This document shows positions 1 to 48,555 of a stretch of 48,555 bases of DNA, one piece after another. The notes under the pieces were generated by a model that was not told the DNA's origin, made no database searches, and saw nothing but the letters and a program-made list of their open reading frames with translations. The translations under genes were made by a program, and so were the position numbers. Every line of letters starts with the position of its first letter. Positions within the stretch are counted from its first letter, which is position 1. Source of the DNA: a virus; IMG/VR virus record IMGVR_UViG_3300005663_000068, positions 1 through 48,555 of that record. One strand, written 5' to 3'.

Positions 1-3
1 CGC

Positions 4-894
4 TCACAGTGGGCCTCCAATCGGGAACGTCAGAGGCATGTTAAGAGGATTCTTTCGGCCGCCCGCTGCTGCCACTTCAACCGAAATCGTCTGCGTGCCA
101 GGTGTGATTAGACCGAATGGCTCGGAAAACAGTTTTTTGATTTCACTAGTCTCAAGAGCACGATTCCAGATCGCAACGCTCTCGATCTGCCCATCTAATG
201 CTCGCGTTGCATCGGCGGGGTCTCGATCACCAATATAGATTTTTCGTTCATCTGCGGTGCCTGCCACGGTCGCAATTGGTCCGGCAGCAACCTTGTCGCC
301 GTTACTAAAGAATTTCCCATCAAGGTAGAATCGGCAATGGTCACCACCTCGCCAAGTTACGGTGTATAGGTGGCACTCGTCTAACGTGACTATTGAATTA
401 TCGGACAGCATGTTCCAATTGCCAGACGTAGCGTTGATAAACAGTCCCATTCCCAATGTCCCGCCGCCTTCGGGACCATAGGCCCAACCCCACGAGTTGC
501 CAGTCGTCGCTCCATGATGGTCAAGAAATCTCGAATCGCGAGCGCCATCCAGACTTCTAACGGTAGACCACACCGACCAAGTCGCTTCTGTCGCACCACC
601 CATATCGAGTGCGTCACTGAAAGGAATGTCAACGCGGAACGCATCACCAAGACCTCCGAAATCGAGCACAGGTCCACGTGGCTTGGTTACCCATGTTGTG
701 CCGATGTTTGTTCCGTCAGCCGTACCATCGCCGACTACGCTCTGACTGCGGGAACCTGCGTTCTCCCAAAACGGGGAATAGAGACAAAGATTGTCCTCCA
801 ACGAATCACCCTCATTGATCCCATACCCATGCGGCGAAGGCTTATTACCGTCGAGCATGAAGATTCCAGGCGGTGCGGTTGGAAATGCGTGCAT
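4..894 (-). CDS. LamG/concanavalin A-like virion surface protein
   Basis: Protein of 296 aa. Residues about 70-260 look like a LamG jelly-roll: alternating beta-strand segments, a YLDGKFF hairpin, IYIGDRD, then an IESVAIWNRAL signature followed by a SEPFGL tail, which is the usual end of a LamG_3 domain. Such domains bind glycans or form virion surface adhesins, so a role in adsorption is inferred. The start overlaps the stop of the preceding gene (TAATG-type coupling). The TGA stop is three bases from the window edge. Base composition is GC-rich relative to genes beyond 1.75 kb, as expected for a mosaic adsorption cassette. Confidence 0.8.
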   Translation of the reverse strand: MHAFPTAPPGIFMLDGNKPSPHGYGINEGDSLEDNLCLYSPFWENAGSRSQSVVGDGTADGTNIGTTWVTKPRGPVLDFGGLGDAFRVDIPFSDALDMGGATEATWSVWSTVRSLDGARDSRFLDHHGATTGNSWGWAYGPEGGGTLGMGLFINATSGNWNMLSDNSIVTLDECHLYTVTWRGGDHCRFYLDGKFFSNGDKVAAGPIATVAGTADERKIYIGDRDPADATRALDGQIESVAIWNRALETSEIKKLFSEPFGLITPGTQTISVEVAAAGGRKNPLNMPLTFPIGGPL

Positions 895-1511
895 TAGGTT
901 GTTGTTTCACCGGTGTAGATTTGTCCAACCGCACGAATGACAACATCAGGTCCGCCGCCAGCACCATAGTCGGCTTGAATCGTGACATTTACACCGCCAG
1001 GCACCCACATCTGCCATAGGTCGGCTTGATTTGTTACAACGTCAGCTTGGGCCGATGTGTGAGGGCCTTTCATTAAATCATCTAATACCAACGTACTGGC
1101 CACGACTTTAGCCACACGTGCGAACTCGACTCGTGTGCCTACTGCCATATCACCAACAACAATAAAATCGCCAGCCGCAAAACCGGATACACTAGCTACT
1201 TGCAGAATTTGGCCAGAACTATTGACATTGATGGTTGTTGCATTAGCCGACACGGCACCACCAACTCGCGATAAGCTGCTGTTGACGGATGGACCATCAT
1301 CGGCATTTCGTCGCACATTTATTCGCACAGGCAAACCGGTAACCGTTCCAGTCGCTTCTCTACCCACATAAAGGAATAACATCCCTCCACGCTTACTTGT
1401 TAGATCCCATTCTGCATTGGCAGCATGGTCGGCAATTGTTTCGCCAACGTCAACAGGTTCGTTATCTAACAGAACTATTGCTGCACCCCAATTAGGAATC
1501 GTGTTACTCAT
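894..1511 (-). CDS. Virion structural protein, unknown role
   Basis: Protein of 205 aa rich in beta-prone, Gly/Ala/Thr/Val segments. It has a central VxxFAAGDFIVVGD-type strand pair like the small beta modules of phage fibre and decoration proteins. It sits between the exported virion-like protein at 1745-2650 and the LamG protein, coupled to both neighbours by overlapping stop/start codons. I do not recognise a named family. Position and composition suggest an adsorption or tail-tip accessory component. Confidence 0.6.
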   Translation of the reverse strand: MSNTIPNWGAAIVLLDNEPVDVGETIADHAANAEWDLTSKRGGMLFLYVGREATGTVTGLPVRINVRRNADDGPSVNSSLSRVGGAVSANATTINVNSSGQILQVASVSGFAAGDFIVVGDMAVGTRVEFARVAKVVASTLVLDDLMKGPHTSAQADVVTNQADLWQMWVPGGVNVTIQADYGAGGGPDVVIRAVGQIYTGETTT

Positions 1512-1663
1512 ACCACGTTCTCCGTATAACCCGCGTACTTCAGCCGGCGTTGCAAGCCTACAATCGCCGCAGCTTTCTCACAAGCACAAAACGTCCGCAA
1601 CGCATCCCGTCGTGAATCGGCTTCGGCTTGCGTGATCTGCATGGCCTCGATGCCGATCGTCAT
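1508..1663 (-). CDS. Small hypothetical protein (51 aa)
   Basis: Short gene starting MTIGIEAMQITQAEADSRRD and ending KYAGYTENVV. A GGAGG ribosome site lies about ten bases before the ATG. The stop overlaps the next start (ATGA), which supports translation. The frame stays open upstream to the double TAG that ends the 1745-2650 gene, but offers no ATG, GTG or TTG before 1663. The product is a small helical, charged protein with one Cys-x-Cys. Function unknown. Confidence 0.55.
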   Translation of the reverse strand: MTIGIEAMQITQAEADSRRDALRTFCACEKAAAIVGLQRRLKYAGYTENVV

Positions 1664-1695
1664 TGACGTAGCGCCTCCGATGCCGCTATTGAAGA

Positions 1696-1716
1696 GTGTC
1701 TCCTGCCAGGAGACAC
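1696..1716 (-). other. Perfect 9-bp hairpin (GTGTCTCCT-GGC-AGGAGACAC)
   Basis: A perfect 9-bp inverted repeat with a 3-base loop in the short gap after the 1745-2650 gene. No U-run follows, so it is not a classical terminator. It lies close upstream of the ribosome site of the 51-aa gene and could limit its translation or mark a processing site. Confidence 0.5.
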
Positions 1717-1744
1717 CAACTGCGTTGTCATTTCCTTGATGCTA

Positions 1745-2650
1745 CTATTCGGCTATCTCATACCAATTGATCTGAAAGTTAGCCTGGTTATCATCAGTAG
1801 TTGTCTCAATAGTTATTAGCCATGACTCACTAGCTGGCATTATCCACTCATCCTGATCTCGTGAGTGTCCCCCAGATATAACTGCACCTGCACCAATTCC
1901 AGTAGCAAGACCAAACGTAGTAATGAATGGAACATTCACCCCATTAAATGCTGTGGCCCTTGTCGGGTACTTAGAAATCGTTGTTAGTGGTGACCCTGCC
2001 CCCAACTTCCGATTATATGTATCCTGTACAATACCTGGAAATCGGAGTGTGTTTGTATGTAGCTTCACAGTTGTTACCTTTTCGCCTGTAGCAATGAAAA
2101 CTATATGTACCCTCTTTGCTCCGGTCTTAATCAGAAAATCTAGTATCTTGGGGGTGTTAGGAGTTTCCTCTAAAGAAACCACAAAGGTAGCATCATCAGT
2201 TCCCCCTTCAACATCTTCAACCGTTTCAGTAACAACAAAACCACGACCGGCAACACCCGCAGTTGCGATTAAATGAGTAGTGCCATCAGTCCAAGCAATG
2301 TCAGCAAAATAATTGTTGGTTGACGCCTCACAATCCGTCACCATTGTATCGACAATTTCGGCTATGTTAGCCTCGCCATCGACCACAACAACAACAGAAG
2401 CATCCTCGATTATGATAGTAAAAATATCCCCGTCGTCTACAGTTCCTCCAGGGGTCAAGTGGGCCACTTGTTTAACAGCAATGTCATCTAGTAACTGTGT
2501 TACGGAATACGTAAAAAGTTTACCCGCATGGAGCCTTCGCTCAGTATCATTAACAATTGCAATAGAGTTAGTCTCTCCGTCAAGAAGCGATGGGGAAATC
2601 TGTCCAAAGACTGAACCACATAGTAACAGAAACGCTAACAAGTATTTCAT
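1745..2650 (-). CDS. Exported virion-associated protein with signal peptide
   Basis: Protein of 301 aa with an N-terminal signal peptide (MKYLLAFLLLCGSVFGQ; basic residue, hydrophobic core, small residues before the cleavage site). It continues as a beta-rich protein with a DGDIFTIIIED...ANIAEIVD module resembling the beta modules of the decoration protein at 3757-4815. It lies just after the capsid gene, behind a strong terminator. The C-terminus (SWLITIETTTDDNQANF) looks like a jelly-roll or fibre fold. A signal peptide on a gene in the virion region is odd. It may be a host-surface or periplasmic protein rather than a virion part. It ends with tandem TAG codons. Confidence 0.55.
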   Translation of the reverse strand: MKYLLAFLLLCGSVFGQISPSLLDGETNSIAIVNDTERRLHAGKLFTYSVTQLLDDIAVKQVAHLTPGGTVDDGDIFTIIIEDASVVVVVDGEANIAEIVDTMVTDCEASTNNYFADIAWTDGTTHLIATAGVAGRGFVVTETVEDVEGGTDDATFVVSLEETPNTPKILDFLIKTGAKRVHIVFIATGEKVTTVKLHTNTLRFPGIVQDTYNRKLGAGSPLTTISKYPTRATAFNGVNVPFITTFGLATGIGAGAVISGGHSRDQDEWIMPASESWLITIETTTDDNQANFQINWYEIAE

Positions 2651-2669
2651 AGCTACTCTCCAAGTATAG

Positions 2670-2707
2670 AAAAAGACCGTCGGCCTACTGGTAGTTGACC
2701 GACGGCC
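2670..2707 (-). terminator. Rho-independent terminator after major capsid gene
   Basis: On the minus strand an 11-bp stem (GGCCGTCGGTC pairing with GGCCGACGGTC, two G-U pairs, 11-base loop) is followed at once by TTTTT. It lies 28 bp after the capsid gene stop and just before the next gene, so it would cap or attenuate the head transcript. Confidence 0.85.
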
Positions 2708-2734
2708 TAAGACCCATGCAACGCAGCCGTTGTA

Positions 2735-3736
2735 TTAAGTAGACGAGAACCCACGAACCAAAACAAAGGGACGGGTACAATAACTGAAGGGATTACTCTG
2801 CGCTTCAAGTTCCACACCTTTGCCAAACTTCAACAATTCTTGCTTAGCATAGAATTCACGGCCAAGAGTATTGACAGTCTCAACATAGGGCGCAGGTGAA
2901 AAGTGTGTTCTAAACAATCCCCGAACACCTACAGGAAAGAACCTAGCATCTCCTGCAGGAATAAATGTTTGGCTCGCAACTGATCCACGATACTCCTCAA
3001 AGATAATATCGCCATAAGGGAAACCTGCCCGCGGATCATTTCGCAGCATCACGCTACTATCAAACCTTGCATAGGCCGCCGTAACATTAGCATGGTCAAT
3101 CAATGCACGGAAAAACGTGGGCCCACACAAGGCATGGATATGATCGTAAACAACGCCGCCCAATGCCGTTTCAATCTGTCCCTTAACTTCTAGGCACTTG
3201 GTGCGAATCTTCGTAGCAGCCGTTCCAAACACGAAGTCCTTGGTCTGCTCAGTCAGGCTGTACTCATCCCACCAATCATAAATTGGCGTGCCATCCGCAT
3301 CAAGGAGCAATCCCTGAATAGCCTTTGCACGATGAAACTCTCCCGTAGTTACTAGATGCTGCTTCATCTTTTCCAGACGACGGTTGACAACCTCGTTTAC
3401 AGCGTCAGTCTCATTGTCAGACCCAAACGACCTAACACCCTGTACATCATCTGCCAAGACAATATCATGCAAGGGTAGATGCGTTGCCTCAAACCTACGA
3501 GAATTGCGGGTCTCTCGATTCATCTCTTGCCCAGGATCACCGCGCTTTGCAGTTTTCACTAGACCGAGAGTACCATTCAAGTATTCGACTTTGATAACCG
3601 TAGTCGCAATAGGCTCAGTATCAAACAGCCCTAGCTGCTCAATTCTTGAGGGTACATGAGGAAGCAACTCAATAGCCTCGGTCATTGATACGAGGCTGAA
3701 GTCGTCCGTCTTGAAAACATCTAATGCGTTCGCCAT
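2735..3736 (-). CDS. Major capsid protein (lambda E-like, HK97 fold)
   Basis: Protein of 333 aa resembling the lambda gpE/phage major capsid protein E family. It starts ALDVFKTDDFSLVSMTEAI and has the conserved EYLNGTLGLV and RRFEATHLP segments. A mid-protein LEVKGQIETALGG helix is followed by HALCGPTFFRALIDHANV, and the C-terminus holds GDARFFPVGV and TRPFVLVRGF. Length fits the family. Gene order protease/scaffold, decoration protein, capsid matches the classic head module. The start follows an AAGGTAG ribosome site. A strong terminator follows the gene. Confidence 0.9.
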   Translation of the reverse strand: MANALDVFKTDDFSLVSMTEAIELLPHVPSRIEQLGLFDTEPIATTVIKVEYLNGTLGLVKTAKRGDPGQEMNRETRNSRRFEATHLPLHDIVLADDVQGVRSFGSDNETDAVNEVVNRRLEKMKQHLVTTGEFHRAKAIQGLLLDADGTPIYDWWDEYSLTEQTKDFVFGTAATKIRTKCLEVKGQIETALGGVVYDHIHALCGPTFFRALIDHANVTAAYARFDSSVMLRNDPRAGFPYGDIIFEEYRGSVASQTFIPAGDARFFPVGVRGLFRTHFSPAPYVETVNTLGREFYAKQELLKFGKGVELEAQSNPFSYCTRPFVLVRGFSST

Positions 3737-3756
3737 CAGATTGGTCTACCTTATAA

Positions 3757-4815
3757 TTACGTAGTTTGTGTCGAAACCGTAAGCTCAGCAATCGGAACAA
3801 TACCCAAAGCTTTCAGGGCTGCGTCAGCATTGGCTTCCGTTTGAGAGTTGTAGTCGAGTTGGTCCTTGGCTACAATCAGCGGACCCCGAACTGCGAACAG
3901 TGCTTCTCCGCCCCCACCTGTAGTATCACGAGTAATCGTTACACTGGTTACACCCGTTAAATCTCCAATTGTAGACGTAACAAGTCGCCATGACTTCCCA
4001 GCATACTCACCACCGCTGAATGTTAAGACAAGCGTTCCCGTAGCACTAGGAATATCCCCTGTTGCAACAATATCCGAAGTATTGCCTGTTGCAACATCAA
4101 TAGCCGTGTTGATTACAGAAAGGGCGTCATCGTGATTTAGTGCAGTGGTGCTTACTACTGCACCCGTAGACTCCTTCATAAATGTAAGGGTATACGTATC
4201 ATCCGTACCAGCACCTACCATAACAATGTTCTGTACTTCGTCAACAGTTAGGTCAGGGTCTTCAAGACAGATAGCAGAAGCATTGCCACCAGAGGCTTTG
4301 CCTGTAGTCGTCTTAACATTGATAACACTGCCATCCGTACCCGTCAATGCAATATCGTCAACGTCTACAGCATCGAAAGTCTTTCCAGCAAAGCCTGTAC
4401 CACTGAAAGTAAGAACCATAACGATTGCAGCAGTATTAGCAATCTCTGTAAGAACAATGCCATTAGAACCACAGACGGTGTCAAGCGCTGCCTGAATCGT
4501 TGCAGTCATAGTCGCTTCTGTAGCAGACCATGCGCAAGCAACCGTTCGACTAATCTCTCCGGCAGCCGTTGGTACATGGAGGAAAAGCGTTCCACCTGTA
4601 TGTGTCCCACCAATAGTAATAGTTTGAACCTCATTAACAGCAGCAGATATGTCCAACATCTCACTACTTACTTCTTGGCACACATCTCCAACAGCCAAGT
4701 TCTGACCCGTCTGAATCTTCTTTGTCTCGAAGTTAAAGCGATTGCTGAACAACTCCCGAACAACATCGCCAATAACTTTGGGGGGAGTGCGTGTAAGGGT
4801 GGAAGACCTACCCAT
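3757..4815 (-). CDS. Head decoration protein with inserted beta domains
   Basis: Protein of 352 aa placed directly before the capsid gene, the position of lambda D-type decoration proteins. Both ends look decoration-like: ETKKIQTGQNLAVGDV near residue 30, and FAVRGPLIVAKDQLDY...DAALKALGIVPIAE at the C-terminus. Between them lie two related beta domains of about 110 aa, each starting with a VDEVQNI/VNEVQTI motif and ending with a TFSGxxxAGKxx motif. They appear to be inserted, surface-exposed modules. Normal decoration proteins are 100-130 aa, so this one is about three times as long. Confidence 0.7.
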   Translation of the reverse strand: MGRSSTLTRTPPKVIGDVVRELFSNRFNFETKKIQTGQNLAVGDVCQEVSSEMLDISAAVNEVQTITIGGTHTGGTLFLHVPTAAGEISRTVACAWSATEATMTATIQAALDTVCGSNGIVLTEIANTAAIVMVLTFSGTGFAGKTFDAVDVDDIALTGTDGSVINVKTTTGKASGGNASAICLEDPDLTVDEVQNIVMVGAGTDDTYTLTFMKESTGAVVSTTALNHDDALSVINTAIDVATGNTSDIVATGDIPSATGTLVLTFSGGEYAGKSWRLVTSTIGDLTGVTSVTITRDTTGGGGEALFAVRGPLIVAKDQLDYNSQTEANADAALKALGIVPIAELTVSTQTT

Positions 4816-4855
4816 GATAAATGCTCCTCAAGACTTGTGAGTATGTTTGTATGAA

Positions 4856-5863
4856 CTACTTAGCGGATTTTGCAATCTTCTCAGCACTCAAGACCAACCC
4901 AGACTTCTTAGGGTTTCCATCCTTATCAAGAGTAGCCTGTGGACCGCTCTTTTCCTTAAACGAAGTAACCTCTTCATTCTTAGTAAGCGCTGCAGCAATC
5001 CCTTTGAACCCATCATCAACAGGTTCATCTTGTAGAGATAGAGATAGCGACGTATCTCCGCAGAACTGCTCCGTCAAATCTTTGGCAACTGCCGGAGTAA
5101 TCTTGCCACTATCAACAAGACCTTTGACCTTGTTCTCCCTGTTCTCACGAACAACATCCATGATAGCTGCGGCAATAGGCTTAGATGTTTTCTTAGCATC
5201 CTTTGCGGACTTCTTCAAGCCTGCAACAAAAGACACAAGAGCTTTTTCGATGGTACCATCGTCAGCACCATCGTCGAACTTCACACCGATCTTCTTAGCA
5301 ACATCGGAAAGGGCCATGTCTCTTGGCTCCGTTTTTGATTTAGGTTTCTTTACAACTAACGACGCAGCTATTGCCTTGAATCCCTCAAGTCCGGGTATAC
5401 AAGGATAATCAGTCAAAGCTATGTGTTGAATAGGTCTATTATAGACGTTACCTTTACCATCTATAACAGGCTTGGTAGGAACATAGATACTTACATCAGA
5501 TGTTAAAGCAAGCTTAGCTGCCTCTTCATCCCTGAACTTGACCGTAGCAAATAAGGCATCAACACCTTTTGCATTCTTGGTAACATCAAGCGCAGTAACT
5601 TGTCCTCGATTCTGTTCGGGATCAAACGTATGATCTAAGGGAAGAGGTACACTAACACCTGCATCAGACATTAGAGCAAAGGTATTAGACCAGTGCTGAA
5701 TATCTTCAATATCTACAGTATCTTGAAAACGATTGCCTTCAAGATCCTTGAGAGTAAACTCACCAACCGGAATAACCTCCTTACGAAACGTAAGCGGATC
5801 ATCCTTATCTGCTAAAGCCCATTCTTCCTTGCTCGGCGAATTGTATACACGTGCAGTGCTCAT
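4856..5863 (-). CDS. Mu gpI-like capsid protease with scaffold region
   Basis: Protein of 335 aa. The N-terminal half (about residues 25-175) resembles the Mu I-like prohead protease: GEFTLKDLEGN near the start, PLDHTF with the likely catalytic His, and IQHIALTDYP...LEGFKAIA. The C-terminal half is a Lys/Asp/Ala-rich helical scaffold-like region ending KSGLVLSAEKIAKSAK. An internal ATG (MALSDVAKKIGVK, start at 5317) with upstream purine-rich sequence could produce a free scaffold from the same frame, as in Mu and lambda. It lies between a conserved small protein and the decoration gene. Confidence 0.8.
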   Translation of the reverse strand: MSTARVYNSPSKEEWALADKDDPLTFRKEVIPVGEFTLKDLEGNRFQDTVDIEDIQHWSNTFALMSDAGVSVPLPLDHTFDPEQNRGQVTALDVTKNAKGVDALFATVKFRDEEAAKLALTSDVSIYVPTKPVIDGKGNVYNRPIQHIALTDYPCIPGLEGFKAIAASLVVKKPKSKTEPRDMALSDVAKKIGVKFDDGADDGTIEKALVSFVAGLKKSAKDAKKTSKPIAAAIMDVVRENRENKVKGLVDSGKITPAVAKDLTEQFCGDTSLSLSLQDEPVDDGFKGIAAALTKNEEVTSFKEKSGPQATLDKDGNPKKSGLVLSAEKIAKSAK

Positions 5864-5887
5864 ACTTCTATTATATGTTGTGGTCAG

Positions 5888-6091
5888 CTACGATACCGGA
5901 AGTTTCTCAAACCGTATTCCATTATCACCCTTGAAAGGCTTAAGATGTAAGTTATCACCGTAAGCAATAACATCTGGAATACCCTTAGGGAATGCAACAC
6001 AAGTTACACGTTGGTCAGTCTCTATCTCCTCCTCAACCACACCTATAAAGTGTATGCACTCTCGCATATGACATTTAGGTTGTATCATCAT
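5888..6091 (-). CDS. Conserved small head-module protein
   Basis: Protein of 67 aa. It contains a CHMREC cluster, a central TDQRVTCVAFPKGIPDVIAYGDN segment, and a GDNGIRFEKLP end. This pattern is familiar from short proteins between MuF-like and protease genes in environmental phages, but I know no function. Its start overlaps the stop of the MuF gene (ATGATG). Two Cys pairs may bind metal. Confidence 0.65.
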   Translation of the reverse strand: MMIQPKCHMRECIHFIGVVEEEIETDQRVTCVAFPKGIPDVIAYGDNLHLKPFKGDNGIRFEKLPVS

Positions 6092-7812
6092 TTGAATTGC
6101 CTTTCAAGGTATTTCTCTACATCCTTAGGAAGTGTCCCCTGTTCGTAGTTTGGATGTGTCCATGCTCCAAAACTCTCCGCAAAAAATTCGTGTTGATTTG
6201 TTGCGGCGTAATAAGAAACGTCGTTTCTATTCTTTGTGTAAATTGCAAAAAACTCTGCCCTATCACCTTCACTTTTCCAAACTTGCTCGTGCATAGCATG
6301 GCCATACTCATGCCTTGTTACATCAGCAACACTTTCCCCTACGGTATAGAACAGCTTTTTACGCTTCTTCGCGAACTTCGTTGCGGTCTTTATACTCTTA
6401 TCAACACCTATTGTGGGCTTTTTACTTGTGGGTGTTGCACGCTTAGTAGCAATAGCCATCCGTTTATCAGGGTGAAACTCTCCTGCTGCACCCACATGCT
6501 TTGAACTGACGTTGTCACCATTAAAAAGCGTAATCTGTTTAACAGCACCTTCGGAATGCTTCCCAACAATACGATCCAATCTTGTAATAGACTTCTCCAA
6601 CCTCTGTTCAACAACTTTCTGTTCCTGTTTCGTATATCCCCTAAACCTAGTAGCCTCGCGAGGTTGGACTTTAGGCTTACTAGGAACCTTCCCAGCTCTA
6701 GCTATAGTCTTAGCCATCTTCTCCTCAGCATCTTCCCGCAGCTTAGTAGACGTGGCTAACTTCTTCTCAAGTGCAATCAACCTCTTAGCGCCTTCCTTAC
6801 GCTGTTCCTCTAACTGCTTTCGCAACTTCTCTGTTTTCGTTAAAGGCTTGGGCTTAACAACCTTGGGCTTGGGCTTAACAACCTTGGGCTTGGGCTTTCG
6901 TATGCCCCGCTTTTCAAGATCCTTTTGTCTTCTAGCAGCCTTCTCCTTTCTTACACCCTCTTGGAAAGCTTCTTGCGCAGGGGTCAAGAATGCTCTTGGC
7001 TTCACTACAGCTACACCCGAATTACCTACAAACCCTTTATCAGGTGTGGCTACACTACCATCGGGCAACTTGCTTGGCGCCTTCTTTCTCTCCGGCTCGA
7101 AAAGGGGTATAGTAGTACAGCGACAGTTCCAACCATTCGGCGGCCAGTTAGTTTTCCAGAAAGGGTCTTCCTTTGGTAGTATGGTTCCGTCGAACGCTTC
7201 ATGTTCTGGCCTAACTCTATCATCAGTAATAGCAACGTATTCATAACCCCATAGTATCTCCTGAATAACAGGGTCTTGGTCTGCTTGCCAACGTCCTGCG
7301 TTATATGCTAACTGTGTTTGTGTTCTTACTAACGTCTCCGCGTTAGCCTTGACATTCATTTCGTCGAACCTAGCCTGCAAGTTCTTAATAGTTGGTGATA
7401 CATGCAGACCCTCTTTCTGTGCGATTATCAACTCGTCTCGTATCTCCTCCTCAGCAGGCTTGGTAAAATCCTTAACAGACTTCAAAACATTACGTACATA
7501 CTGCGCCTTTAATACCTTTGTAGCTACACCTAACTGATCCTCCAACGCTTTAACAGATGCCGTCAAGAGACTAAGAGACAATGACTTGCTTTTAGGCCGT
7601 AGGCTAAACGACCGTTTCATCCCAAGAAGATGGGAAAAGAGCGCAACGTCCGTAAGAAGTTCTACCAACTCCGCGGATACTTCTTTGATACTAGCTTGTG
7701 CAACGATCCTACCCCGCAATATTCCAATCATTGGAACGATAGCTCGAACCGCTTTACGCTCTACTAACCTAGTATCTAAGTCTATTCGACGAATTATTAC
7801 AGTGTGAGGCAT
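6088..7812 (-). CDS. MuF-type minor head protein fused to a zincin metallopeptidase domain
   Basis: Protein of 574 aa from the ATG at 7812. Residues about 130-250 carry the Mu F/SPP1 gp7 signature: RTQTQLAYNAGR, YEYVAITDDRVRPEHEAFDG, and WPPNGWNCRCT. A Lys/Pro repeat (KPKPKVV twice) and a long charged helix (about 300-400) lead to a C-terminal domain with HEYGH (about 501-505) and EFFAESF (about 542-548). That is the HExxH plus ExxAE arrangement of anthrax-lethal-factor-like zincins. MuF proteins are injected or act in head assembly. The fused peptidase may be delivered with the DNA or process capsid proteins; this is inference. The start couples to the upstream methyltransferase gene. Confidence 0.85.
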   Translation of the reverse strand: MPHTVIIRRIDLDTRLVERKAVRAIVPMIGILRGRIVAQASIKEVSAELVELLTDVALFSHLLGMKRSFSLRPKSKSLSLSLLTASVKALEDQLGVATKVLKAQYVRNVLKSVKDFTKPAEEEIRDELIIAQKEGLHVSPTIKNLQARFDEMNVKANAETLVRTQTQLAYNAGRWQADQDPVIQEILWGYEYVAITDDRVRPEHEAFDGTILPKEDPFWKTNWPPNGWNCRCTTIPLFEPERKKAPSKLPDGSVATPDKGFVGNSGVAVVKPRAFLTPAQEAFQEGVRKEKAARRQKDLEKRGIRKPKPKVVKPKPKVVKPKPLTKTEKLRKQLEEQRKEGAKRLIALEKKLATSTKLREDAEEKMAKTIARAGKVPSKPKVQPREATRFRGYTKQEQKVVEQRLEKSITRLDRIVGKHSEGAVKQITLFNGDNVSSKHVGAAGEFHPDKRMAIATKRATPTSKKPTIGVDKSIKTATKFAKKRKKLFYTVGESVADVTRHEYGHAMHEQVWKSEGDRAEFFAIYTKNRNDVSYYAATNQHEFFAESFGAWTHPNYEQGTLPKDVEKYLERQFK

Positions 7813-7816
7813 TAAC

Positions 7817-8404
7817 TCAATAACCCTCAATCACCTTGTAGTTCACATCTACATACGTACAACCTCTTGGACCGCAGACCTTTTGCTTTCGGGTCTTCTG
7901 TATCACACGATAACGATACAACTTATGCCTACGTAACTCGATGACCTGCCCTTGCGCCCAGCCTAGTATAGGATGTTGGTGACTAACTATCCTAGAACCA
8001 ATTGGCAACCTACTAAGAACTGGCACCAACTTTCGTAACAATTCAGGATCAAGATAGACAGTCACAACTTGTCGTGACTCACCCCACTTCATTTGTAGTA
8101 TATCACCTTGCCGGATTTCTACCAAATGACTGAGGCTATTACGCTTCACATTCTGTTTAGCAATTGCTGCAATCTTAGAGTCTAACTCGATACCTACAGC
8201 CTTAACCCCGTACTTGGCAGCAGCAATGATTGGAATGCGACCGTCACCGCAACCCAAATCAACTACCATATCAACAACCGTCACATCAACAGAATCTAAC
8301 ATAGCCACCACAACATCAGGTGGAGTCGTGACGTAGTGGGATTCTCCGGCTTGGAGTATTGAAGTACATAGAAAGAAGTTGGCTACAAGTATATAACTTT
8401 TCAT
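7817..8404 (-). CDS. Exported class I SAM-dependent methyltransferase-like protein
   Basis: Protein of 195 aa with a signal peptide (MKSYILVANFFLCTSILQAG) followed by a Rossmann methyltransferase. Motif I is VVDLGCGDGRIPI (about 45-57), the ribose-binding acid is in GIELDSKIAAIA, and a LVEIRQGDI strand follows. Later VVTVYLDPELLRKLVP...RIVSHQHPILGW matches a bacterial methyltransferase-domain family often found with a signal peptide. A methyltransferase in the periplasm would lack obvious SAM, so the substrate and site of action are unclear. It lies within the head operon, next to other exported proteins. Confidence 0.7.
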   Translation of the reverse strand: MKSYILVANFFLCTSILQAGESHYVTTPPDVVVAMLDSVDVTVVDMVVDLGCGDGRIPIIAAAKYGVKAVGIELDSKIAAIAKQNVKRNSLSHLVEIRQGDILQMKWGESRQVVTVYLDPELLRKLVPVLSRLPIGSRIVSHQHPILGWAQGQVIELRRHKLYRYRVIQKTRKQKVCGPRGCTYVDVNYKVIEGY

Positions 8405-8406
8405 GA

Positions 8407-8847
8407 TTACCTACCAAGCAACTTTCGCAAGATGCCTTTCTTTTGTACATGACTTCCATTATTAGTAACACGTTGAACTGTTCCGATAGTTCCCTCGAAA
8501 CCTACATCGTTATGCAAACGGTAGTGCAGTCTCATCCGTTCAATATTGGTCAACGTCTTCAGATAGTCGTAACTCTGTCCGTGATTCGCTAAACTATTCA
8601 AGACACACATACCACAAGTAGACAACCTACAACCTACATCCGGCCTAAGGGTTGGACCCGTTGATAAGCTAACATCCGGTTTTGATCTAGTAGGCTGTTC
8701 CAATTGCAACAACACCTTACCGCCCTTGACTGTCGTAACCTCAAAAGTATCAATGTTAGAGGATGCCAACCTAATAGCGTCCATTACTGGACCGCCATAT
8801 AGTGGCGAACACATAAACCAGACAATGCAAGCTGTTAAAATGCGCAT
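8407..8847 (-). CDS. Exported hypothetical protein
   Basis: Protein of 146 aa with a clear signal peptide (MRILTACIVWFMCSPLYGG). The mature part has a Cys-rich patch, CRLSTCGMCVLNSL, then a helical stretch rich in Arg/Leu. No family recognised. It sits between the metzincin gene and the exported methyltransferase and is separated from both by only a few bases, so the three are probably co-translated and may act together in the periplasm. Confidence 0.6.
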   Translation of the reverse strand: MRILTACIVWFMCSPLYGGPVMDAIRLASSNIDTFEVTTVKGGKVLLQLEQPTRSKPDVSLSTGPTLRPDVGCRLSTCGMCVLNSLANHGQSYDYLKTLTNIERMRLHYRLHNDVGFEGTIGTVQRVTNNGSHVQKKGILRKLLGR

Positions 8848-8848
8848 G

Positions 8849-9742
8849 TTAATTCTCGACTAAGATAGGCGGAAACAGTGGCACACATACCTCTCTACCT
8901 CTGTTGGATTTATAACATTGTGTAACCCAATATTCATCTGACCTATTATCAGGTATCGGCACACCTCCGTAAAGCTTATGCAGAATAGACTCCGAAGGAT
9001 CACCTTTCCAAGATGCAGGCAACCCGCGCACAATAGTTGCCGACATAATCCCACCACGAGTATGGTATAGTCCCATGTTATGTCCGCCCTCATGCAGTAG
9101 CAACTCCGTTAGCATAGCTACTAAATCTTGGGGCTCATAAGAAGCTAAGAGCTGCAACCATATCTTACTACTACAAGACTCATTACTACCAACAATCGCC
9201 AGACCTATCCAGGGCTTTCTGCCAAGCGTAAACGATAGGGTGGTATTGGCATTCTCTCTATCGTCTGTACGTATCCACTGCATTCCGATCTCGGCATTAG
9301 CAGCTACGAACCTGCCCCATACAGTCTCTAGTATCTTCTCCCAAAACGATGGCATGTTCTTGGTATCAATGAACATAGTTGCCGCGTGGTAATCACCAAT
9401 GTCGTGGCAACCTTTCCACGACCCACTACCAATCGCAGCTTGCACGTTACGCGGGCGAACCTCTTCACCATAATCAGGGTACTCACATCTTGATATCTCA
9501 AATAGCTCAGCAGTAGCAGGGCCACTAACTCCATTACTCCTAGCTGGCCGTCCATGATGTTTTAAGCACAAAGGATCAAGACACTCTACCATAAAGTCTT
9601 GGTAACTTGCTACAGCTTTCTCAATTACTGGATGCGCTAGGGTCAACGCAAACGTATCTTGGGGAACCTCCTGCCTATCACCAAATGGGAACTTCAGATG
9701 ACCAGTCTTCAATAGCAGTTCAATTACTTCTTGATCCTTCAT
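8849..9742 (-). CDS. Metzincin-type zinc metallopeptidase
   Basis: Protein of 297 aa. HEGGHNMGLYH (about residues 217-227) gives the three zinc-binding His and the catalytic Glu of metzincins, and GIMS (about 231-234) is the Met-turn at the expected distance. The preceding segment is a matrixin-like beta/alpha core. The first 50 residues form helices that could be a peptidoglycan-binding-like module. A matrixin-like enzyme in a head operon is unusual. It could process a virion or periplasmic protein, or aid lysis. No signal peptide is visible. Starts on a TAATG overlap with GGGAGAAA upstream. Confidence 0.8.
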   Translation of the reverse strand: MKDQEVIELLLKTGHLKFPFGDRQEVPQDTFALTLAHPVIEKAVASYQDFMVECLDPLCLKHHGRPARSNGVSGPATAELFEISRCEYPDYGEEVRPRNVQAAIGSGSWKGCHDIGDYHAATMFIDTKNMPSFWEKILETVWGRFVAANAEIGMQWIRTDDRENANTTLSFTLGRKPWIGLAIVGSNESCSSKIWLQLLASYEPQDLVAMLTELLLHEGGHNMGLYHTRGGIMSATIVRGLPASWKGDPSESILHKLYGGVPIPDNRSDEYWVTQCYKSNRGREVCVPLFPPILVEN

Positions 9743-10032
9743 TATTTCTCCCTTGTAGCTTCGGCAGCTTCATAGGTACTATAACAACCGGAAATAGGGC
9801 AGCAGAAAGGCGCATCGCGCTCAGCTACTTGCCGGCTGAAAGCCTGGAATCCGTCATCAGTATAGAGAACACGACGCTCTATAATCCGTCCGTCATAGAT
9901 GTTCCACACTGTCTCGTCTAAGAATGTTGGCAGACCGTCCGCCAGCTTTGGCAACTTATCCATGATGCCATACAACCGTTTAATCTCCGCTGCTAACTCT
10001 TGAGCCTTACGAACTCGATCTCGGCGTACCAT
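9742..10032 (-). CDS. Hypothetical protein (96 aa)
   Basis: Small protein with a basic helical N-terminus (VRRDRVRKAQELAAEIKRL) and a C-terminal CCPISGC cluster. Not recognised. It is coupled to the metzincin gene by an overlapping stop/start codon, so it may be an accessory or inhibitor of that protease, but this is only a guess from position. Confidence 0.5.
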   Translation of the reverse strand: MVRRDRVRKAQELAAEIKRLYGIMDKLPKLADGLPTFLDETVWNIYDGRIIERRVLYTDDGFQAFSRQVAERDAPFCCPISGCYSTYEAAEATREK

Positions 10033-10041
10033 AACTTTACC

Positions 10042-10797
10042 TTACTGCAACGTCTCGCCTATAAGAGAAATTGCTTGACCATACTTAGCGAGACTTGTTA
10101 CATCCTCCAAAGCCTTATCAACAAACTCCGCAAAAGGTTCCCACTTATCTGCTGAGTCACCGAACGCAGTAGCTAATCCATTGGTCAACATAACATTAGC
10201 AGCACGTACTGAACCCAACTCCTCAACTTTCGCACCTATCCCTGAGAAAGTCTTACCTACTGCCTGTTGTCTTGTGTACTTCTCATTTGTAACGGGATCA
10301 GTTACTACGCTACTACGTACCGACTCAGGCACACTTGCAAGCCACTTATTGATAAGCTTTTTAGTAATGCCCGCATCTATCGGAGGAGGAATATCATCAC
10401 CTTCTGGAATGATATTGAACACTGCCACAGCCATAGCTGTATGACCTCCTGACTCAATGCGCAGTGTTACAGAATAGGGCACAAGAAACTTGTTATGACT
10501 ATGCACAGACACATAGATTAACTTCTTACCCGTATCATACTTGACTGCCTCGTCGGATATACTAGGCCAGAAGTGTAACGTCACATCACCTTCTGAAGTA
10601 CCCGTTATGTCCAATACAAGTAGTGTGCCTGACTTCACCTTCTCAGGAACACTTAATACAGCCTTTGCTAAACCTATCGAGGGTTTAATTCGACCCCTCT
10701 TCTTAACTTTGACAACAGGTGCGGCTACGTCCCCTGGTTGTTGTGGCTGTGCGAATGCAGTAGTTGCTAATAGTAATGTAAGAAGTAATGCGCGCAT
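10042..10797 (-). CDS. Exported hypothetical protein with signal peptide
   Basis: The ATG at 10797 is preceded by GGGAGGA and starts a signal peptide (MRALLLTLLLATTAFAQ). This start is preferred over one 22 codons upstream that would read through the terminator hairpin. The mature part has a basic linker, an Ig-like beta domain (GTLLVLDITGTSEGDVTLHFW...VSVHSHNKFLVPYSVTLRI) and a helical C-terminal half. Function unknown. It opens the block of exported proteins between portal and MuF genes. Confidence 0.65.
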   Translation of the reverse strand: MRALLLTLLLATTAFAQPQQPGDVAAPVVKVKKRGRIKPSIGLAKAVLSVPEKVKSGTLLVLDITGTSEGDVTLHFWPSISDEAVKYDTGKKLIYVSVHSHNKFLVPYSVTLRIESGGHTAMAVAVFNIIPEGDDIPPPIDAGITKKLINKWLASVPESVRSSVVTDPVTNEKYTRQQAVGKTFSGIGAKVEELGSVRAANVMLTNGLATAFGDSADKWEPFAEFVDKALEDVTSLAKYGQAISLIGETLQ

Positions 10798-10822
10798 AGT
10801 GTCCTCCCATGTTTTGGTGAAG

Positions 10823-10886
10823 AAAAACCCACGGACCGCGCTACAGTGTGGCAGCACGCACACTCCCTGTAGGCGGTCAACGTGGG
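10823..10886 (-). terminator. Large imperfect hairpin terminator
   Basis: On the minus strand a long bulged stem is followed by TTTTTCTT. CCCACG pairs with CGTGGG, GACCGC with GCGGTC, CTAC with GTAG, and AGTGTG with CACACT, closing an 8-base loop. It sits between the 88-aa gene and the exported protein gene, ending or attenuating the terminase/portal transcript before the exported block. Confidence 0.85.
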
Positions 10887-10901
10887 CTTCCCGTAGTTAA
10901 G

Positions 10902-11168
10902 CTACTGTCCCTCAGGCATAGGAACCGAAGCCATGACTCTTTGAATATCCTCAGAATCCAGAGCACGTAATTCATTCATACCCTCGTCTACTTTCCTCCA
11001 CAACTTCTTACCCCGCAAACCTTTCTCTTGTATAAGGATTCTGCGAATAGCCCATCGTTCTCGGGGTCCAGGCTTATTCAACCCAGCCTCAATGTCATCG
11101 CGATCGCGATTCTCTTGGCACTCTTGAATTGCCTCGATAATAGCCGTAATAATCATAATCCATTCCAC
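10902..11168 (-). CDS. Hypothetical protein (88 aa)
   Basis: Small protein with a hydrophobic N-terminus (MEWIMIITAIIEAI) and a charged helical remainder (NRDRDDIEAGLNKPGPRERWAI...). Not recognised. It lies behind the 82-aa membrane protein and before a strong terminator. The pair could be lysis or head-completion accessories. Confidence 0.5.
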   Translation of the reverse strand: MEWIMIITAIIEAIQECQENRDRDDIEAGLNKPGPRERWAIRRILIQEKGLRGKKLWRKVDEGMNELRALDSEDIQRVMASVPMPEGQ

Positions 11169-11185
11169 AGCACACCTCTCTTTCT

Positions 11186-11434
11186 TTAGGGAAGTTTCTC
11201 ATCTAACCTAATTAACAATGCCTTAATCTCCGCAAGACTTTCATCTATATGTTTATCATGTTCAACCTGAACTTCTTGATGTGTATGCAACTCCGACTTA
11301 GCAGAGTACCCTGCCCATGCAGCGCCACCAATTGTTGCAAGACCTAGCCCTATGCACGTAAACAGCACACCGTTAATCCTACCGAAAGTCTTACGATAAG
11401 ATGCACAATCATCCTTAGTAACTTGCCCAGACAT
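11186..11434 (-). CDS. Single-span membrane protein, holin/XhlA-like
   Basis: Protein of 82 aa. One membrane segment (VLFTCIGLGLATIGGAAWAG) is followed by a helical tail HEVQVEHDKHIDESLAEIKALLIRLDEKL that looks coiled-coil. The arrangement resembles hemolysin XhlA-type holin partners, with membrane and coiled-coil order reversed, so the lysis assignment is tentative. It directly follows the portal gene. Confidence 0.5.
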   Translation of the reverse strand: MSGQVTKDDCASYRKTFGRINGVLFTCIGLGLATIGGAAWAGYSAKSELHTHQEVQVEHDKHIDESLAEIKALLIRLDEKLP

Positions 11435-12649
11435 TTACTCTGATTCCTTGCTAGGTATTCCAAGTTGATCTTCCATAGCCTTAACATCAATATCAGCTAT
11501 CACTAGTATTCCATCAGGACTCTTTAGAATGTCAGAGTACACTGATCGGATATACTCCAACACTAGATCAACAATTGGTGCAGGTGATATGAAGACTGTG
11601 TTCTCAGCTTCGGGACCATAGTTAAACCGTAGCAGTTGATTTACTAGATGCCAGTTGACAAGTTGCACAACTACCTTATGCCTAACTTCCATGTTAATAA
11701 TTGCCATGTCCGCGTGCTGTTCTGCCTCTGACTTAGTTCCGAATTGCCCCTCTAAGATTGCACGTTCAGGCATTCCAAAAGCTCGTACTTTCAACGCATC
11801 TAAATACTTCATCCGTGCAACCATAGAAAATTGCTTAGGCCCTCCGTCATCAAGCAAATCTATGCTCCACCCACCTCCCAAGTCCCTGTCTATTGAATCC
11901 TTCAAACTTTTTGCACCCGTTGGCATTGCTATCTTACCAGATGACTCTAAGGTATTTAATAGATCGGAGGCAATTTCAAAGTTATCTACGTCCTTTTTAC
12001 CATTATGTATAGCAGTACCTTCAGGGTAAGACACCACCCAATGCGCACCTGCTATGCGGTTATCGTACTTCTTTGCTACATCGTTGGCCTTATCCCAATC
12101 GTCTTGTGTACTCTTAACAATCTCCAACAGACCTTGACCATACCAGTTAGTTCCCTCTACGTCAATGTATAGAACAAGGACTTCATCAGTACTTAGAGTT
12201 ATATCATTACCCATTGCCAAAGTTTGCTTGATACCAAGCAAAGCTCCGTTAGACCTATCTACAAGTAGCCTAGATATGTCATGCAATAGGGGCTTAAGTT
12301 TCTTAATACCTATCTGCCTACTAGGCAGCAACTCAAACACCTTCTCGAATGACTGCCAACCAAAGTCTGTACAACCTAAGAAACCTGTACGCAAGATGTG
12401 CATACGTAATGGAGCCATCTGTACGTCGATAAACTCTTTAGCACCATCAGGCGCATCCTTAGTTGCCTCTATTGACCAAGGGGCTGCCAGTATTGGAGCA
12501 ATACTTAACTGCCTTGCAAGAGCTATCGTAGGGTCTTTGCGCAACGCGCGCAACTGTTTGTAAGTAGCACTGCCAACAGTTCGAGCTAAAGTATCATCGA
12601 ACTGCACAGACAGTATTTGCGAAGGTGTCTTCTCTTTTGTCTTAGCCAT
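11435..12649 (-). CDS. Portal protein (DUF935/Mu gp29-like)
   Basis: Protein of 404 aa immediately after the large terminase. It shows portal features of the DUF935 group: LRKDPTIALARQLSIAPILAAPW near the start, FGWQSFEKVFEL, a LLVDRSNGALLGIKQ beta segment, a VLYIDVEGTNWYGQGLLE motif, and a long SEAEQHADMAIINMEVRHKVVVQLVNWHLVNQLL helix. The portal dodecamer is the DNA gate of the capsid. Its position before MuF and protease genes, though with an exported block between, agrees. Confidence 0.85.
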   Translation of the reverse strand: MAKTKEKTPSQILSVQFDDTLARTVGSATYKQLRALRKDPTIALARQLSIAPILAAPWSIEATKDAPDGAKEFIDVQMAPLRMHILRTGFLGCTDFGWQSFEKVFELLPSRQIGIKKLKPLLHDISRLLVDRSNGALLGIKQTLAMGNDITLSTDEVLVLYIDVEGTNWYGQGLLEIVKSTQDDWDKANDVAKKYDNRIAGAHWVVSYPEGTAIHNGKKDVDNFEIASDLLNTLESSGKIAMPTGAKSLKDSIDRDLGGGWSIDLLDDGGPKQFSMVARMKYLDALKVRAFGMPERAILEGQFGTKSEAEQHADMAIINMEVRHKVVVQLVNWHLVNQLLRFNYGPEAENTVFISPAPIVDLVLEYIRSVYSDILKSPDGILVIADIDVKAMEDQLGIPSKESE

Positions 12650-12653
12650 TAGA

Positions 12654-13970
12654 TTAGTTGCTCGAATATATCTGATCCGTTCCTGTTGACTCTAGGCGAA
12701 CAGGGAACAGCTTGTGGATAGGATAACCAAGTGCGTCCGTCATGTGCCCCACGTCTCCATAGTCATCAGGATCGGAGGTACCCTCTTTGTATGCTCTGCT
12801 CTTTAAGTCCTGAATAAGGTGTGTGCATCTTGGATGTATGAAACATCTACGTTCTTGCTTAGCGTTACAGAGTAATCCGTTAGTTGCTGCAAACCTTGAC
12901 GCTATACGAGGGTTGGCAGGTGGGTAATATACTCTTGCACCTGAGAACCGGGTATCGTTCCGTATCTGTAAATAATCTGACATATCCGCAGATGAACGTC
13001 TCGCCGCACCTGACGCATCACCGAAGAATTCAAAGCCCGTCGAATGTTGTCCGTATCTTCGATAAAGTTCATCAAGTGTTTGCCTTGTGTTTGTATTCCT
13101 GATTGATAGCTCATCGAATATATGTACCTTATCCTTACCAACCCGATGCCCTATTACCCATGACATAGGATCGACGTTGAAATCACTGCCGACCAATATT
13201 GGCAATGATGGGTTGTACAATATATCCTCAGTTACGTTTAACGCTTCACTAAACGCATAGAAGATTGCACCACTAATATCCTCAAAGCTTGCCTCGTACT
13301 GTTCACGAAAGTCTGCTGCCCCTAGCTTAGACATTGCAAGAGCAATCTCTTCAGGTCTAAGTATGTCAGAACTAGGCCAGTTGAATGTCTCTGTCTTCTC
13401 CCCAGGTTCCTCGAATGCTCTCTTAAACTCTAGCGCACCTATACCATACCTCTTCGGCACACCTATACGAAGGCACCAACCCTCGCGATGTGCAAGCGCT
13501 GGTAGTACAGTACGATCAAACGTCCCAGGTTTAATGTCCGCGGATTCATCAATGACTCCCCCGTCCCACTGTACCCCTTCTATACGCTGTGGCTGGTCCA
13601 TACCAACAACATATAACTTGCTTCCGAAGATAGTCTTAACGACCATATCGGAAATGTTCGGTTTACCTTTTAACCAATCTTGTGGTATTAGCGCAAGTAG
13701 CTGTTCCCATGCTACACGCTTTGCTTGCTTGTATGTTGGTAGTCCGTAGAAGTAGATCGGATCAGGCCAAGGCTTCCTGACTGCAAGGTAGCGAACGATC
13801 CTACGCCTAGCAAGCTCCGTCTTGCCTGACCCTCGACCACAAGCAGCAATGATGAATCTAACCTTACTGCGCCACATCTTAGCTTGTAGCTCATGGTATC
13901 GTAGCTGGGTCCAAGCGTTAGTTAGCACCCTATCACCCAACGTAGAACTATTGGCAATACAACAGCGCAT
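12654..13970 (-). CDS. terL: Terminase large subunit (packaging ATPase/nuclease)
   Basis: Protein of up to 438 aa. The ATPase half has Walker A GRGSGKT (about 45-51) and Walker B GGVIDESAD (about 137-145). The RNase H-like nuclease half has SDFNVDP (about 262-268), GDAS (about 317-320) and GDVGHMTDALGY near residue 415, giving the acidic metal-binding residues. It cuts concatemers and drives DNA into the prohead. A GTG at 13928 that overlaps the stop of the small gene upstream is an equally likely start, since related terminases begin near TNAWTQLRYH. Confidence 0.92.
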   Translation of the reverse strand: MRCCIANSSTLGDRVLTNAWTQLRYHELQAKMWRSKVRFIIAACGRGSGKTELARRRIVRYLAVRKPWPDPIYFYGLPTYKQAKRVAWEQLLALIPQDWLKGKPNISDMVVKTIFGSKLYVVGMDQPQRIEGVQWDGGVIDESADIKPGTFDRTVLPALAHREGWCLRIGVPKRYGIGALEFKRAFEEPGEKTETFNWPSSDILRPEEIALAMSKLGAADFREQYEASFEDISGAIFYAFSEALNVTEDILYNPSLPILVGSDFNVDPMSWVIGHRVGKDKVHIFDELSIRNTNTRQTLDELYRRYGQHSTGFEFFGDASGAARRSSADMSDYLQIRNDTRFSGARVYYPPANPRIASRFAATNGLLCNAKQERRCFIHPRCTHLIQDLKSRAYKEGTSDPDDYGDVGHMTDALGYPIHKLFPVRLESTGTDQIYSSN

Positions 13971-14080
13971 GGAATCACTGCCAGCATTAACCAGAACCTA
14001 ATCCTAATTGATTGCAAACGTGCTTGATGTTGGCGTACATTCTTTTCCGCTACAATTTGCCACCGTTCTAAAGGAGTCAT
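13922..14080 (-). CDS. Small membrane protein (52 aa)
   Basis: Read from an ATG overlapping the preceding stop (ATGA at 14080-14077). It has a basic, helical N-terminal half (MTPLERWQIVAEKNVRQHQA) and a C-terminal membrane span (FWLMLAVIPCAVVLPIVL). Its stop overlaps the GTG candidate start of the large terminase, so it is probably translated in line. It could be a small holin or spanin-like protein, but nothing specific supports that. Confidence 0.55.
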   Translation of the reverse strand: MTPLERWQIVAEKNVRQHQARLQSIRIRFWLMLAVIPCAVVLPIVLRWVIGC

Positions 14081-14301
14081 ATCTCTACTTCCCTAAAAGG
14101 CTTCTCTATACCATGACCACAACACGCAGACACAACACCCTCTATACTACCCAGACAAGCATCATGCCCTAAGTCTGTAGGCATACACCTACACTTTCTA
14201 CAAGACCTCTGAACAGTTATTGGTGTACAGGTATCAACATACACCCATTGCTTACCCAATGCCTTTATAGGCCAACCTCGTTGGTAAGATGTAGCAGTCA
14301 T
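14077..14301 (-). CDS. Small Cys-rich conserved phage protein
   Basis: Protein of 74 aa with a CRKCRCMPTDLGHDAC cluster and a GVVSACCGHGIEKPF motif; the latter is common in short proteins near phage terminase genes. Probably binds zinc. Coupled on both sides (overlaps with the small-terminase-like gene and the 52-aa gene). No function known. Confidence 0.6.
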   Translation of the reverse strand: MTATSYQRGWPIKALGKQWVYVDTCTPITVQRSCRKCRCMPTDLGHDACLGSIEGVVSACCGHGIEKPFREVEI

Positions 14302-14951
14302 TGACTTGGTACCGTTGAATCCATATCCAATGCGTCTTGATCTGGGGTTAAATTCGTACCTACTTGCTCAACAGGCATTACCAACTTCTCGTGTATCAGC
14401 TTCTCGAAGACTCTAGCCTTTGGTAAGTCATCTTTGAAAGCCTCATAAGCAAGCTTAACGATCTGATTAACAACGTGTCCAAGAGCATGGACAGATAGCT
14501 TATCACTTGCTGCGTTCTCTATGTCTTGTGCTACCTTAGCTGTTGCTACAATCTCCTTGAGTGCATCCCTAACAAGCATACTCGCATTTAGTATAAGCTT
14601 TTCCTTACCACTTGTCAAAGCGACATCAAACAATAGCATAACTTGCATAGCAGTTTCCCGCATCACTGCAAGCTCTTCTAAGACACTGCACTGCTCACTA
14701 ACGGGAGCATCTAACGAAGTCTCTATAACTTGTTTGAGTGTTCCCGACAGTCTTTTGGCGTAGAATACTGGCAACCTATTAACCCTTGGTCCCTTACCGC
14801 CTACGTGTCCACCATGAAACTTACAGTAGTTTCTACCGGGTACAGCCCACTTACAACAAGGCTCACCATCCCGCCTTCTCTTAGCCTTACAGGCGCGGGG
14901 ATGGATGGTGCCCTTAGCTAAATAGTAACCTACATGCCTGGAGTTGAGCAC
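14298..14951 (-). CDS. HGG-motif protein, putative terminase small subunit
   Basis: Protein of 217 aa. Residues about 15-55 carry CKAKRRRDGEPCCKWAVPG...YCKFHGGHVGGKG, the zinc-like 'Cys-Arg...HGG' module often found beside large terminase genes. The rest is helical and ends with an acidic tail. The role in recognising phage DNA for packaging is inferred from position, two short genes before the large terminase. It overlaps the sigma-like gene by 22 bp. Confidence 0.6.
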   Translation of the reverse strand: MLNSRHVGYYLAKGTIHPRACKAKRRRDGEPCCKWAVPGRNYCKFHGGHVGGKGPRVNRLPVFYAKRLSGTLKQVIETSLDAPVSEQCSVLEELAVMRETAMQVMLLFDVALTSGKEKLILNASMLVRDALKEIVATAKVAQDIENAASDKLSVHALGHVVNQIVKLAYEAFKDDLPKARVFEKLIHEKLVMPVEQVGTNLTPDQDALDMDSTVPSQ

Positions 14952-15421
14952 TTGGCGATTGCCTCCTGATATACCTTAGCAATCTTCCACGGACGCACGC
15001 CGACCCTCTTAGCTATCTCTGCAAAAGTCTGCTCATATAGAACATGCAATGTTACAATCCTTCTCTCGTAACCTGTGAGGCTTCTCATTAAATATTGTAC
15101 GTTGTCGGCGTCATCCATATCGAAAGTTTCTGAAATCTTATCCTCTATTGAATAGAACTCAGCATCAAGCGACACTACACATTGACCGCGACGGTTCAGC
15201 CACGTATAACAATGCCATTTTAAGTTGTTAAAGACCCATGTACTAAGTTTTGATTTCTCTGGTATCCAACGCTCTATGATTCCAGGCACACGGTCTAAGA
15301 CAACCTCTGAGAACATATCATCAACTAAATGCGCACGTTCCCTACAAACCTTATGGCATACCTTATAGCATAAGGGTAAGTTATCCGCAATCCATTGATA
15401 AGGTTCCGGCTTGTCGTCCAT
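14930..15421 (-). CDS. Sigma-70-family-like factor
   Basis: Protein of 163 aa. The N-terminal half (FSEVVLDRVPGIIERW...KLSTWVFNNLKWHCYTWL) resembles region 2. The C-terminal half (LTGYERRIVTLHVLYEQTFAEIAKRVGV, then PWKIAKVYQEAIAK) is a region 4-type helix-turn-helix. Length fits compact ECF-type or phage late sigma factors. It lies just before the packaging genes, so control of late transcription is a reasonable inference. Its first eight codons are duplicated 450 bp upstream. Confidence 0.7.
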   Translation of the reverse strand: MDDKPEPYQWIADNLPLCYKVCHKVCRERAHLVDDMFSEVVLDRVPGIIERWIPEKSKLSTWVFNNLKWHCYTWLNRRGQCVVSLDAEFYSIEDKISETFDMDDADNVQYLMRSLTGYERRIVTLHVLYEQTFAEIAKRVGVRPWKIAKVYQEAIAKCSTPGM

Positions 15422-15424
15422 GAG

Positions 15425-15577
15425 CTAGTCGTGATTGTGTGTTGGTCCTTGCTTCCAATATTCGTGATAAGAGTCTAAGTCGTAAGCACCTTCTGAACTA
15501 CGCCTGTCTAACATCTGTATACGATGTAACGTGTAGGCGTGCAATAGGAACGACAACGTGAGGAATAGATACATCAT
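15425..15577 (-). CDS. Small N-terminally anchored protein (50 aa)
   Basis: Begins at an ATG overlapping the stop of the 84-aa gene (ATGA at 15577-15574). It reads MMYLFLTLSFLLHAYTLHRI, a membrane or signal segment, then a polar tail ending GPTHNHD. It ends four bases before the sigma-like gene. Too short to classify; translational coupling is the main support. Confidence 0.55.
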   Translation of the reverse strand: MMYLFLTLSFLLHAYTLHRIQMLDRRSSEGAYDLDSYHEYWKQGPTHNHD

Positions 15578-15828
15578 AACCCTTCACTCCCTTCTAACAA
15601 GTCCAACATTTGTCTTGCAATAACTACATTATCAACCCACACACCTTTGACCTTACGTTTACCCCAAGGGTACTGTATCAACCAATCCACACTCCCAGAT
15701 TCAATACGTACAGTTACGGGGCATCCTCTAGCATGTTCGCCTAACAGCTTCAATAGGTCATATGTCTTAACAACTAGAAACAATGTTAGACACAGCACAA
15801 CACCTTGCAACAACTCTAATAAGATCAT
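15574..15828 (-). CDS. Membrane-anchored small protein (84 aa)
   Basis: N-terminal hydrophobic helix (ILLELLQGVVLCLTLFLVV) followed by a soluble region with VTVRIESGSVDWLIQYPWG. The ribosome site AAGGAGAAGG comes from the duplicated segment at 15831-15875. Function unknown. It belongs to a run of small membrane and zinc-ribbon genes. Confidence 0.6.
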   Translation of the reverse strand: MILLELLQGVVLCLTLFLVVKTYDLLKLLGEHARGCPVTVRIESGSVDWLIQYPWGKRKVKGVWVDNVVIARQMLDLLEGSEGL

Positions 15829-15880
15829 AACTACCTTCTCCTTAAATGATGATAAGGTTCCGGCTTGTCATCCATGAGCT
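15829..15880 (-). repeat. Recombinant duplication: sigma-gene start joined to 3' end of the 16081-16431 gene
   Basis: The first half copies the start region of the sigma-like gene (about 15396-15430, one base different over the shared stretch). The second half copies the 3' end and ribosome site at about 16079-16107. They join at TGATAAG, which both parents contain. The result is a 14-codon ORF (15875-15831), MDDKPEPY + HHLRRR, matching the sigma N-terminus and the other gene's C-terminus. It now supplies the ribosome site of the 84-aa gene. Confidence 0.8.
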
Positions 15881-15892
15881 AGTAGACTATGC

Positions 15893-16078
15893 CTACCTAG
15901 CATTTTTACGTGTACACACCAAACCCCAAATAGTGTCTGCACAATACACACAAACATCATAGACCTTCCCGTTAAAGGTTGGCCGAAACCACTTCTTAGG
16001 TGGTACCTTACCTGGTAATGCTACCATAGTAGCTCCACACAAATCGCACTTAAACTCCACAACAGTTCTATCACTCAT
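15893..16078 (-). CDS. Zinc-ribbon small protein (61 aa)
   Basis: Two Cys pairs, CDLC near residue 11 and CVYC near residue 39, spaced like a zinc ribbon, with a basic tail (CTRKNAR). Ribosome site AAGGAGAAGG lies just upstream. Could bind nucleic acid or an RNA polymerase partner, but no specific family is recognised. Confidence 0.65.
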   Translation of the reverse strand: MSDRTVVEFKCDLCGATMVALPGKVPPKKWFRPTFNGKVYDVCVYCADTIWGLVCTRKNAR

Positions 16079-16080
16079 AG

Positions 16081-16431
16081 CTACCTTCTCCTTAAATGAT
16101 GATAAGCTAACCGTGCAACCTTACGCATGGCATCCTGCAAATCCCACGAACGTACCTCTATGTACTTACTACCTGCCCACAAACTACAAACAAACCCTAT
16201 ATGATCTTGAGTGTACCCTGCGTATACATGCTCAGTACGTTCCCAAAGTATCATACGCAACTCTCCAACAGTTGCCCATTCTTCAAAATGTGAGTACCAC
16301 TTGCGCAACGATCTAAGCTTCCGAAGTCTTCGCCACTTGTCGAAGCTATCTACAAACCATTCACAATACATGATGGTAAGTATTACAAAACAAAATAACA
16401 TATAGAACCAACACCCTTCGTTAAAAGTCAT
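16081..16431 (-). CDS. Small membrane-anchored protein
   Basis: The ATG at 16431 follows a perfect GGGAGGT site and is preferred over one six codons earlier. Product about 116 aa: an N-terminal membrane span (CWFYMLFCFVILTIMYCEWF), a basic helix (KWRRLRKLRSLRKW), then a mixed domain. The C-terminal YHHLRRR codons are those copied into the duplication at 15829-15880. Function unknown. Confidence 0.6.
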   Translation of the reverse strand: MTFNEGCWFYMLFCFVILTIMYCEWFVDSFDKWRRLRKLRSLRKWYSHFEEWATVGELRMILWERTEHVYAGYTQDHIGFVCSLWAGSKYIEVRSWDLQDAMRKVARLAYHHLRRR

Positions 16432-16433
16432 AG

Positions 16434-16628
16434 CTACCTCCCTGTACACTCGTAAGAATCATCATTACACCACAACCTAAACTCTCTCCGAGTTACACCG
16501 CACCTAGTACATCTCAAAGTAAACCTATTCCAAACAGGTTTACTACTACTTGGCTGGAAGTGTACCAACACTATTAACACTACTACTGAAACTACAACTA
16601 TCACTATGAGAGCTATTAACTCAAACAT
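16434..16628 (-). CDS. Small membrane protein with zinc-ribbon-like tail (64 aa)
   Basis: The ATG at 16628 is preferred because the GGTGGAGGTGG tract lies just upstream. Residues 2-24 are almost entirely Ile/Val/Leu, a clear membrane span. The tail has CTRCGVTRREFRLWC with a further Cys, like half a zinc ribbon. Coupled to the 56-aa gene upstream. Function unknown. Confidence 0.6.
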   Translation of the reverse strand: MFELIALIVIVVVSVVVLIVLVHFQPSSSKPVWNRFTLRCTRCGVTRREFRLWCNDDSYECTGR

Positions 16629-16629
16629 T

Positions 16630-16800
16630 TCACCACCTCCACCTTTCATCGTCTTCGACTAGACCGTAAGCTTCGATTAACTCGTGAAGATGTTCCACCC
16701 ATTCATACATTGCTTGACTAGCACGTTGACTGCGAATCATTAGCATAGTATTAACACATTGAAACATTATACATGCAAGAAGTAGTAAGGTTATTGTCAT
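16630..16800 (-). CDS. Small hydrophobic-headed protein (56 aa)
   Basis: Starts at an ATG overlapping the stop of the DUF1937 gene (ATGA at 16800-16797). Reads MTITLLLLACIMFQCVNTML, then an amphipathic helix (RASQAMYEWVEHLHELIEAY) and an acidic end. The last codons hold the ribosome site for the next gene. N-terminal membrane or signal anchor. Function unknown. Confidence 0.6.
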   Translation of the reverse strand: MTITLLLLACIMFQCVNTMLMIRSQRASQAMYEWVEHLHELIEAYGLVEDDERWRW

Positions 16801-17480
16801 AAGCCTCTACACCTCCTCTCTGCAAGTATAGCGTTATCCATCGCACTCCTAATAGCACCGTGCGAAGCACTATATGTAATATCTCCAGTAGTAGCCATAA
16901 CACCTTGGCCTAGCGAAGGTACTGCAAATGTTATTCGATAATGGTTATCAAAGTTCTGTAGACCTTGCTTAACCTTCTGCACCTCATCCACATCAAGATA
17001 CACAATCTTCCTCCCTAACTCCTTAGCAATCTCAACCTCAGCCGTAACTCCCTTAGACTCCTTCCAACCATCTAAGCACAACACCCAAACCTCATCACAC
17101 CACTCTATGAAAGTCTTATCAAGTTCCTTCCAATAATCCCAATCTGTTGATAGGTTATGCTCAATAGCCATCCAATGACAAGATACTATTGGTGAATAAA
17201 CTGTATGACCACTCTTCATTAGTTCAGCAGCCTTTTTAGTGACAGCCTCGAAGCGTTCCCTCTTAACATTCATATAGCCTGAAGAATAAGGGCACGCTAA
17301 GTAAATCTTTAAGGGTTGGTAGCGATCCACCATCTCTTGAAGAATAGCCGCCCAGTTAATGTACTCATTCTTAGGAATCTCACGTTCTATATGACCTAAC
17401 TTCACAATATCAGTCGTACTAGTACAAGAGGTTACACTTAAACTAACACCCTTTTCCTTAAGAAACTGAAATAGATCCAT
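16797..17480 (-). CDS. DUF1937 protein, nucleoside 2-deoxyribosyltransferase-like fold
   Basis: Protein of 227 aa with AGGAGG upstream. Residues about 55-165 fit DUF1937: IYLACPYSS, a helix with RFEAVTKKAAELMKSGHTVYSPIV, the acidic WDYWKELDKTFIEWCDEVWVLCLDGW strand, and GVTAEVEIAKELGRKIVYL. The fold is related to nucleoside 2-deoxyribosyltransferases, so nucleotide salvage or base modification is possible, but catalysis has not been shown for DUF1937. Extra N-terminal 50 aa and C-terminal 60 aa are unassigned. Confidence 0.75.
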   Translation of the reverse strand: MDLFQFLKEKGVSLSVTSCTSTTDIVKLGHIEREIPKNEYINWAAILQEMVDRYQPLKIYLACPYSSGYMNVKRERFEAVTKKAAELMKSGHTVYSPIVSCHWMAIEHNLSTDWDYWKELDKTFIEWCDEVWVLCLDGWKESKGVTAEVEIAKELGRKIVYLDVDEVQKVKQGLQNFDNHYRITFAVPSLGQGVMATTGDITYSASHGAIRSAMDNAILAERRCRGL

Positions 17481-17506
17481 AGCACATCCTCCTAGAGTAA
17501 AAAGTA

Positions 17507-17731
17507 TTAACGACCTTGAAAGCAGCTTTTACAGATACTAACACCACCACTCACTACCCATCTATTAGACTCCAACACAACTCTACAACACTCTGGACAC
17601 ACACAATCACTAGGTATTAGCTTGCGCCTTGCAATCGCCCTACGCTCACTGCGCGACTTCCCTTGCACCTTCTCCTTTACGACTAACCTAGTCGCATCAA
17701 GCGCCAATCGCATTGCTCTGTAAACATTCAT
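17507..17731 (-). CDS. Zinc-ribbon small protein (74 aa)
   Basis: The ATG at 17731 has an AGGTG ribosome site. A longer reading from 17821 would run through the inverted-repeat arm and is not favoured. Basic helical N-terminal half (MRLALDATRLVVKEKVQGKS...RRAIARRK), then CVCPECCR and CKSC, a zinc ribbon. Possible nucleic-acid binder. It is the first gene downstream of the gene-free region. Confidence 0.65.
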   Translation of the reverse strand: MNVYRAMRLALDATRLVVKEKVQGKSRSERRAIARRKLIPSDCVCPECCRVVLESNRWVVSGGVSICKSCFQGR

Positions 17732-17800
17732 CTTAGCACCTAAATAAGCACAAGGGCCAGAGTGACCAGCGAGCAAGTGTTTCCGGCCATGAGGCCCCCT
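17732..17800 (+). repeat. Long inverted repeat, left arm
   Basis: Pairs with the reverse complement of about 18294-18240. After skipping a 12-base insertion (AGCAC-CTAAATA-AGCAC, about 17740-17751), the outer 25 bases match perfectly (CTTAGCAC then AAGGGCCAGAGTGACCA). The inner 30 or so match with a few differences. The insertion supplies the AGG of the ribosome site for the 74-aa gene. Confidence 0.85.
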
Positions 17801-18239
17801 AGTCCAACCCACGGCGGGCAAACGTCCCCAAAACCCCCCGCAATACGTACAAAACCACCGATTCCATTGGACTTACGACGATTTCGCTCTTCACAACTTT
17901 CTCAAGACCGCACAAAACCCTACCTCTGGTCAACGTATTCATTGGACTTGCGGCAAATACTCCTCAACACCTATCCACTATCTCGGCAAGACAGCCCCAA
18001 ACTCCTCCCTAACTCGTAAGCAAAAACACGGTCTTCAAGACTTAGACAACAATTTACCTCTCTTCTGCCGAGTTGACAACAACCTCTTCAAAACCTCTTA
18101 AACTACCTAACTCCTTTACTACTAACACCTTATATCATTCACAGTAAGGTAGTAGTTCCCCATAAGCAGTAGTTTAAGTGTTAAAGTGGGTAGTTTAGGT
18201 GGGTATTTCGCGGGTTTTCCCCGCTGTCTGTAGGGCCGA
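17801..18239. other. Gene-free region between inverted-repeat arms, possible origin or control region
   Basis: About 440 bp with no convincing coding frame on either strand. It holds two near-identical direct repeats (ATTCCATTGGACTTACGAC at 17861-17879 and ATTCATTGGACTTGCGGC at 17937-17954). Three copies of a TAAACTAC motif occur, one on the plus strand near 18100 and two on the minus strand between 18160 and 18205. A GC hairpin (GCGGG-GAAAA-CCCGC) lies near 18211-18225. The plus strand from 17821 to about 18130 is strikingly poor in G. Direct repeats plus strand skew and flanking inverted repeats fit a replication origin or a non-coding mobile remnant. Confidence 0.5.
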
Positions 18240-18294
18240 GGGGGCGCTCTGGCCGAAACACTTGCCCGTTGGTCACTCTGGCCCTTGTGCTAAG
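18240..18294 (-). repeat. Long inverted repeat, right arm
   Basis: Begins immediately after the VRR-NUC stop codon on the minus strand (CTTAGCACAAGGGCC...). It matches the left arm at 17732-17800 in inverted orientation. A transcript could fold the two arms into a stem of roughly 50 bp enclosing the gene-free region. Confidence 0.85.
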
Positions 18295-18627
18295 TTAGTT
18301 TGACAATTTAACTAACAATAGCAGCAACTCCGTCCCATCATCGAACTTACCAAGCACAGTTCCCCTAACATCTTCAACAAACCCTGGATACCTAACGACA
18401 AACGCATTACCACCTCGTAAGTTAATCGCACTAATGAACATGCGTTGATTCGTTTGCAGTCTTGTAGTAGCTCCCTTAAACTCCAAGAACCCTCTCCAGA
18501 ACCTGTGACAGATATAACGATCAGGTATTCCAGGCTCTTGCATCTTCTGTGCTACGAACGCAACAACCTTAGCACCCAATCCTTCCAACTCCTTGCACAC
18601 TTCCCTAGTCCATTTTGATTCTAGCAT
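18295..18627 (-). CDS. VRR-NUC domain nuclease
   Basis: Protein of 110 aa, the usual length of phage stand-alone VRR-NUC proteins. The PD-(D/E)XK core is visible: GIPDRY (Asp at about 36) and LEFKG (Glu at about 49, Lys at about 51), followed by TRLQTNQRMFISAI, typical of the family. These nucleases act on branched or flap DNA, so a role in recombination or replication-fork processing is likely. GGAGAGAG precedes the start, which overlaps the glycosyltransferase-like gene. Confidence 0.85.
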   Translation of the reverse strand: MLESKWTREVCKELEGLGAKVVAFVAQKMQEPGIPDRYICHRFWRGFLEFKGATTRLQTNQRMFISAINLRGGNAFVVRYPGFVEDVRGTVLGKFDDGTELLLLLVKLSN

Positions 18628-19363
18628 GTAACTCTCTCCAGTTAGGAGACGTGAAAACCTTGCTTACATAATCCTTTACACAATCCGCCGAGTTGCCAAC
18701 CTCAATAGGCAAGCACCCTGCTGCTATTGCCCGATAAGGTTCGCAGCTATGCCAATCCACCACCGGCGTACACTTTGCAGTAGACAGAATCGCGGACGCC
18801 TCGCCCTCACTAACAGGCCCCATGAACCTCTTGCTATCCCACCCTGAGAAACCCTCCCACCCTTTCCCATACACCTCTATGTCATCCCACTGGTCAAGCA
18901 CCCTGCGCCACTGTTCGTCTTGGTTATGAAACATAGCAAAATCACTAACAACAACCGCAGGCACCTTCCCCGTATTCTCAAGCTCCGGCCACTTAACCCA
19001 TGAGTGCATCCCAGAGAAGCCATCATCAATTACTACCAATTTCAGCTTTAGCCTGTTGACCAGTTCAACAACCGGCGCAAATTCCGTAAGAGTCTTGTAG
19101 CTAATTTTCGCACCACTACTTACTAGATGGTCATTAGCTGTGTCAGGCAAAACCTGGATCATAACTGTAGCTCTTGCATAATCTTCATTGATTCTATCCC
19201 AACCAAATCCCGCTTCTTGCGCAGCTACCGTGCATAAATCTGAGCTACTACGAAAAGGTCGGAGATTGCGTATTTCAGGTGTAAACCTTTCAGCCTCACT
19301 ACCTAAGTGCTCAAGAATTGCTTCCGTGTACTTACAGCCGTCTTTTCCGTGTACTAGGATCAT
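18605..19363 (-). CDS. Glycosyltransferase-like protein (GT-B type C-terminal fold)
   Basis: Protein of 252 aa. The C-terminal half reads like the donor-binding half of GT-B enzymes: IEVYGKGWEGF, then EGEASAILSTAKCTPVV, then EPYRAIAAGCLPIEVGN, where an acidic residue and the PYRAIAAG loop contact the sugar nucleotide. The N-terminal half has VVIDDGFSGMHSW and VVVSDFAMF strands. It could glycosylate phage DNA or host surface sugars; neighbouring DNA methyltransferases make DNA modification an option. Coupled to the broken NUDIX gene by ATGA overlap. Confidence 0.55.
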   Translation of the reverse strand: MILVHGKDGCKYTEAILEHLGSEAERFTPEIRNLRPFRSSSDLCTVAAQEAGFGWDRINEDYARATVMIQVLPDTANDHLVSSGAKISYKTLTEFAPVVELVNRLKLKLVVIDDGFSGMHSWVKWPELENTGKVPAVVVSDFAMFHNQDEQWRRVLDQWDDIEVYGKGWEGFSGWDSKRFMGPVSEGEASAILSTAKCTPVVDWHSCEPYRAIAAGCLPIEVGNSADCVKDYVSKVFTSPNWRELHARIKMD

Positions 19364-19756
19364 TCGTTCCCATCCTCCCTTACTTGTTGTTTAGAACCTT
19401 CAAAGCTCTTCCATAAGACTTGAACAGGTTCAGCGATAGTGGAATAAGCCAATGAAGATTGTGTATACATATACCTGGCAACCTCCCTAGTCATCGTTTC
19501 TACACCCCAAACATTACCAAAACTCCTAAAGAAGTGTACAATAACATCGTCGTTAGCTGCAATGACTACCCTTCTCCATTCTGGTATTAGCAGCCTTGTC
19601 TCTTCCTTAAACTCCCTTGTCATGGCAAGGTGTGGAAGTTCATTCTCTTCAACTCAGCTTACCCTTCTGCCAATCAGGCTTATTCTTCTTGATTAAGACC
19701 ACAAGCTTTTCGTCTGAGCTAAACAAGAACCTCACAACGTATTCTATACGATTCAT
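19360..19756 (-). pseudogene. NUDIX hydrolase broken by internal deletion and frameshift
   Basis: Two frames together make a NUDIX protein. The first 35 codons (19756-19649) read MNRIEYVVRFLFSSDEKLVV...KPDWQKGKLS and stop at TGA. The other frame resumes at once with VEENELPHLAMTREFKEETR, which carries the REFKEE part of the NUDIX box, and runs to 19360. The expected GVGGK between KL(N/S) and VE is missing, as if about 17 bases were lost. The second part has only an ATG at 19623 without a ribosome site. Loss of the GG loop should abolish catalysis. A trailing 87-aa product might still be made. Confidence 0.75.
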
Positions 19757-20556
19757 CAGAAGTTACTCCATACTACTTCGGTCATTGTTCGTTTACTCTT
19801 GCCACCCGCTATGTTATTGGGTAGCTTAAACTCTATCCGTTCCCAAGCGTGTAGTATCTTGTCGTACATTTCACTAGGGTAGCCTGACAACATAAACAGC
19901 CCGTCACATTCGCAGGAGATAAGGTCAAGCATCTCTAGATGATCTGTTGTAGACATCTCATACTTGTAATCACCCACTGCACCTTTTGCTCTAGTCTCAT
20001 GCAGATATGTAGGATCAAGGTAAAACAGTGTACTAGGTCCGTCTTGACTCTTAATAACTTTCAGCGCATCTTGATTCAAGATCACAACGCGCTTTAACCT
20101 TGCATGTACCGCAGGTAAGCCTTCTATTGCAGTCAACCACGCCGACACCTGCTCATTCATACCTCGCCTAGTCCGCCGTCTCGTAAGTGTTGCAAACTCC
20201 TTCATGTTCCCCGCGCGAGATTGCCGACAACGTATGAAGAAGTTTATGGCTTGATTTAGAGGGGTCTTAGCCATGTTAACTGCACCTGCAAATTGTATCT
20301 CACTAAAAGGTGTAACATTTAACATACGACTAAGCTCATCAAATAGCCACCTATCTTGCAAACACTCCCAGAAGTTCATCAATTCACCATCAATATCATT
20401 GACAACCTCACTAACACCCTCTGGATCTTTTTCCAACAACACCGCACCACCTCCGAAGTAAGGCTCAACATAGTGCGTATGCGGCGGCATCATAGCTATG
20501 ATCTTCTTCGCGAGGTAATGCTTACCTCCGTGCCATTTAAGTGGTTGTGTCAACAT
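19756..20556 (-). CDS. D12-class (Dam-like) N6-adenine DNA methyltransferase
   Basis: The ATG at 20556 gives the family-typical start MLTQPLKWHGGK. Motif X KWHGGK is followed by motif I VEPYFGGGAV and a DI acid in VVNDIDGELM. Motif IV is DPTY (about 176) instead of the usual DPPY, which still keeps the Asp and aromatic residue. The C-terminus SKRTMTEVVWSNF is typical. It methylates adenine in a short DNA site, probably to escape host restriction. Overlaps the upstream gene by 20 bp. Confidence 0.85.
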   Translation of the reverse strand: MLTQPLKWHGGKHYLAKKIIAMMPPHTHYVEPYFGGGAVLLEKDPEGVSEVVNDIDGELMNFWECLQDRWLFDELSRMLNVTPFSEIQFAGAVNMAKTPLNQAINFFIRCRQSRAGNMKEFATLTRRRTRRGMNEQVSAWLTAIEGLPAVHARLKRVVILNQDALKVIKSQDGPSTLFYLDPTYLHETRAKGAVGDYKYEMSTTDHLEMLDLISCECDGLFMLSGYPSEMYDKILHAWERIEFKLPNNIAGGKSKRTMTEVVWSNF

Positions 20557-20983
20557 CGAACATCTCCATAAGTGTGAAGGTAGTCTTACCAACTTTCTTG
20601 GTAAGAGATGCACAGTTCTTGTCCATCCACTTCTCTAGTTGTTTAGGTGTAGTGCGTATGTAGTGCTTAACTCTTAGATACGTTTGCTGGTATTTCCACT
20701 TACATCCTCGACACATACTGACACCAAGAAAGGGTATGTAAGCTAAAGCCTTATCCCCTTCGTCATTACCAGGATTAGGCTCATTACAGTTCCAACATAT
20801 TGCAGGGCCGCCAAGTTTTGCAATAACTCTGTTAGTTGCTTTGCGGAAATCTTCAGAACTACTCTCTAAAGGTATTAGTAATTTATGCTCAGCACCACTA
20901 ATAACAATATTATCGCCCTCCAACCACATATTAAGGTTGAAGTTCACCTCTCGCATCCATGCTACTTGAGCTTGATTGTACAC
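20537..20983 (-). CDS. Zinc-binding hypothetical protein
   Basis: Protein of 148 aa with CWNC and, about 35 residues later, CRGC, a split zinc ribbon. Beta-prone start (VNFNLNMWLEGDNIVISG) and helical C-terminus. Located between the two methyltransferase genes. Function unknown. Confidence 0.6.
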   Translation of the reverse strand: MYNQAQVAWMREVNFNLNMWLEGDNIVISGAEHKLLIPLESSSEDFRKATNRVIAKLGGPAICWNCNEPNPGNDEGDKALAYIPFLGVSMCRGCKWKYQQTYLRVKHYIRTTPKQLEKWMDKNCASLTKKVGKTTFTLMEMFDVDTTT

Positions 20984-21060
20984 GCCTCACCCTCCGATCT
21001 GTAACCCTCTGTCCCTGATTCCTCTCACCAGCCACCCACCCTCGACCGGCCCCGCACGCC

Positions 21061-21513
21061 CTATTCTGTAGGCTCTGACGGAGCCTCTACCCCATTGGGG
21101 TGGGTGGTGATTCTGGGGTCTACGATCTGTGTTAGTTCTAGAGTTATGCCAGCATTAGGGCCAGTAGTCCAATCTAGTGTGAGAACGGCTTTCGTCATAC
21201 TCTTAGGTTCGACACCACTTATACGCAACAGCTTACCGTCTATCTCAAGCCATCCACACTTAACGTGCAGCTCTCTGGGCTCGTATGTTGTAGTCTTGGT
21301 TTGTGGTTCTGCTACAATGTCCGAGGGCAGTGGTCTACTATTCTTGCGCCTACAACTCTCTTGAAGCTCTTCTTCGGCATCTAGGCCATATCGCCAGTGA
21401 ACTACTCCTGGGGTATTCACTAACAATTCAGAACCTTCTGTAAACTTCGACCTGTCTACTATAGCTACGCAGTCAGGCCCTCGGATTACGTAATACCTTA
21501 ATAGTGCTTTCAT
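21061..21513 (-). CDS. Hypothetical protein (150 aa)
   Basis: Not recognised. Starts inside the 3' end of the methyltransferase gene (41-bp overlap) with GAGAAG upstream. The C-terminal half is beta-rich (VKCGWLEIDGKLLRISGVEPK, then KAVLTLDW...) with an acidic tail. It may assist one of the two methyltransferases, judged only from position. Confidence 0.5.
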   Translation of the reverse strand: MKALLRYYVIRGPDCVAIVDRSKFTEGSELLVNTPGVVHWRYGLDAEEELQESCRRKNSRPLPSDIVAEPQTKTTTYEPRELHVKCGWLEIDGKLLRISGVEPKSMTKAVLTLDWTTGPNAGITLELTQIVDPRITTHPNGVEAPSEPTE

Positions 21514-22837
21514 CGTAAGCTTCTCCTACCCTATACTCGGCCCATGTAAAGTGTTCGGCGTCAATCTCGCAGCCTACGAAGCTACGATCAGCCATCGCTG
21601 CACCTATGCCTGTGGTCCCCGTGCCCATGAACGGGTCGAACACAACACCACCTGTTGGCGTTCGTGTCAACTTGCATAGATATTCCATAAGAGCTATAGG
21701 TTTAATCGTTGGATGGTTGTTACCAGGTCCGCGCTCCTTGCGTGAAGCTTTTGCGCAATAGAAGAAGCGGGCAGCGGAGCCGGAGTCAGAGTATGTGGAA
21801 CCTCCTAAGTAGCCACCTCCGCCGAAGGTTCCACCCTTATATTGTTGTCCTCTGTAGTCATCTTCACCGTAATTTTTTTTCCAATAGTTACCTGCTTCTG
21901 GAAACTCTCTAACCACCTCTTCCTTCTCAAGATTCGGCAACAGCTCAAAGTACTTCTGCAAATGTTCTGGTAACTTGTTATACTGTTGCTCATCAAGTTG
22001 CCAATCAAAGCACCCTAACTCTTTAAGCTCTAGCCCTATGTCTGTAGGTACTGCTTCGCTAAGTCCGTATCTGTCTTCTGGATAAGTTAGGATGACGTTA
22101 GTGGGCCAGCGGCCGGTCTTACTTTCACGCTGAATACAGCCGGTATTGTGTCCAGACATAGCAGCATTATCAGAAAGATATGTACCATCTGATTTAGTAA
22201 CTTGCATAGAATCTGTCCCTACCCTCGCCCCATCAATCCACAACCCACCTACACCCCACTTAACAGCGTTCTGCGCAAACGTCAAGCCCTTCTCAAGAGG
22301 TTTCATTGCAAGGGTTATGTACTCGCAAGCAGGTTTAAGAGCGGTCCCGTAGCCGTTCCATTGCTTGGCAAGGTCGGTAGACTCTCCCTCTCTTGTTAAT
22401 TGGTTCTCTGTCTTGTGGTAACCTCCTTTACCTTCAGCGTTCATAAAACCTACACCACTTGCAGGTTTTGCTGAGAACTCTACCCCAGCCTCTTTATCAA
22501 TACCCCTAGAAATATCGTGCGATTTAGGAAAACCTGATCCATAAATCCATAGAATCTTATCACGAATTTCCCAGCCTGCATCCTCGATCGCAGTTGTCAG
22601 TCTATGTTCTGTGCGCGTACCTCCGAATGCCAGTAGCATAGCGCCGGGCTTAGCAATGCGCAAGAAGCTCCGCCAGAAGTCAACACCCGGCACCCCATGA
22701 TCCCAGTCTTTGCCCATGAACTTTAGGCCATAGGGTGGATCACAGATGATAGTGTCAATACTGTTTGCGAGAAGGTCTACGCAAGTCGTGCGGCAGTCTT
22801 CCATGTGTAGCTTATAATTACGTTGCTCGTAGTTCAT
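21473..22837 (-). CDS. DNA methyltransferase (N4-cytosine or N6-adenine, beta-type motif order)
   Basis: Protein of 454 aa. Catalytic motif IV DPPYGLKFMG lies near residue 33, and the SAM motif FDPFMGTGTTGIGA with the acidic VGCEID lies near residue 410, giving the beta-class order. The long middle region (ASGVGFMNAEG...KPACEYITLAMKPL) is like phage-encoded site-specific methyltransferases, with a Gly/Tyr-rich loop near 330. No restriction enzyme is present, so it likely protects the phage DNA. Confidence 0.85.
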   Translation of the reverse strand: MNYEQRNYKLHMEDCRTTCVDLLANSIDTIICDPPYGLKFMGKDWDHGVPGVDFWRSFLRIAKPGAMLLAFGGTRTEHRLTTAIEDAGWEIRDKILWIYGSGFPKSHDISRGIDKEAGVEFSAKPASGVGFMNAEGKGGYHKTENQLTREGESTDLAKQWNGYGTALKPACEYITLAMKPLEKGLTFAQNAVKWGVGGLWIDGARVGTDSMQVTKSDGTYLSDNAAMSGHNTGCIQRESKTGRWPTNVILTYPEDRYGLSEAVPTDIGLELKELGCFDWQLDEQQYNKLPEHLQKYFELLPNLEKEEVVREFPEAGNYWKKNYGEDDYRGQQYKGGTFGGGGYLGGSTYSDSGSAARFFYCAKASRKERGPGNNHPTIKPIALMEYLCKLTRTPTGGVVFDPFMGTGTTGIGAAMADRSFVGCEIDAEHFTWAEYRVGEAYDESTIKVLRNPRA

Positions 22838-22862
22838 CCTGAACCATCCTTGATTTAAGGTA

Positions 22863-23210
22863 TCATTTCAACTTCTTGGCAAACTCTTGAGGATGCTCGT
22901 CATACCATAGTAAGCGTTCAACAGGGACATTGCGAATATCTATACCTCGAAGCTCACCGTAGGGCATAGTTTCAGCTTCAAATCTGCGTACCTCTTGCAA
23001 AGTCATCGGTAACTCTTTAACAGGTACTTGCTCCTTTGGTAGATGTTCGTCGATCAGCTCTGATAGGCACTCCCAGAAGTGTTTTGCATGAGTTATGTCG
23101 AGGTCTTTAAGCAAGATCTGAACTTCACTTGCTGCAAGGGAGTGTACTTCGTGTGCAAGCTTGCCAAGCTTTACGTTGTCTTCAATGTGTAGCTTAAACG
23201 TCCTTGTCAT
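22863..23210 (-). CDS. Small protein with DUF3820-like C-terminus
   Basis: Protein of 115 aa. The C-terminal part (AETMPYGELRGIDIRNVPVERLLWYDEHPQEF) matches the MPFGKYKGxxxxxIPxxYLLWL pattern of DUF3820, a short domain common in phages beside replication or repair genes. The N-terminal 60 aa are helical. Coupled to the preceding gene. Function not established. Confidence 0.6.
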   Translation of the reverse strand: MTRTFKLHIEDNVKLGKLAHEVHSLAASEVQILLKDLDITHAKHFWECLSELIDEHLPKEQVPVKELPMTLQEVRRFEAETMPYGELRGIDIRNVPVERLLWYDEHPQEFAKKLK

Positions 23211-23512
23211 AGTCTCATATCCTCAAGTTCAATCTTTGGAGCATTCACCCGCAATACTGCTGCACCATCGACGCACACCCATAGCTTATGACCGAGCGTT
23301 CCAATCTGAACGCCGACTGCCCCCTTAGCATCGAAGTCTTGTAGTTCAAGCGGTCGGCCCTTAGCATCGAGTATGTTGCTCTTCGGTGGACTAAGCACCC
23401 TCTGCAAGTCCTTAACACCTTGCATAGATGCGCTACCTTGCATCAGCACACGTCCGGTCTCACTGTCTCGGATCGTTGCTACACCGTTTTCGGCTCTTGT
23501 TATGCTAAGCAT
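23207..23512 (-). CDS. Hypothetical protein, last of a coupled small-gene run
   Basis: Protein of 101 aa: MLSITRAENGVATIRDSETG, then a beta-rich end with GTLGHKLWVCVDGAAVLRV. The start resembles that of the 23764-24102 protein (MISIHRELNGTATI), suggesting shared ancestry of the N-termini. Ribosome site AAGGAGAACAT lies within the end of the upstream gene. Function unknown. Confidence 0.55.
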   Translation of the reverse strand: MLSITRAENGVATIRDSETGRVLMQGSASMQGVKDLQRVLSPPKSNILDAKGRPLELQDFDAKGAVGVQIGTLGHKLWVCVDGAAVLRVNAPKIELEDMRL

Positions 23513-23771
23513 CGGGAATGTTCTCCTTTACATGGTCATAAAGAATGTCACCAACCATATTAAGCATGGGTTCGCCTTTTGCATCACGTCTTTGTTTATA
23601 AGGCTCACCTTCTTGACTAGGTTTAGCAATAAGTATAGATGTAACCCCTCTAAATGGAGGAATAGGTTCAAAGTGACATACCTCACTACTCTTAAATGAT
23701 TCAATAGAGCTACAAGCGCCGTCAAAGGGTCCACCTACTAAATGGAATCGTCCGCTATGATTGCTAATCAT
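23505..23771 (-). CDS. Hypothetical protein ending in KENIPDA
   Basis: Protein of 88 aa, starting MISNHSGRFHLVGGPFDGA, an FxLVGGPFDG pattern seen in short bacterial and phage proteins of unknown role. A SILIAKP strand follows. It shares its C-terminal KENIPD residues with two neighbours because those codons double as the ribosome site of the next gene. Function unknown. Confidence 0.55.
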   Translation of the reverse strand: MISNHSGRFHLVGGPFDGACSSIESFKSSEVCHFEPIPPFRGVTSILIAKPSQEGEPYKQRRDAKGEPMLNMVGDILYDHVKENIPDA

Positions 23772-24102
23772 CGGGTATGTTCTCCTTGTGAAAGTAACAA
23801 CCTTCTAGTATACAGTTATGTGGTACACCATCAACAATTCCGTAGGCTTTGCCATCCTTAACGTCAGTGATTATAAGCTCCCACCAATTTGCTGTAAGCA
23901 AGGCTCGCACCCAAACATGGGGACGTTCCGAGGGTATGATTGCCTCATCGTCCAAGGTCTTTGGTAGGCGGTTGTAGGCGCTTAGTATCTTAACTAAGTT
24001 CCGATACTGTTCATTAGAAGTATCTCCCTGTATCAACTCGCCTTCTGTAACACATGTTAGAATAGTTGCCGTGCCATTCAACTCTCGGTGTATGCTAATC
24101 AT
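23764..24102 (-). CDS. Hypothetical protein, paralogue of upstream gene
   Basis: Protein of 112 aa. SERPHVWVRA and the GCYFHKENIPDD end match SERPHVWVQA and CYYYKENIPDD in the gene at 24095-24454, so the two arose by duplication. Coupled by overlap on both sides. Beta-rich middle. Function unknown. Confidence 0.6.
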   Translation of the reverse strand: MISIHRELNGTATILTCVTEGELIQGDTSNEQYRNLVKILSAYNRLPKTLDDEAIIPSERPHVWVRALLTANWWELIITDVKDGKAYGIVDGVPHNCILEGCYFHKENIPDD

Positions 24103-24454
24103 CGGGTATGTTCTCCTTGTAATAGTAACACTTGGAAACAGGGAAGCCTTCTACGAGTCTCCCTGCAATGTGTCCGATAAGGTGACTTACGTCTATACTC
24201 TCAATACACAACTCACACCACAGACTGAAACTTTCTGCCTTCGGTTGCCCGTGTCTGTCAGCTTGAACCCAAACATGGGGACGTTCTGACACAATGATCG
24301 GAACATCATCAGCGGTCATCGGTAACCTATTAACAAACTCCGCAAGACGTTTTGCATCATCCGCAATCATATCAGCAGTGAAGTTGTCACCCTTTACTGG
24401 ATAGTAGTTAATGTAGTAATCGCACACATCTCGAATAAGGTTAATGTCACTCAT
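24095..24454 (-). CDS. Hypothetical protein, paralogue of downstream gene
   Basis: The ATG at 24454 overlaps the ThyX stop region and is chosen over a start 38 codons upstream. Product 119 aa with a helical front (MSDINLIRDVCDYYINYY) and the SERPHVWVQA/KENIPDD signature shared with the next gene. Function unknown; adjacency to ThyX is the only clue. Confidence 0.6.
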   Translation of the reverse strand: MSDINLIRDVCDYYINYYPVKGDNFTADMIADDAKRLAEFVNRLPMTADDVPIIVSERPHVWVQADRHGQPKAESFSLWCELCIESIDVSHLIGHIAGRLVEGFPVSKCYYYKENIPDD

Positions 24455-25376
24455 CGAACAACACCGGAACCCTTTCCTGCAACTCTTTACGAAGTGGCTG
24501 CATAATCTCCCGTATTTGTGGATGCGCTTTCGGCGAACACCGAAGCTTGAAAACGTGCCGCCACTCACGTACGTTAGCGGTCATCACTATTTCGGTCTTG
24601 AGGCTGTTGGGTAGGACGGAGCGAGCCTGCTGGGGAGGCCAGCCATCATTACGCAAAGATTGGTACGTGGCTTCTACGTTTAGCATTGCACAGTACCACG
24701 TCTTATCAGCAAGGTTAGAGATTTGGCATGGTTCATAACCGGTGTACTCCCCTGGCTCAAGATCAACCCACGGCGGAATCACGAACTGCAACCCACCTTT
24801 GTAGTCACAGTACCTCGTGGACTCTTGAGAATATGACGCCAACCTATGGCGTACCATTTCGTGAGTTACGCCACGGTCACAGATGAAGCGTATACTCATC
24901 GTTTTATGTACGAGTGCTTCTTCGTCTGTCATAGCCCCATCGAATAGCCTAATACCACTCTCAAAGTTCTGAGAACCTCTTACAGGAATGTCCTCAAATA
25001 GTACAGGATAACTTTTCGCTAAGATGCGGTGTAAGCTACTATTTATATCCCTATTTCTATAGAAGTCTCGAAAAGCTCTGATATTACCAGAGATAAGTGT
25101 TCGACTACTTGTTGTGATGTTTATGAACGGTGACCCCGCATATTGGTATACAAAGTCTTCATGTACTAGAAAGCAGACTGTTGCATGTTCTAATACCGAT
25201 TCGTGTCCACGTTCGACCATGCCTCTACAGAACTTCTCAGCACTACCTTCTGTAATCTTACCCTCACTCTTGTAGCAAGTACGACCCGCTACCTCTATGT
25301 GCTGTAATAGATCATCGTAGTGGTAGCCAAGAATCTCATAACTAGGTTTGATTAGTTTCACAATGCTTTCCATCAT
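24447..25376 (-). CDS. thyX: Flavin-dependent thymidylate synthase ThyX
   Basis: About 310 aa, starting near MMESIVKLIKPSYEIL. The signature RHRLASYSQESTRY fits the ThyX motif RHRxxSxxxxSxR. GHESVLEHATVCF supplies the conserved His/Glu segment, and NVREWRHVFKLRCSPKAHPQIREI the FAD/dUMP-binding C-terminal region. It makes dTMP from dUMP using FAD and methylenetetrahydrofolate, feeding replication together with the kinase-like gene. The exact start is unsure: AGGAG lies immediately before tandem ATGs. Confidence 0.92.
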   Translation of the reverse strand: MMESIVKLIKPSYEILGYHYDDLLQHIEVAGRTCYKSEGKITEGSAEKFCRGMVERGHESVLEHATVCFLVHEDFVYQYAGSPFINITTSSRTLISGNIRAFRDFYRNRDINSSLHRILAKSYPVLFEDIPVRGSQNFESGIRLFDGAMTDEEALVHKTMSIRFICDRGVTHEMVRHRLASYSQESTRYCDYKGGLQFVIPPWVDLEPGEYTGYEPCQISNLADKTWYCAMLNVEATYQSLRNDGWPPQQARSVLPNSLKTEIVMTANVREWRHVFKLRCSPKAHPQIREIMQPLRKELQERVPVLFDE

Positions 25377-25683
25377 CTCCTGACTTAAAGTGTTTCTTGG
25401 GATGCACCCCATAAACGGATTCCAGGAGCGCGTAGTTTGCTAGGTCTACCAGCAGTTTATCGTTGCCAGTCCTCTTGTACTCTTTAAGAAGTTCGGCCAT
25501 CCTACCAACACAGTCATACGTCCCTATGAACTTCTTACCGTATCGCAGCCGACCCATAGATAGTCGGTTCTTCATATACTGTAAGAAGTTGTTGACCTGC
25601 GACGAAGACTCACAGCGCAACTCCTCAAGAGTTGGTGTCTTGTTTAGCAGGTGCTCGCGGATATGTTCGAGTATACGCTTCAC
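25342..25683 (-). CDS. Putative nucleotide-metabolism-like helical protein
   Basis: GTG start at 25683 overlapping the previous stop (GTGA). About 113 aa, helical. The segment RLRYGKKF...YDCVGRMAELLKEYKRTGNDKLLVDLANYALLE followed by HPKKHF recurs in small bacterial and phage proteins. The DLANYALLE helix recalls MazG-like enzymes, but the ExxE-ExxD metal motif is not clear, so I do not assign catalysis. Immediately upstream of thyX. Confidence 0.5.
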   Translation of the reverse strand: MKRILEHIREHLLNKTPTLEELRCESSSQVNNFLQYMKNRLSMGRLRYGKKFIGTYDCVGRMAELLKEYKRTGNDKLLVDLANYALLESVYGVHPKKHFKSGDDGKHCETNQT

Positions 25684-25916
25684 AATTCGGCTACCATTTT
25701 GGAGAAAATTGCACACCAGTCTATATTGGTTGTCTCTATAACAAACGAATACTCTCTATCCGTTACCTTATGGATTTCACCTGTAAGGTTTAATTGATCC
25801 TTCAGCTTTTGTAAAAGCTCTCGTTGATATGCTCCAACGATTAGACCATAAGGTTTTGCACCGGGCCTATTATTACGCACCACATCGAAGAATCCATATT
25901 TGGTCCAGAGTCTCAT
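25680..25916 (-). CDS. Hypothetical protein (78 aa)
   Basis: The ATG at 25916 has GGAGGTGG upstream and overlaps the stop of the Imm5-like gene (ATGA). MRLWTKYGFFDVVRNNRPG and a middle helix-rich section give a small alpha/beta protein. Not recognised. Confidence 0.55.
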   Translation of the reverse strand: MRLWTKYGFFDVVRNNRPGAKPYGLIVGAYQRELLQKLKDQLNLTGEIHKVTDREYSFVIETTNIDWCAIFSKMVAEL

Positions 25917-26428
25917 AGCTCCACCTCCATAGGTATTTTGGGGTAGTGCTTGCGCACAATATCCGCACATCGTGCAAGAGTATTCGTCCTTACAGCAGCA
26001 GCAGCATAAGCAGCACCAGCACCAGCACCATAAGTAGCAGCATAAGCAGCAGCAGCAGCAACATCAGAATAAGCAGCATAAGCAGCACCAGCAGCACCAG
26101 CACCATAAGTAGCAGCATCTAATAGATGTTGTCGTGTTACTGTGTTATTAGTTGCCCATGTTTCGACTAATCGTATAAGTTTGGTGGAATTTTCACGAGA
26201 ACGTGGGGATAAATAAGGTAGTGAAAGTCTCGCACATTCACAGGCAGCTAAGGCGAGGGGTCTACGACTATCACTCATAGGCTCCCCTGCCAGTTTGCCA
26301 CACAACCACAACATCCAATCGCCTCGATTACACTTTTGCCAAAAGTCCTCCCAAGTATCAAAGGTATTCAAGTATTCTACACCCTCTAAACAAGGGCTAA
26401 GATGTTCTATACGATCTGATAACGGCAT
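25913..26428 (-). CDS. Imm5-like putative immunity-type protein, Ala-rich
   Basis: Protein of 171 aa. DWMLWLCGKLAGEP, then RRPLALAACECARLSLPYL and RLVETWATNNTV match a family of helical 'putative immunity protein' (Imm5-like) sequences also found in phages. Residues about 105-150 are a low-complexity Ala/Tyr/Gly tract (ATYGAGAG, AAYAAY) encoded by an imperfect GCA/GCT repeat array. The name reflects family annotation; no toxin partner is visible here. Confidence 0.6.
   Translation of the reverse strand: MPLSDRIEHLSPCLEGVEYLNTFDTWEDFWQKCNRGDWMLWLCGKLAGEPMSDSRRPLALAACECARLSLPYLSPRSRENSTKLIRLVETWATNNTVTRQHLLDAATYGAGAAGAAYAAYSDVAAAAAYAATYGAGAGAAYAAAAVRTNTLARCADIVRKHYPKIPMEVEL
25993..26118 (+). 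repeat. Imperfect trinucleotide repeat array inside Imm5-like gene
   Basis: CAG/CAC/ATAAG-type trinucleotides repeated over about 125 bp, with a longer unit (CACCATAAGTAGCAGCAT) present twice near 26026 and 26102. All units keep the frame and code for Ala, Gly, Tyr and Thr. The array can change length by slippage without breaking the gene. Confidence 0.8.
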
Positions 26429-26462
26429 TGTAATGTTCCTTGTTACTAAGTGTTAAACAGTT

Positions 26463-26493
26463 GCCCCGTAGTTGCTTGCCACGGGCACGGGGC
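26463..26493 (-). terminator. Hairpin in the gap after the ligase gene
   Basis: A 7-bp GCCCCGT/ACGGGGC stem with a 17-base loop on the minus strand, followed by a weak T-rich stretch. It lies between the ligase and the Imm5-like gene and may act as a terminator or processing signal. The about 200-bp gap also contains a start-less coding-like frame. Confidence 0.45.
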
Positions 26494-26627
26494 CACACCC
26501 GCAAAACCCTATCTCTTCACTTCCTCAGCCTTTCGTGTTAGAGAAATGTCATTGACTAGATGACCTGTCTTAGTCCCACATCCTACATCAATGTTAATTG
26601 AGGTTGCGATGAAGTGTTACATTGTAC

Positions 26628-27497
26628 TCACCTCCTTTCACACTTTATTTCGGCATGTTTCCGTAACAACATCTTCGAGAGTCTCTTATCAGCTTTCTGC
26701 TTAGGCGCATGATAATCAAGAAGCTTCTGGTCTTGTCCTAGCAGACAGTCCGTTGCCCGCTTGTCATCGCGCCAACGCACGAATGCTGGGTGTCGTAGCC
26801 TGCCCTTGGTGCCGACACATTGATAGCGCACCTCTACCACCCTGCCGAGGTACTTGTCATTGTCAAGAGACACTTCGGCCCGTGTCAGGTCGTCCATACC
26901 AGAGACAAGGGCAATCTCTCGCCCCGCAACTGATACCTTGATAGCGCCGACTAGACCTAGATACTTACCCTTACCGTCAGTGTAGCCTGTTATCACACAG
27001 TCGATAGTGTAAACAGGCTTCCACTTGTACGGCTCGGATAGGTTGCTGTTTTTGAAGACGTAACCTTCTACATCCTCGGGGAGGGGTACAGCATTCCCAA
27101 CAAATTGTTGGGGAGTTACTCCTGCCATTCGTACAAATGGTATAAACCTTAACCCCCAACCCTCACATAAGCTTTCAAGGATTTCTAGAGGACAACCCTT
27201 GCGTTCCGTAGGAACCTGAAACATCTCAAACCAAAGCGCCTCCCGATTCTTGATAGCTGTCTTAACGTAGCTTGCCGGATGGCCGGGCATCCATAGTTCA
27301 CCTATCAGCGTAGTACCCGCGGGCACGTTGCGCACTACGTTCTGATACCAGCCTAGATACTTGAGCTGGTCTGTTAAGTCCGTGCGTATGCTTGAGTAAC
27401 AACGGACACGGCCAGCGTCGTTCTTGACCACCTCCAGGTAGTTACCATCGCGCTTAATCTGCGCGTAGACGGTCTGCTCACCCTTCCAGGTCTTCAT
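26628..27497 (-). CDS. ATP-dependent DNA ligase
   Basis: Protein of 289 aa. Nucleotidyl-transfer motif I is KRDG (Lys about 15). Motif III is LIGELWMPG, motif IV VEGYVFKN, and motif V YKWKPVYTIDCVITG. An OB-fold domain follows with GRVVEVRYQCVGTKGRLRHPAF containing motif VI-like RHPxFxRWRDDK. Length fits minimal phage/T7-type ligases. It seals nicks during replication. The first ten residues before KRDG are short, as in minimal enzymes. Confidence 0.88.
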   Translation of the reverse strand: MKTWKGEQTVYAQIKRDGNYLEVVKNDAGRVRCYSSIRTDLTDQLKYLGWYQNVVRNVPAGTTLIGELWMPGHPASYVKTAIKNREALWFEMFQVPTERKGCPLEILESLCEGWGLRFIPFVRMAGVTPQQFVGNAVPLPEDVEGYVFKNSNLSEPYKWKPVYTIDCVITGYTDGKGKYLGLVGAIKVSVAGREIALVSGMDDLTRAEVSLDNDKYLGRVVEVRYQCVGTKGRLRHPAFVRWRDDKRATDCLLGQDQKLLDYHAPKQKADKRLSKMLLRKHAEIKCERR

Positions 27498-27688
27498 AAG
27501 CTCACCAATAAGTCAATGACTGTTTGCAACGCTTCTTGCTCTTGTCTTTCAAGTTTGGCAAGCATGGTAATGTTAGTTTTGACAAGGGCGTTATATATCC
27601 CCTTATCAATATGGGGGGATTTTGTTTGCTGTCCCTCAAGCCATTCAATGAACTGTCTACGTTCTTGTGGTGTTAGTTCAACTGTCAT
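27494..27688 (-). CDS. Small helical protein (64 aa)
   Basis: Polar, helix-forming protein (TPQERRQFIEWLEGQ, then KLERQEQEALQTVIDLLVSL) with likely coiled-coil character. Stop overlaps the ligase ATG. It may be a small binding partner of the neighbouring coiled-coil protein. Function unknown. Confidence 0.55.
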   Translation of the reverse strand: MTVELTPQERRQFIEWLEGQQTKSPHIDKGIYNALVKTNITMLAKLERQEQEALQTVIDLLVSL

Positions 27689-28046
27689 TTTGTACCTGTG
27701 CTCCTATACTTGCGAGACGTTCGATTTCGGGATCGCTTTTAAGCTCGCGCAGTTGTGCCTCTAGTGCGCGGAACTGCTCTACCTTGTGATGATTCTCCAG
27801 CAACTTGATGCGTTGGTTTAGCTCATCAACGCGAGACTGGGCATTGTCGATAATATCTTGCCCGTTGATTTTGCGCTCCAGCATCAGAGCTATCCGGTCC
27901 TGCTGCTTAGCAATGCTTACCAGCATCTTCGTAACCTCCCGATCAACTCGCTCGGGATTGGTCAGGTCAGAGATGGCGCATCGAATGATAGATAGCTGCC
28001 CTTTGTGCATCTCGCGCAAGTCCAGCAACTCTTCCTTGGTGCCCAT
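27678..28046 (-). CDS. Coiled-coil protein (122 aa)
   Basis: Almost entirely heptad-like helix (LLDLREMHKGQLSIIRCAI, IAKQQDRIALMLERKI, RVDELNQRIKLLENHH, ALEAQLRELKSD). No catalytic motif. First gene after the terminator at 28089-28138, so it probably has its own promoter or depends on read-through. Function unknown. Confidence 0.6.
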   Translation of the reverse strand: MGTKEELLDLREMHKGQLSIIRCAISDLTNPERVDREVTKMLVSIAKQQDRIALMLERKINGQDIIDNAQSRVDELNQRIKLLENHHKVEQFRALEAQLRELKSDPEIERLASIGAQVQNDS

Positions 28047-28088
28047 AGGTCAGAGGCTCCTATTCAAGAGTAGTGCGATAGTAATGTA

Positions 28089-28138
28089 GAAAAGCGCTCT
28101 GTTAGGTTGCGATACCTAAACTTCGCGATTCAGAGCGA
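28089..28138 (-). terminator. Double-stem terminator
   Basis: On the minus strand CGCTCTG pairs with CAGAGCG. Inside it, TTAGGT pairs with ACCTAA, making a two-part stem, and CTTTTCT follows. It lies six bases after the stop of the 28144-28683 gene, so that gene is a self-contained transcription unit. Confidence 0.8.
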
Positions 28139-28143
28139 TGTGC

Positions 28144-28683
28144 CTAATTGCCCGCGATGGCAAGCCTACCGGCTTCTCGAACAGCCTCAACGTCTACACC
28201 AGTTGCTTCCAAGTCCGCAGCCAGCTCCTCAATCTTGGCTTGCATTTGTATGAACTTCTTCATCTTGGCGCGGTCCTTAACCGATCCAAGCTTACGGAGT
28301 TGCGCCGCCTCAAGACGGAGTGCCTTGGCCTTCTGCTCATAGCTATCGGCTTTCCATTCTAACAGCAAGCTCTCGTCCGTAAAGTCTGTTGGCTTAATGG
28401 GCCGATGCACTTTCGGATCGTAGCCCCGGAGTTGCTCAAGACTTTCAATCTTCTTGCCACCTACTAAGGCAGGGAAGATGTCTTTCTTTTCCAGGTTCAT
28501 CCATCGGTCAAACGCCGCCTCATTCTCAAAGTCGCTTACCTTTAGTGGCAAGTGAATCTTCGCGTCGTACGCAGCAAGCAAGCTCATGCGCTTAACTTGT
28601 CGCGGTGTACCATCATCGTTTTTCAACGCGGGGAACATGACCAGTTCAACAGGTTCGGCAACAGCAGTGTTCTCATCTGTCAT
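28144..28683 (-). CDS. Duplicated-domain protein in its own transcription unit
   Basis: The ATG at 28683 follows GGAGGT. About 179 aa with two copies of a short motif: YDAKIHLPLKVSDFENEAAFDRW and YDPKVHRPIKPTDFTDESLLLEW. A C-terminal coiled coil follows (KALRLEAAQLRKL, MQAKIEELAADLEAT). Flanked by a consensus promoter and a terminator, it looks like a moron gene. It could be an interaction scaffold; function unknown. Confidence 0.65.
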   Translation of the reverse strand: MTDENTAVAEPVELVMFPALKNDDGTPRQVKRMSLLAAYDAKIHLPLKVSDFENEAAFDRWMNLEKKDIFPALVGGKKIESLEQLRGYDPKVHRPIKPTDFTDESLLLEWKADSYEQKAKALRLEAAQLRKLGSVKDRAKMKKFIQMQAKIEELAADLEATGVDVEAVREAGRLAIAGN

Positions 28684-28735
28684 AGCAAATACCTCCAAAG
28701 GAAAGGGAAAAAGATTCTCCGATTGTCAAAACGTG

Positions 28736-28764
28736 ATTATACCAGATTCAGAAACTCTTGTCAA
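28736..28764 (-). promoter_or_regulatory. Consensus sigma-70 promoter P1
   Basis: TTGACA, 17 bases, TATAAT on the minus strand, a perfect consensus. The -10 lies 53 bases before the ATG of the 28144-28683 gene. The -35 overlaps the last codons of the upstream 65-aa gene. Confidence 0.9.
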
Positions 28765-28945
28765 GGGGCCTTGAACGGATTTCTCCGAATGCTAGGACAA
28801 TATACCCCATGCCCCAGGCCCGCTCAAGAGCCGTCTTGCGGGCCGTCAGCTCGTCCCGAGCGGTGACGCCCGTACGAATCAATAGACCAGGTTGCTCCGG
28901 CTTATCGGCCGCCCTGACGATCAAGACTAGGTGATAGCGGTTCAT
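28748..28945 (-). CDS. Small hypothetical protein (65 aa)
   Basis: Begins MNRYHLVLIVRAADKPEQPG, then a helix ARDELTARKTALERAWGMGY and a strand IVLAFGEIRS. The composition looks coding, but the ribosome site is weak. Its last codons contain promoter P1. Third gene of the unit started by P2. Function unknown. Confidence 0.5.
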   Translation of the reverse strand: MNRYHLVLIVRAADKPEQPGLLIRTGVTARDELTARKTALERAWGMGYIVLAFGEIRSRPLDKSF

Positions 28946-28973
28946 CAGCCTGTACTTCTAAATTACCGTAGTT

Positions 28974-29150
28974 CTATCCCATCCAATTACGGCCCGTAGA
29001 ATCGTCTCTATTGGGCCTTGGTTGCGTTGTTGGCTCTACCCGCTTGACTATAGGCATAGGTGTCAGGTGCCCCTGTACGTCATGCCAGAGGCACCTGCCG
29101 CCGTATACGGCTAGTGTGAGGAGTGCTAGGGTGAGGATTAAGTATATCAT
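28974..29150 (-). CDS. Small membrane-anchored protein (58 aa)
   Basis: Start overlaps the previous stop (ATGA at 29150-29147). MIYLILTLALLTLAVYGGRC is a membrane or signal segment. The tail is Pro/Arg-rich (HLTPMPIVKRVEPTTQPRPN) and ends NWMG. It may span the envelope in part. Function unknown. Confidence 0.55.
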   Translation of the reverse strand: MIYLILTLALLTLAVYGGRCLWHDVQGHLTPMPIVKRVEPTTQPRPNRDDSTGRNWMG

Positions 29151-29521
29151 CGGAATTTGTCCGTTGCAAATTCGGCCAATTCCCTAGACTTATCCCGAAA
29201 ATAGACAGCGTAGACTCCTGGGGAACAGATACTTCGGCGTATATGATCCATAAACCAGCCCGAAGGGCGGCGAACTAGCACGAAAAATGTACTCTCTGGA
29301 GTACCTCTATATGCGCCGGGAAAGCTCTGCGCGTGGGTATCAACAAGGATTTCTAGCCCCAGCCAATCCTTCTTGTAGAGAAGTTTCGACAACTTCTTTT
29401 CGATTTCTTCTACCGCGTCAAACACGTCGGCTCGACAAATCGTGCGGACGCGAGCCTGACTCTGTGCCTTGTCGATGGCTTGCGTAATCTTGTCGGCGTT
29501 CTTTTTGGCGACTCGGATCAT
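29147..29521 (-). CDS. Hypothetical protein with own promoter (124 aa)
   Basis: The ATG at 29521 follows AAGGAGACAAG and promoter P2. Basic helical N-terminus (VAKKNADKITQAIDKAQSQARVR), then beta-rich C-terminus (TFFVLVRRPSGWF, GVYAVYFRDK). Not recognised. Head of a three-gene unit. Confidence 0.6.
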   Translation of the reverse strand: MIRVAKKNADKITQAIDKAQSQARVRTICRADVFDAVEEIEKKLSKLLYKKDWLGLEILVDTHAQSFPGAYRGTPESTFFVLVRRPSGWFMDHIRRSICSPGVYAVYFRDKSRELAEFATDKFR

Positions 29522-29573
29522 CGTTCTTGTCTCCTTGTAATGTTTCCGTGGTTGTCGTTTCCTCACTACTCTA
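29522..29573 (-). repeat. Conserved 5' leader copy A
   Basis: The stretch between promoter P2 and its ATG contains AAACGACAACC followed by CGGAAACATTACAAGG, almost identical to the leader at 30165-30216. A shorter, related form lies at 30480-30528, and a weaker one at 29834-29880. The shared leader implies copied transcription units or common post-transcriptional control. Confidence 0.8.
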
Positions 29574-29602
29574 ATTATAGCAGGTAGCCAGCTAGTTGTC
29601 AA
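29574..29602 (-). promoter_or_regulatory. Consensus sigma-70 promoter P2
   Basis: TTGACA, 17 bases, TATAAT on the minus strand; perfect consensus. The -10 lies 53 bases before the ATG at 29521. Confidence 0.9.
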
Positions 29603-29637
29603 GGGCCTCCGGCTACTAATTCCGCTCACCCCGAATC

Positions 29638-29660
29638 CGCCGGGCTGATTCCCGGCGGGC
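29638..29660 (-). terminator. GC hairpin after the 53-aa gene
   Basis: Perfect CCGCCGGG/CCCGGCGG stem with a 6-base loop on the minus strand, about a dozen bases after the stop at 29672. No U-run follows. It separates the 53-aa gene from promoter P2. Confidence 0.6.
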
Positions 29661-29671
29661 CTCCTTTTCTC

Positions 29672-29833
29672 TTACTTGTTGAAGTTGAACCGTTTTCGTC
29701 CGAGCGGTCGTGTTCGGCCGTGCGGGTCTTTCTTCGGTGTGCGGGTGAGTTTCTCGCCCCAGAGGACATGATCCCATTCGGCTTTGGTCAATTTCCGGTC
29801 GGCTTTCAGAAGTCTTTCTTTTGTCGTGGTCAT
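29672..29833 (-). CDS. Small basic protein in its own unit (53 aa)
   Basis: ATG at 29833 with GGAGACAGAACA upstream, 48 bases after the -10 of promoter P3. Reads MTTTKERLLKADRKLTKAEW, then a basic tail (TPKKDPHGRTRPLGRKRFNF). High Lys/Arg suggests nucleic-acid binding. Followed by a GC hairpin. Function unknown. Confidence 0.65.
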   Translation of the reverse strand: MTTTKERLLKADRKLTKAEWDHVLWGEKLTRTPKKDPHGRTRPLGRKRFNFNK

Positions 29834-29880
29834 TGTTCTGTCTCCGTTAGGTGTTGCGGTTGTCGTTGCCTTACACCCTT

Positions 29881-29909
29881 ATTATACTCTTCTATTCGGT
29901 CGGCGTCAA
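29881..29909 (-). promoter_or_regulatory. Near-consensus sigma-70 promoter P3
   Basis: TTGACG, 17 bases, TATAAT on the minus strand, driving the 53-aa gene. The region just upstream (to about 29938) is nearly identical to that of P5. Confidence 0.9.
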
Positions 29910-29938
29910 GGGCATCTGGCCTTAATTCCGTTCGGATT
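29904..29938 (-). repeat. Upstream promoter repeat, copy 1
   Basis: About 35 bases around and upstream of the -35 of P3 (including CATCTGGCC TTAATTCCGTT on the plus strand) recur at 30552-30586 with two differences. This shows that promoter units were copied along with their upstream DNA. Confidence 0.8.
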
Positions 29939-29964
29939 GTGAAAATAGTTTTCGGCCCATCAGT

Positions 29965-29984
29965 CTACGCTCTGGGGAGCGTAG
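29965..29984 (-). terminator. Perfect hairpin after the 56-aa gene
   Basis: CTACGCTC-CCCA-GAGCGTAG, an 8-bp perfect stem with a 4-base loop, nine bases after the stop at 29994. A short T-rich stretch (CTATTTTC) appears 20 bases later. It closes the P4 unit. Confidence 0.6.
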
Positions 29985-29993
29985 TGCGACGGG

Positions 29994-30164
29994 TCACCAA
30001 ACTTTGTCCCATGATCCGCGTTGCAAGACGGTTCCGAATTCATTACAGATGGTTCCATCTGCCTTCTTGCAGAACTTAAGGGCTGCTGTCAACGTGTTGA
30101 AAGTATAGATCATGCTTCCCCAGACACTAACTTGGACGGTAAAGAGTGGATTGAATTGGTACAT
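29994..30164 (-). CDS. Small protein in its own unit (56 aa)
   Basis: The ATG at 30164 follows AAGGGAGACAAG and promoter P4. MYQFNPLFTVQVSVWGSMIY, then TLTAALKFCKKADG suggest a small beta-alpha fold. A hairpin follows. Not recognised. The 27 codons upstream in frame fall in the promoter leader and are not coding. Confidence 0.65.
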   Translation of the reverse strand: MYQFNPLFTVQVSVWGSMIYTFNTLTAALKFCKKADGTICNEFGTVLQRGSWDKVW

Positions 30165-30216
30165 TGCTTGTCTCCCTTGTAATGTTTCCGCGGTTGTCGT
30201 TTCCCCACTACTCTCA
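30165..30216 (-). repeat. Conserved 5' leader copy B
   Basis: Leader between P4 and its ATG, nearly identical to the leader at 29522-29573 (same length from -10 to ATG, 53 bases). Confidence 0.8.
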
Positions 30217-30245
30217 ATTATAGCAGGTGACCGATTAGGTGTCAA
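30217..30245 (-). promoter_or_regulatory. Consensus sigma-70 promoter P4
   Basis: TTGACA, 17 bases, TATAAT on the minus strand; perfect consensus. It begins four bases after the stop of the 76-aa gene. Confidence 0.9.
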
Positions 30246-30248
30246 GGA

Positions 30249-30479
30249 CTAGATCGGCATATTCTCGCCATGATGGAACAGGTAATGTGCCGCCTTTTCC
30301 GTGAGGTTAAAGATTTTGCCTGACTGGTAGATGTATCCTTGAGCTATCAAACTATGGATTGTCGAGAAGCTACCCCGTCCGAAGTCCCCACAACAATGCT
30401 TTCGGTTTAGTCGCCGCTCTTGCGACTTAGAAAGTGTCCGTTTCGGTGCGGTCTCGAATTGCTCAAAGGTCATTTGCAT
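30249..30479 (-). CDS. Winged-helix-like small protein (76 aa)
   Basis: ATG at 30479 with GGAGACAGGGCA upstream, after promoter P5. The sequence (RTLSKSQERRLNRKH, then STIHSLIAQGYIYQSGKIFNLTEKAAHYLFHHG) fits a small winged-helix: helix, recognition-like helix, and a wing with GKIFNLTEKA. It could be a regulator of the promoter array. Inference from fold pattern only. Confidence 0.6.
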   Translation of the reverse strand: MQMTFEQFETAPKRTLSKSQERRLNRKHCCGDFGRGSFSTIHSLIAQGYIYQSGKIFNLTEKAAHYLFHHGENMPI

Positions 30480-30528
30480 TGCCCTGTCTCCTTGTAATGT
30501 TCCGTGGTTCCCATTGCCTTACCCTCTT

Positions 30529-30557
30529 ATTATACACCTCTATTCGTCATCCGTCAA
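30529..30557 (-). promoter_or_regulatory. Near-consensus sigma-70 promoter P5
   Basis: TTGACG, 17 bases, TATAAT on the minus strand. The -10 lies 50 bases before the ATG at 30479. First promoter of the array after the polymerase gene. Confidence 0.9.
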
Positions 30558-30586
30558 GGACATCTGGCCTTAATTCCGTTTGGATT
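30552..30586 (-). repeat. Upstream promoter repeat, copy 2
   Basis: Matches 29904-29938 with two differences. See copy 1. Confidence 0.8.
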
Positions 30587-30630
30587 CCTAAGATAGTTTC
30601 AATCGCTCTGCTGCCCTCTGTAGGGCCTTC

Positions 30631-30682
30631 GGGCCATAGCCCTATAATAAGCCACGTCGTGCCGACTACGTCCCTATGGCCC
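30631..30682 (-). terminator. Long-loop hairpin at the polymerase stop codon
   Basis: GGGCCATAG (ending in the polymerase TAG stop) pairs with CTATGGCCC 34 bases on. An inner CGTAGTCGGCACGACG segment can fold too, and GGCC-CGAA-GGCC follows. No U-run. It may protect the 3' end or reduce read-through into the P5 unit. Confidence 0.5.
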
Positions 30683-32638
30683 TCTAAGGGGCCTTGTGGT
30701 CCGCCAGCGCTCGAAATCAACCACATCCTCAAGGCCATAATCTATGTTCTTAGCCGCCAGCCCAGCCCCTTTCCAGTTCTTATCAGAGTATCCTGCACTA
30801 CATCTAATGGGGACACGTAGCTTGATGCGAGGATTCTCTAATAAATTGAGGATTGTAGGAATTAAATGCTTATCCTCTAGCAATTTGGTCGGCAGGCACA
30901 TTACTACGTCATCGTGAACCAGAGCGACAATGTATATAGGTGTTCCCTGTAGCTCAGCATGTAGCGCAACTACACGTTCCTTCATAAGATCTGCTGCGGT
31001 ACTTTGGCATAAAGTGTTAAATGCAATATGAGCCACCTTTCTAGGCAAATGGCGATGCCGACCGTATAGATTCCAGACGTAGCCCCTCTTACGTAAGGCA
31101 CTAGCTGCACTATTAGAGGTACGCTTCAGGTTCGGAAGCGTTTCGTGGTAGGTTTTGTATACATCTTCGGCACGTTGTTTGCAGAGCAGGTCAAACATAG
31201 GGGCTACTTCGGACTCATTTAGTAGCATCCCGTCAACCTCTGCCTGTATCTTCCCAACTACATCGGCATTAGCTGCTAGCCTCTCCGTCGCCTTCTTCTT
31301 ACCCATCCCGAAGGCCATGCTGAGGTTCAAAGTCTTGCCGGGACCTCTTGTTATGCCTACCATTTCTGCAACCCACGCATGAAAGTCCGTATTTGGATTC
31401 TCGTTATATGCTCTTATGCAAGTCTCATCGTTTATGTAGTGAACAATTATTCGGAATTCAATTTGTGAGTAGTCACAACTTAGGAAAGAGTACCCCTCGG
31501 GTGGTAAGATAAGTTCCTTAGCTGTCTTGTTTAGTTGCTGAAAGTTAGGCTCTTTACCTGACATTCTACCTGTTCGTACCACCTGATTATAGGTACCATG
31601 TAGAATGCAATCGTTATGCAACTCTTGATAAGGTCCGAGAAATAGGCTATTCAGTGTGCTAAGACTTCTGTACTCCTGAATTAAAGGTACCACCCCCTTC
31701 GGTGCGTGCGGATGGTGCGCATACTGCACTAACGCAGCCTTGTCGAATGAGGGGTTATGTGGCTTGGTTCCCGTCTTGTCATCCTCATTGGTCCAAGATA
31801 GTACAGGCAGCCCGTACGTACCACAGAGAACTTCGAAGCAATCTGTAGGACTGACAGGATTGAAGCTCCTACCTACTATCTCAGTAAGCTCCACGTCAAT
31901 TTGCAGTAACCTATTAAGAGTTTGGTATTCCTTGATTTTTAACTGCGTAGGATTTATACGCATACCCTTCTGTTCTATGTCAAACAGTACACGGGTGACC
32001 TGTATCTCAGTTTTGACAACCTCTTGACACTGTTCGGGTATACGGGATAGGATGTACTTGTAAAGTCTGCGATTAGTTATCACATCTTGGCAACCATACT
32101 CACCCATCAAGTCAGGAGGCACCACACCCCAGTCCTTATTCATACGTTCTAAGAAGTGCTCGAAGACTTTCTTAAGACGTGATATGTCTTCGTCAAGCCA
32201 TGCTTTGCTAAGTGCATCCAACCCGTAACCACCTCGCATGATTCTATCGCTGTCTACGATCTTGGCTAAGACGATTGTGTCTACAAGGTCACAGTGAAGG
32301 TCTCCGCCTATACAGTTCTCAAAAACATGTGCATCATATTTTACATGATGATTTACCCAGTTCTCACAAGTCCCTATAATCCATCGCAGCCAAGGGTATA
32401 CAGCATCCTTTGGCAGATTCTCCTTCCTATGCCCAACAGGTACATACCACGCTCCTGGTATCTCATCTGCTGTAATGCAGATGCCTAGTACATCGCAGCT
32501 ATGCCACGGGTTAAGGGAGTCTAGCTTAGGATTGCCAGAAGTAGTCTCGAAGTCTAAGAAAAGATGTTCCGAGTCTAGCAAGTCTGGCAACTCGTCTATA
32601 TGCTGAACTAACCGTCCGCCGTTTCCATATTCAAGCAT
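30674..32638 (-). CDS. Family A DNA polymerase with 3'-5' exonuclease domain
   Basis: Protein of 654 aa. The proofreading domain begins with LFLDFETTSG (ExoI, about 26-35) and has YDAHVFEN (ExoII) and YGCQDVITNRRLY (ExoIII). Polymerase motif A is CDYSQIEFRI (about 388-397). The O-helix is RGPGKTLNLSMAFG (about 431-444). Motif C is VHDDVV (about 574-579), with Asp in place of the usual Glu. The residue equivalent to E. coli Phe762 is Leu and that of Tyr766 is Phe. It is the replicative polymerase of the phage. Confidence 0.92.
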   Translation of the reverse strand: MLEYGNGGRLVQHIDELPDLLDSEHLFLDFETTSGNPKLDSLNPWHSCDVLGICITADEIPGAWYVPVGHRKENLPKDAVYPWLRWIIGTCENWVNHHVKYDAHVFENCIGGDLHCDLVDTIVLAKIVDSDRIMRGGYGLDALSKAWLDEDISRLKKVFEHFLERMNKDWGVVPPDLMGEYGCQDVITNRRLYKYILSRIPEQCQEVVKTEIQVTRVLFDIEQKGMRINPTQLKIKEYQTLNRLLQIDVELTEIVGRSFNPVSPTDCFEVLCGTYGLPVLSWTNEDDKTGTKPHNPSFDKAALVQYAHHPHAPKGVVPLIQEYRSLSTLNSLFLGPYQELHNDCILHGTYNQVVRTGRMSGKEPNFQQLNKTAKELILPPEGYSFLSCDYSQIEFRIIVHYINDETCIRAYNENPNTDFHAWVAEMVGITRGPGKTLNLSMAFGMGKKKATERLAANADVVGKIQAEVDGMLLNESEVAPMFDLLCKQRAEDVYKTYHETLPNLKRTSNSAASALRKRGYVWNLYGRHRHLPRKVAHIAFNTLCQSTAADLMKERVVALHAELQGTPIYIVALVHDDVVMCLPTKLLEDKHLIPTILNLLENPRIKLRVPIRCSAGYSDKNWKGAGLAAKNIDYGLEDVVDFERWRTTRPLRGP

Positions 32639-32841
32639 ACACCCAGCTCCTCATAAGTTACGTAGTACGCTTCGCCAACAACCTTCTCTAATGCTGGTGA
32701 CCAATCTCGTACCATCAACTCCCAATTTTCCGAGAAAGATGGCTTAATATGTTGCTGGCCTACTTCGCCCTCCTCACCGACTATCCTAACATAGCCTGTA
32801 GAGGATTGCTCAAACTCGTGAACCGTTCCGACTAACTCCAT
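32608..32841 (-). CDS. Hypothetical protein (77 aa)
   Basis: The ATG at 32841 follows AGGAG and overlaps the 3' end of the kinase-like gene. Beta-rich start (MELVGTVHEFEQSSTGYVRIVG) and acidic end. It overlaps the polymerase start by about 30 bp. Not recognised. Confidence 0.55.
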   Translation of the reverse strand: MELVGTVHEFEQSSTGYVRIVGEEGEVGQQHIKPSFSENWELMVRDWSPALEKVVGEAYYVTYEELGVCLNMETADG

Positions 32842-33340
32842 AATAAATCTCCTGTAAGAATGTGTCGCACTTGTCACGAAAGTCTATGTACTTCGATACA
32901 ATGTCTGCAATAGTTACATCATTGATATAAGGTGCCTTTTCCCAAGATTGGAAACCATAGTTCCAATCAAACCTGAGATCATTCCAGTGGTATTGACTAT
33001 GTACCTCATTAAATAATAAGCACCGCTCAAATTCTTCAGTGGATGAACTCCGGTCTCTAGCCAAATGTTTTTCAACAGTTATCAGCACTGTAAACGTCGG
33101 CACTAATCGCAAGTACCCATCAAGCGCTGCAAAGCTTTCGGGATACAATGGTGAGTCACCATTGATTACACCTATCCAATGGTACGTATCCCAAACGAAT
33201 CGAGGATGCGCCATAGAACAGTAGTCATTGAACGACATACCACGCTCTGGTGGCTTAGCTGGTACGTAGTGCAACAGGTCTGCGAGCTTATGTACTAAGG
33301 TAGTCTTACCAACTTTCGGTGGGCCTTCTACAATAATCAT
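32810..33340 (-). CDS. P-loop nucleotide kinase-like protein (dTMP kinase-like)
   Basis: Protein of 176 aa starting MIIVEGPPKVGKTTLVHKL, a Walker A within the first 14 residues as in thymidylate and deoxynucleoside kinases. A DTYHWIG segment and a LITVEKHLARDRS lid-like segment follow. With ThyX it would make dTTP precursors. The family is clear at the P-loop level; substrate is inferred. Confidence 0.75.
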   Translation of the reverse strand: MIIVEGPPKVGKTTLVHKLADLLHYVPAKPPERGMSFNDYCSMAHPRFVWDTYHWIGVINGDSPLYPESFAALDGYLRLVPTFTVLITVEKHLARDRSSSTEEFERCLLFNEVHSQYHWNDLRFDWNYGFQSWEKAPYINDVTIADIVSKYIDFRDKCDTFLQEIYYGVSRNGSRV

Positions 33341-33654
33341 AGTTGATACTCTTCTCCCTTTACATGATGATTTATAGGCTTAGTCAAACGAAATACAGCC
33401 GCAGTCTCGTGTGTACGAGATATAAGAAGGTTGAGGGATGCCTGCAAGGCTTCTTCGTTGCTGCAACCCATAAAATCTATCACGTCTCGCATATCTCTAA
33501 GAAGCGCTTGAGCCTGCTTGAACCTCATATCAGACTTCTTAATCATAGGTTCAAGACCTAAAATCAATTCACTAAGATTATCACAGATATACTTGAATGA
33601 ATTGCGTGCGCCTAGCCGTTGACTGCTACGTAGTTTCTGTGTTCTTAGGACCAT
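33337..33654 (-). CDS. Helical hypothetical protein (105 aa)
   Basis: Basic start (RTQKLRSSQRLGARNSFKYI), then long helices with QAQALLRDMRDVIDFMGCSNEEALQASLNLL. No family recognised. It is coupled to both the primase-helicase and kinase genes, so it may be a replisome accessory. Confidence 0.55.
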   Translation of the reverse strand: MVLRTQKLRSSQRLGARNSFKYICDNLSELILGLEPMIKKSDMRFKQAQALLRDMRDVIDFMGCSNEEALQASLNLLISRTHETAAVFRLTKPINHHVKGEEYQL

Positions 33655-33655
33655 C

Positions 33656-36466
33656 TCAAAACTCCTCCTTCACATGATCGGGTCTATCGACCAATTTGTT
33701 ATTAGACAGCATATCTTTAAGAAGATGGATAAAGGTTGCTGTCTTACGGTAGTATCTGTTGTGTCGTAGTAATGCGTGCTTCCTCACAAGTAACGATAGA
33801 AGTTGTTGTGCCTCTGTGCGCTCCCATCCGCACCAGTCTTGCAGGTCAATCAAGTCTATCTTGTTAGTGTGTAGCAAACTCTTTGCTAAGTCTATAGGGT
33901 GCGGGGTTGCTTCTAACTGGCTCTTGATAATCTTTGGATCAATTAGTGTCTCAGTTATTTTAACTGCCTCAGTGAAGTCCGCATAACCGAACACATCACT
34001 TGAGTACGTTTTCTCGAATAGCTCTGCAATAAATTGTATATGACAAGGGCGTACTACTATAGACTGCATATCCTCAGAGCAAGAGAATGTTCTAGCAGCT
34101 AAGCTTGCAGCCAAGCGTGCAAGCTTGAATCGCATAGAACCTTTGTCGATTAGTGGGATAACTTCCGTGAACATATCGCAGAGTTTAGTAGCTGCCTCAA
34201 GAACAGGTTGTGCAGGAATCTCTACTTGTCCTCCTTCCCTTGTCCACGCCCACAGGATAAGGGATCGGCAAGCTTCCGCAGTATATATGTGCTCAGTTTG
34301 CGGCCGACTTGATAGCAACTTATTAAGAATTCCAGCATCAATATCATTGGAGCTAAGAAGTACGCAATAATCGAACCTACGCACATCTTCAAGTCCTCCA
34401 ACCAATTCGTGTATGGCTTCGACTCCAAAATTGTAAGTAGACAACTGCTGATTGCTGCGAGGATTAGATAGAGCAATAATGCGCGTTCGAGCATGGGTCC
34501 GTCTCCGTTCAATCTTAGGGATTTCTGCAACACCGGATGACCGCATATCAGTCATCTTGGCAATAACCTCTGTACTAGCACCCTTCAACTCTTCCCAAAT
34601 AACTAAGCGTTTATCATGCGTCGGCATAATACCCCAACTGATAAACCACCTATTGCCAAACTGTTGACACCCGCCAAGCAGTCCAGCAACGCTTGCGTTC
34701 TTGCACTCAACCTTAACACCTAGCCCGTAGTGGTTCATTAAGTTAATAGCAGTTTCGGACTTGCCTTGTGAACTGTCACCAAGAATCAGAACTTCTACCC
34801 ACCCCTTAACACTTCTACCATCGAAGTTCAGGAAGAGTGGGCTATGGTAAGCTAAATCCACGGCAAGATGAAGCGCACGCCTTTGATAAATCCGTGTAAC
34901 ATTGGCTTCAAAGTCTTCATAGACGTTATTAAGCTTCTTACGAATACCTCCCACAGTCCACTCGTCCGGTTGAAAGGCTTTCAACTCTTCAAGATTTTCG
35001 CACTTGTACGTAGAGAGTGCGTCAACCGCAGGTTCATACCCTGAGATTAGAAGCGTAGATTGTTGTGTCTTAGGGTGTGGATATACTCGCCCAGTTAATT
35101 GATAGCTCTCGTTTAACTCCAGCCCCTCTCCTATACAGATTGCTGGCTGCACGACCTGATCGGCGGACCTGTTTGTAATCTCTAACTGCGGACTAACGCG
35201 GGCGTCCTCCGCGTTGTAATACGTCTTAGGTATTAGCTCCACTGCCACACAGCTTATAGGAATTCCTGCACCTCTCATCAGAGCTTCACGCTGAACTGAT
35301 CGAGAAGCGTTCACCATCTCTAGTATAGACGCAGACTCGATATGTAAGGTTGTCTTGTCTACTGCAAACACTGAGCATATAGTACATTCCTTCTGACTCT
35401 TATCACAAGCAATCTCTATGTCTTTAGGAATGATGTAAGGTGCAGTATCTAATACAGATATACACGCTTTCAAGGTTACTCGTTTCCCCGCGTACTCTGC
35501 CTTTGCAGCCTGAACCAGTTCTACAGATGCAGGTTCTTCGTCTTTTAGAACTTCGACTTGTTTTGGTATCCACTCTTCAACACCCTTCAACAAAGACTCT
35601 AAAGACTTACCCTCTGCAATGTAATCGTTTATGTCACCATGCGGATATTTGTCTATGTCAAGTGGTAACAAGAAGTTACCAACCCACTGTGCAGTTCTGC
35701 TTAAATGCAAGCACCTATCTTGCGCTGCACTCTGCCCTTGCGGGTCCACGTCCATACAGACGTAGACCTTCTTGCCCTTGAAGCTTTGCGTAAATTCCGG
35801 TGACCAGTTCCCCTCGCCCGCTGTCGTTGTGATTGCGCCGATATTGCATAAGTTAAGCTCCGCTGCTGCAACGATTGCCTTGATCTCTCCACCACATAAA
35901 ACGATCTCATCATAGCGTAGTTGTTCGATAGGGTACAGACGTATTTTTCCATGCCCCTTAGTGTTCCGCATTTTGTCCGAACCCGGAGCACCCGGTAGGT
36001 AACGTCGGATGTTGACATACTCACCCCCCTCGTTCTTGATTGGTATGGTAACTCGACCTTTACATTCTCCGAGTCTATACTGCCGGATGTGTTTATCATT
36101 GATACATCGCTTTCGTAGTTCTGAAAGAAGGGGTCCGGCGTTTGGCAAGCTATCATGGTATCGCTCCACAAGCTGAGGACTTATGATCTTGACTTCATCA
36201 AATGTATAACGAGTCTTCAGGTCTACAAGGATAACTGCGCGAGTAGTGTTTAACAGTCTCGCAAGAAAGGATATGAAGTCTCCACCCTTAGCCCCATCAC
36301 ACCCAGCAGTTTGACACTTGTATACATTCTTCTTAACATTGATTGAACAACTAGGCGTCTTGTCATCATGGAAAGGGCATTTACATTTTATCTCATCCTC
36401 ACTAGACCAGCTATAAGGATGACCGATCCGCTCAAGCTCTGCTAGGACACTGATCTGGGGAGCCAT
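33656..36466 (-). CDS. Primase fused to MCM-like AAA+ helicase
   Basis: Protein of 936 aa with three parts. Residues 1-60: CHC2-type zinc finger (CPFH at 30-33, Cys 51 and 56). About 185-290: TOPRIM (LCGGEIKAIVAAAE and VCMDVDPQG, then DINDYI). About 320-490: beta-rich OB-like region. About 510-800: AAA+ ATPase with Walker A GDSSQGKS (563-570), Walker B LVIWEE (621-626), a RIIALSNPRS sensor segment and an Arg-rich VRRFDYCV end, resembling MCM-type helicases. It would lay primers and unwind DNA. MCM-like rather than DnaB-like fusion is uncommon. A weak ribosome site precedes the ATG. Confidence 0.85.
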   Translation of the reverse strand: MAPQISVLAELERIGHPYSWSSEDEIKCKCPFHDDKTPSCSINVKKNVYKCQTAGCDGAKGGDFISFLARLLNTTRAVILVDLKTRYTFDEVKIISPQLVERYHDSLPNAGPLLSELRKRCINDKHIRQYRLGECKGRVTIPIKNEGGEYVNIRRYLPGAPGSDKMRNTKGHGKIRLYPIEQLRYDEIVLCGGEIKAIVAAAELNLCNIGAITTTAGEGNWSPEFTQSFKGKKVYVCMDVDPQGQSAAQDRCLHLSRTAQWVGNFLLPLDIDKYPHGDINDYIAEGKSLESLLKGVEEWIPKQVEVLKDEEPASVELVQAAKAEYAGKRVTLKACISVLDTAPYIIPKDIEIACDKSQKECTICSVFAVDKTTLHIESASILEMVNASRSVQREALMRGAGIPISCVAVELIPKTYYNAEDARVSPQLEITNRSADQVVQPAICIGEGLELNESYQLTGRVYPHPKTQQSTLLISGYEPAVDALSTYKCENLEELKAFQPDEWTVGGIRKKLNNVYEDFEANVTRIYQRRALHLAVDLAYHSPLFLNFDGRSVKGWVEVLILGDSSQGKSETAINLMNHYGLGVKVECKNASVAGLLGGCQQFGNRWFISWGIMPTHDKRLVIWEELKGASTEVIAKMTDMRSSGVAEIPKIERRRTHARTRIIALSNPRSNQQLSTYNFGVEAIHELVGGLEDVRRFDYCVLLSSNDIDAGILNKLLSSRPQTEHIYTAEACRSLILWAWTREGGQVEIPAQPVLEAATKLCDMFTEVIPLIDKGSMRFKLARLAASLAARTFSCSEDMQSIVVRPCHIQFIAELFEKTYSSDVFGYADFTEAVKITETLIDPKIIKSQLEATPHPIDLAKSLLHTNKIDLIDLQDWCGWERTEAQQLLSLLVRKHALLRHNRYYRKTATFIHLLKDMLSNNKLVDRPDHVKEEF

Positions 36467-36582
36467 CCGTGGAGACTTTCGCTATAGAATATAACAAGGT
36501 TCTGAAGAGTAAGAGCAGTTTACCGACATACTCAGGTCTATCGTCGGACATACTATACTCGAAAGCATAGCATACGTTACGA

Positions 36583-37383
36583 TCAATACTCTTCAGGCTC
36601 TCCCTCTACATTCGTCTCCTCGTAATCAGCGACAAGGGAAGATGAAGCATGAGCTTCTGCATAAGCCTCATGCAAAAGCTTATACATCTCGAAGACTTCC
36701 TTCGTAGGTACAAACGGATCAATGCCACTATCTCCAGGTGGATTGAAAATGTCGATACCATACCACTCGTTTTTCGAGTTACTCCGCGTCACAACTTGCG
36801 CCCCAAATTGCGTACTATAGATCGGCGCTTTGCGCATCTTGATAATCGCTGCAAATCTTTGCCCAACCTTATAGCCTGATCGTGAAAAGGAAAGCACAAC
36901 AGGGGTATCGTTTAACACACCTTCCCCCAAGATCATGCAAACAAAGTTAAGGTGTTCGCAGTTCCTACAATCGTCTCCGTCGATAACTTCGTTCCAAAGC
37001 TTCGGGTTTCGCGCTTTGACAAACAGAGGATCAGTCTGATCCGTTGTCCGTTCTACAATAGCGGGCGTACTGCCGATTGGTCGCCAGCAGATAGCTTCAG
37101 CATAGAAGAAGATGGGAGCAATATAGAAAGGCGTCCCCGTCTCACCCGGCTTGTCATGCTCATTCATAATGATACGAGAGATAAGAACCTTCTGTGGTGA
37201 AGCGTATACATCACCAAGGTTGAAGGTATTCTTAACGTCCCTATCTGATGTATCCTGTACAATCTTCAACATAGGTGGTACGATGAACTTCGCTAAGTCA
37301 TCAACACCTTTCACTTCTTCTCCCTGCAAGTAGTCAGGGAGAGCTAACGCACCTTGGTCTTGTTTTGTCAAATCGTCTGACAT
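36583..37383 (-). CDS. Putative single-strand-DNA-binding-like replication protein
   Basis: Protein of 266 aa. Starts with an unstructured head (SDDLTKQDQGALALPDYLQG), then FIVPPMLKIVQDTSDRD, a pattern seen in phage proteins encoded beside primase genes. A beta-rich core and a CRNCEHLNFVC Cys cluster follow. The C-terminal tail is acidic (EETNVEGEPEEY), as in T7 gp2.5-type proteins. SSB function is inferred from position and tail, not a known family match. Confidence 0.45.
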   Translation of the reverse strand: MSDDLTKQDQGALALPDYLQGEEVKGVDDLAKFIVPPMLKIVQDTSDRDVKNTFNLGDVYASPQKVLISRIIMNEHDKPGETGTPFYIAPIFFYAEAICWRPIGSTPAIVERTTDQTDPLFVKARNPKLWNEVIDGDDCRNCEHLNFVCMILGEGVLNDTPVVLSFSRSGYKVGQRFAAIIKMRKAPIYSTQFGAQVVTRSNSKNEWYGIDIFNPPGDSGIDPFVPTKEVFEMYKLLHEAYAEAHASSSLVADYEETNVEGEPEEY

Positions 37384-37416
37384 AATACTACACCTTTCAT
37401 AAAAAGTTACACGGGT

Positions 37417-37740
37417 TTATATAATAGCAATCGAATGTTCTCCGTCGTCATCCCGAAGCAGTAGCTTTCCACCACCAACTTTTGCCTTGACGACAAACGA
37501 ATAGACAGCCAACGCACGCCGGACCACTTCGGTCAAACTATCTGCTTGCGTCAAGTCGCGGAGTTCGGTTAGCTCTTGACGCACAGGTAAGCTCAGGTCA
37601 AGAGTCAGACGGGTTTTCTTGCTCATGGTCTGTTCATTTAGCTCCTTAGTTAGTTCAGGAAGGGTAAGTATCTCGCATCCGTACTCACGTTCTAGTGCCC
37701 AACACTCCTTTATTTCGGCAAGCAGTTCTTGCTTATTCAT
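37417..37740 (-). CDS. Ribbon-helix-helix (CopG-like) DNA-binding protein
   Basis: About 107 aa. The C-terminal 70 residues (KKTRLTLDLSLPVRQELTEL, SLTEVVRRALAVYSFVV, then KLLLRDDDGEHSI) match small ribbon-helix-helix proteins of the CopG/MetJ class. The N-terminal 40 aa are an extra helical region; an internal ATG at 37626 would give the bare RHH form. A dimer would bind DNA, maybe repressing this operon. No partner toxin is seen. Confidence 0.75.
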   Translation of the reverse strand: MNKQELLAEIKECWALEREYGCEILTLPELTKELNEQTMSKKTRLTLDLSLPVRQELTELRDLTQADSLTEVVRRALAVYSFVVKAKVGGGKLLLRDDDGEHSIAII

Positions 37741-38272
37741 CAACACACTTACCCTTTCTTAAACGTAACTCGTAAATAGGGTATGTTGTTTCAGGATCAA
37801 CACCCGGAGGTAAAGGTTTCCCTTCTTCTGCCAGCCTTGTAAGGTAGTCAACAAAGCTAGGCCAGTGCGTACGCATTACACCCGACTTAATCAGGCCTTC
37901 AGGCATCCCCATGAATGCGAGAAGCTCATCGTATTCGGGTGTGCCGGGTCGTGGGACTCGCCCTGCAAACTTAACTTGTGGTATTCCGGTGCAATGCTCC
38001 GTCTTAATCTTATCCGGAAAACTTGCGTCTGCGGCTGAGTGCTGCACCCATAAAATACAAGTAATGTCAGATGCACGCTTCTGCGCTTTCCGTGCGTCCT
38101 TTGCAGAATCCTCTAGTAGTTTACTTGCATCCCGAAGAGCATAGGCGTAGTCAGTTAACTCCCCTAAGTCCGTGCATGTACTGATAGCTTCAACCAGCTT
38201 TTTTGATCGTTGGTACAACTCTGCGTGCATCTGTTGCACAGCTTTGTAATACTCCACTACTTCTTGCTTCAT
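37733..38272 (-). CDS. Hypothetical protein (179 aa)
   Basis: N-terminal coiled coil (EVVEYYKAVQQMHAELYQRS, LRDASKLLEDSAKDARKAQKR), then a Pro/Gly-rich half with GTPEYDELLAFMGMPEGLIKSG and HWPSFVDYLTRLAEEGKPLPPG. The second half recurs in phage proteins near replication genes, but no function is known. Coupled to the RHH gene. Confidence 0.55.
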   Translation of the reverse strand: MKQEVVEYYKAVQQMHAELYQRSKKLVEAISTCTDLGELTDYAYALRDASKLLEDSAKDARKAQKRASDITCILWVQHSAADASFPDKIKTEHCTGIPQVKFAGRVPRPGTPEYDELLAFMGMPEGLIKSGVMRTHWPSFVDYLTRLAEEGKPLPPGVDPETTYPIYELRLRKGKCVDE

Positions 38273-38592
38273 TCTAAACCTTCTCCTATTGTCCGAGGGA
38301 TGTACTTCTGTAAATTGGCAGAAAACAGTAGCAGCCTTATCTGTCCGTATGCTGCTGCTATGCTCGCAACACTTACAGAGAGCGCCACAACTTTACCCGT
38401 TACAAGCAAGAAGTCTTTTCCAGGATCATAGTCGTATGTCTCTAGCTGTTCGATTACAACTTCTCCGAAGTGCTGATCGAATACACTACACCTTCGGGAG
38501 CCCTTACCAAAGACGTAGAGAAGTTCCCCGAAGCTTTCTACACCTTGTAGAGAGAACTTCACAGGCTCTAAGATAAACACTCGATTAGACAT
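38269..38592 (-). CDS. Hypothetical protein (107 aa)
   Basis: Beta-rich start (RVFILEPVKFSLQGVESFGELLYVFG) and a middle LLVTGKVVALSVSVASIAA segment, so a small beta-sandwich is likely. Overlaps the helicase stop by 8 bp. Not recognised; probably a replication-module accessory. Confidence 0.5.
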   Translation of the reverse strand: MSNRVFILEPVKFSLQGVESFGELLYVFGKGSRRCSVFDQHFGEVVIEQLETYDYDPGKDFLLVTGKVVALSVSVASIAAAYGQIRLLLFSANLQKYIPRTIGEGLE

Positions 38593-40543
38593 TGCTTAGT
38601 ATCCTCGCTAAGATTTGTTTCACGTCTGCAATCTCATACGCTGCTATACGCTTTTGCATGACCCGCATCCTGATTTCTTCGTCGATAGTTTCAGGCACGC
38701 ATAGATCAGTCACGCGAATCTGAACACGGGTACCTCGCCTATGCGGTCGGGATTCGCTCTGACTACGGGCTGTTGATGACCAGTTCTGCGAGTAGTATAT
38801 TTCGTGATTACAGTTTGTGATTTGTATGGGTGGATTATTCCAGTGGTCATAACCTAGCAGGTTCAAACCTGTCCCGCCCGCTGCCGGGTTAGCAACTAGG
38901 ACAGGACACTTAGGGTCCTCGTTAAACCTTCGTTCCGCTTCTTTACGTGCGTTGTCAGAAGTCTTGCCATAGAACGTCACACAATCAATACCCTCTAGCT
39001 TCAACCTTGCTGCAATGCTCTTTATGTCTTGCACCCAACACGCCCATATCAGAGTCTTATCTGTTGGTAACTTGCCCTCAGGGTTCTTCAACTTATCATA
39101 GGGCGCAAGTAATTCGACGATACCTTCAAGCTTAGGGTTAGGGTCTATTCTATCAATCTCTCCAGGGAGAACCTTCTCCCCATCCTCTGAAAGTTCCCCG
39201 TCCCACTTGATAAAGCCCGAGGTTATCTGCGCAAGTCGTAGCAACTTCGTTAAGATGTTATTAGCTACTAGCTGCCTATTCTTCGTTCCCTGCAAATCTT
39301 GCTCAATCTCTATGGCAAGATGTTTGCGCAAGTCATCGTAGTAACCTTGTTGTACAGGAGTCATCTCGACTTCGTGAACATCATACACCATAGCAGGTAG
39401 ATCCGGCAGTGCCTCTTTCTTATGAATTATGAAAGAGATTCTTGCTAGTCGTTCTTTGATGAAGGGTAAATTCTGGAAGTCTACCAATGCCTTATGGCCG
39501 GACTCCGAAACGCGATAGACTCCGTAGAATTTTCGGAACGCTTCAAACGTAGAGAATCCCGAGAGTCCCTTACCAAGGAATTCTAATTGCATGTATACGT
39601 CAAGCATACTATTAGTAATCGGTGTGCCCGTCAATACCATGCGAGCCTTCGCCTTATCCCGCAGATAGAGAGCGTATTTTGCGCGTCTAGTTCTTGGAGA
39701 CTTTATATAGTGTGACTCATCGAGTACGGCCAAATTCCAATTGATTGCCTTGAGCACATCCCAAGTACCACTGACCGCTTCATAAGAGCACACGATGACA
39801 GAGAACCTATCTCTATTACTAGAATCTAATGCATCGAGAACTAGCTTAATGCGTTCCAGCTTATCACCTCGCAGAACAGTCACCCTACCTTTGTGGGTTC
39901 CAAACTTATCGAACTCATTCTGCCAATTGATCCGTACGTTCTTAGGCGCTACAATAATGGCTCGATACATTTGAACATGCTGTATCGACTCATTGCAAAT
40001 ACGCGCAACAACAATTGGAGTCTTACCTGTACCCTGCTCCATGAAGAGTGCATAGCCCTCACTACGCATAGCACACTGTAGGCCAACTCTCTGGTATTTC
40101 GTAAGAGGGAATTCAGGATGCAAGATGTATTTGTTGTCTACTACCTCTTGCTTGTCGCGCCATCGTGCTATTAACTTCGCATTCTCCTCTTGCTGTTTGC
40201 AGGTCAATAAGATATAAGTTAGCATAGCCTGCGCGTCGTACTCTGCAACCCGTTGTTTCGACGGCCAGAGTTGGCTAATAAGAATAGCTGAGTAGTCCGT
40301 CGCCGCCACTTGCCACTGGTCAATTCCCTCTAGTCTCCTGCGCTCTGGGAACCTAAGAGGGAAGTCTCGTGTTGCTTGTGGACTCGCGTAGGTACGCGCA
40401 CCATTACCACGCCATGTATTAGGCTGCCACATCTTGAGAATGAAATAACGGTCGTCATCTGTTAGACTAATATCTAGCATATCAGCATCACGCAAACCTA
40501 ACGGACGGAGTGCGCGTTTACTGGCGGAGGTAATGGGTATCAT
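38585..40543 (-). CDS. SNF2-family DEAD/DEAH-like helicase
   Basis: The ATG at 40543 (MIPITSASKRAL) is preferred: AGGACAGCTCTAAAC precedes it, in the same arrangement as for the small gene upstream. The frame before it encodes an unlikely hydrophobic head that overlaps that gene. About 652 aa: Walker A MEQGTGKT (168-175), LVLDESHYIKSP-type motif II (DESH about 275), LTGTPITN motif III, a C-terminal helicase half with VANPAAGGTGLNL and the ESRPHRRGTRVQI Arg-finger motif. Likely remodels DNA at forks or during recombination. Confidence 0.88.
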   Translation of the reverse strand: MIPITSASKRALRPLGLRDADMLDISLTDDDRYFILKMWQPNTWRGNGARTYASPQATRDFPLRFPERRRLEGIDQWQVAATDYSAILISQLWPSKQRVAEYDAQAMLTYILLTCKQQEENAKLIARWRDKQEVVDNKYILHPEFPLTKYQRVGLQCAMRSEGYALFMEQGTGKTPIVVARICNESIQHVQMYRAIIVAPKNVRINWQNEFDKFGTHKGRVTVLRGDKLERIKLVLDALDSSNRDRFSVIVCSYEAVSGTWDVLKAINWNLAVLDESHYIKSPRTRRAKYALYLRDKAKARMVLTGTPITNSMLDVYMQLEFLGKGLSGFSTFEAFRKFYGVYRVSESGHKALVDFQNLPFIKERLARISFIIHKKEALPDLPAMVYDVHEVEMTPVQQGYYDDLRKHLAIEIEQDLQGTKNRQLVANNILTKLLRLAQITSGFIKWDGELSEDGEKVLPGEIDRIDPNPKLEGIVELLAPYDKLKNPEGKLPTDKTLIWACWVQDIKSIAARLKLEGIDCVTFYGKTSDNARKEAERRFNEDPKCPVLVANPAAGGTGLNLLGYDHWNNPPIQITNCNHEIYYSQNWSSTARSQSESRPHRRGTRVQIRVTDLCVPETIDEEIRMRVMQKRIAAYEIADVKQILARILSNV

Positions 40544-40556
40544 GTTTAGAGCTGTC

Positions 40557-40718
40557 CTATACCAAAGAAGAATTGCGAGAGTACACACAAGTATTGTAGC
40601 CGATGCGAGCCAACAGCTTGAGGCCGAGCATACCAGTACACCCTTGCGCAAAGGTAGTCTGTACCTCATTGCCATTGTAACAGATAATAATGTGCAGTAG
40701 CACGCGATGTGCAACCAT
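40557..40718 (-). CDS. Small hypothetical protein (53 aa)
   Basis: ATG at 40718, 51 bases after the -10 of promoter P6 and with AGGACAATCTAAAC upstream. Reads MVAHRVLLHIIICYNGNEVQ and ends LKLLARIGYNTCVYSRNSSLV. The composition looks coding, and the next ribosome site falls in its last codons. First gene of the replication operon. Function unknown. Confidence 0.6.
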   Translation of the reverse strand: MVAHRVLLHIIICYNGNEVQTTFAQGCTGMLGLKLLARIGYNTCVYSRNSSLV

Positions 40719-40768
40719 GTTTAGATTGTCCTGTTAGCCGTTGTAATATCCTTGTCTAGTATATCGGC

Positions 40769-40797
40769 ATTATACCAGACCCGCACCACCCCGTCAA
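40769..40797 (-). promoter_or_regulatory. Near-consensus sigma-70 promoter P6 for the replication operon
   Basis: TTGACG, 17 bases, TATAAT on the minus strand, the same architecture as P1-P5. It stands at the boundary between tail genes and the replication operon, so it is a good early promoter candidate. Confidence 0.9.
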
Positions 40798-40813
40798 GCC
40801 TACATTAAAAGAA

Positions 40814-40853
40814 TAAAAGAAAGAAAAGCCTTGACACCCTGCTGGTTAGGGCG
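40814..40853 (-). terminator. Weak hairpin with U-rich tract after the tail operon
   Basis: CGCCCT pairs with AGGGTG (one wobble) on the minus strand, closing a 7-base loop. A pyrimidine-rich CTTTTCTTTCTTTT tract follows after a few bases. It would end tail transcription shortly before promoter P6. Confidence 0.5.
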
Positions 40854-40867
40854 AGGATCGCAAGTGG

Positions 40868-41833
40868 TCATCGTATCTTTATTATGCGGAATAGCACCTC
40901 AACTATCTGACCATCCCCAGCATCGAAGTCACGGGGTATAGTCCCCGCCCCCGCTATGTTAGCCGTTAAAGTGGCGGGGCTTCCAATTGAGGGGGCGAGA
41001 AATCCCGACAAAGCGCTACTAGTAATTCTATTAGCTAGGGGAAAGGCTGCGGCCGGAGAAGGCGGCCCACCGAAATAGAAACGTACAATACCCGGCTCCC
41101 AAGTCCCCACCCCTGTTACCAAGTCTACGTTTTCATGCCAAGAAGCCCCAACAGCCCCATCATATAAACGACGATACTCCGCGGTAGCACTCCAAAAGTA
41201 GAAGCCCTCAGTATCATTGACCTCAAAAACACCCGCATCAGTGGCATTGCTAACTGTGAACATACCTACCGGAAATACCCCTGACACACCTCCTATAGGC
41301 ATAACTCTATCACCGCCACCTTCACGCTCACCGCTCCACTTAACAAGGGCATAGGGCAGCTCGGGGACTATTGTTGTGGATGGTACTTGCTGAAACTCCC
41401 ATCGTCTGCTCTTCTGATTCCACTGACACCATACCCTATCCCCCTCTAGATACTTCTCGTCGGACGCATCCATGCCCCCAGACTTCACACCAGTTTCATA
41501 GATAGTTGTGAAGATGTTTGTAGGATCAATGATATAAGCATTAGTTCCTAAGTCATGGTTTACTGGTTTAGCGTTGTTAGCATAGCGAACATTTGGATAC
41601 TCACTTGTACCTGTTGGGAAGTCTCCTGAGTCATCCTCATGCAGCATATCTTCAGTAAGTTCAAACAACCTTGGGGGGATTACCTTAGGGCGTTGGTGAT
41701 GAGTAGTTCCTAAGTCTGTAGAAATGCCGTGCGTTGGTACTGTATCTCGTTGCGCACCACCACGCATTGCCCTCCATGCTTGCGCACTGAGCGGGTCACC
41801 CTCATTTGCGCGGGGTATAGAAATTCGGCTCAT
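40868..41833 (-). CDS. Distal tail or baseplate protein, unknown fold
   Basis: Protein of 321 aa, last gene of the tail operon. N-terminal linker, then IDPTNIFTTIYETGVK and WCQWNQKSRRWEFQQV, and a long beta/Gly-rich C-terminal half (VNDTEGFYFWSATAEYRR, IVRFYFGG). The end DFDAGDGQIVEVLFRI looks like a receptor-binding or tail-tip beta domain. Role inferred from position after the tape measure. Confidence 0.55.
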   Translation of the reverse strand: MSRISIPRANEGDPLSAQAWRAMRGGAQRDTVPTHGISTDLGTTHHQRPKVIPPRLFELTEDMLHEDDSGDFPTGTSEYPNVRYANNAKPVNHDLGTNAYIIDPTNIFTTIYETGVKSGGMDASDEKYLEGDRVWCQWNQKSRRWEFQQVPSTTIVPELPYALVKWSGEREGGGDRVMPIGGVSGVFPVGMFTVSNATDAGVFEVNDTEGFYFWSATAEYRRLYDGAVGASWHENVDLVTGVGTWEPGIVRFYFGGPPSPAAAFPLANRITSSALSGFLAPSIGSPATLTANIAGAGTIPRDFDAGDGQIVEVLFRIIKIR

Positions 41834-41836
41834 GGA

Positions 41837-42847
41837 TTAAGGGCGGTTGACAAAGACGGGAAAACCATCATACGTAGAGATACCTTGTTGAACCTCTGAG
41901 AAGTCGAATAGAGGTTCTAGGTCAACAGGTCTGTATGGCTTAATCTGTACAGGTGCATCAAAACCAGAAGGGATTGTCCAAATCCTCTCGAACTTCTGAG
42001 TTTCAGTTCGCCAGAAATAGTTCCACCCTTGCAAGATAGCATTGCCATTAGCATCTGGAGCAGTGGGCGCTGCCTTATACTCAAACCTTAAAGAGACTGT
42101 AGACAGGTCACGATTACCTGGACGCAAAGGCGCAGCCTGATACAAAAGTGTTTCAGCAGGAAATACATACCCCAACTTCTTAGTAGCTACAGCACTTTTA
42201 TTACAGAAACCTGCTAAACTAATCACCTCAGACTTTATACCTTTGACACGATACCAAGTCAAGGTATAAGAACCTCCCAGTATTAGGACAGGCATCGCCT
42301 CATCTGCTGTAACCCGCTTAATCTCGGCCACAGTAAAAGGTATACCGCTGGTACTAATAGCATTGGCCCACCCTAATTGATCCTCCGCCATTGTTTCATA
42401 GGTTGCCGTAGGTGTGAACTCCTCTGTAAACAAATCACCTTCAGGTTCAATAGACAATATCCCCGGACCTAATCTAGGATTATGTCCAGGCTCATCACTT
42501 ACTGCATCAACTTTGTTAGAGTACTGAAGAGTTAGTACAGCAGCCTCGTATACTGCTAAAGAACCTACTGCTGTTACAATCTCTGACCCATCCCGAGTTT
42601 CGTACTCCTCACTAAACCCTCCTTGCAACTGCGCAGGTACAGGGCTTATATCGGAGATGTTGCGCATTGTAGCTTGCGTCTTTTCAGCATAAGGATATGT
42701 GGTACCCCATAAATAATCCGCCAACTCATGCCTACGAGAATACGCACAAACTACTCTTCTAGTTGCACGGAATACTCCATCCTCCCCGACACTTTCATGT
42801 GGACCATCAGATTGATACTCGCTAAATGTTACTGGAACAAATGCCAT
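41837..42847 (-). CDS. Distal tail protein
   Basis: Protein of 336 aa directly after the tape measure. FSEYQSDGPHESVGED near the start, then beta-rich segments (GGFSEEYETRDGSEIVT, LTWYRVKGIKSEVISLAG, RDLSTVSLRFEYKA) ending VPF-like FPVFVNRP. Position suggests a distal tail or hub protein. No named family recognised. Confidence 0.55.
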   Translation of the reverse strand: MAFVPVTFSEYQSDGPHESVGEDGVFRATRRVVCAYSRRHELADYLWGTTYPYAEKTQATMRNISDISPVPAQLQGGFSEEYETRDGSEIVTAVGSLAVYEAAVLTLQYSNKVDAVSDEPGHNPRLGPGILSIEPEGDLFTEEFTPTATYETMAEDQLGWANAISTSGIPFTVAEIKRVTADEAMPVLILGGSYTLTWYRVKGIKSEVISLAGFCNKSAVATKKLGYVFPAETLLYQAAPLRPGNRDLSTVSLRFEYKAAPTAPDANGNAILQGWNYFWRTETQKFERIWTIPSGFDAPVQIKPYRPVDLEPLFDFSEVQQGISTYDGFPVFVNRP

Positions 42848-42849
42848 AA

Positions 42850-44250
42850 CTACTTTCCAAATGCTCCAAGAGCTACGGGTGAAGGTGACTTCAAGGTTAG
42901 GTGAATGTCTCCAAGAAGTTTATTGTTCTTGTCTAAGGCTTGCTGCGCTTGGATTGCCCGGTTCTGCTCCTTGATAATCTGATCCCGTAGGATAGGATTG
43001 GATACGCCTGCTAAAGGATCTTTGATACCTCGGAAAGCTCTGTCCTCCCTTATCCGTTGTTGCAGTAGCTTCTCTTGTGATGACTTCCCAACAACATCTC
43101 CACCTCCTCCAACAATATCTGTAAGACCTTTCTCCCTGGCTTTGTTAGCATCCTCAAGACCTTTCTTAGACTCATCGTTAGACTCCGTAATACTTTTCTT
43201 AGCCTTGTCTACACTCTGCTTGATTCGTCGAAATTGCTCTTCTACAAACAGGCCTGCACCTGCAATCGCCAACAGCCCTGCGCCTAGCTGCAATAAGCCC
43301 GTTGGACCACTCATCGCAAGCACAGCAATCTTTGCGGCGACTGTTTTCCATAGTTGTATGTTTAGCAGGGCAATAACCTTTATCATAGCATTGATAGCTA
43401 AGATAGCTACACCAATACCTGCGCCCCACTTAACAAAGGTTATAACCAGTTCTTTATTCGACTTAGCCCATACGGAGAAAAATTTTGCAATACCTGCAAC
43501 AGTCTCTAATAAGTCTTTAGCTATGGGCATAAACGTCTCGCCTATGATGACAGATACATCCTCAAGGATTCCCATAAATTCTTTCCACTTATTCCCTGAT
43601 TCATCTAACGTGTCTGCTGCATCATCTAATGCTGTGATAGTATCCCGCAAAAGAATGTTAAGCTTCGCTGTAGCAATTTGATTTCTGTTTGCGCTTTTAG
43701 TACCTCCCTCAATACCTGTATTTAGTAGTTCTTGATTCACGGCTGCCTGCTTAATATCTGCTCCATACTTTACAACAGTTTCAGAACTGCCTGATAAAGC
43801 AGATAACAAATCCGTAACAACATCTACATCAAGTTTCCCCTCAAAGCTTGCAATGTCTATAGCCAACTTAGTAAATCGCGTTGACATTTCAGCAGCTTCT
43901 TTATTTGTAAACCCCATAGGTTCAAGCAAACTCTGAAATTGCGAAGCAGCAATGCGAATAGAAAGACTTGATCTACCGACCTGTTTAGCGAATACGTCTG
44001 CCCACTCTGTTACGGACTTAGCACTCTCCCTAAATACTGCGTCAAACTTACCTGGAGCAGCTTCAGCCTCGGCTGCACTCTTTAACGCAAACCCAATACC
44101 GGCCCCAATACCAAGCAGCATAATCTTAGCAGCAAGCGCAACTCTTTGAAAGCTTACCTGTAACTTTCTCATTGAAGCTTGAACACGGGTAGAGACAGCC
44201 TTTAAGTGGGCATCATTACCTTTCAGGTCAATAGTAATACTATTTGCCAT
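42850..44250 (-). CDS. Tail tape measure protein
   Basis: Protein of 466 aa. N-terminal coiled coil (HLKAVSTRVQASMRKLQVSFQR), a hydrophobic segment (AKIMLLGIGAGIGFALKSAAEAEA), then MuF/TP901-like tape-measure core: PMGFTNKEAAEMSTRFTKLAIDIASF and LLSALSGSSETVVKYG. Further membrane-prone spans lie near 275-335, and a helical C-terminus follows. It sets tail length; 466 aa predicts a short tail (about 70 nm at 1.5 Angstrom per residue). The start overlaps the frameshifted chaperone end by 11 bp. Confidence 0.88.
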   Translation of the reverse strand: MANSITIDLKGNDAHLKAVSTRVQASMRKLQVSFQRVALAAKIMLLGIGAGIGFALKSAAEAEAAPGKFDAVFRESAKSVTEWADVFAKQVGRSSLSIRIAASQFQSLLEPMGFTNKEAAEMSTRFTKLAIDIASFEGKLDVDVVTDLLSALSGSSETVVKYGADIKQAAVNQELLNTGIEGGTKSANRNQIATAKLNILLRDTITALDDAADTLDESGNKWKEFMGILEDVSVIIGETFMPIAKDLLETVAGIAKFFSVWAKSNKELVITFVKWGAGIGVAILAINAMIKVIALLNIQLWKTVAAKIAVLAMSGPTGLLQLGAGLLAIAGAGLFVEEQFRRIKQSVDKAKKSITESNDESKKGLEDANKAREKGLTDIVGGGGDVVGKSSQEKLLQQRIREDRAFRGIKDPLAGVSNPILRDQIIKEQNRAIQAQQALDKNNKLLGDIHLTLKSPSPVALGAFGK

Positions 44251-44469
44251 GACTTGCCTGATATGCTCGCGCCTCTTCTACAGTGTCAAACGTCACAGTC
44301 TTCTCGCCACCACCCAAATACATCAGCTTTTGCTCAAGAGATAAATCACTAACAATCTTTGGACCCCATCCGTATCTCCTCGCAAACTCGCGATACTGAT
44401 TTGCTATCGCCCCTTCTTTTTCTTCTTCGGTCTGGCTTTGCGGCGCGTCTTGCGCCGCCGTATGTTTGG
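44240..44469 (-). CDS. -1 frame extension of tail assembly chaperone (frameshift product)
   Basis: An open frame without its own start codon, entered by -1 shift at CCCAAAC. It reads HTAAQDAPQSQTEEEKEG, then YREFARRYGWGPKIVSDLSL, and ends EEARAYQASHGK at a TAG 3' of the tape-measure ATG. The acidic linker and YREFARRYGWGP segment look like the C-terminal domain of gpG-T chaperones. The long product would be about 214 aa from 44883. Both products normally assist tape-measure and tail-tube assembly. Confidence 0.85.
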
Positions 44470-44883
44470 GGCTGTTGATTTGTTTGACGATAACCTATTG
44501 ATCCAATCCAATGCTGCTAACATCTGCTTAGAGAACTCAGGATTAAGCATTAAAGTCTTAACCTTATCCTCCTCAATATCTTTGTGCTCATGCCTCAAAG
44601 AAAGGTAGAGTAGTTTCACCCCACCATCTATCGTCCCCATGAATGCAGAAGATGCAGGATCAGCAAGAGACACCTTAGCCGCCCGTGCATAAGCATCCTG
44701 TAAGATACCCGCACGATACTCTGCTGGAGCTTCATCGAGAAGCTTTACAGCACTTTGAACAACCTTGTACTGTATCCAGTTCTCAAACTCCCCGAAGTCT
44801 TTATCAGTCATTGGAGAGAATCTAAACTTCTCCCCATCAACTGTAATCTCCAAAGGGGCACCTGTTGCTTTTGCTATTGTCAT
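44404..44883 (-). CDS. Tail assembly chaperone, short (frame 0) product
   Basis: The ATG at 44883 follows the tail-tube gene; the upstream in-frame extension lies in that gene and is not used. About 159 aa: beta start (PLEITVDGEKFRFSPMTDKDFG), helical core (YARAAKVSLADPASSAFMG), then LDWINRLSSN. After the slippery site the frame-0 tail is a lysine/arginine run (RRRKTRRKARPKKKKKGR), an unusual end suggesting that it is the default product of frameshift avoidance. Located between tail tube and tape measure, as gpG-like chaperones are. Confidence 0.85.
   Translation of the reverse strand: MTIAKATGAPLEITVDGEKFRFSPMTDKDFGEFENWIQYKVVQSAVKLLDEAPAEYRAGILQDAYARAAKVSLADPASSAFMGTIDGGVKLLYLSLRHEHKDIEEDKVKTLMLNPEFSKQMLAALDWINRLSSNKSTAPNIRRRKTRRKARPKKKKKGR
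44440..44458 (-). promoter_or_regulatory. Frameshift-stimulating stem-loop
   Basis: Perfect 7-bp GC stem GCGGCGC-AAGAC-GCGCCGC on the minus strand, beginning five bases after the slippery heptamer. Spacing and stability match -1 frameshift stimulators. Confidence 0.85.
44464..44470 (-). promoter_or_regulatory. -1 ribosomal frameshift slippery site CCCAAAC
   Basis: In the zero frame the codons are GCC CCA AAC, so C-CCA-AAC fits the X-XXY-YYZ rule exactly. Slipping back one base gives CCC AAA and opens the downstream frame to 44240. Upstream of it both products share 139 residues. Confidence 0.9.
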
Positions 44884-44887
44884 ATTA

Positions 44888-45730
44888 TTACGGCGCTCCT
44901 GACCAGAAGTTGGACTCACCCGGTGCATCAATCTTGCCATCGGCCATAGTTCCGGCGATCACTTCTTGGAATCCACTAAACTTAAAATTAAGGGTTGCAC
45001 CAACAGGCTCGGCAGTTTCCCTATTAACTTCAAGATCGGTAGCCGCCATGACCTGCACCCAAATGAACTCCCAAAACTCTGCATTAGGTAAGATGACCTT
45101 TAGACCATGATACGCATTAAGTATCGGCAAGTCTGCAAAGTCATCCTCATAAACTGTTACAGCAACTTCTGCTTTAAGGTTACCCGCAAGTCTGCGAGTG
45201 CTACCACTTGTGCTAGAGGATACAAAGGATTTATTGTCCGCCGTAATAGTAATAGTTACTGTTCGCACATCGGAGATTGCAACATAACTTATGGGAGGGT
45301 CAGCAGACGTACCTAGCTCAACAGTTACGCCAACACTAGAAGGCATCCCTGCAAGTGTAGTGTCATCTGCTACAACATCAGCACCTATTGTTAGGTCACT
45401 GTTTGCGGAGAAATTGACAACATACTTGATAGGTAGCCCACCCTCTATATTAAAAGTGACTACAATGTTATCAATGATAACATCACCTTGCACACCTACT
45501 GTCCCATCAATCGACCCCGCAAATGCAAGAGACTGTCCAGGCAACGAAGTAAGTTCTGCGCCATAAGCTTCATAACTACCTGTCCAGTCTTTATTGCCTT
45601 TTAAGGTAACTGTCATGCCTTGCGTATTAGACGCAACAATCTCTTGAAGGTCTGCTGTGTGTGAAACGTTCCACTTTGCTACAGCGGATTTGCCCTCAAC
45701 AACCCCCAAGATTCCACTAAGAATCGTCAT
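44888..45730 (-). CDS. Major tail (tube) protein
   Basis: Protein of 280 aa starting MTILSGILGVVEGKSAVAKW. The first segments (VSHTADLQEIVASNTQGMTVTLKGNKDWTGSYEAYG) fit tail-tube proteins, which form a beta sandwich with a capping helix. A second beta domain (GDVIIDNIVVTFNIEGG; NLKAEVAVTVYEDDFADLPIL) follows. Position before the chaperone and tape measure supports it. No sheath gene is present nearby. Confidence 0.8.
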   Translation of the reverse strand: MTILSGILGVVEGKSAVAKWNVSHTADLQEIVASNTQGMTVTLKGNKDWTGSYEAYGAELTSLPGQSLAFAGSIDGTVGVQGDVIIDNIVVTFNIEGGLPIKYVVNFSANSDLTIGADVVADDTTLAGMPSSVGVTVELGTSADPPISYVAISDVRTVTITITADNKSFVSSSTSGSTRRLAGNLKAEVAVTVYEDDFADLPILNAYHGLKVILPNAEFWEFIWVQVMAATDLEVNRETAEPVGATLNFKFSGFQEVIAGTMADGKIDAPGESNFWSGAP

Positions 45731-45748
45731 CGTATTAGTACCTTACTG

Positions 45749-46264
45749 TTAAGGATTCAAGTCTGCTGTTAAGAATTGCATCTCAACTTCATAGTCCCAA
45801 CGTCCCGACCAACCGAGGATACCTTTAGTGCTTCCTAGAAACGTATCCTCTGTGAATATCTCTGAGGAGTCTATAGGTTTTGCCAAAGTAACGAATGTCT
45901 TAGTCTCCCAGGTCAACGCTTGTAGTCTCGTAGCCCACTTAGTCATAGCCCGAAGCATCTCCCAAGTAATTGGGTATAAGGCCCTGTCTAATTGCTGCTC
46001 CCCTGACACCAACATGAAGATGAATCTTGATGTAACTGTTGAAGAGTTTGATGTTCTTTGTAAGTGGGGAAAGTGTCCGTTGGCTAGTATGCCCACAGCG
46101 GGAAAATCATTAGTCAGTGTTTCACGTTTAAGTGGGTCTCGAATATCCGAAGCAAACCGTAATCTATTACCAACATTTACTAGATCAGTGAATCCAGAAT
46201 AGTCCTCGACCATTTGCCAAAGAGCATCGTAGACAATCGAGAATGGGTCGGTACTTACTGCCAT
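45749..46264 (-). CDS. Tail terminator/neck protein
   Basis: Protein of 171 aa with DPFSIVYDALWQMVEDYSGF at the start, a beta-rich RFIFMLVSGEQQLDRALYPITWEML core and a C-terminal WDYEVEMQFLTADL strand. This pattern and its position between gpG-like neck protein and tail tube fit a Mu gp37-type or lambda U-type tail completion protein. Coupled to the upstream gene by TAATG overlap. Confidence 0.7.
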   Translation of the reverse strand: MAVSTDPFSIVYDALWQMVEDYSGFTDLVNVGNRLRFASDIRDPLKRETLTNDFPAVGILANGHFPHLQRTSNSSTVTSRFIFMLVSGEQQLDRALYPITWEMLRAMTKWATRLQALTWETKTFVTLAKPIDSSEIFTEDTFLGSTKGILGWSGRWDYEVEMQFLTADLNP

Positions 46265-46785
46265 TAGTTTCCTGTAGTTTTCGCTAACTCCCTAAGAGCT
46301 TGTGACATATCCTTGCGCATTCCCGGAACAAGTGACGGGCTAAGCTTATCGGTCCCGACGATAGTCTCTCTTACGGGTAAACTACCTGCGCCCGTTTGGT
46401 GGTACTCCGCAAGCTTAGCAATTGTTATCCCACTATAGACAGGATGTGCCATACTTCCACCGTAACCAACCCGAACACCAAAAAGAATCTTCTGCTCCAG
46501 CTGTCCAGGCTTTCTTGTAAACTTCGCATCAAGTGCTGCTAACAGGTGCCCGGTATCCCGAAGAACTAACGCCCTATTTCGTGCACCTCTCTTGCGCCTT
46601 CGTTTAAGTCTAGGCCAACCGCCCTTGCTCATCTTCACGAAGCGCCGTTGAACTGCACCACGATACCTAGCTGCCCACTTCTTCAGTGCATTGCGAACAG
46701 GTCCGAAACCACTGCCGCGCAAGTCATTAGCAAGTAGTAAGACGAACCGCTTCAATGGCTCAAGATTTAGTTTCACACTTGCCAT
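46264..46785 (-). CDS. Virion morphogenesis protein (Mu gpG/HK97 gp10-like)
   Basis: Protein of 173 aa. VRNALKKWAARYRGAVQRRF, then WPRLKRRRKRGARNRALVLRDTGHLLAAL and FGVRVGYGGSMAHPVYSG... fit the phage virion morphogenesis family: a helical arm, the 'LxDTGxL' motif and a GTxxxYAxxHQxG-like turn (here SGITIAKLAEYHQTGAG). The neck/joining protein between head and tail. Confidence 0.85.
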   Translation of the reverse strand: MASVKLNLEPLKRFVLLLANDLRGSGFGPVRNALKKWAARYRGAVQRRFVKMSKGGWPRLKRRRKRGARNRALVLRDTGHLLAALDAKFTRKPGQLEQKILFGVRVGYGGSMAHPVYSGITIAKLAEYHQTGAGSLPVRETIVGTDKLSPSLVPGMRKDMSQALRELAKTTGN

Positions 46786-46787
46786 AA

Positions 46788-47294
46788 CTACTGCGCATCT
46801 TCCTCAGTAAGTAACTCACAGAAGAATCCTTCACCTGCATTACCATCACCCGCCGCAACAACCGTGACTTTCACCTCAAACACATCACCTATAACATAAG
46901 GGGCAGTACCAATGACACCATCAACAACGTCTAAGTCGCTATCAGCAGACACAAGTGATATATGGCCTGTAAGAATGTTTGCACCATTCTTGTGTAGTTC
47001 AACAGTAGTATCCTCAGTTGTTCCCGTCCCTGCTGTAACAAATCCCGCAGCAAACTTTACTATGTTTCCTGTAGTCCCTAACGCTACATGAATGACCCAC
47101 GATTGAACTGTTACAGTAAGTCCGCTCTCTTCGGCAAAAGTCTTGCGCACCATCCCCTTAATCTTCGTGTACGCAATTGCTGCATCAACAGCGATATGCG
47201 AATTCGATATTGATAGTGCGGACGGGATGTTGGTATTAGCCTGCAAAGAACCTGTTACAAACAAGTCACCTTCATGTCTTGAAGGAGTTCCCAT
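46788..47294 (-). CDS. Virion structural beta protein
   Basis: Protein of 168 aa. Short GDLFVTGSL lead-in, then helix IAVDAAIAYTKIKGMVRKT and an alternating beta domain (VIHVALGTTGNIVKFAAGFVTAGT, TVELHKNGANILTGHISL, EVKVTVVAAGDG). Resembles decoration or neck-associated proteins with a C1q/TNF-like beta fold, but not assigned. Placed between connector and neck genes. Confidence 0.55.
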   Translation of the reverse strand: MGTPSRHEGDLFVTGSLQANTNIPSALSISNSHIAVDAAIAYTKIKGMVRKTFAEESGLTVTVQSWVIHVALGTTGNIVKFAAGFVTAGTGTTEDTTVELHKNGANILTGHISLVSADSDLDVVDGVIGTAPYVIGDVFEVKVTVVAAGDGNAGEGFFCELLTEEDAQ

Positions 47295-47298
47295 AATA

Positions 47299-48465
47299 TT
47301 ACCTTACAGACCTTGGAGAGGCTGTACCTTTTCGTGTAGTCTTTTCCACATCTAACTGAATACGATTAGCGCGAATAGCTTCGAGTTTCTTTGTAGCCCT
47401 ATCACGCATATATACTAACTTATGAACGGCTCTACCTGTCTCCGGGTCAAAGTCTTCAACACCCCTACTCTCATACAGCCAAACACCAGCAAGAGTTGCA
47501 CATAAGTCTATAAGAGCTACAGCAGCAGTTGTGTCAGTAATAGGCAAGGCATATCGACCACCTCTGAGAATATCGTTTATCCCATTGGTAGCAACTGTGA
47601 TTGCCCTGTTAATACGTGCTGTGATTTCATCCGCATCTTCGTTATTATTCAGGTCTGCCCACTTTTGTACGTTGTCACCCCCATAGACTTGGTTTATATC
47701 AGACTCGCTACAGTACACCGTACCATCAAGAGTCTGCACGATTGCAGTTCCCGCGCCTAATGTGAACTGTGCAAGCTTAGAGACGGAGCCGCTCGCCGCA
47801 GTGCTTACGGATGTATCCTCGGTTGCAAACCTCGCGAGGGCGGCAACAAGGATATGCGCCACAGTTACGTTACCTGCGTGAATTTCATATTGAGAAGTTG
47901 CATCAGGGTTTATTATCCAATCTCTATCAACCGTACACGTATCCGTTGATAATACATTAGCAGTAATACTCCTAGACTGACCTGCCCCTGTACCTGTATG
48001 AATGAATATCGTATTACCTATTAAGGTGTTATTAGCAAACGCTGAAGCATCTGCGAGCACAATTGCGTTGTCTGCTCCCCCAGCTTGCGCGGTCCCTATT
48101 GAAGCCCCCTGGTCTTGTCGCAGTGGGAAGGTGTCTCCAAGAAGCCCGGTGCCGTCGTATTGGAGTTCGAGGTTGTCCGCAGCCGTGGCATCCTGGCTGA
48201 TGGCGGTTATGTCGGCATGACCGAGGCCAGGGACGAGGACGTATCCTTCGGTGGTAACGGCGTCGGGGACAGCGGGGGTGAATGTAAGGGTATCGGTTGC
48301 GGCATCGAAATCCGTGATAATTGCTGTTCGCCCTGCGTTAGTTCCTGTCCTAAAGATCAACAGCGCGCCGTTCCAATAGCCGTCTGCTTGCGTTAATACC
48401 GCATCAACTAATGTTGTCGTTGTACCACTATCCGCAACAGTTTGCACTCCCTCGGCCAGCCACAA
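47299..48465 (-). CDS. Fusion of fibre-like repeats with gp36-like head-tail connector (partial at edge)
   Basis: The C-terminal part (about residues 250-388: VYCSESDINQVYGGDNVQKW...DILRGGRYALPIT...AGVWLYESRGV) matches Mu gp36/DUF1320 connectors. The N-terminal part carries two copies of a beta module ending in an ADITAISQDATAADNLELQYDG-type stretch, typical of virion fibre or tail-spike proteins. The start is a TTG at 48465, with no good ribosome site. The frame stays coding-like up to the last base triplets (RVQVDVQAIDGLASAATVLGLW) and meets a TAG only at the window edge, so the true start is probably missing here. Base composition changes inside the gene near 48.1 kb. Confidence 0.65.
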   Translation of the reverse strand: MWLAEGVQTVADSGTTTTLVDAVLTQADGYWNGALLIFRTGTNAGRTAIITDFDAATDTLTFTPAVPDAVTTEGYVLVPGLGHADITAISQDATAADNLELQYDGTGLLGDTFPLRQDQGASIGTAQAGGADNAIVLADASAFANNTLIGNTIFIHTGTGAGQSRSITANVLSTDTCTVDRDWIINPDATSQYEIHAGNVTVAHILVAALARFATEDTSVSTAASGSVSKLAQFTLGAGTAIVQTLDGTVYCSESDINQVYGGDNVQKWADLNNNEDADEITARINRAITVATNGINDILRGGRYALPITDTTAAVALIDLCATLAGVWLYESRGVEDFDPETGRAVHKLVYMRDRATKKLEAIRANRIQLDVEKTTRKGTASPRSVR

Positions 48466-48555
48466 GCCTAAGACAGTAGCGGCAGAAGCAAGACCATCTA
48501 TAGCCTGAACATCTACCTGAACGCGCTGGTTGTTTAGTCCAAGCGGGGCCGTCTA

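Follow-up and report, generated by a model that had tools for sequence, protein, structure and literature searches.

Gene layout and the inverted repeat

A gene-free segment bounded by two long inverted arms lies between a VRR-NUC-like nuclease gene and a gene for a small zinc-ribbon protein in the window, i.e., the whole stretch of 48,555 bases analysed here, an IMG/VR-type virus record. The features of this locus are as follows.

17732..18298, minus strand: whole element, a putative long-hairpin leader between the VRR-NUC and zinc-ribbon genes (from the minimum free energy fold and the strongest repeat)
18255..18298, minus strand: arm 1, the 5' arm in the RNA; weaker pairing continues to 18201
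17740..17783, minus strand: arm 2, the 3' arm in the RNA; weaker pairing continues to 17837
17732..17739, minus strand: slipped partial copy of the arm 2 end, GTGCTAAG, 8 bases (from sequence and predicted pairing)
18258..18266, minus strand: arm core GGCAAGTGT, the window's version of AASTGW; its complement in arm 2 lies at about 17772-17780
17737..17741, minus strand: likely ribosome site AGGTG of the zinc-ribbon gene, predicted to be paired within the closing stem
18094..18202, minus strand: predicted inner stem from the TAAACTAC motifs (18202-18189 with 18107-18094)
17856..17952, minus strand: two direct repeats around CATTGGACTT (17856-17877 and 17931-17952)
17507..17731, minus strand: zinc-ribbon gene, the constant neighbour of the element (74 aa, Cys4, basic N-terminal helices)
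18295..18627, minus strand: VRR-NUC-like nuclease gene, the upstream neighbour (PHROG 93 endonuclease, E 7.6e-12)

The arms abut the stop codon of the VRR-NUC-like gene (TAA, 18297-18295), one homologue of which is annotated as a VRR-NUC domain protein, and the ATG of the zinc-ribbon gene (17731-17729). A sigma-like gene lies close by. On the minus strand, arm 1 (18298-18255) is complementary to arm 2 (17783-17740), the two enclosing an interior of 471 nt, and a weaker, ungapped extension of the arms spans 98 nt at 72% (17740-17837 / 18201-18298). The plus-strand left arm carries a 12-base insertion, CTAAATAAGCAC, at 17740-17751; once this is allowed for, the outer 25 bases of the arms (CTTAGCAC and AAGGGCCAGAGTGACCA) are identical. 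These arms with their insertion, their contacts with both neighbouring genes, the direct repeats and inner motifs, and a strong base skew (GC skew of -0.37 at 17-18 kb) had all been given in a preliminary description of this DNA, and each was confirmed. It had also proposed that the next gene owes its ribosome site to the insertion, which was thereby exapted. The AGGTG site (17741-17737) straddles the boundary of the insertion, and the first part of this proposal fits the sequence; exaptation is an interpretation. The slipped copy of arm 2 overlaps the same ribosome site and could, as an alternative to arm 2 itself, pair with the first bases of arm 1.

The inverted repeat is real and far beyond chance. 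Among all inverted repeats in the window it scores 34 by Watson-Crick pairing, and the runner-up scores 13. The minus-strand RNA has a predicted minimum free energy of -237 kcal/mol (z = -8.25), and 0 of 100 shuffled sequences were as stable. The plus-strand RNA is also predicted to fold (-204.6 kcal/mol, z -10.6), because any inverted repeat must do so on the antisense strand as well.

The segment had been called the only gene-free stretch of more than 300 bases, which needs a qualification: positions 29630-29993 also lack a minus-strand ORF of 60 aa, but hold an ORF of about 40 aa behind a good promoter. Three perfect (12/12) sigma-70 promoters are found around there at 28764, 29602 and 30245 on the minus strand, two of them with similar spacers (CTAnnnGGnnACCTGC), together with further 11/12 promoters at 29909 and 30557; the ORFs of this region are small. 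Elsewhere in the window, the third-codon-position GC skew is 0.2-0.75 from about 14000 to 20600 and falls to near 0 upstream of about 20.6 kb, where the step has a log-likelihood of 22.2 (99% of permutations below 16.7, maximum 27.4).

Conserved position beside the zinc-ribbon gene

Relatives of this phage were collected through their terminase and VRR-NUC proteins, without reference to the repeat. The terminase search of IMG/VR yielded 49 loci and the VRR-NUC alignment 27, many on the same contigs. Neither P0001 nor P0002 alone found relatives as an IMG/VR query, a second IMG/VR scan with a wider alignment added no new contigs, and the VRR-NUC alignment found none in cellular genomes. The zinc-ribbon gene was then placed in the contigs with a zinc-ribbon profile, independently of any repeat. 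The gene order in several relatives is VRR-NUC, gap, zinc-ribbon gene, sigma-like gene, and small and large terminase.

In 16 of 17 contigs, the exception being L065, the strongest inverted repeat of the locus lies at most 750 nt upstream of the zinc-ribbon start. The chance of such a placement is about 1e-13 when the chance fractions are multiplied, with the four L014-type phages counted once and provided that the contigs are independent. Even where VRR-NUC is far off (2.2 kb in L067, 1.7 kb in L068 and 0.6 kb in L062), the repeat still adjoins the zinc-ribbon gene, which is therefore its constant partner. The preliminary description had regarded relatives with the same flanking genes and no arms as an argument against an origin; the relatives do have arms. 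MW202657, an annotated phage with a VRR-NUC gene, has neither a gap nor an annotated zinc-ribbon gene behind it.

Several loci show layouts of their own. In L064 (3116-3545), unlike in other relatives, the strongest repeat has one arm within the VRR-NUC coding sequence and its partner farther downstream. Arm 1 of L055 and L060 lies inside the 3' coding end of VRR-NUC, where the hairpin arm dictates the C-terminal residues of that protein. L028, a phage with no detected zinc-ribbon gene, has a long hairpin of 144 nt with 30-nt arms at 11582-11725, with predicted folding energies of -66 kcal/mol on the coding strand vs -54 kcal/mol on the antisense strand.

The zinc-ribbon family conserves C45, C48, C67, C70 and W58 as well as a basic stretch, and its structure model consists of two helices and a ribbon (pLDDT 85). 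The sequence weakly matches ribosomal protein bL32 (E 0.008), and we treat these bL32-like matches only as a lead to RNA binding; a fold search with the model returned weak LIM-like matches only (best E 0.35). Three relatives missed by the profile (L076, L077 and L079) carry the repeat directly before a gene for a related protein with two Cys4 zinc ribbons (L076 2208-2939, L077 4559-5302, L079 from 1117). In L076 and L079, what follows the two ribbons is probably an HTH domain of the Cro/C1 type, with a match (E 2e-4) that falls short of Pfam's cut-off.

Arm sequence, pairing and evidence for RNA

The relatives keep the architecture of the element and replace its sequence. Their elements typically span 175-240 nt (324 nt in L061), and the 567 nt of the window copy are an outlier. 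The arms form about 20-45 pairs; their sequence differs between phages and complementarity is kept. This replacement of sequence under constant pairing explains why homology searches and Rfam miss the element. With Rfam release 15 (including ROOL, GOLLD and 6S), neither the window element nor the elements of nine relatives had a covariance-model match at the gathering threshold, and the window region gave only chance-level matches at E up to 10. A DNA similarity search of the element in the phage database and a 21-nt arm probe in IMG/VR returned nothing useful, no second copy was found in its own record, and a literature search without most subscription journals returned nothing on the element.

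A short core, AASTGW, is common to arm 1 of 14 relatives (Gibbs score 109; at most 76 in 60 shuffled sets), and its C/G position changes jointly in both arms (AACTG with CAGTT, AAGTG with CACTT). L061 has 23 perfect arm pairs without this core. The L055-type phages and L071 contain three or four core copies, one of them next to the ribosome site or to the first ATG that follows arm 2, and the slipped copy beside AGGTG in the window resembles these extra copies. In L056, the zinc-ribbon ATG forms the final three bases of arm 2. Exact copies of the arm core occur almost only at the element in each genome. The arm sequences were also considered as genome-wide operators, which is unsupported for most phages, exact copies being confined to the element. 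Of 18 elements, 17 have an interior with a higher AT content than their locus (e.g., GC of 0.32 vs 0.60 in L067), the sole exception being the window interior (0.49 vs 0.46), and interior k-mers common across groups were at the level of shuffled sequences. In L006 (2373-2760), ATGCAAGCG, which comes just after a promoter, is the complement of CGCTTGCAT, found just ahead of the ribosome site, and an outer helix between the two may close the whole leader.

Covariation of the arms, a check put forward in the preliminary description, was assessed in a clade of five sequences. Here, 24 of 82 pairs are changed on both sides (mean of 10.3 in shuffled alignments, 0 of 500 reaching this count; 2-5 in slid controls), on a structure that was derived from the same five-sequence alignment and is hence favoured. 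This structure includes a 13-bp hairpin in its interior, in which one G·U pair is invariant. Furthermore, among arm mismatches G·U is found 43 times vs 25.9 expected (p 3e-4) and A·C 26 times vs 20.6 expected (p 0.12); the direct, composition-corrected contrast of the two is not significant (p 0.16), and the window's own arms have 2 G·U vs 4 A·C mismatches. Structure in the interiors is weak but significant on the sense strand (mean z -1.0, p 0.006) and not significant on the antisense strand (p 0.33), with no difference between the strands in a paired test (p 0.45). In L006/L067, a 12/12 sigma-70 promoter lies 65 nt upstream of arm 1, the only one with at least 11/12 consensus bases in 17.3 kb; the window has no such perfect promoter upstream of its element.

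Candidate functions of the element

Taken together, we consider it somewhat better than an even chance that the element is a transcribed long-hairpin leader RNA of the zinc-ribbon gene, encoded on the coding (minus) strand and conserved in this phage group. The preliminary description had offered a replication origin, a transposon-like element and a structured RNA as candidates; the last is the best supported of the three, through the conserved position and pairing, the compensatory changes, the sense-strand G·U excess and the promoter upstream in one relative. In the mechanism that we infer, the two distant arms would join in a closing stem of 20-45 pairs or more that encloses an interior of 100-200 nt, and in most phages the 3' side of the stem would reach the zinc-ribbon ribosome site or start codon, or stop just short of it. 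The element would be transcribed in this phage and fold in vivo, and its likely role would be control in cis of the zinc-ribbon message, and of any genes transcribed along with it, through effects on translation or stability, with the basic zinc-ribbon protein as a possible binder of the leader. A switch could arise if arm 1 paired instead with a slipped or additional arm 2 copy next to the ribosome site.

The ribosome site or start of the zinc-ribbon gene is predicted to be paired in the window, L055, L056, L074 and others, and about half open or more in L061, L062, L067, L053, L076, L077, L079 and L064. About half of the relatives leave this site open, so a block of translation cannot be the full explanation, and message stability or protein binding could contribute. 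A speculative extension, which we hold to be doubtful, is a new RNA family defined by its architecture, i.e., the long closing stem and the AASTGW core. The Cys4 zinc-ribbon protein would bind the stem, and a change of arm pairing at the ribosome site would switch both the zinc-ribbon message and the late genes that follow.

The arms could instead act as DNA, as a pair of inverted binding sites. A phage regulator, possibly the zinc-ribbon or zinc-ribbon/HTH protein, would bind them and so repress or loop the DNA upstream of the gene that encodes it. The shared core, its three or four copies in the L055-type phages and L071, with exact copies almost only here, the AT-rich interiors and the probable HTH domain downstream in L076 and L079 would fit a DNA site as well. 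However, the complementarity of 20-45 pairs exceeds any binding site of 9-13 bp, and it is mainly for this reason that a hairpin, and so RNA, is favoured. The spacing of the two sites (157 to 242 bp) also keeps no helical phase, and neither the G·U excess nor the perfect pairs of L061, formed without the core, is expected of such sites; we judge DNA control to be unlikely. We hold a replication origin, with inverted sites flanking a melting AT-rich stretch beside the gene of an initiator-like protein, to be quite improbable. Replication origins can combine inverted sites with an AT-rich stretch, as the elements of the relatives do, and the segment is gene-free with GC3 skew peaking around 14-19 kb. 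The window interior, however, is not AT-rich, the GC3-skew step lies 2.3 kb from the element, the window shows no overall skew inversion or sign change, and the long complementary arms, whose pairing the relatives keep, would be needless for an AT-rich origin.

A phage RNA acting in trans, either 6S-like or of the large ornate kind, could be excised from the operon transcript at the long stem. The elements of many relatives, like 6S RNA, are rods of roughly 200 nt with a long closing stem, and a sigma-like gene is nearby. Unlike 6S RNA, the element lacks an Rfam match, adjoins a start codon and varies in branching, with a far longer copy in the window, and the fact that it consistently accompanies the start of one gene argues for a role in cis; we consider a trans-acting RNA very unlikely. 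ROOL and GOLLD are large structured noncoding phage RNAs, and the window element falls within the size range of ROOL (PMC12286853). It differs from both by the missing Rfam match, the absence of tRNAs nearby and a far less conserved sequence. The idea of a non-autonomous transposon-like element with terminal inverted repeats, prompted by inverted arms enclosing a gene-free core, lacks support and is hardly credible, as all elements of the relatives lie in the same place with non-homologous arms, no empty site was seen in them, and no other copy was found in the record, the phage database or, with the arm probe, IMG/VR.

Phage and bacterial mRNAs with structured 5' leaders that control their own gene are exemplified by the ribosomal-protein operon leaders and T4 gene 32. 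As in these, the element stands directly before one gene, and in several relatives its 3' edge bears the ribosome site. It differs in that its defining feature is a very long closing stem, with a different stem sequence from phage to phage, and in having its ribosome site open in about half of them. If the RNA reading holds, it is a variant of the structured-leader kind.

This is a real and conserved element of a phage group, and apparently an undescribed one. A non-coding element kept in place across otherwise diverged phages implies selection, and scanning for a long inverted repeat next to a zinc-ribbon gene could reveal more of them. The element and the zinc-ribbon protein would make a small RNA (or DNA)/protein pair amenable to testing, close to where the late genes begin in an uncultivated phage group.

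Follow-up and report, generated by a model that had tools for sequence, protein, structure and literature searches.

A probable cassette-built island of small accessory genes between polA and the DNA ligase gene in a lineage of uncultivated tailed phages

The DNA analysed here, referred to as the window, is a phage record of 48.5 kb whose replication module consists of an SNF2 helicase, a primase-helicase, a DNA polymerase A (polA) and an ATP-dependent DNA ligase. The genes, promoters, leaders and hairpins described below are all on the minus strand. PolA (30674–32638) forms the upstream boundary of an island of seven small genes, and the ligase (26628–27497) its downstream boundary. In the direction of transcription, the island begins with three orphans that each stand behind a promoter: a 76-aa protein (30249–30479; promoter P5, Shine–Dalgarno site AAGGAG), a 56-aa protein (29994–30164; P4) and a basic 53-aa protein (29672–29833; P3). 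P2 heads a three-gene unit, composed of a 124-aa orphan (29147–29521), a 58-aa protein (28974–29150) whose gene overlaps the stop of the first, and a 65-aa protein (28748–28945). The last gene, i180, lies downstream of P1 and encodes a 179-aa protein (28144–28683) with a conserved C-terminal helical hairpin. No tRNAs were found in the window.

None of the island proteins matches a known family above the cut-off; they are orphans, so the lack of a match does not speak against an anti-defence function. For i180, neither family search nor structure prediction nor a PDB fold search gave a known relative, and the 124-aa protein has a weak, sub-cutoff Pfam match and no relative in viral contigs. The 76-aa protein has no family and no homologue in the islands of related phages; a candidate relative was dropped, as it offered a single, unconvincing 11-residue match. 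Together with the comparison between relatives, the family searches support the view taken in the original prediction that these small uncharacterised proteins are accessory. The higher local GC content noted there also stands, the hand count being correct where it was rechecked (28141–28200), as a modest difference: 0.47–0.52 in the island versus 0.44–0.47 in polA.

The promoters are the most regular feature of the locus. P1 (28764–28736), P2 (29602–29574) and P4 (30245–30217) read TTGACA-N17-TATAAT and match the consensus at 12 of 12 positions; P3 (29909–29881) and P5 (30557–30529) read TTGACG-N17-TATAAT, an 11/12 match. The −10 elements of P1, P2 and P4 are preceded by TG, making them extended. 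From each −10 element to the ATG, the gap is 47–52 nt, close to the 48–53 first given, and the start codons have Shine–Dalgarno sites. Packing is tight: the 76-aa gene ends right at the −35 of P4, and the −35 of P1 lies inside the 3′ end of the 65-aa gene. A rescan of the window bore out all five sites, far above chance. N17 sites with at least 11/12 matches number seven, where 0.24 would be expected by chance and none of 300 Markov simulations gave more than two; perfect sites number three, against 0.003 expected. TTGACA/TATAAT hexamers at 16–18 nt spacing thus occur beyond chance, as in sigma-70-type promoters; use of sigma-70 is assumed. The consensus matches support the prediction that these are very strong promoters of the housekeeping type. 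A counterpoint is that promoter escape can be slow where a full consensus is combined with an extended −10. Five of the seven island genes have a promoter of their own, as would be expected of morons; the other two, both in the P2 unit, lack one.

Four of the promoters are embedded in larger repeats, of which two types can be distinguished. In type A, the leaders of P2 (29522–29573) and P4 (30165–30216; little structure) are copies of each other, with 95% identity over 40 nt (29533–29572 versus 30175–30214); as cassettes, the pair is identical at 71 of 82 positions. In type B, P3 and P5 share an upstream block (29858–29951 versus 30506–30599; 94 nt, 81% identity), and the cassettes agree at 92 of 120 positions. 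Both the near-identical leaders and the copied blocks had been pointed out beforehand, and both hold. The leader of P1 differs from the others. In each pair, the genes driven are unrelated. The occurrence of the same cassette sequence beside unrelated genes suggests that genes have been swapped between cassettes by recombination. A conserved promoter-leader before unrelated small genes, the arrangement expected of an early anti-defence island, is therefore present in the window. An exact-pattern search for the promoter-leader cassette in other viral contigs gave no hits. The cargo does differ between phages, as the original prediction had raised for checking.

In principle, such repeats might be mainly regulatory sites, such as operators for a phage repressor or signals for replication or packaging, in which the promoter hexamers are incidental; in P3 and P5 the repeats do reach about 40 nt upstream of the −35. 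Yet it is the hexamers and their spacing that are best conserved across all six promoters of this form (a sixth, P6, is described below), with flanks that belong to three or more unrelated types. The sites moreover keep a set orientation and distance to the start codons, and no palindromic operator was reported in the repeat analysis of the island. This possibility is accordingly regarded as very remote.

Hairpins follow some of the units, as had been predicted, but none carries a U-run on the gene strand, and classical intrinsic terminators are absent from the island. A stable two-step hairpin after the P4 gene (29952–30000; folded stretch −29.9 kcal/mol, z −3.6) has no U-tract and is the only one clearly more stable than shuffles. 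A GC hairpin of 8–9 bp after the P3 gene (29636–29659), scanned as a terminator, has a T-run only on the plus strand. The stretch CTGATG...CGAAAAC after the P4 gene (around 29950–29965) was considered as a decayed hammerhead and dropped, as the core is not formed.

The terminators bear on the suggestion that the island is a stack of true morons, that is, of promoter-gene-terminator units acquired separately and expressed alone, also from a prophage. Promoters placed gene by gene, orphan genes and a slightly raised GC content are all in keeping with this, and the units are indeed genetically modular; the window's island genes other than i180 also have no homologue at the islands of relatives, as expected of morons. 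The lack of U-tract terminators argues against it, as does the fact that the cassettes are copies of each other within one genome. A PHROGs comparison that covered roughly 30 of the window's proteins found no integrase, nor were other signs of lysogeny seen, and for the two cargo proteins searched, no promoter-gene units turned up at unrelated places in other phages. In addition, the locus is fixed across the lineage and i180 is a lineage gene, conserved at the same place in 28 related contigs. Separate acquisition of finished units is thus judged improbable.

In this lineage, the replication module is found in about 70 IMG/VR contigs. A megablast search of the window's 27–37 kb region against phages returned nothing at the DNA level, and a single-sequence scan with polA gave no relatives. 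The nearest annotated record is Caudoviricetes sp. ctIqW946 (MW202657, Manatee Spring), in which the SNF2 helicase, primase-helicase and polA are 38–44% identical to those of the window. It differs from the window in gene order around polA, with the ligase upstream of the helicase, and lacks the promoter array. Within the lineage, the gap between polA and ligase is an accessory zone with conserved neighbours, and 286 of the 364 ORFs in these islands have no homologue in any other contig.

Gene-proximal promoters recur in the islands of the lineage, with 31 in sense and one in antisense orientation, against 1.3 expected; 12 of the 31 match at 11/12 or better. The replication module of the lineage has four in 396 kb. 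Five promoters in one island are the extreme of this set and not the rule.

Many relatives carry predicted self-cleaving ribozymes at the same locus, an assignment supported by Rfam and descriptor matches. Type II hammerheads (Rfam RF02276: core present, with closed stems I and III and an open stem II) were detected in 18 of 50 records when E values up to 0.01 were accepted (7/50 over the gathering score) and in none of 14 control genomes. A descriptor search gave 52 in sense orientation, one in antisense and none in shuffles. Nearly all lie inside the island (36/39) and end 19–57 nt before an ATG with a Shine–Dalgarno site (37/39). One contig, L091, has four twister-P5 ribozymes (RF02684) in gene leaders, scoring 59–61 bits against a gathering threshold of 37.6. 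In another, L034, whose polA sister L041 has hammerheads, the leaders repeat a tRNA-like T-arm plus acceptor-like helix, with no complete tRNA cloverleaf. The minihelix descriptor has background matches (five on the reverse strand), and for this reason only the repeated copies of L034 are counted. L031 and L061 have structured leader elements of no known class, without an Rfam match and not found outside their own contigs. No hammerhead or other Rfam RNA was found in the window itself. Contigs with at least two promoters and contigs with at least two hammerheads do not overlap (9 and 12 contigs); by our own estimate this is not significant at such small numbers, and mutual exclusion is not claimed.

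These elements also help to weigh a further explanation, namely that the promoters are ordinary strong promoters of a phage dependent on the host polymerase, which boost transcription of the downstream genes for nucleotide and DNA metabolism (ligase, thyX, methyltransferase), with the small genes as incidental filler. All island promoters do point towards the ligase-thyX-methyltransferase genes, and without U-tract terminators read-through would be unhindered. Such a role would not account for the placing of promoters 47–52 nt ahead of single small genes, nor for the repeated leaders, and ribozymes, which relatives have at the same positions, would not raise downstream transcription. We consider this explanation unlikely.

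The preferred reading, to which we assign a probability of roughly 0.68, is that the polA-ligase gap holds an accessory island built from cassettes, in which most genes have their own mRNA start and the cargo can be swapped. In this large lineage of uncultivated tailed phages, the island would be kept at one fixed place, and small, rapidly exchanged genes would be held there as modules, most of them opening with a cassette that creates a new mRNA 5′ end and supplies a short, strong translation leader. In the window, the cassette would consist of a consensus housekeeping-sigma promoter, a 47–52-nt leader of low structure and a Shine–Dalgarno site, to be read by the host RNA polymerase, with recombination swapping genes between cassettes. 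In relatives, the same task appears to fall to hammerhead or twister ribozymes that would cut a polycistronic transcript, or possibly to cutting at the tRNA-like helix. We give even odds to a broader view, in which nearly all cargo genes of this locus have an mRNA 5′ end of their own and relatives can exchange the very device that makes it: a consensus promoter, a type II hammerhead, a twister-P5, a tRNA-like processing helix or at least two structured leaders of no known class.

Comparison with known systems is instructive here. Anti-defence genes of archaeal viruses are marked by conserved sequences of strong promoters that precede unrelated early genes (PMC11065993). As in the window, a near-identical strong promoter precedes many small, unrelated, poorly conserved genes of one virus. 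The promoters there are of the archaeal BRE/TATA type, unlike the bacterial sigma-70 type of the window; some of those genes have had their timing and anti-defence function tested, whereas in the window function is proposed from sequence; and the parts of that account drawn on here do not describe the ribozyme alternatives seen in the window's relatives. Most likely, the cargo of the window would work at an early stage against the host or host defences, a timing read from the promoter type.

Clustered hammerheads in prophage operons have been proposed to divide the long transcripts of the phage into mRNAs of gene length (PMC3088659). These resemble the hammerheads of the window's relatives in being tandem, of type II architecture and flanking single phage genes; unlike that system, the window has none, and in the lineage hammerheads occupy one fixed locus, at which other members have promoters, twister or further elements instead. 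The start-associated and extended start-associated sequences of Cluster K mycobacteriophages (PMC3203893) likewise form a repeated leader just before many small, non-structural, unrelated genes. They are RBS-like 13-mers with inverted repeats, proposed to act in translation, whereas the repeat in the window is a full promoter plus leader; a 13-bp GGGATAGGAGCCC-like motif 3–7 bp before the start was not found in the window leaders. Cluster O mycobacteriophages have several strongly predicted SigA promoters (PMC4351075) in one same-strand gene run, as the window does, but these head operons, whereas in the window a promoter can stand before as little as one gene, and the leaders are copies.

If the broader view of exchangeable devices is correct, selection would favour modular early genes that have mRNA ends of their own, by whichever device, and the locus could be a source of new ribozymes and anti-defence genes. 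The polA-ligase gap beside i180 would serve as an address for fast-evolving small genes across about 70 uncultivated phage contigs, and zones of this kind are expected to harbour host-takeover and anti-defence proteins. The homologous positions also allow a natural comparison of promoters with self-cleaving ribozymes, which bears on why phages carry tandem intergenic ribozymes, and the L031 and L061 leader families are candidate new processing elements.

The sixth promoter, P6 (40797–40769), lies outside the island. It reads TTGACG-N17-TATAAT (11/12) with an extended −10 and precedes a 53-aa ORF and the SNF2 helicase gene. The original prediction gave it the same form as P1–P5; this holds for the core but not for the leader, and the first gene that P6 drives is the 53-aa ORF (40718–40557). 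The helicase probably starts at ATG 40543 and not at TTG 40714. The position of P6 is conserved: of 36 SNF2 genes, counting the window's own, 9 have an 11/12 or better site in the 300 nt upstream, compared with 1.2% of random windows.

The five promoters P1 to P5 in the polA-ligase gap are present on the minus strand as originally predicted; the hexamers, the 17-nt spacing and the distances to ATG all agree to within one base. Sites with this spacing that match the hexamer consensus at 11 or more of 12 positions occur seven times in the window, against a mean of 0.24 when the whole window was simulated 300 times with a first-order Markov model, and five of them are packed inside 1.9 kb. Three sites are perfect (0.003 expected from the simulations), and the opposite strand of the array region contains no site of comparable strength. 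The array is a real, strongly non-random feature. A further promoter-like site of 11/12, at 14618-14590, falls inside a coding region that lies upstream of terminase; it may be due to chance.

Promoter and leader together form cassettes whose types alternate along the array: type B (P5, P3) and type A (P4, P2), with P1 representing a third. Identity extends over 92 of 120 positions between P5 and P3 and 71 of 82 between P4 and P2, in both cases far above shuffles; the genes behind the paired cassettes have no mutual similarity at the DNA or protein level. At the sequence level, the window combines consensus promoters at a fixed distance from gene starts with cassette copies beside unrelated genes. 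Little structure is predicted for the leaders. Hairpins had also been proposed to close several units; they do follow polA and the genes of P4 and P3. On the gene strand, however, all of them lack a U-tract, which leaves the label 'terminator' unsupported. They may nonetheless correspond to mRNA 3' ends.

Nearly all genes of the 48,555-base virus contig lie on the minus strand. Tail genes are followed by P6 and the SNF2 helicase, several small genes, primase-helicase, polA and the island of small genes; then come ligase, thyX, a DNA methyltransferase, and finally terminase, portal and head genes. The family matches of the methyltransferase (21473-22837) cover residues 5-169 and, separately, about 356-447, a split that suggests an insert of some 190 residues. 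Comparison of the large proteins with PHROGs revealed no phage RNA polymerase; use of the host polymerase is therefore the default inference, and this enzyme would read the promoters early.

P6 shares the core of P1-P5, as predicted, and has a leader of its own. A 53-aa ORF (40557-40718) lies between P6 and the helicase, which probably starts at ATG 40543; TTG 40714, where its longest ORF begins, is probably not the real start. The position of P6 is conserved: a site of at least 11/12 lies within 300 nt upstream of 9 of 36 SNF2 genes (window included), compared with 1.2% of random windows. In three relatives (L011:4579-4629, L014:610-660, L015:170-219), hammerhead ribozymes precede the SNF2 helicase gene instead of following polA, and an 11/12 or 12/12 promoter lies within ~2 kb of them, at the P6 position or close to it.

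Among annotated records, ctIqW946 (MW202657) comes nearest: its helicase, primase-helicase and polA are 38-44% identical to those of the window. Profile scans of IMG/VR found the same replication module in some 70 contigs (L-numbers here). Mapping of window genes onto these gave a conserved order of SNF2, g107, g179, g266, primase-helicase, polA, a variable zone, i180 and ligase. By ORF comparison, i180 (28144-28683), the 179-aa protein gene behind P1, encodes the sole island protein with homologs (28 of 49 relatives), and 286 of 364 ORFs in the zone lack homologs in all other contigs. Such a pattern is the mark of an accessory zone whose genes turn over fast. The i180 protein, a lineage marker with a conserved helical hairpin, could not be assigned to a known family; diverged second copies occur in L010 (21543-22830) and L009. 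One relative carries a tRNA-Leu(taa) gene directly ahead of polA (L050:15336-15418).

Taken alone, the array varies a known theme, strong promoters ahead of accessory phage genes, in unusually clean form. What makes it interesting is the comparison: one locus displays several apparent ways of making a gene's 5' end. If sites of at least 10/12 that lie 15-130 nt ahead of an SD-bearing ORF start are counted, the islands contain 31 such gene-proximal promoters on the gene strand, five of them from the window and 12 reaching at least 11/12, versus one on the other strand and 1.3 expected from shuffles; the replication module has four in 396 kb. Self-comparison of islands revealed that the element repeated before relatives' genes is often not a promoter. 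Often it is a type II hammerhead: matches to Rfam RF02276 with E ≤0.01 (best 7.5e-14) occur in 18 of the 50 records and in none of 14 control genomes. A core-and-stem descriptor gave 52 hits on the gene strand, one on the other and none in shuffled sequence. With duplicate contigs removed, 39 hammerheads remain. Of these, 36 fall inside the zone between polA and ligase, and in 37 the distance from the hammerhead's end to an ATG with an SD site is 19-57 nt. The putative ribozymes occupy a place matching that of the window promoters. Tandem hammerheads sit in the leaders of small genes in this zone at L062:5099-7219, L010:19852-22019, L009:13548-15254, L021:17819-19372, L041:17127-18014 and L073 (record G046:31924-33223). 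The window itself has no ribozyme.

Other relatives carry different elements. Four twister-P5 ribozymes (E about 1e-10) occupy gene leaders of the zone in L091:13103-15322. In L034:15471-18188, a T-arm/acceptor-like helix, not a full tRNA, is repeated 30-45 nt before most island genes and is possibly an RNase P or RNase Z site. Compensatory changes are found in two further repeated, structured leaders, neither with an Rfam match: four copies in L031:18026-20909, with 10 pairs changed on both sides and absent from other contigs, and three in L061:13446-14915 (GCCTAGG...GTGTCACTGGTTAA).

Type II hammerheads cleave between stem III and stem I, and the downstream mRNA would therefore begin with the stem I hairpin and the upstream one end with that of stem III. 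Cutting in the relatives would yield gene-length mRNAs bounded by hairpins, as already proposed for tandem phage hammerheads (PMC3088659). The promoter array could reach an equivalent outcome via initiation, and recombination between cassettes would exchange their cargo. In archaeal viruses, anti-defence genes were marked by strong-promoter sequences that unrelated small genes share upstream (PMC11065993); by this analogy, the island cargo may be host-directed.

The leader-element states are scattered over the polA tree, with 20 changes across all 54 rows and nine among the 29 rows with an assigned state. Support is 80 for the grouping of the window with L056 and L004, both of which have hammerheads, and with L016, which has promoters; on a starred branch, L034 with its tRNA-like helix has L041, a hammerhead carrier, as its sister.
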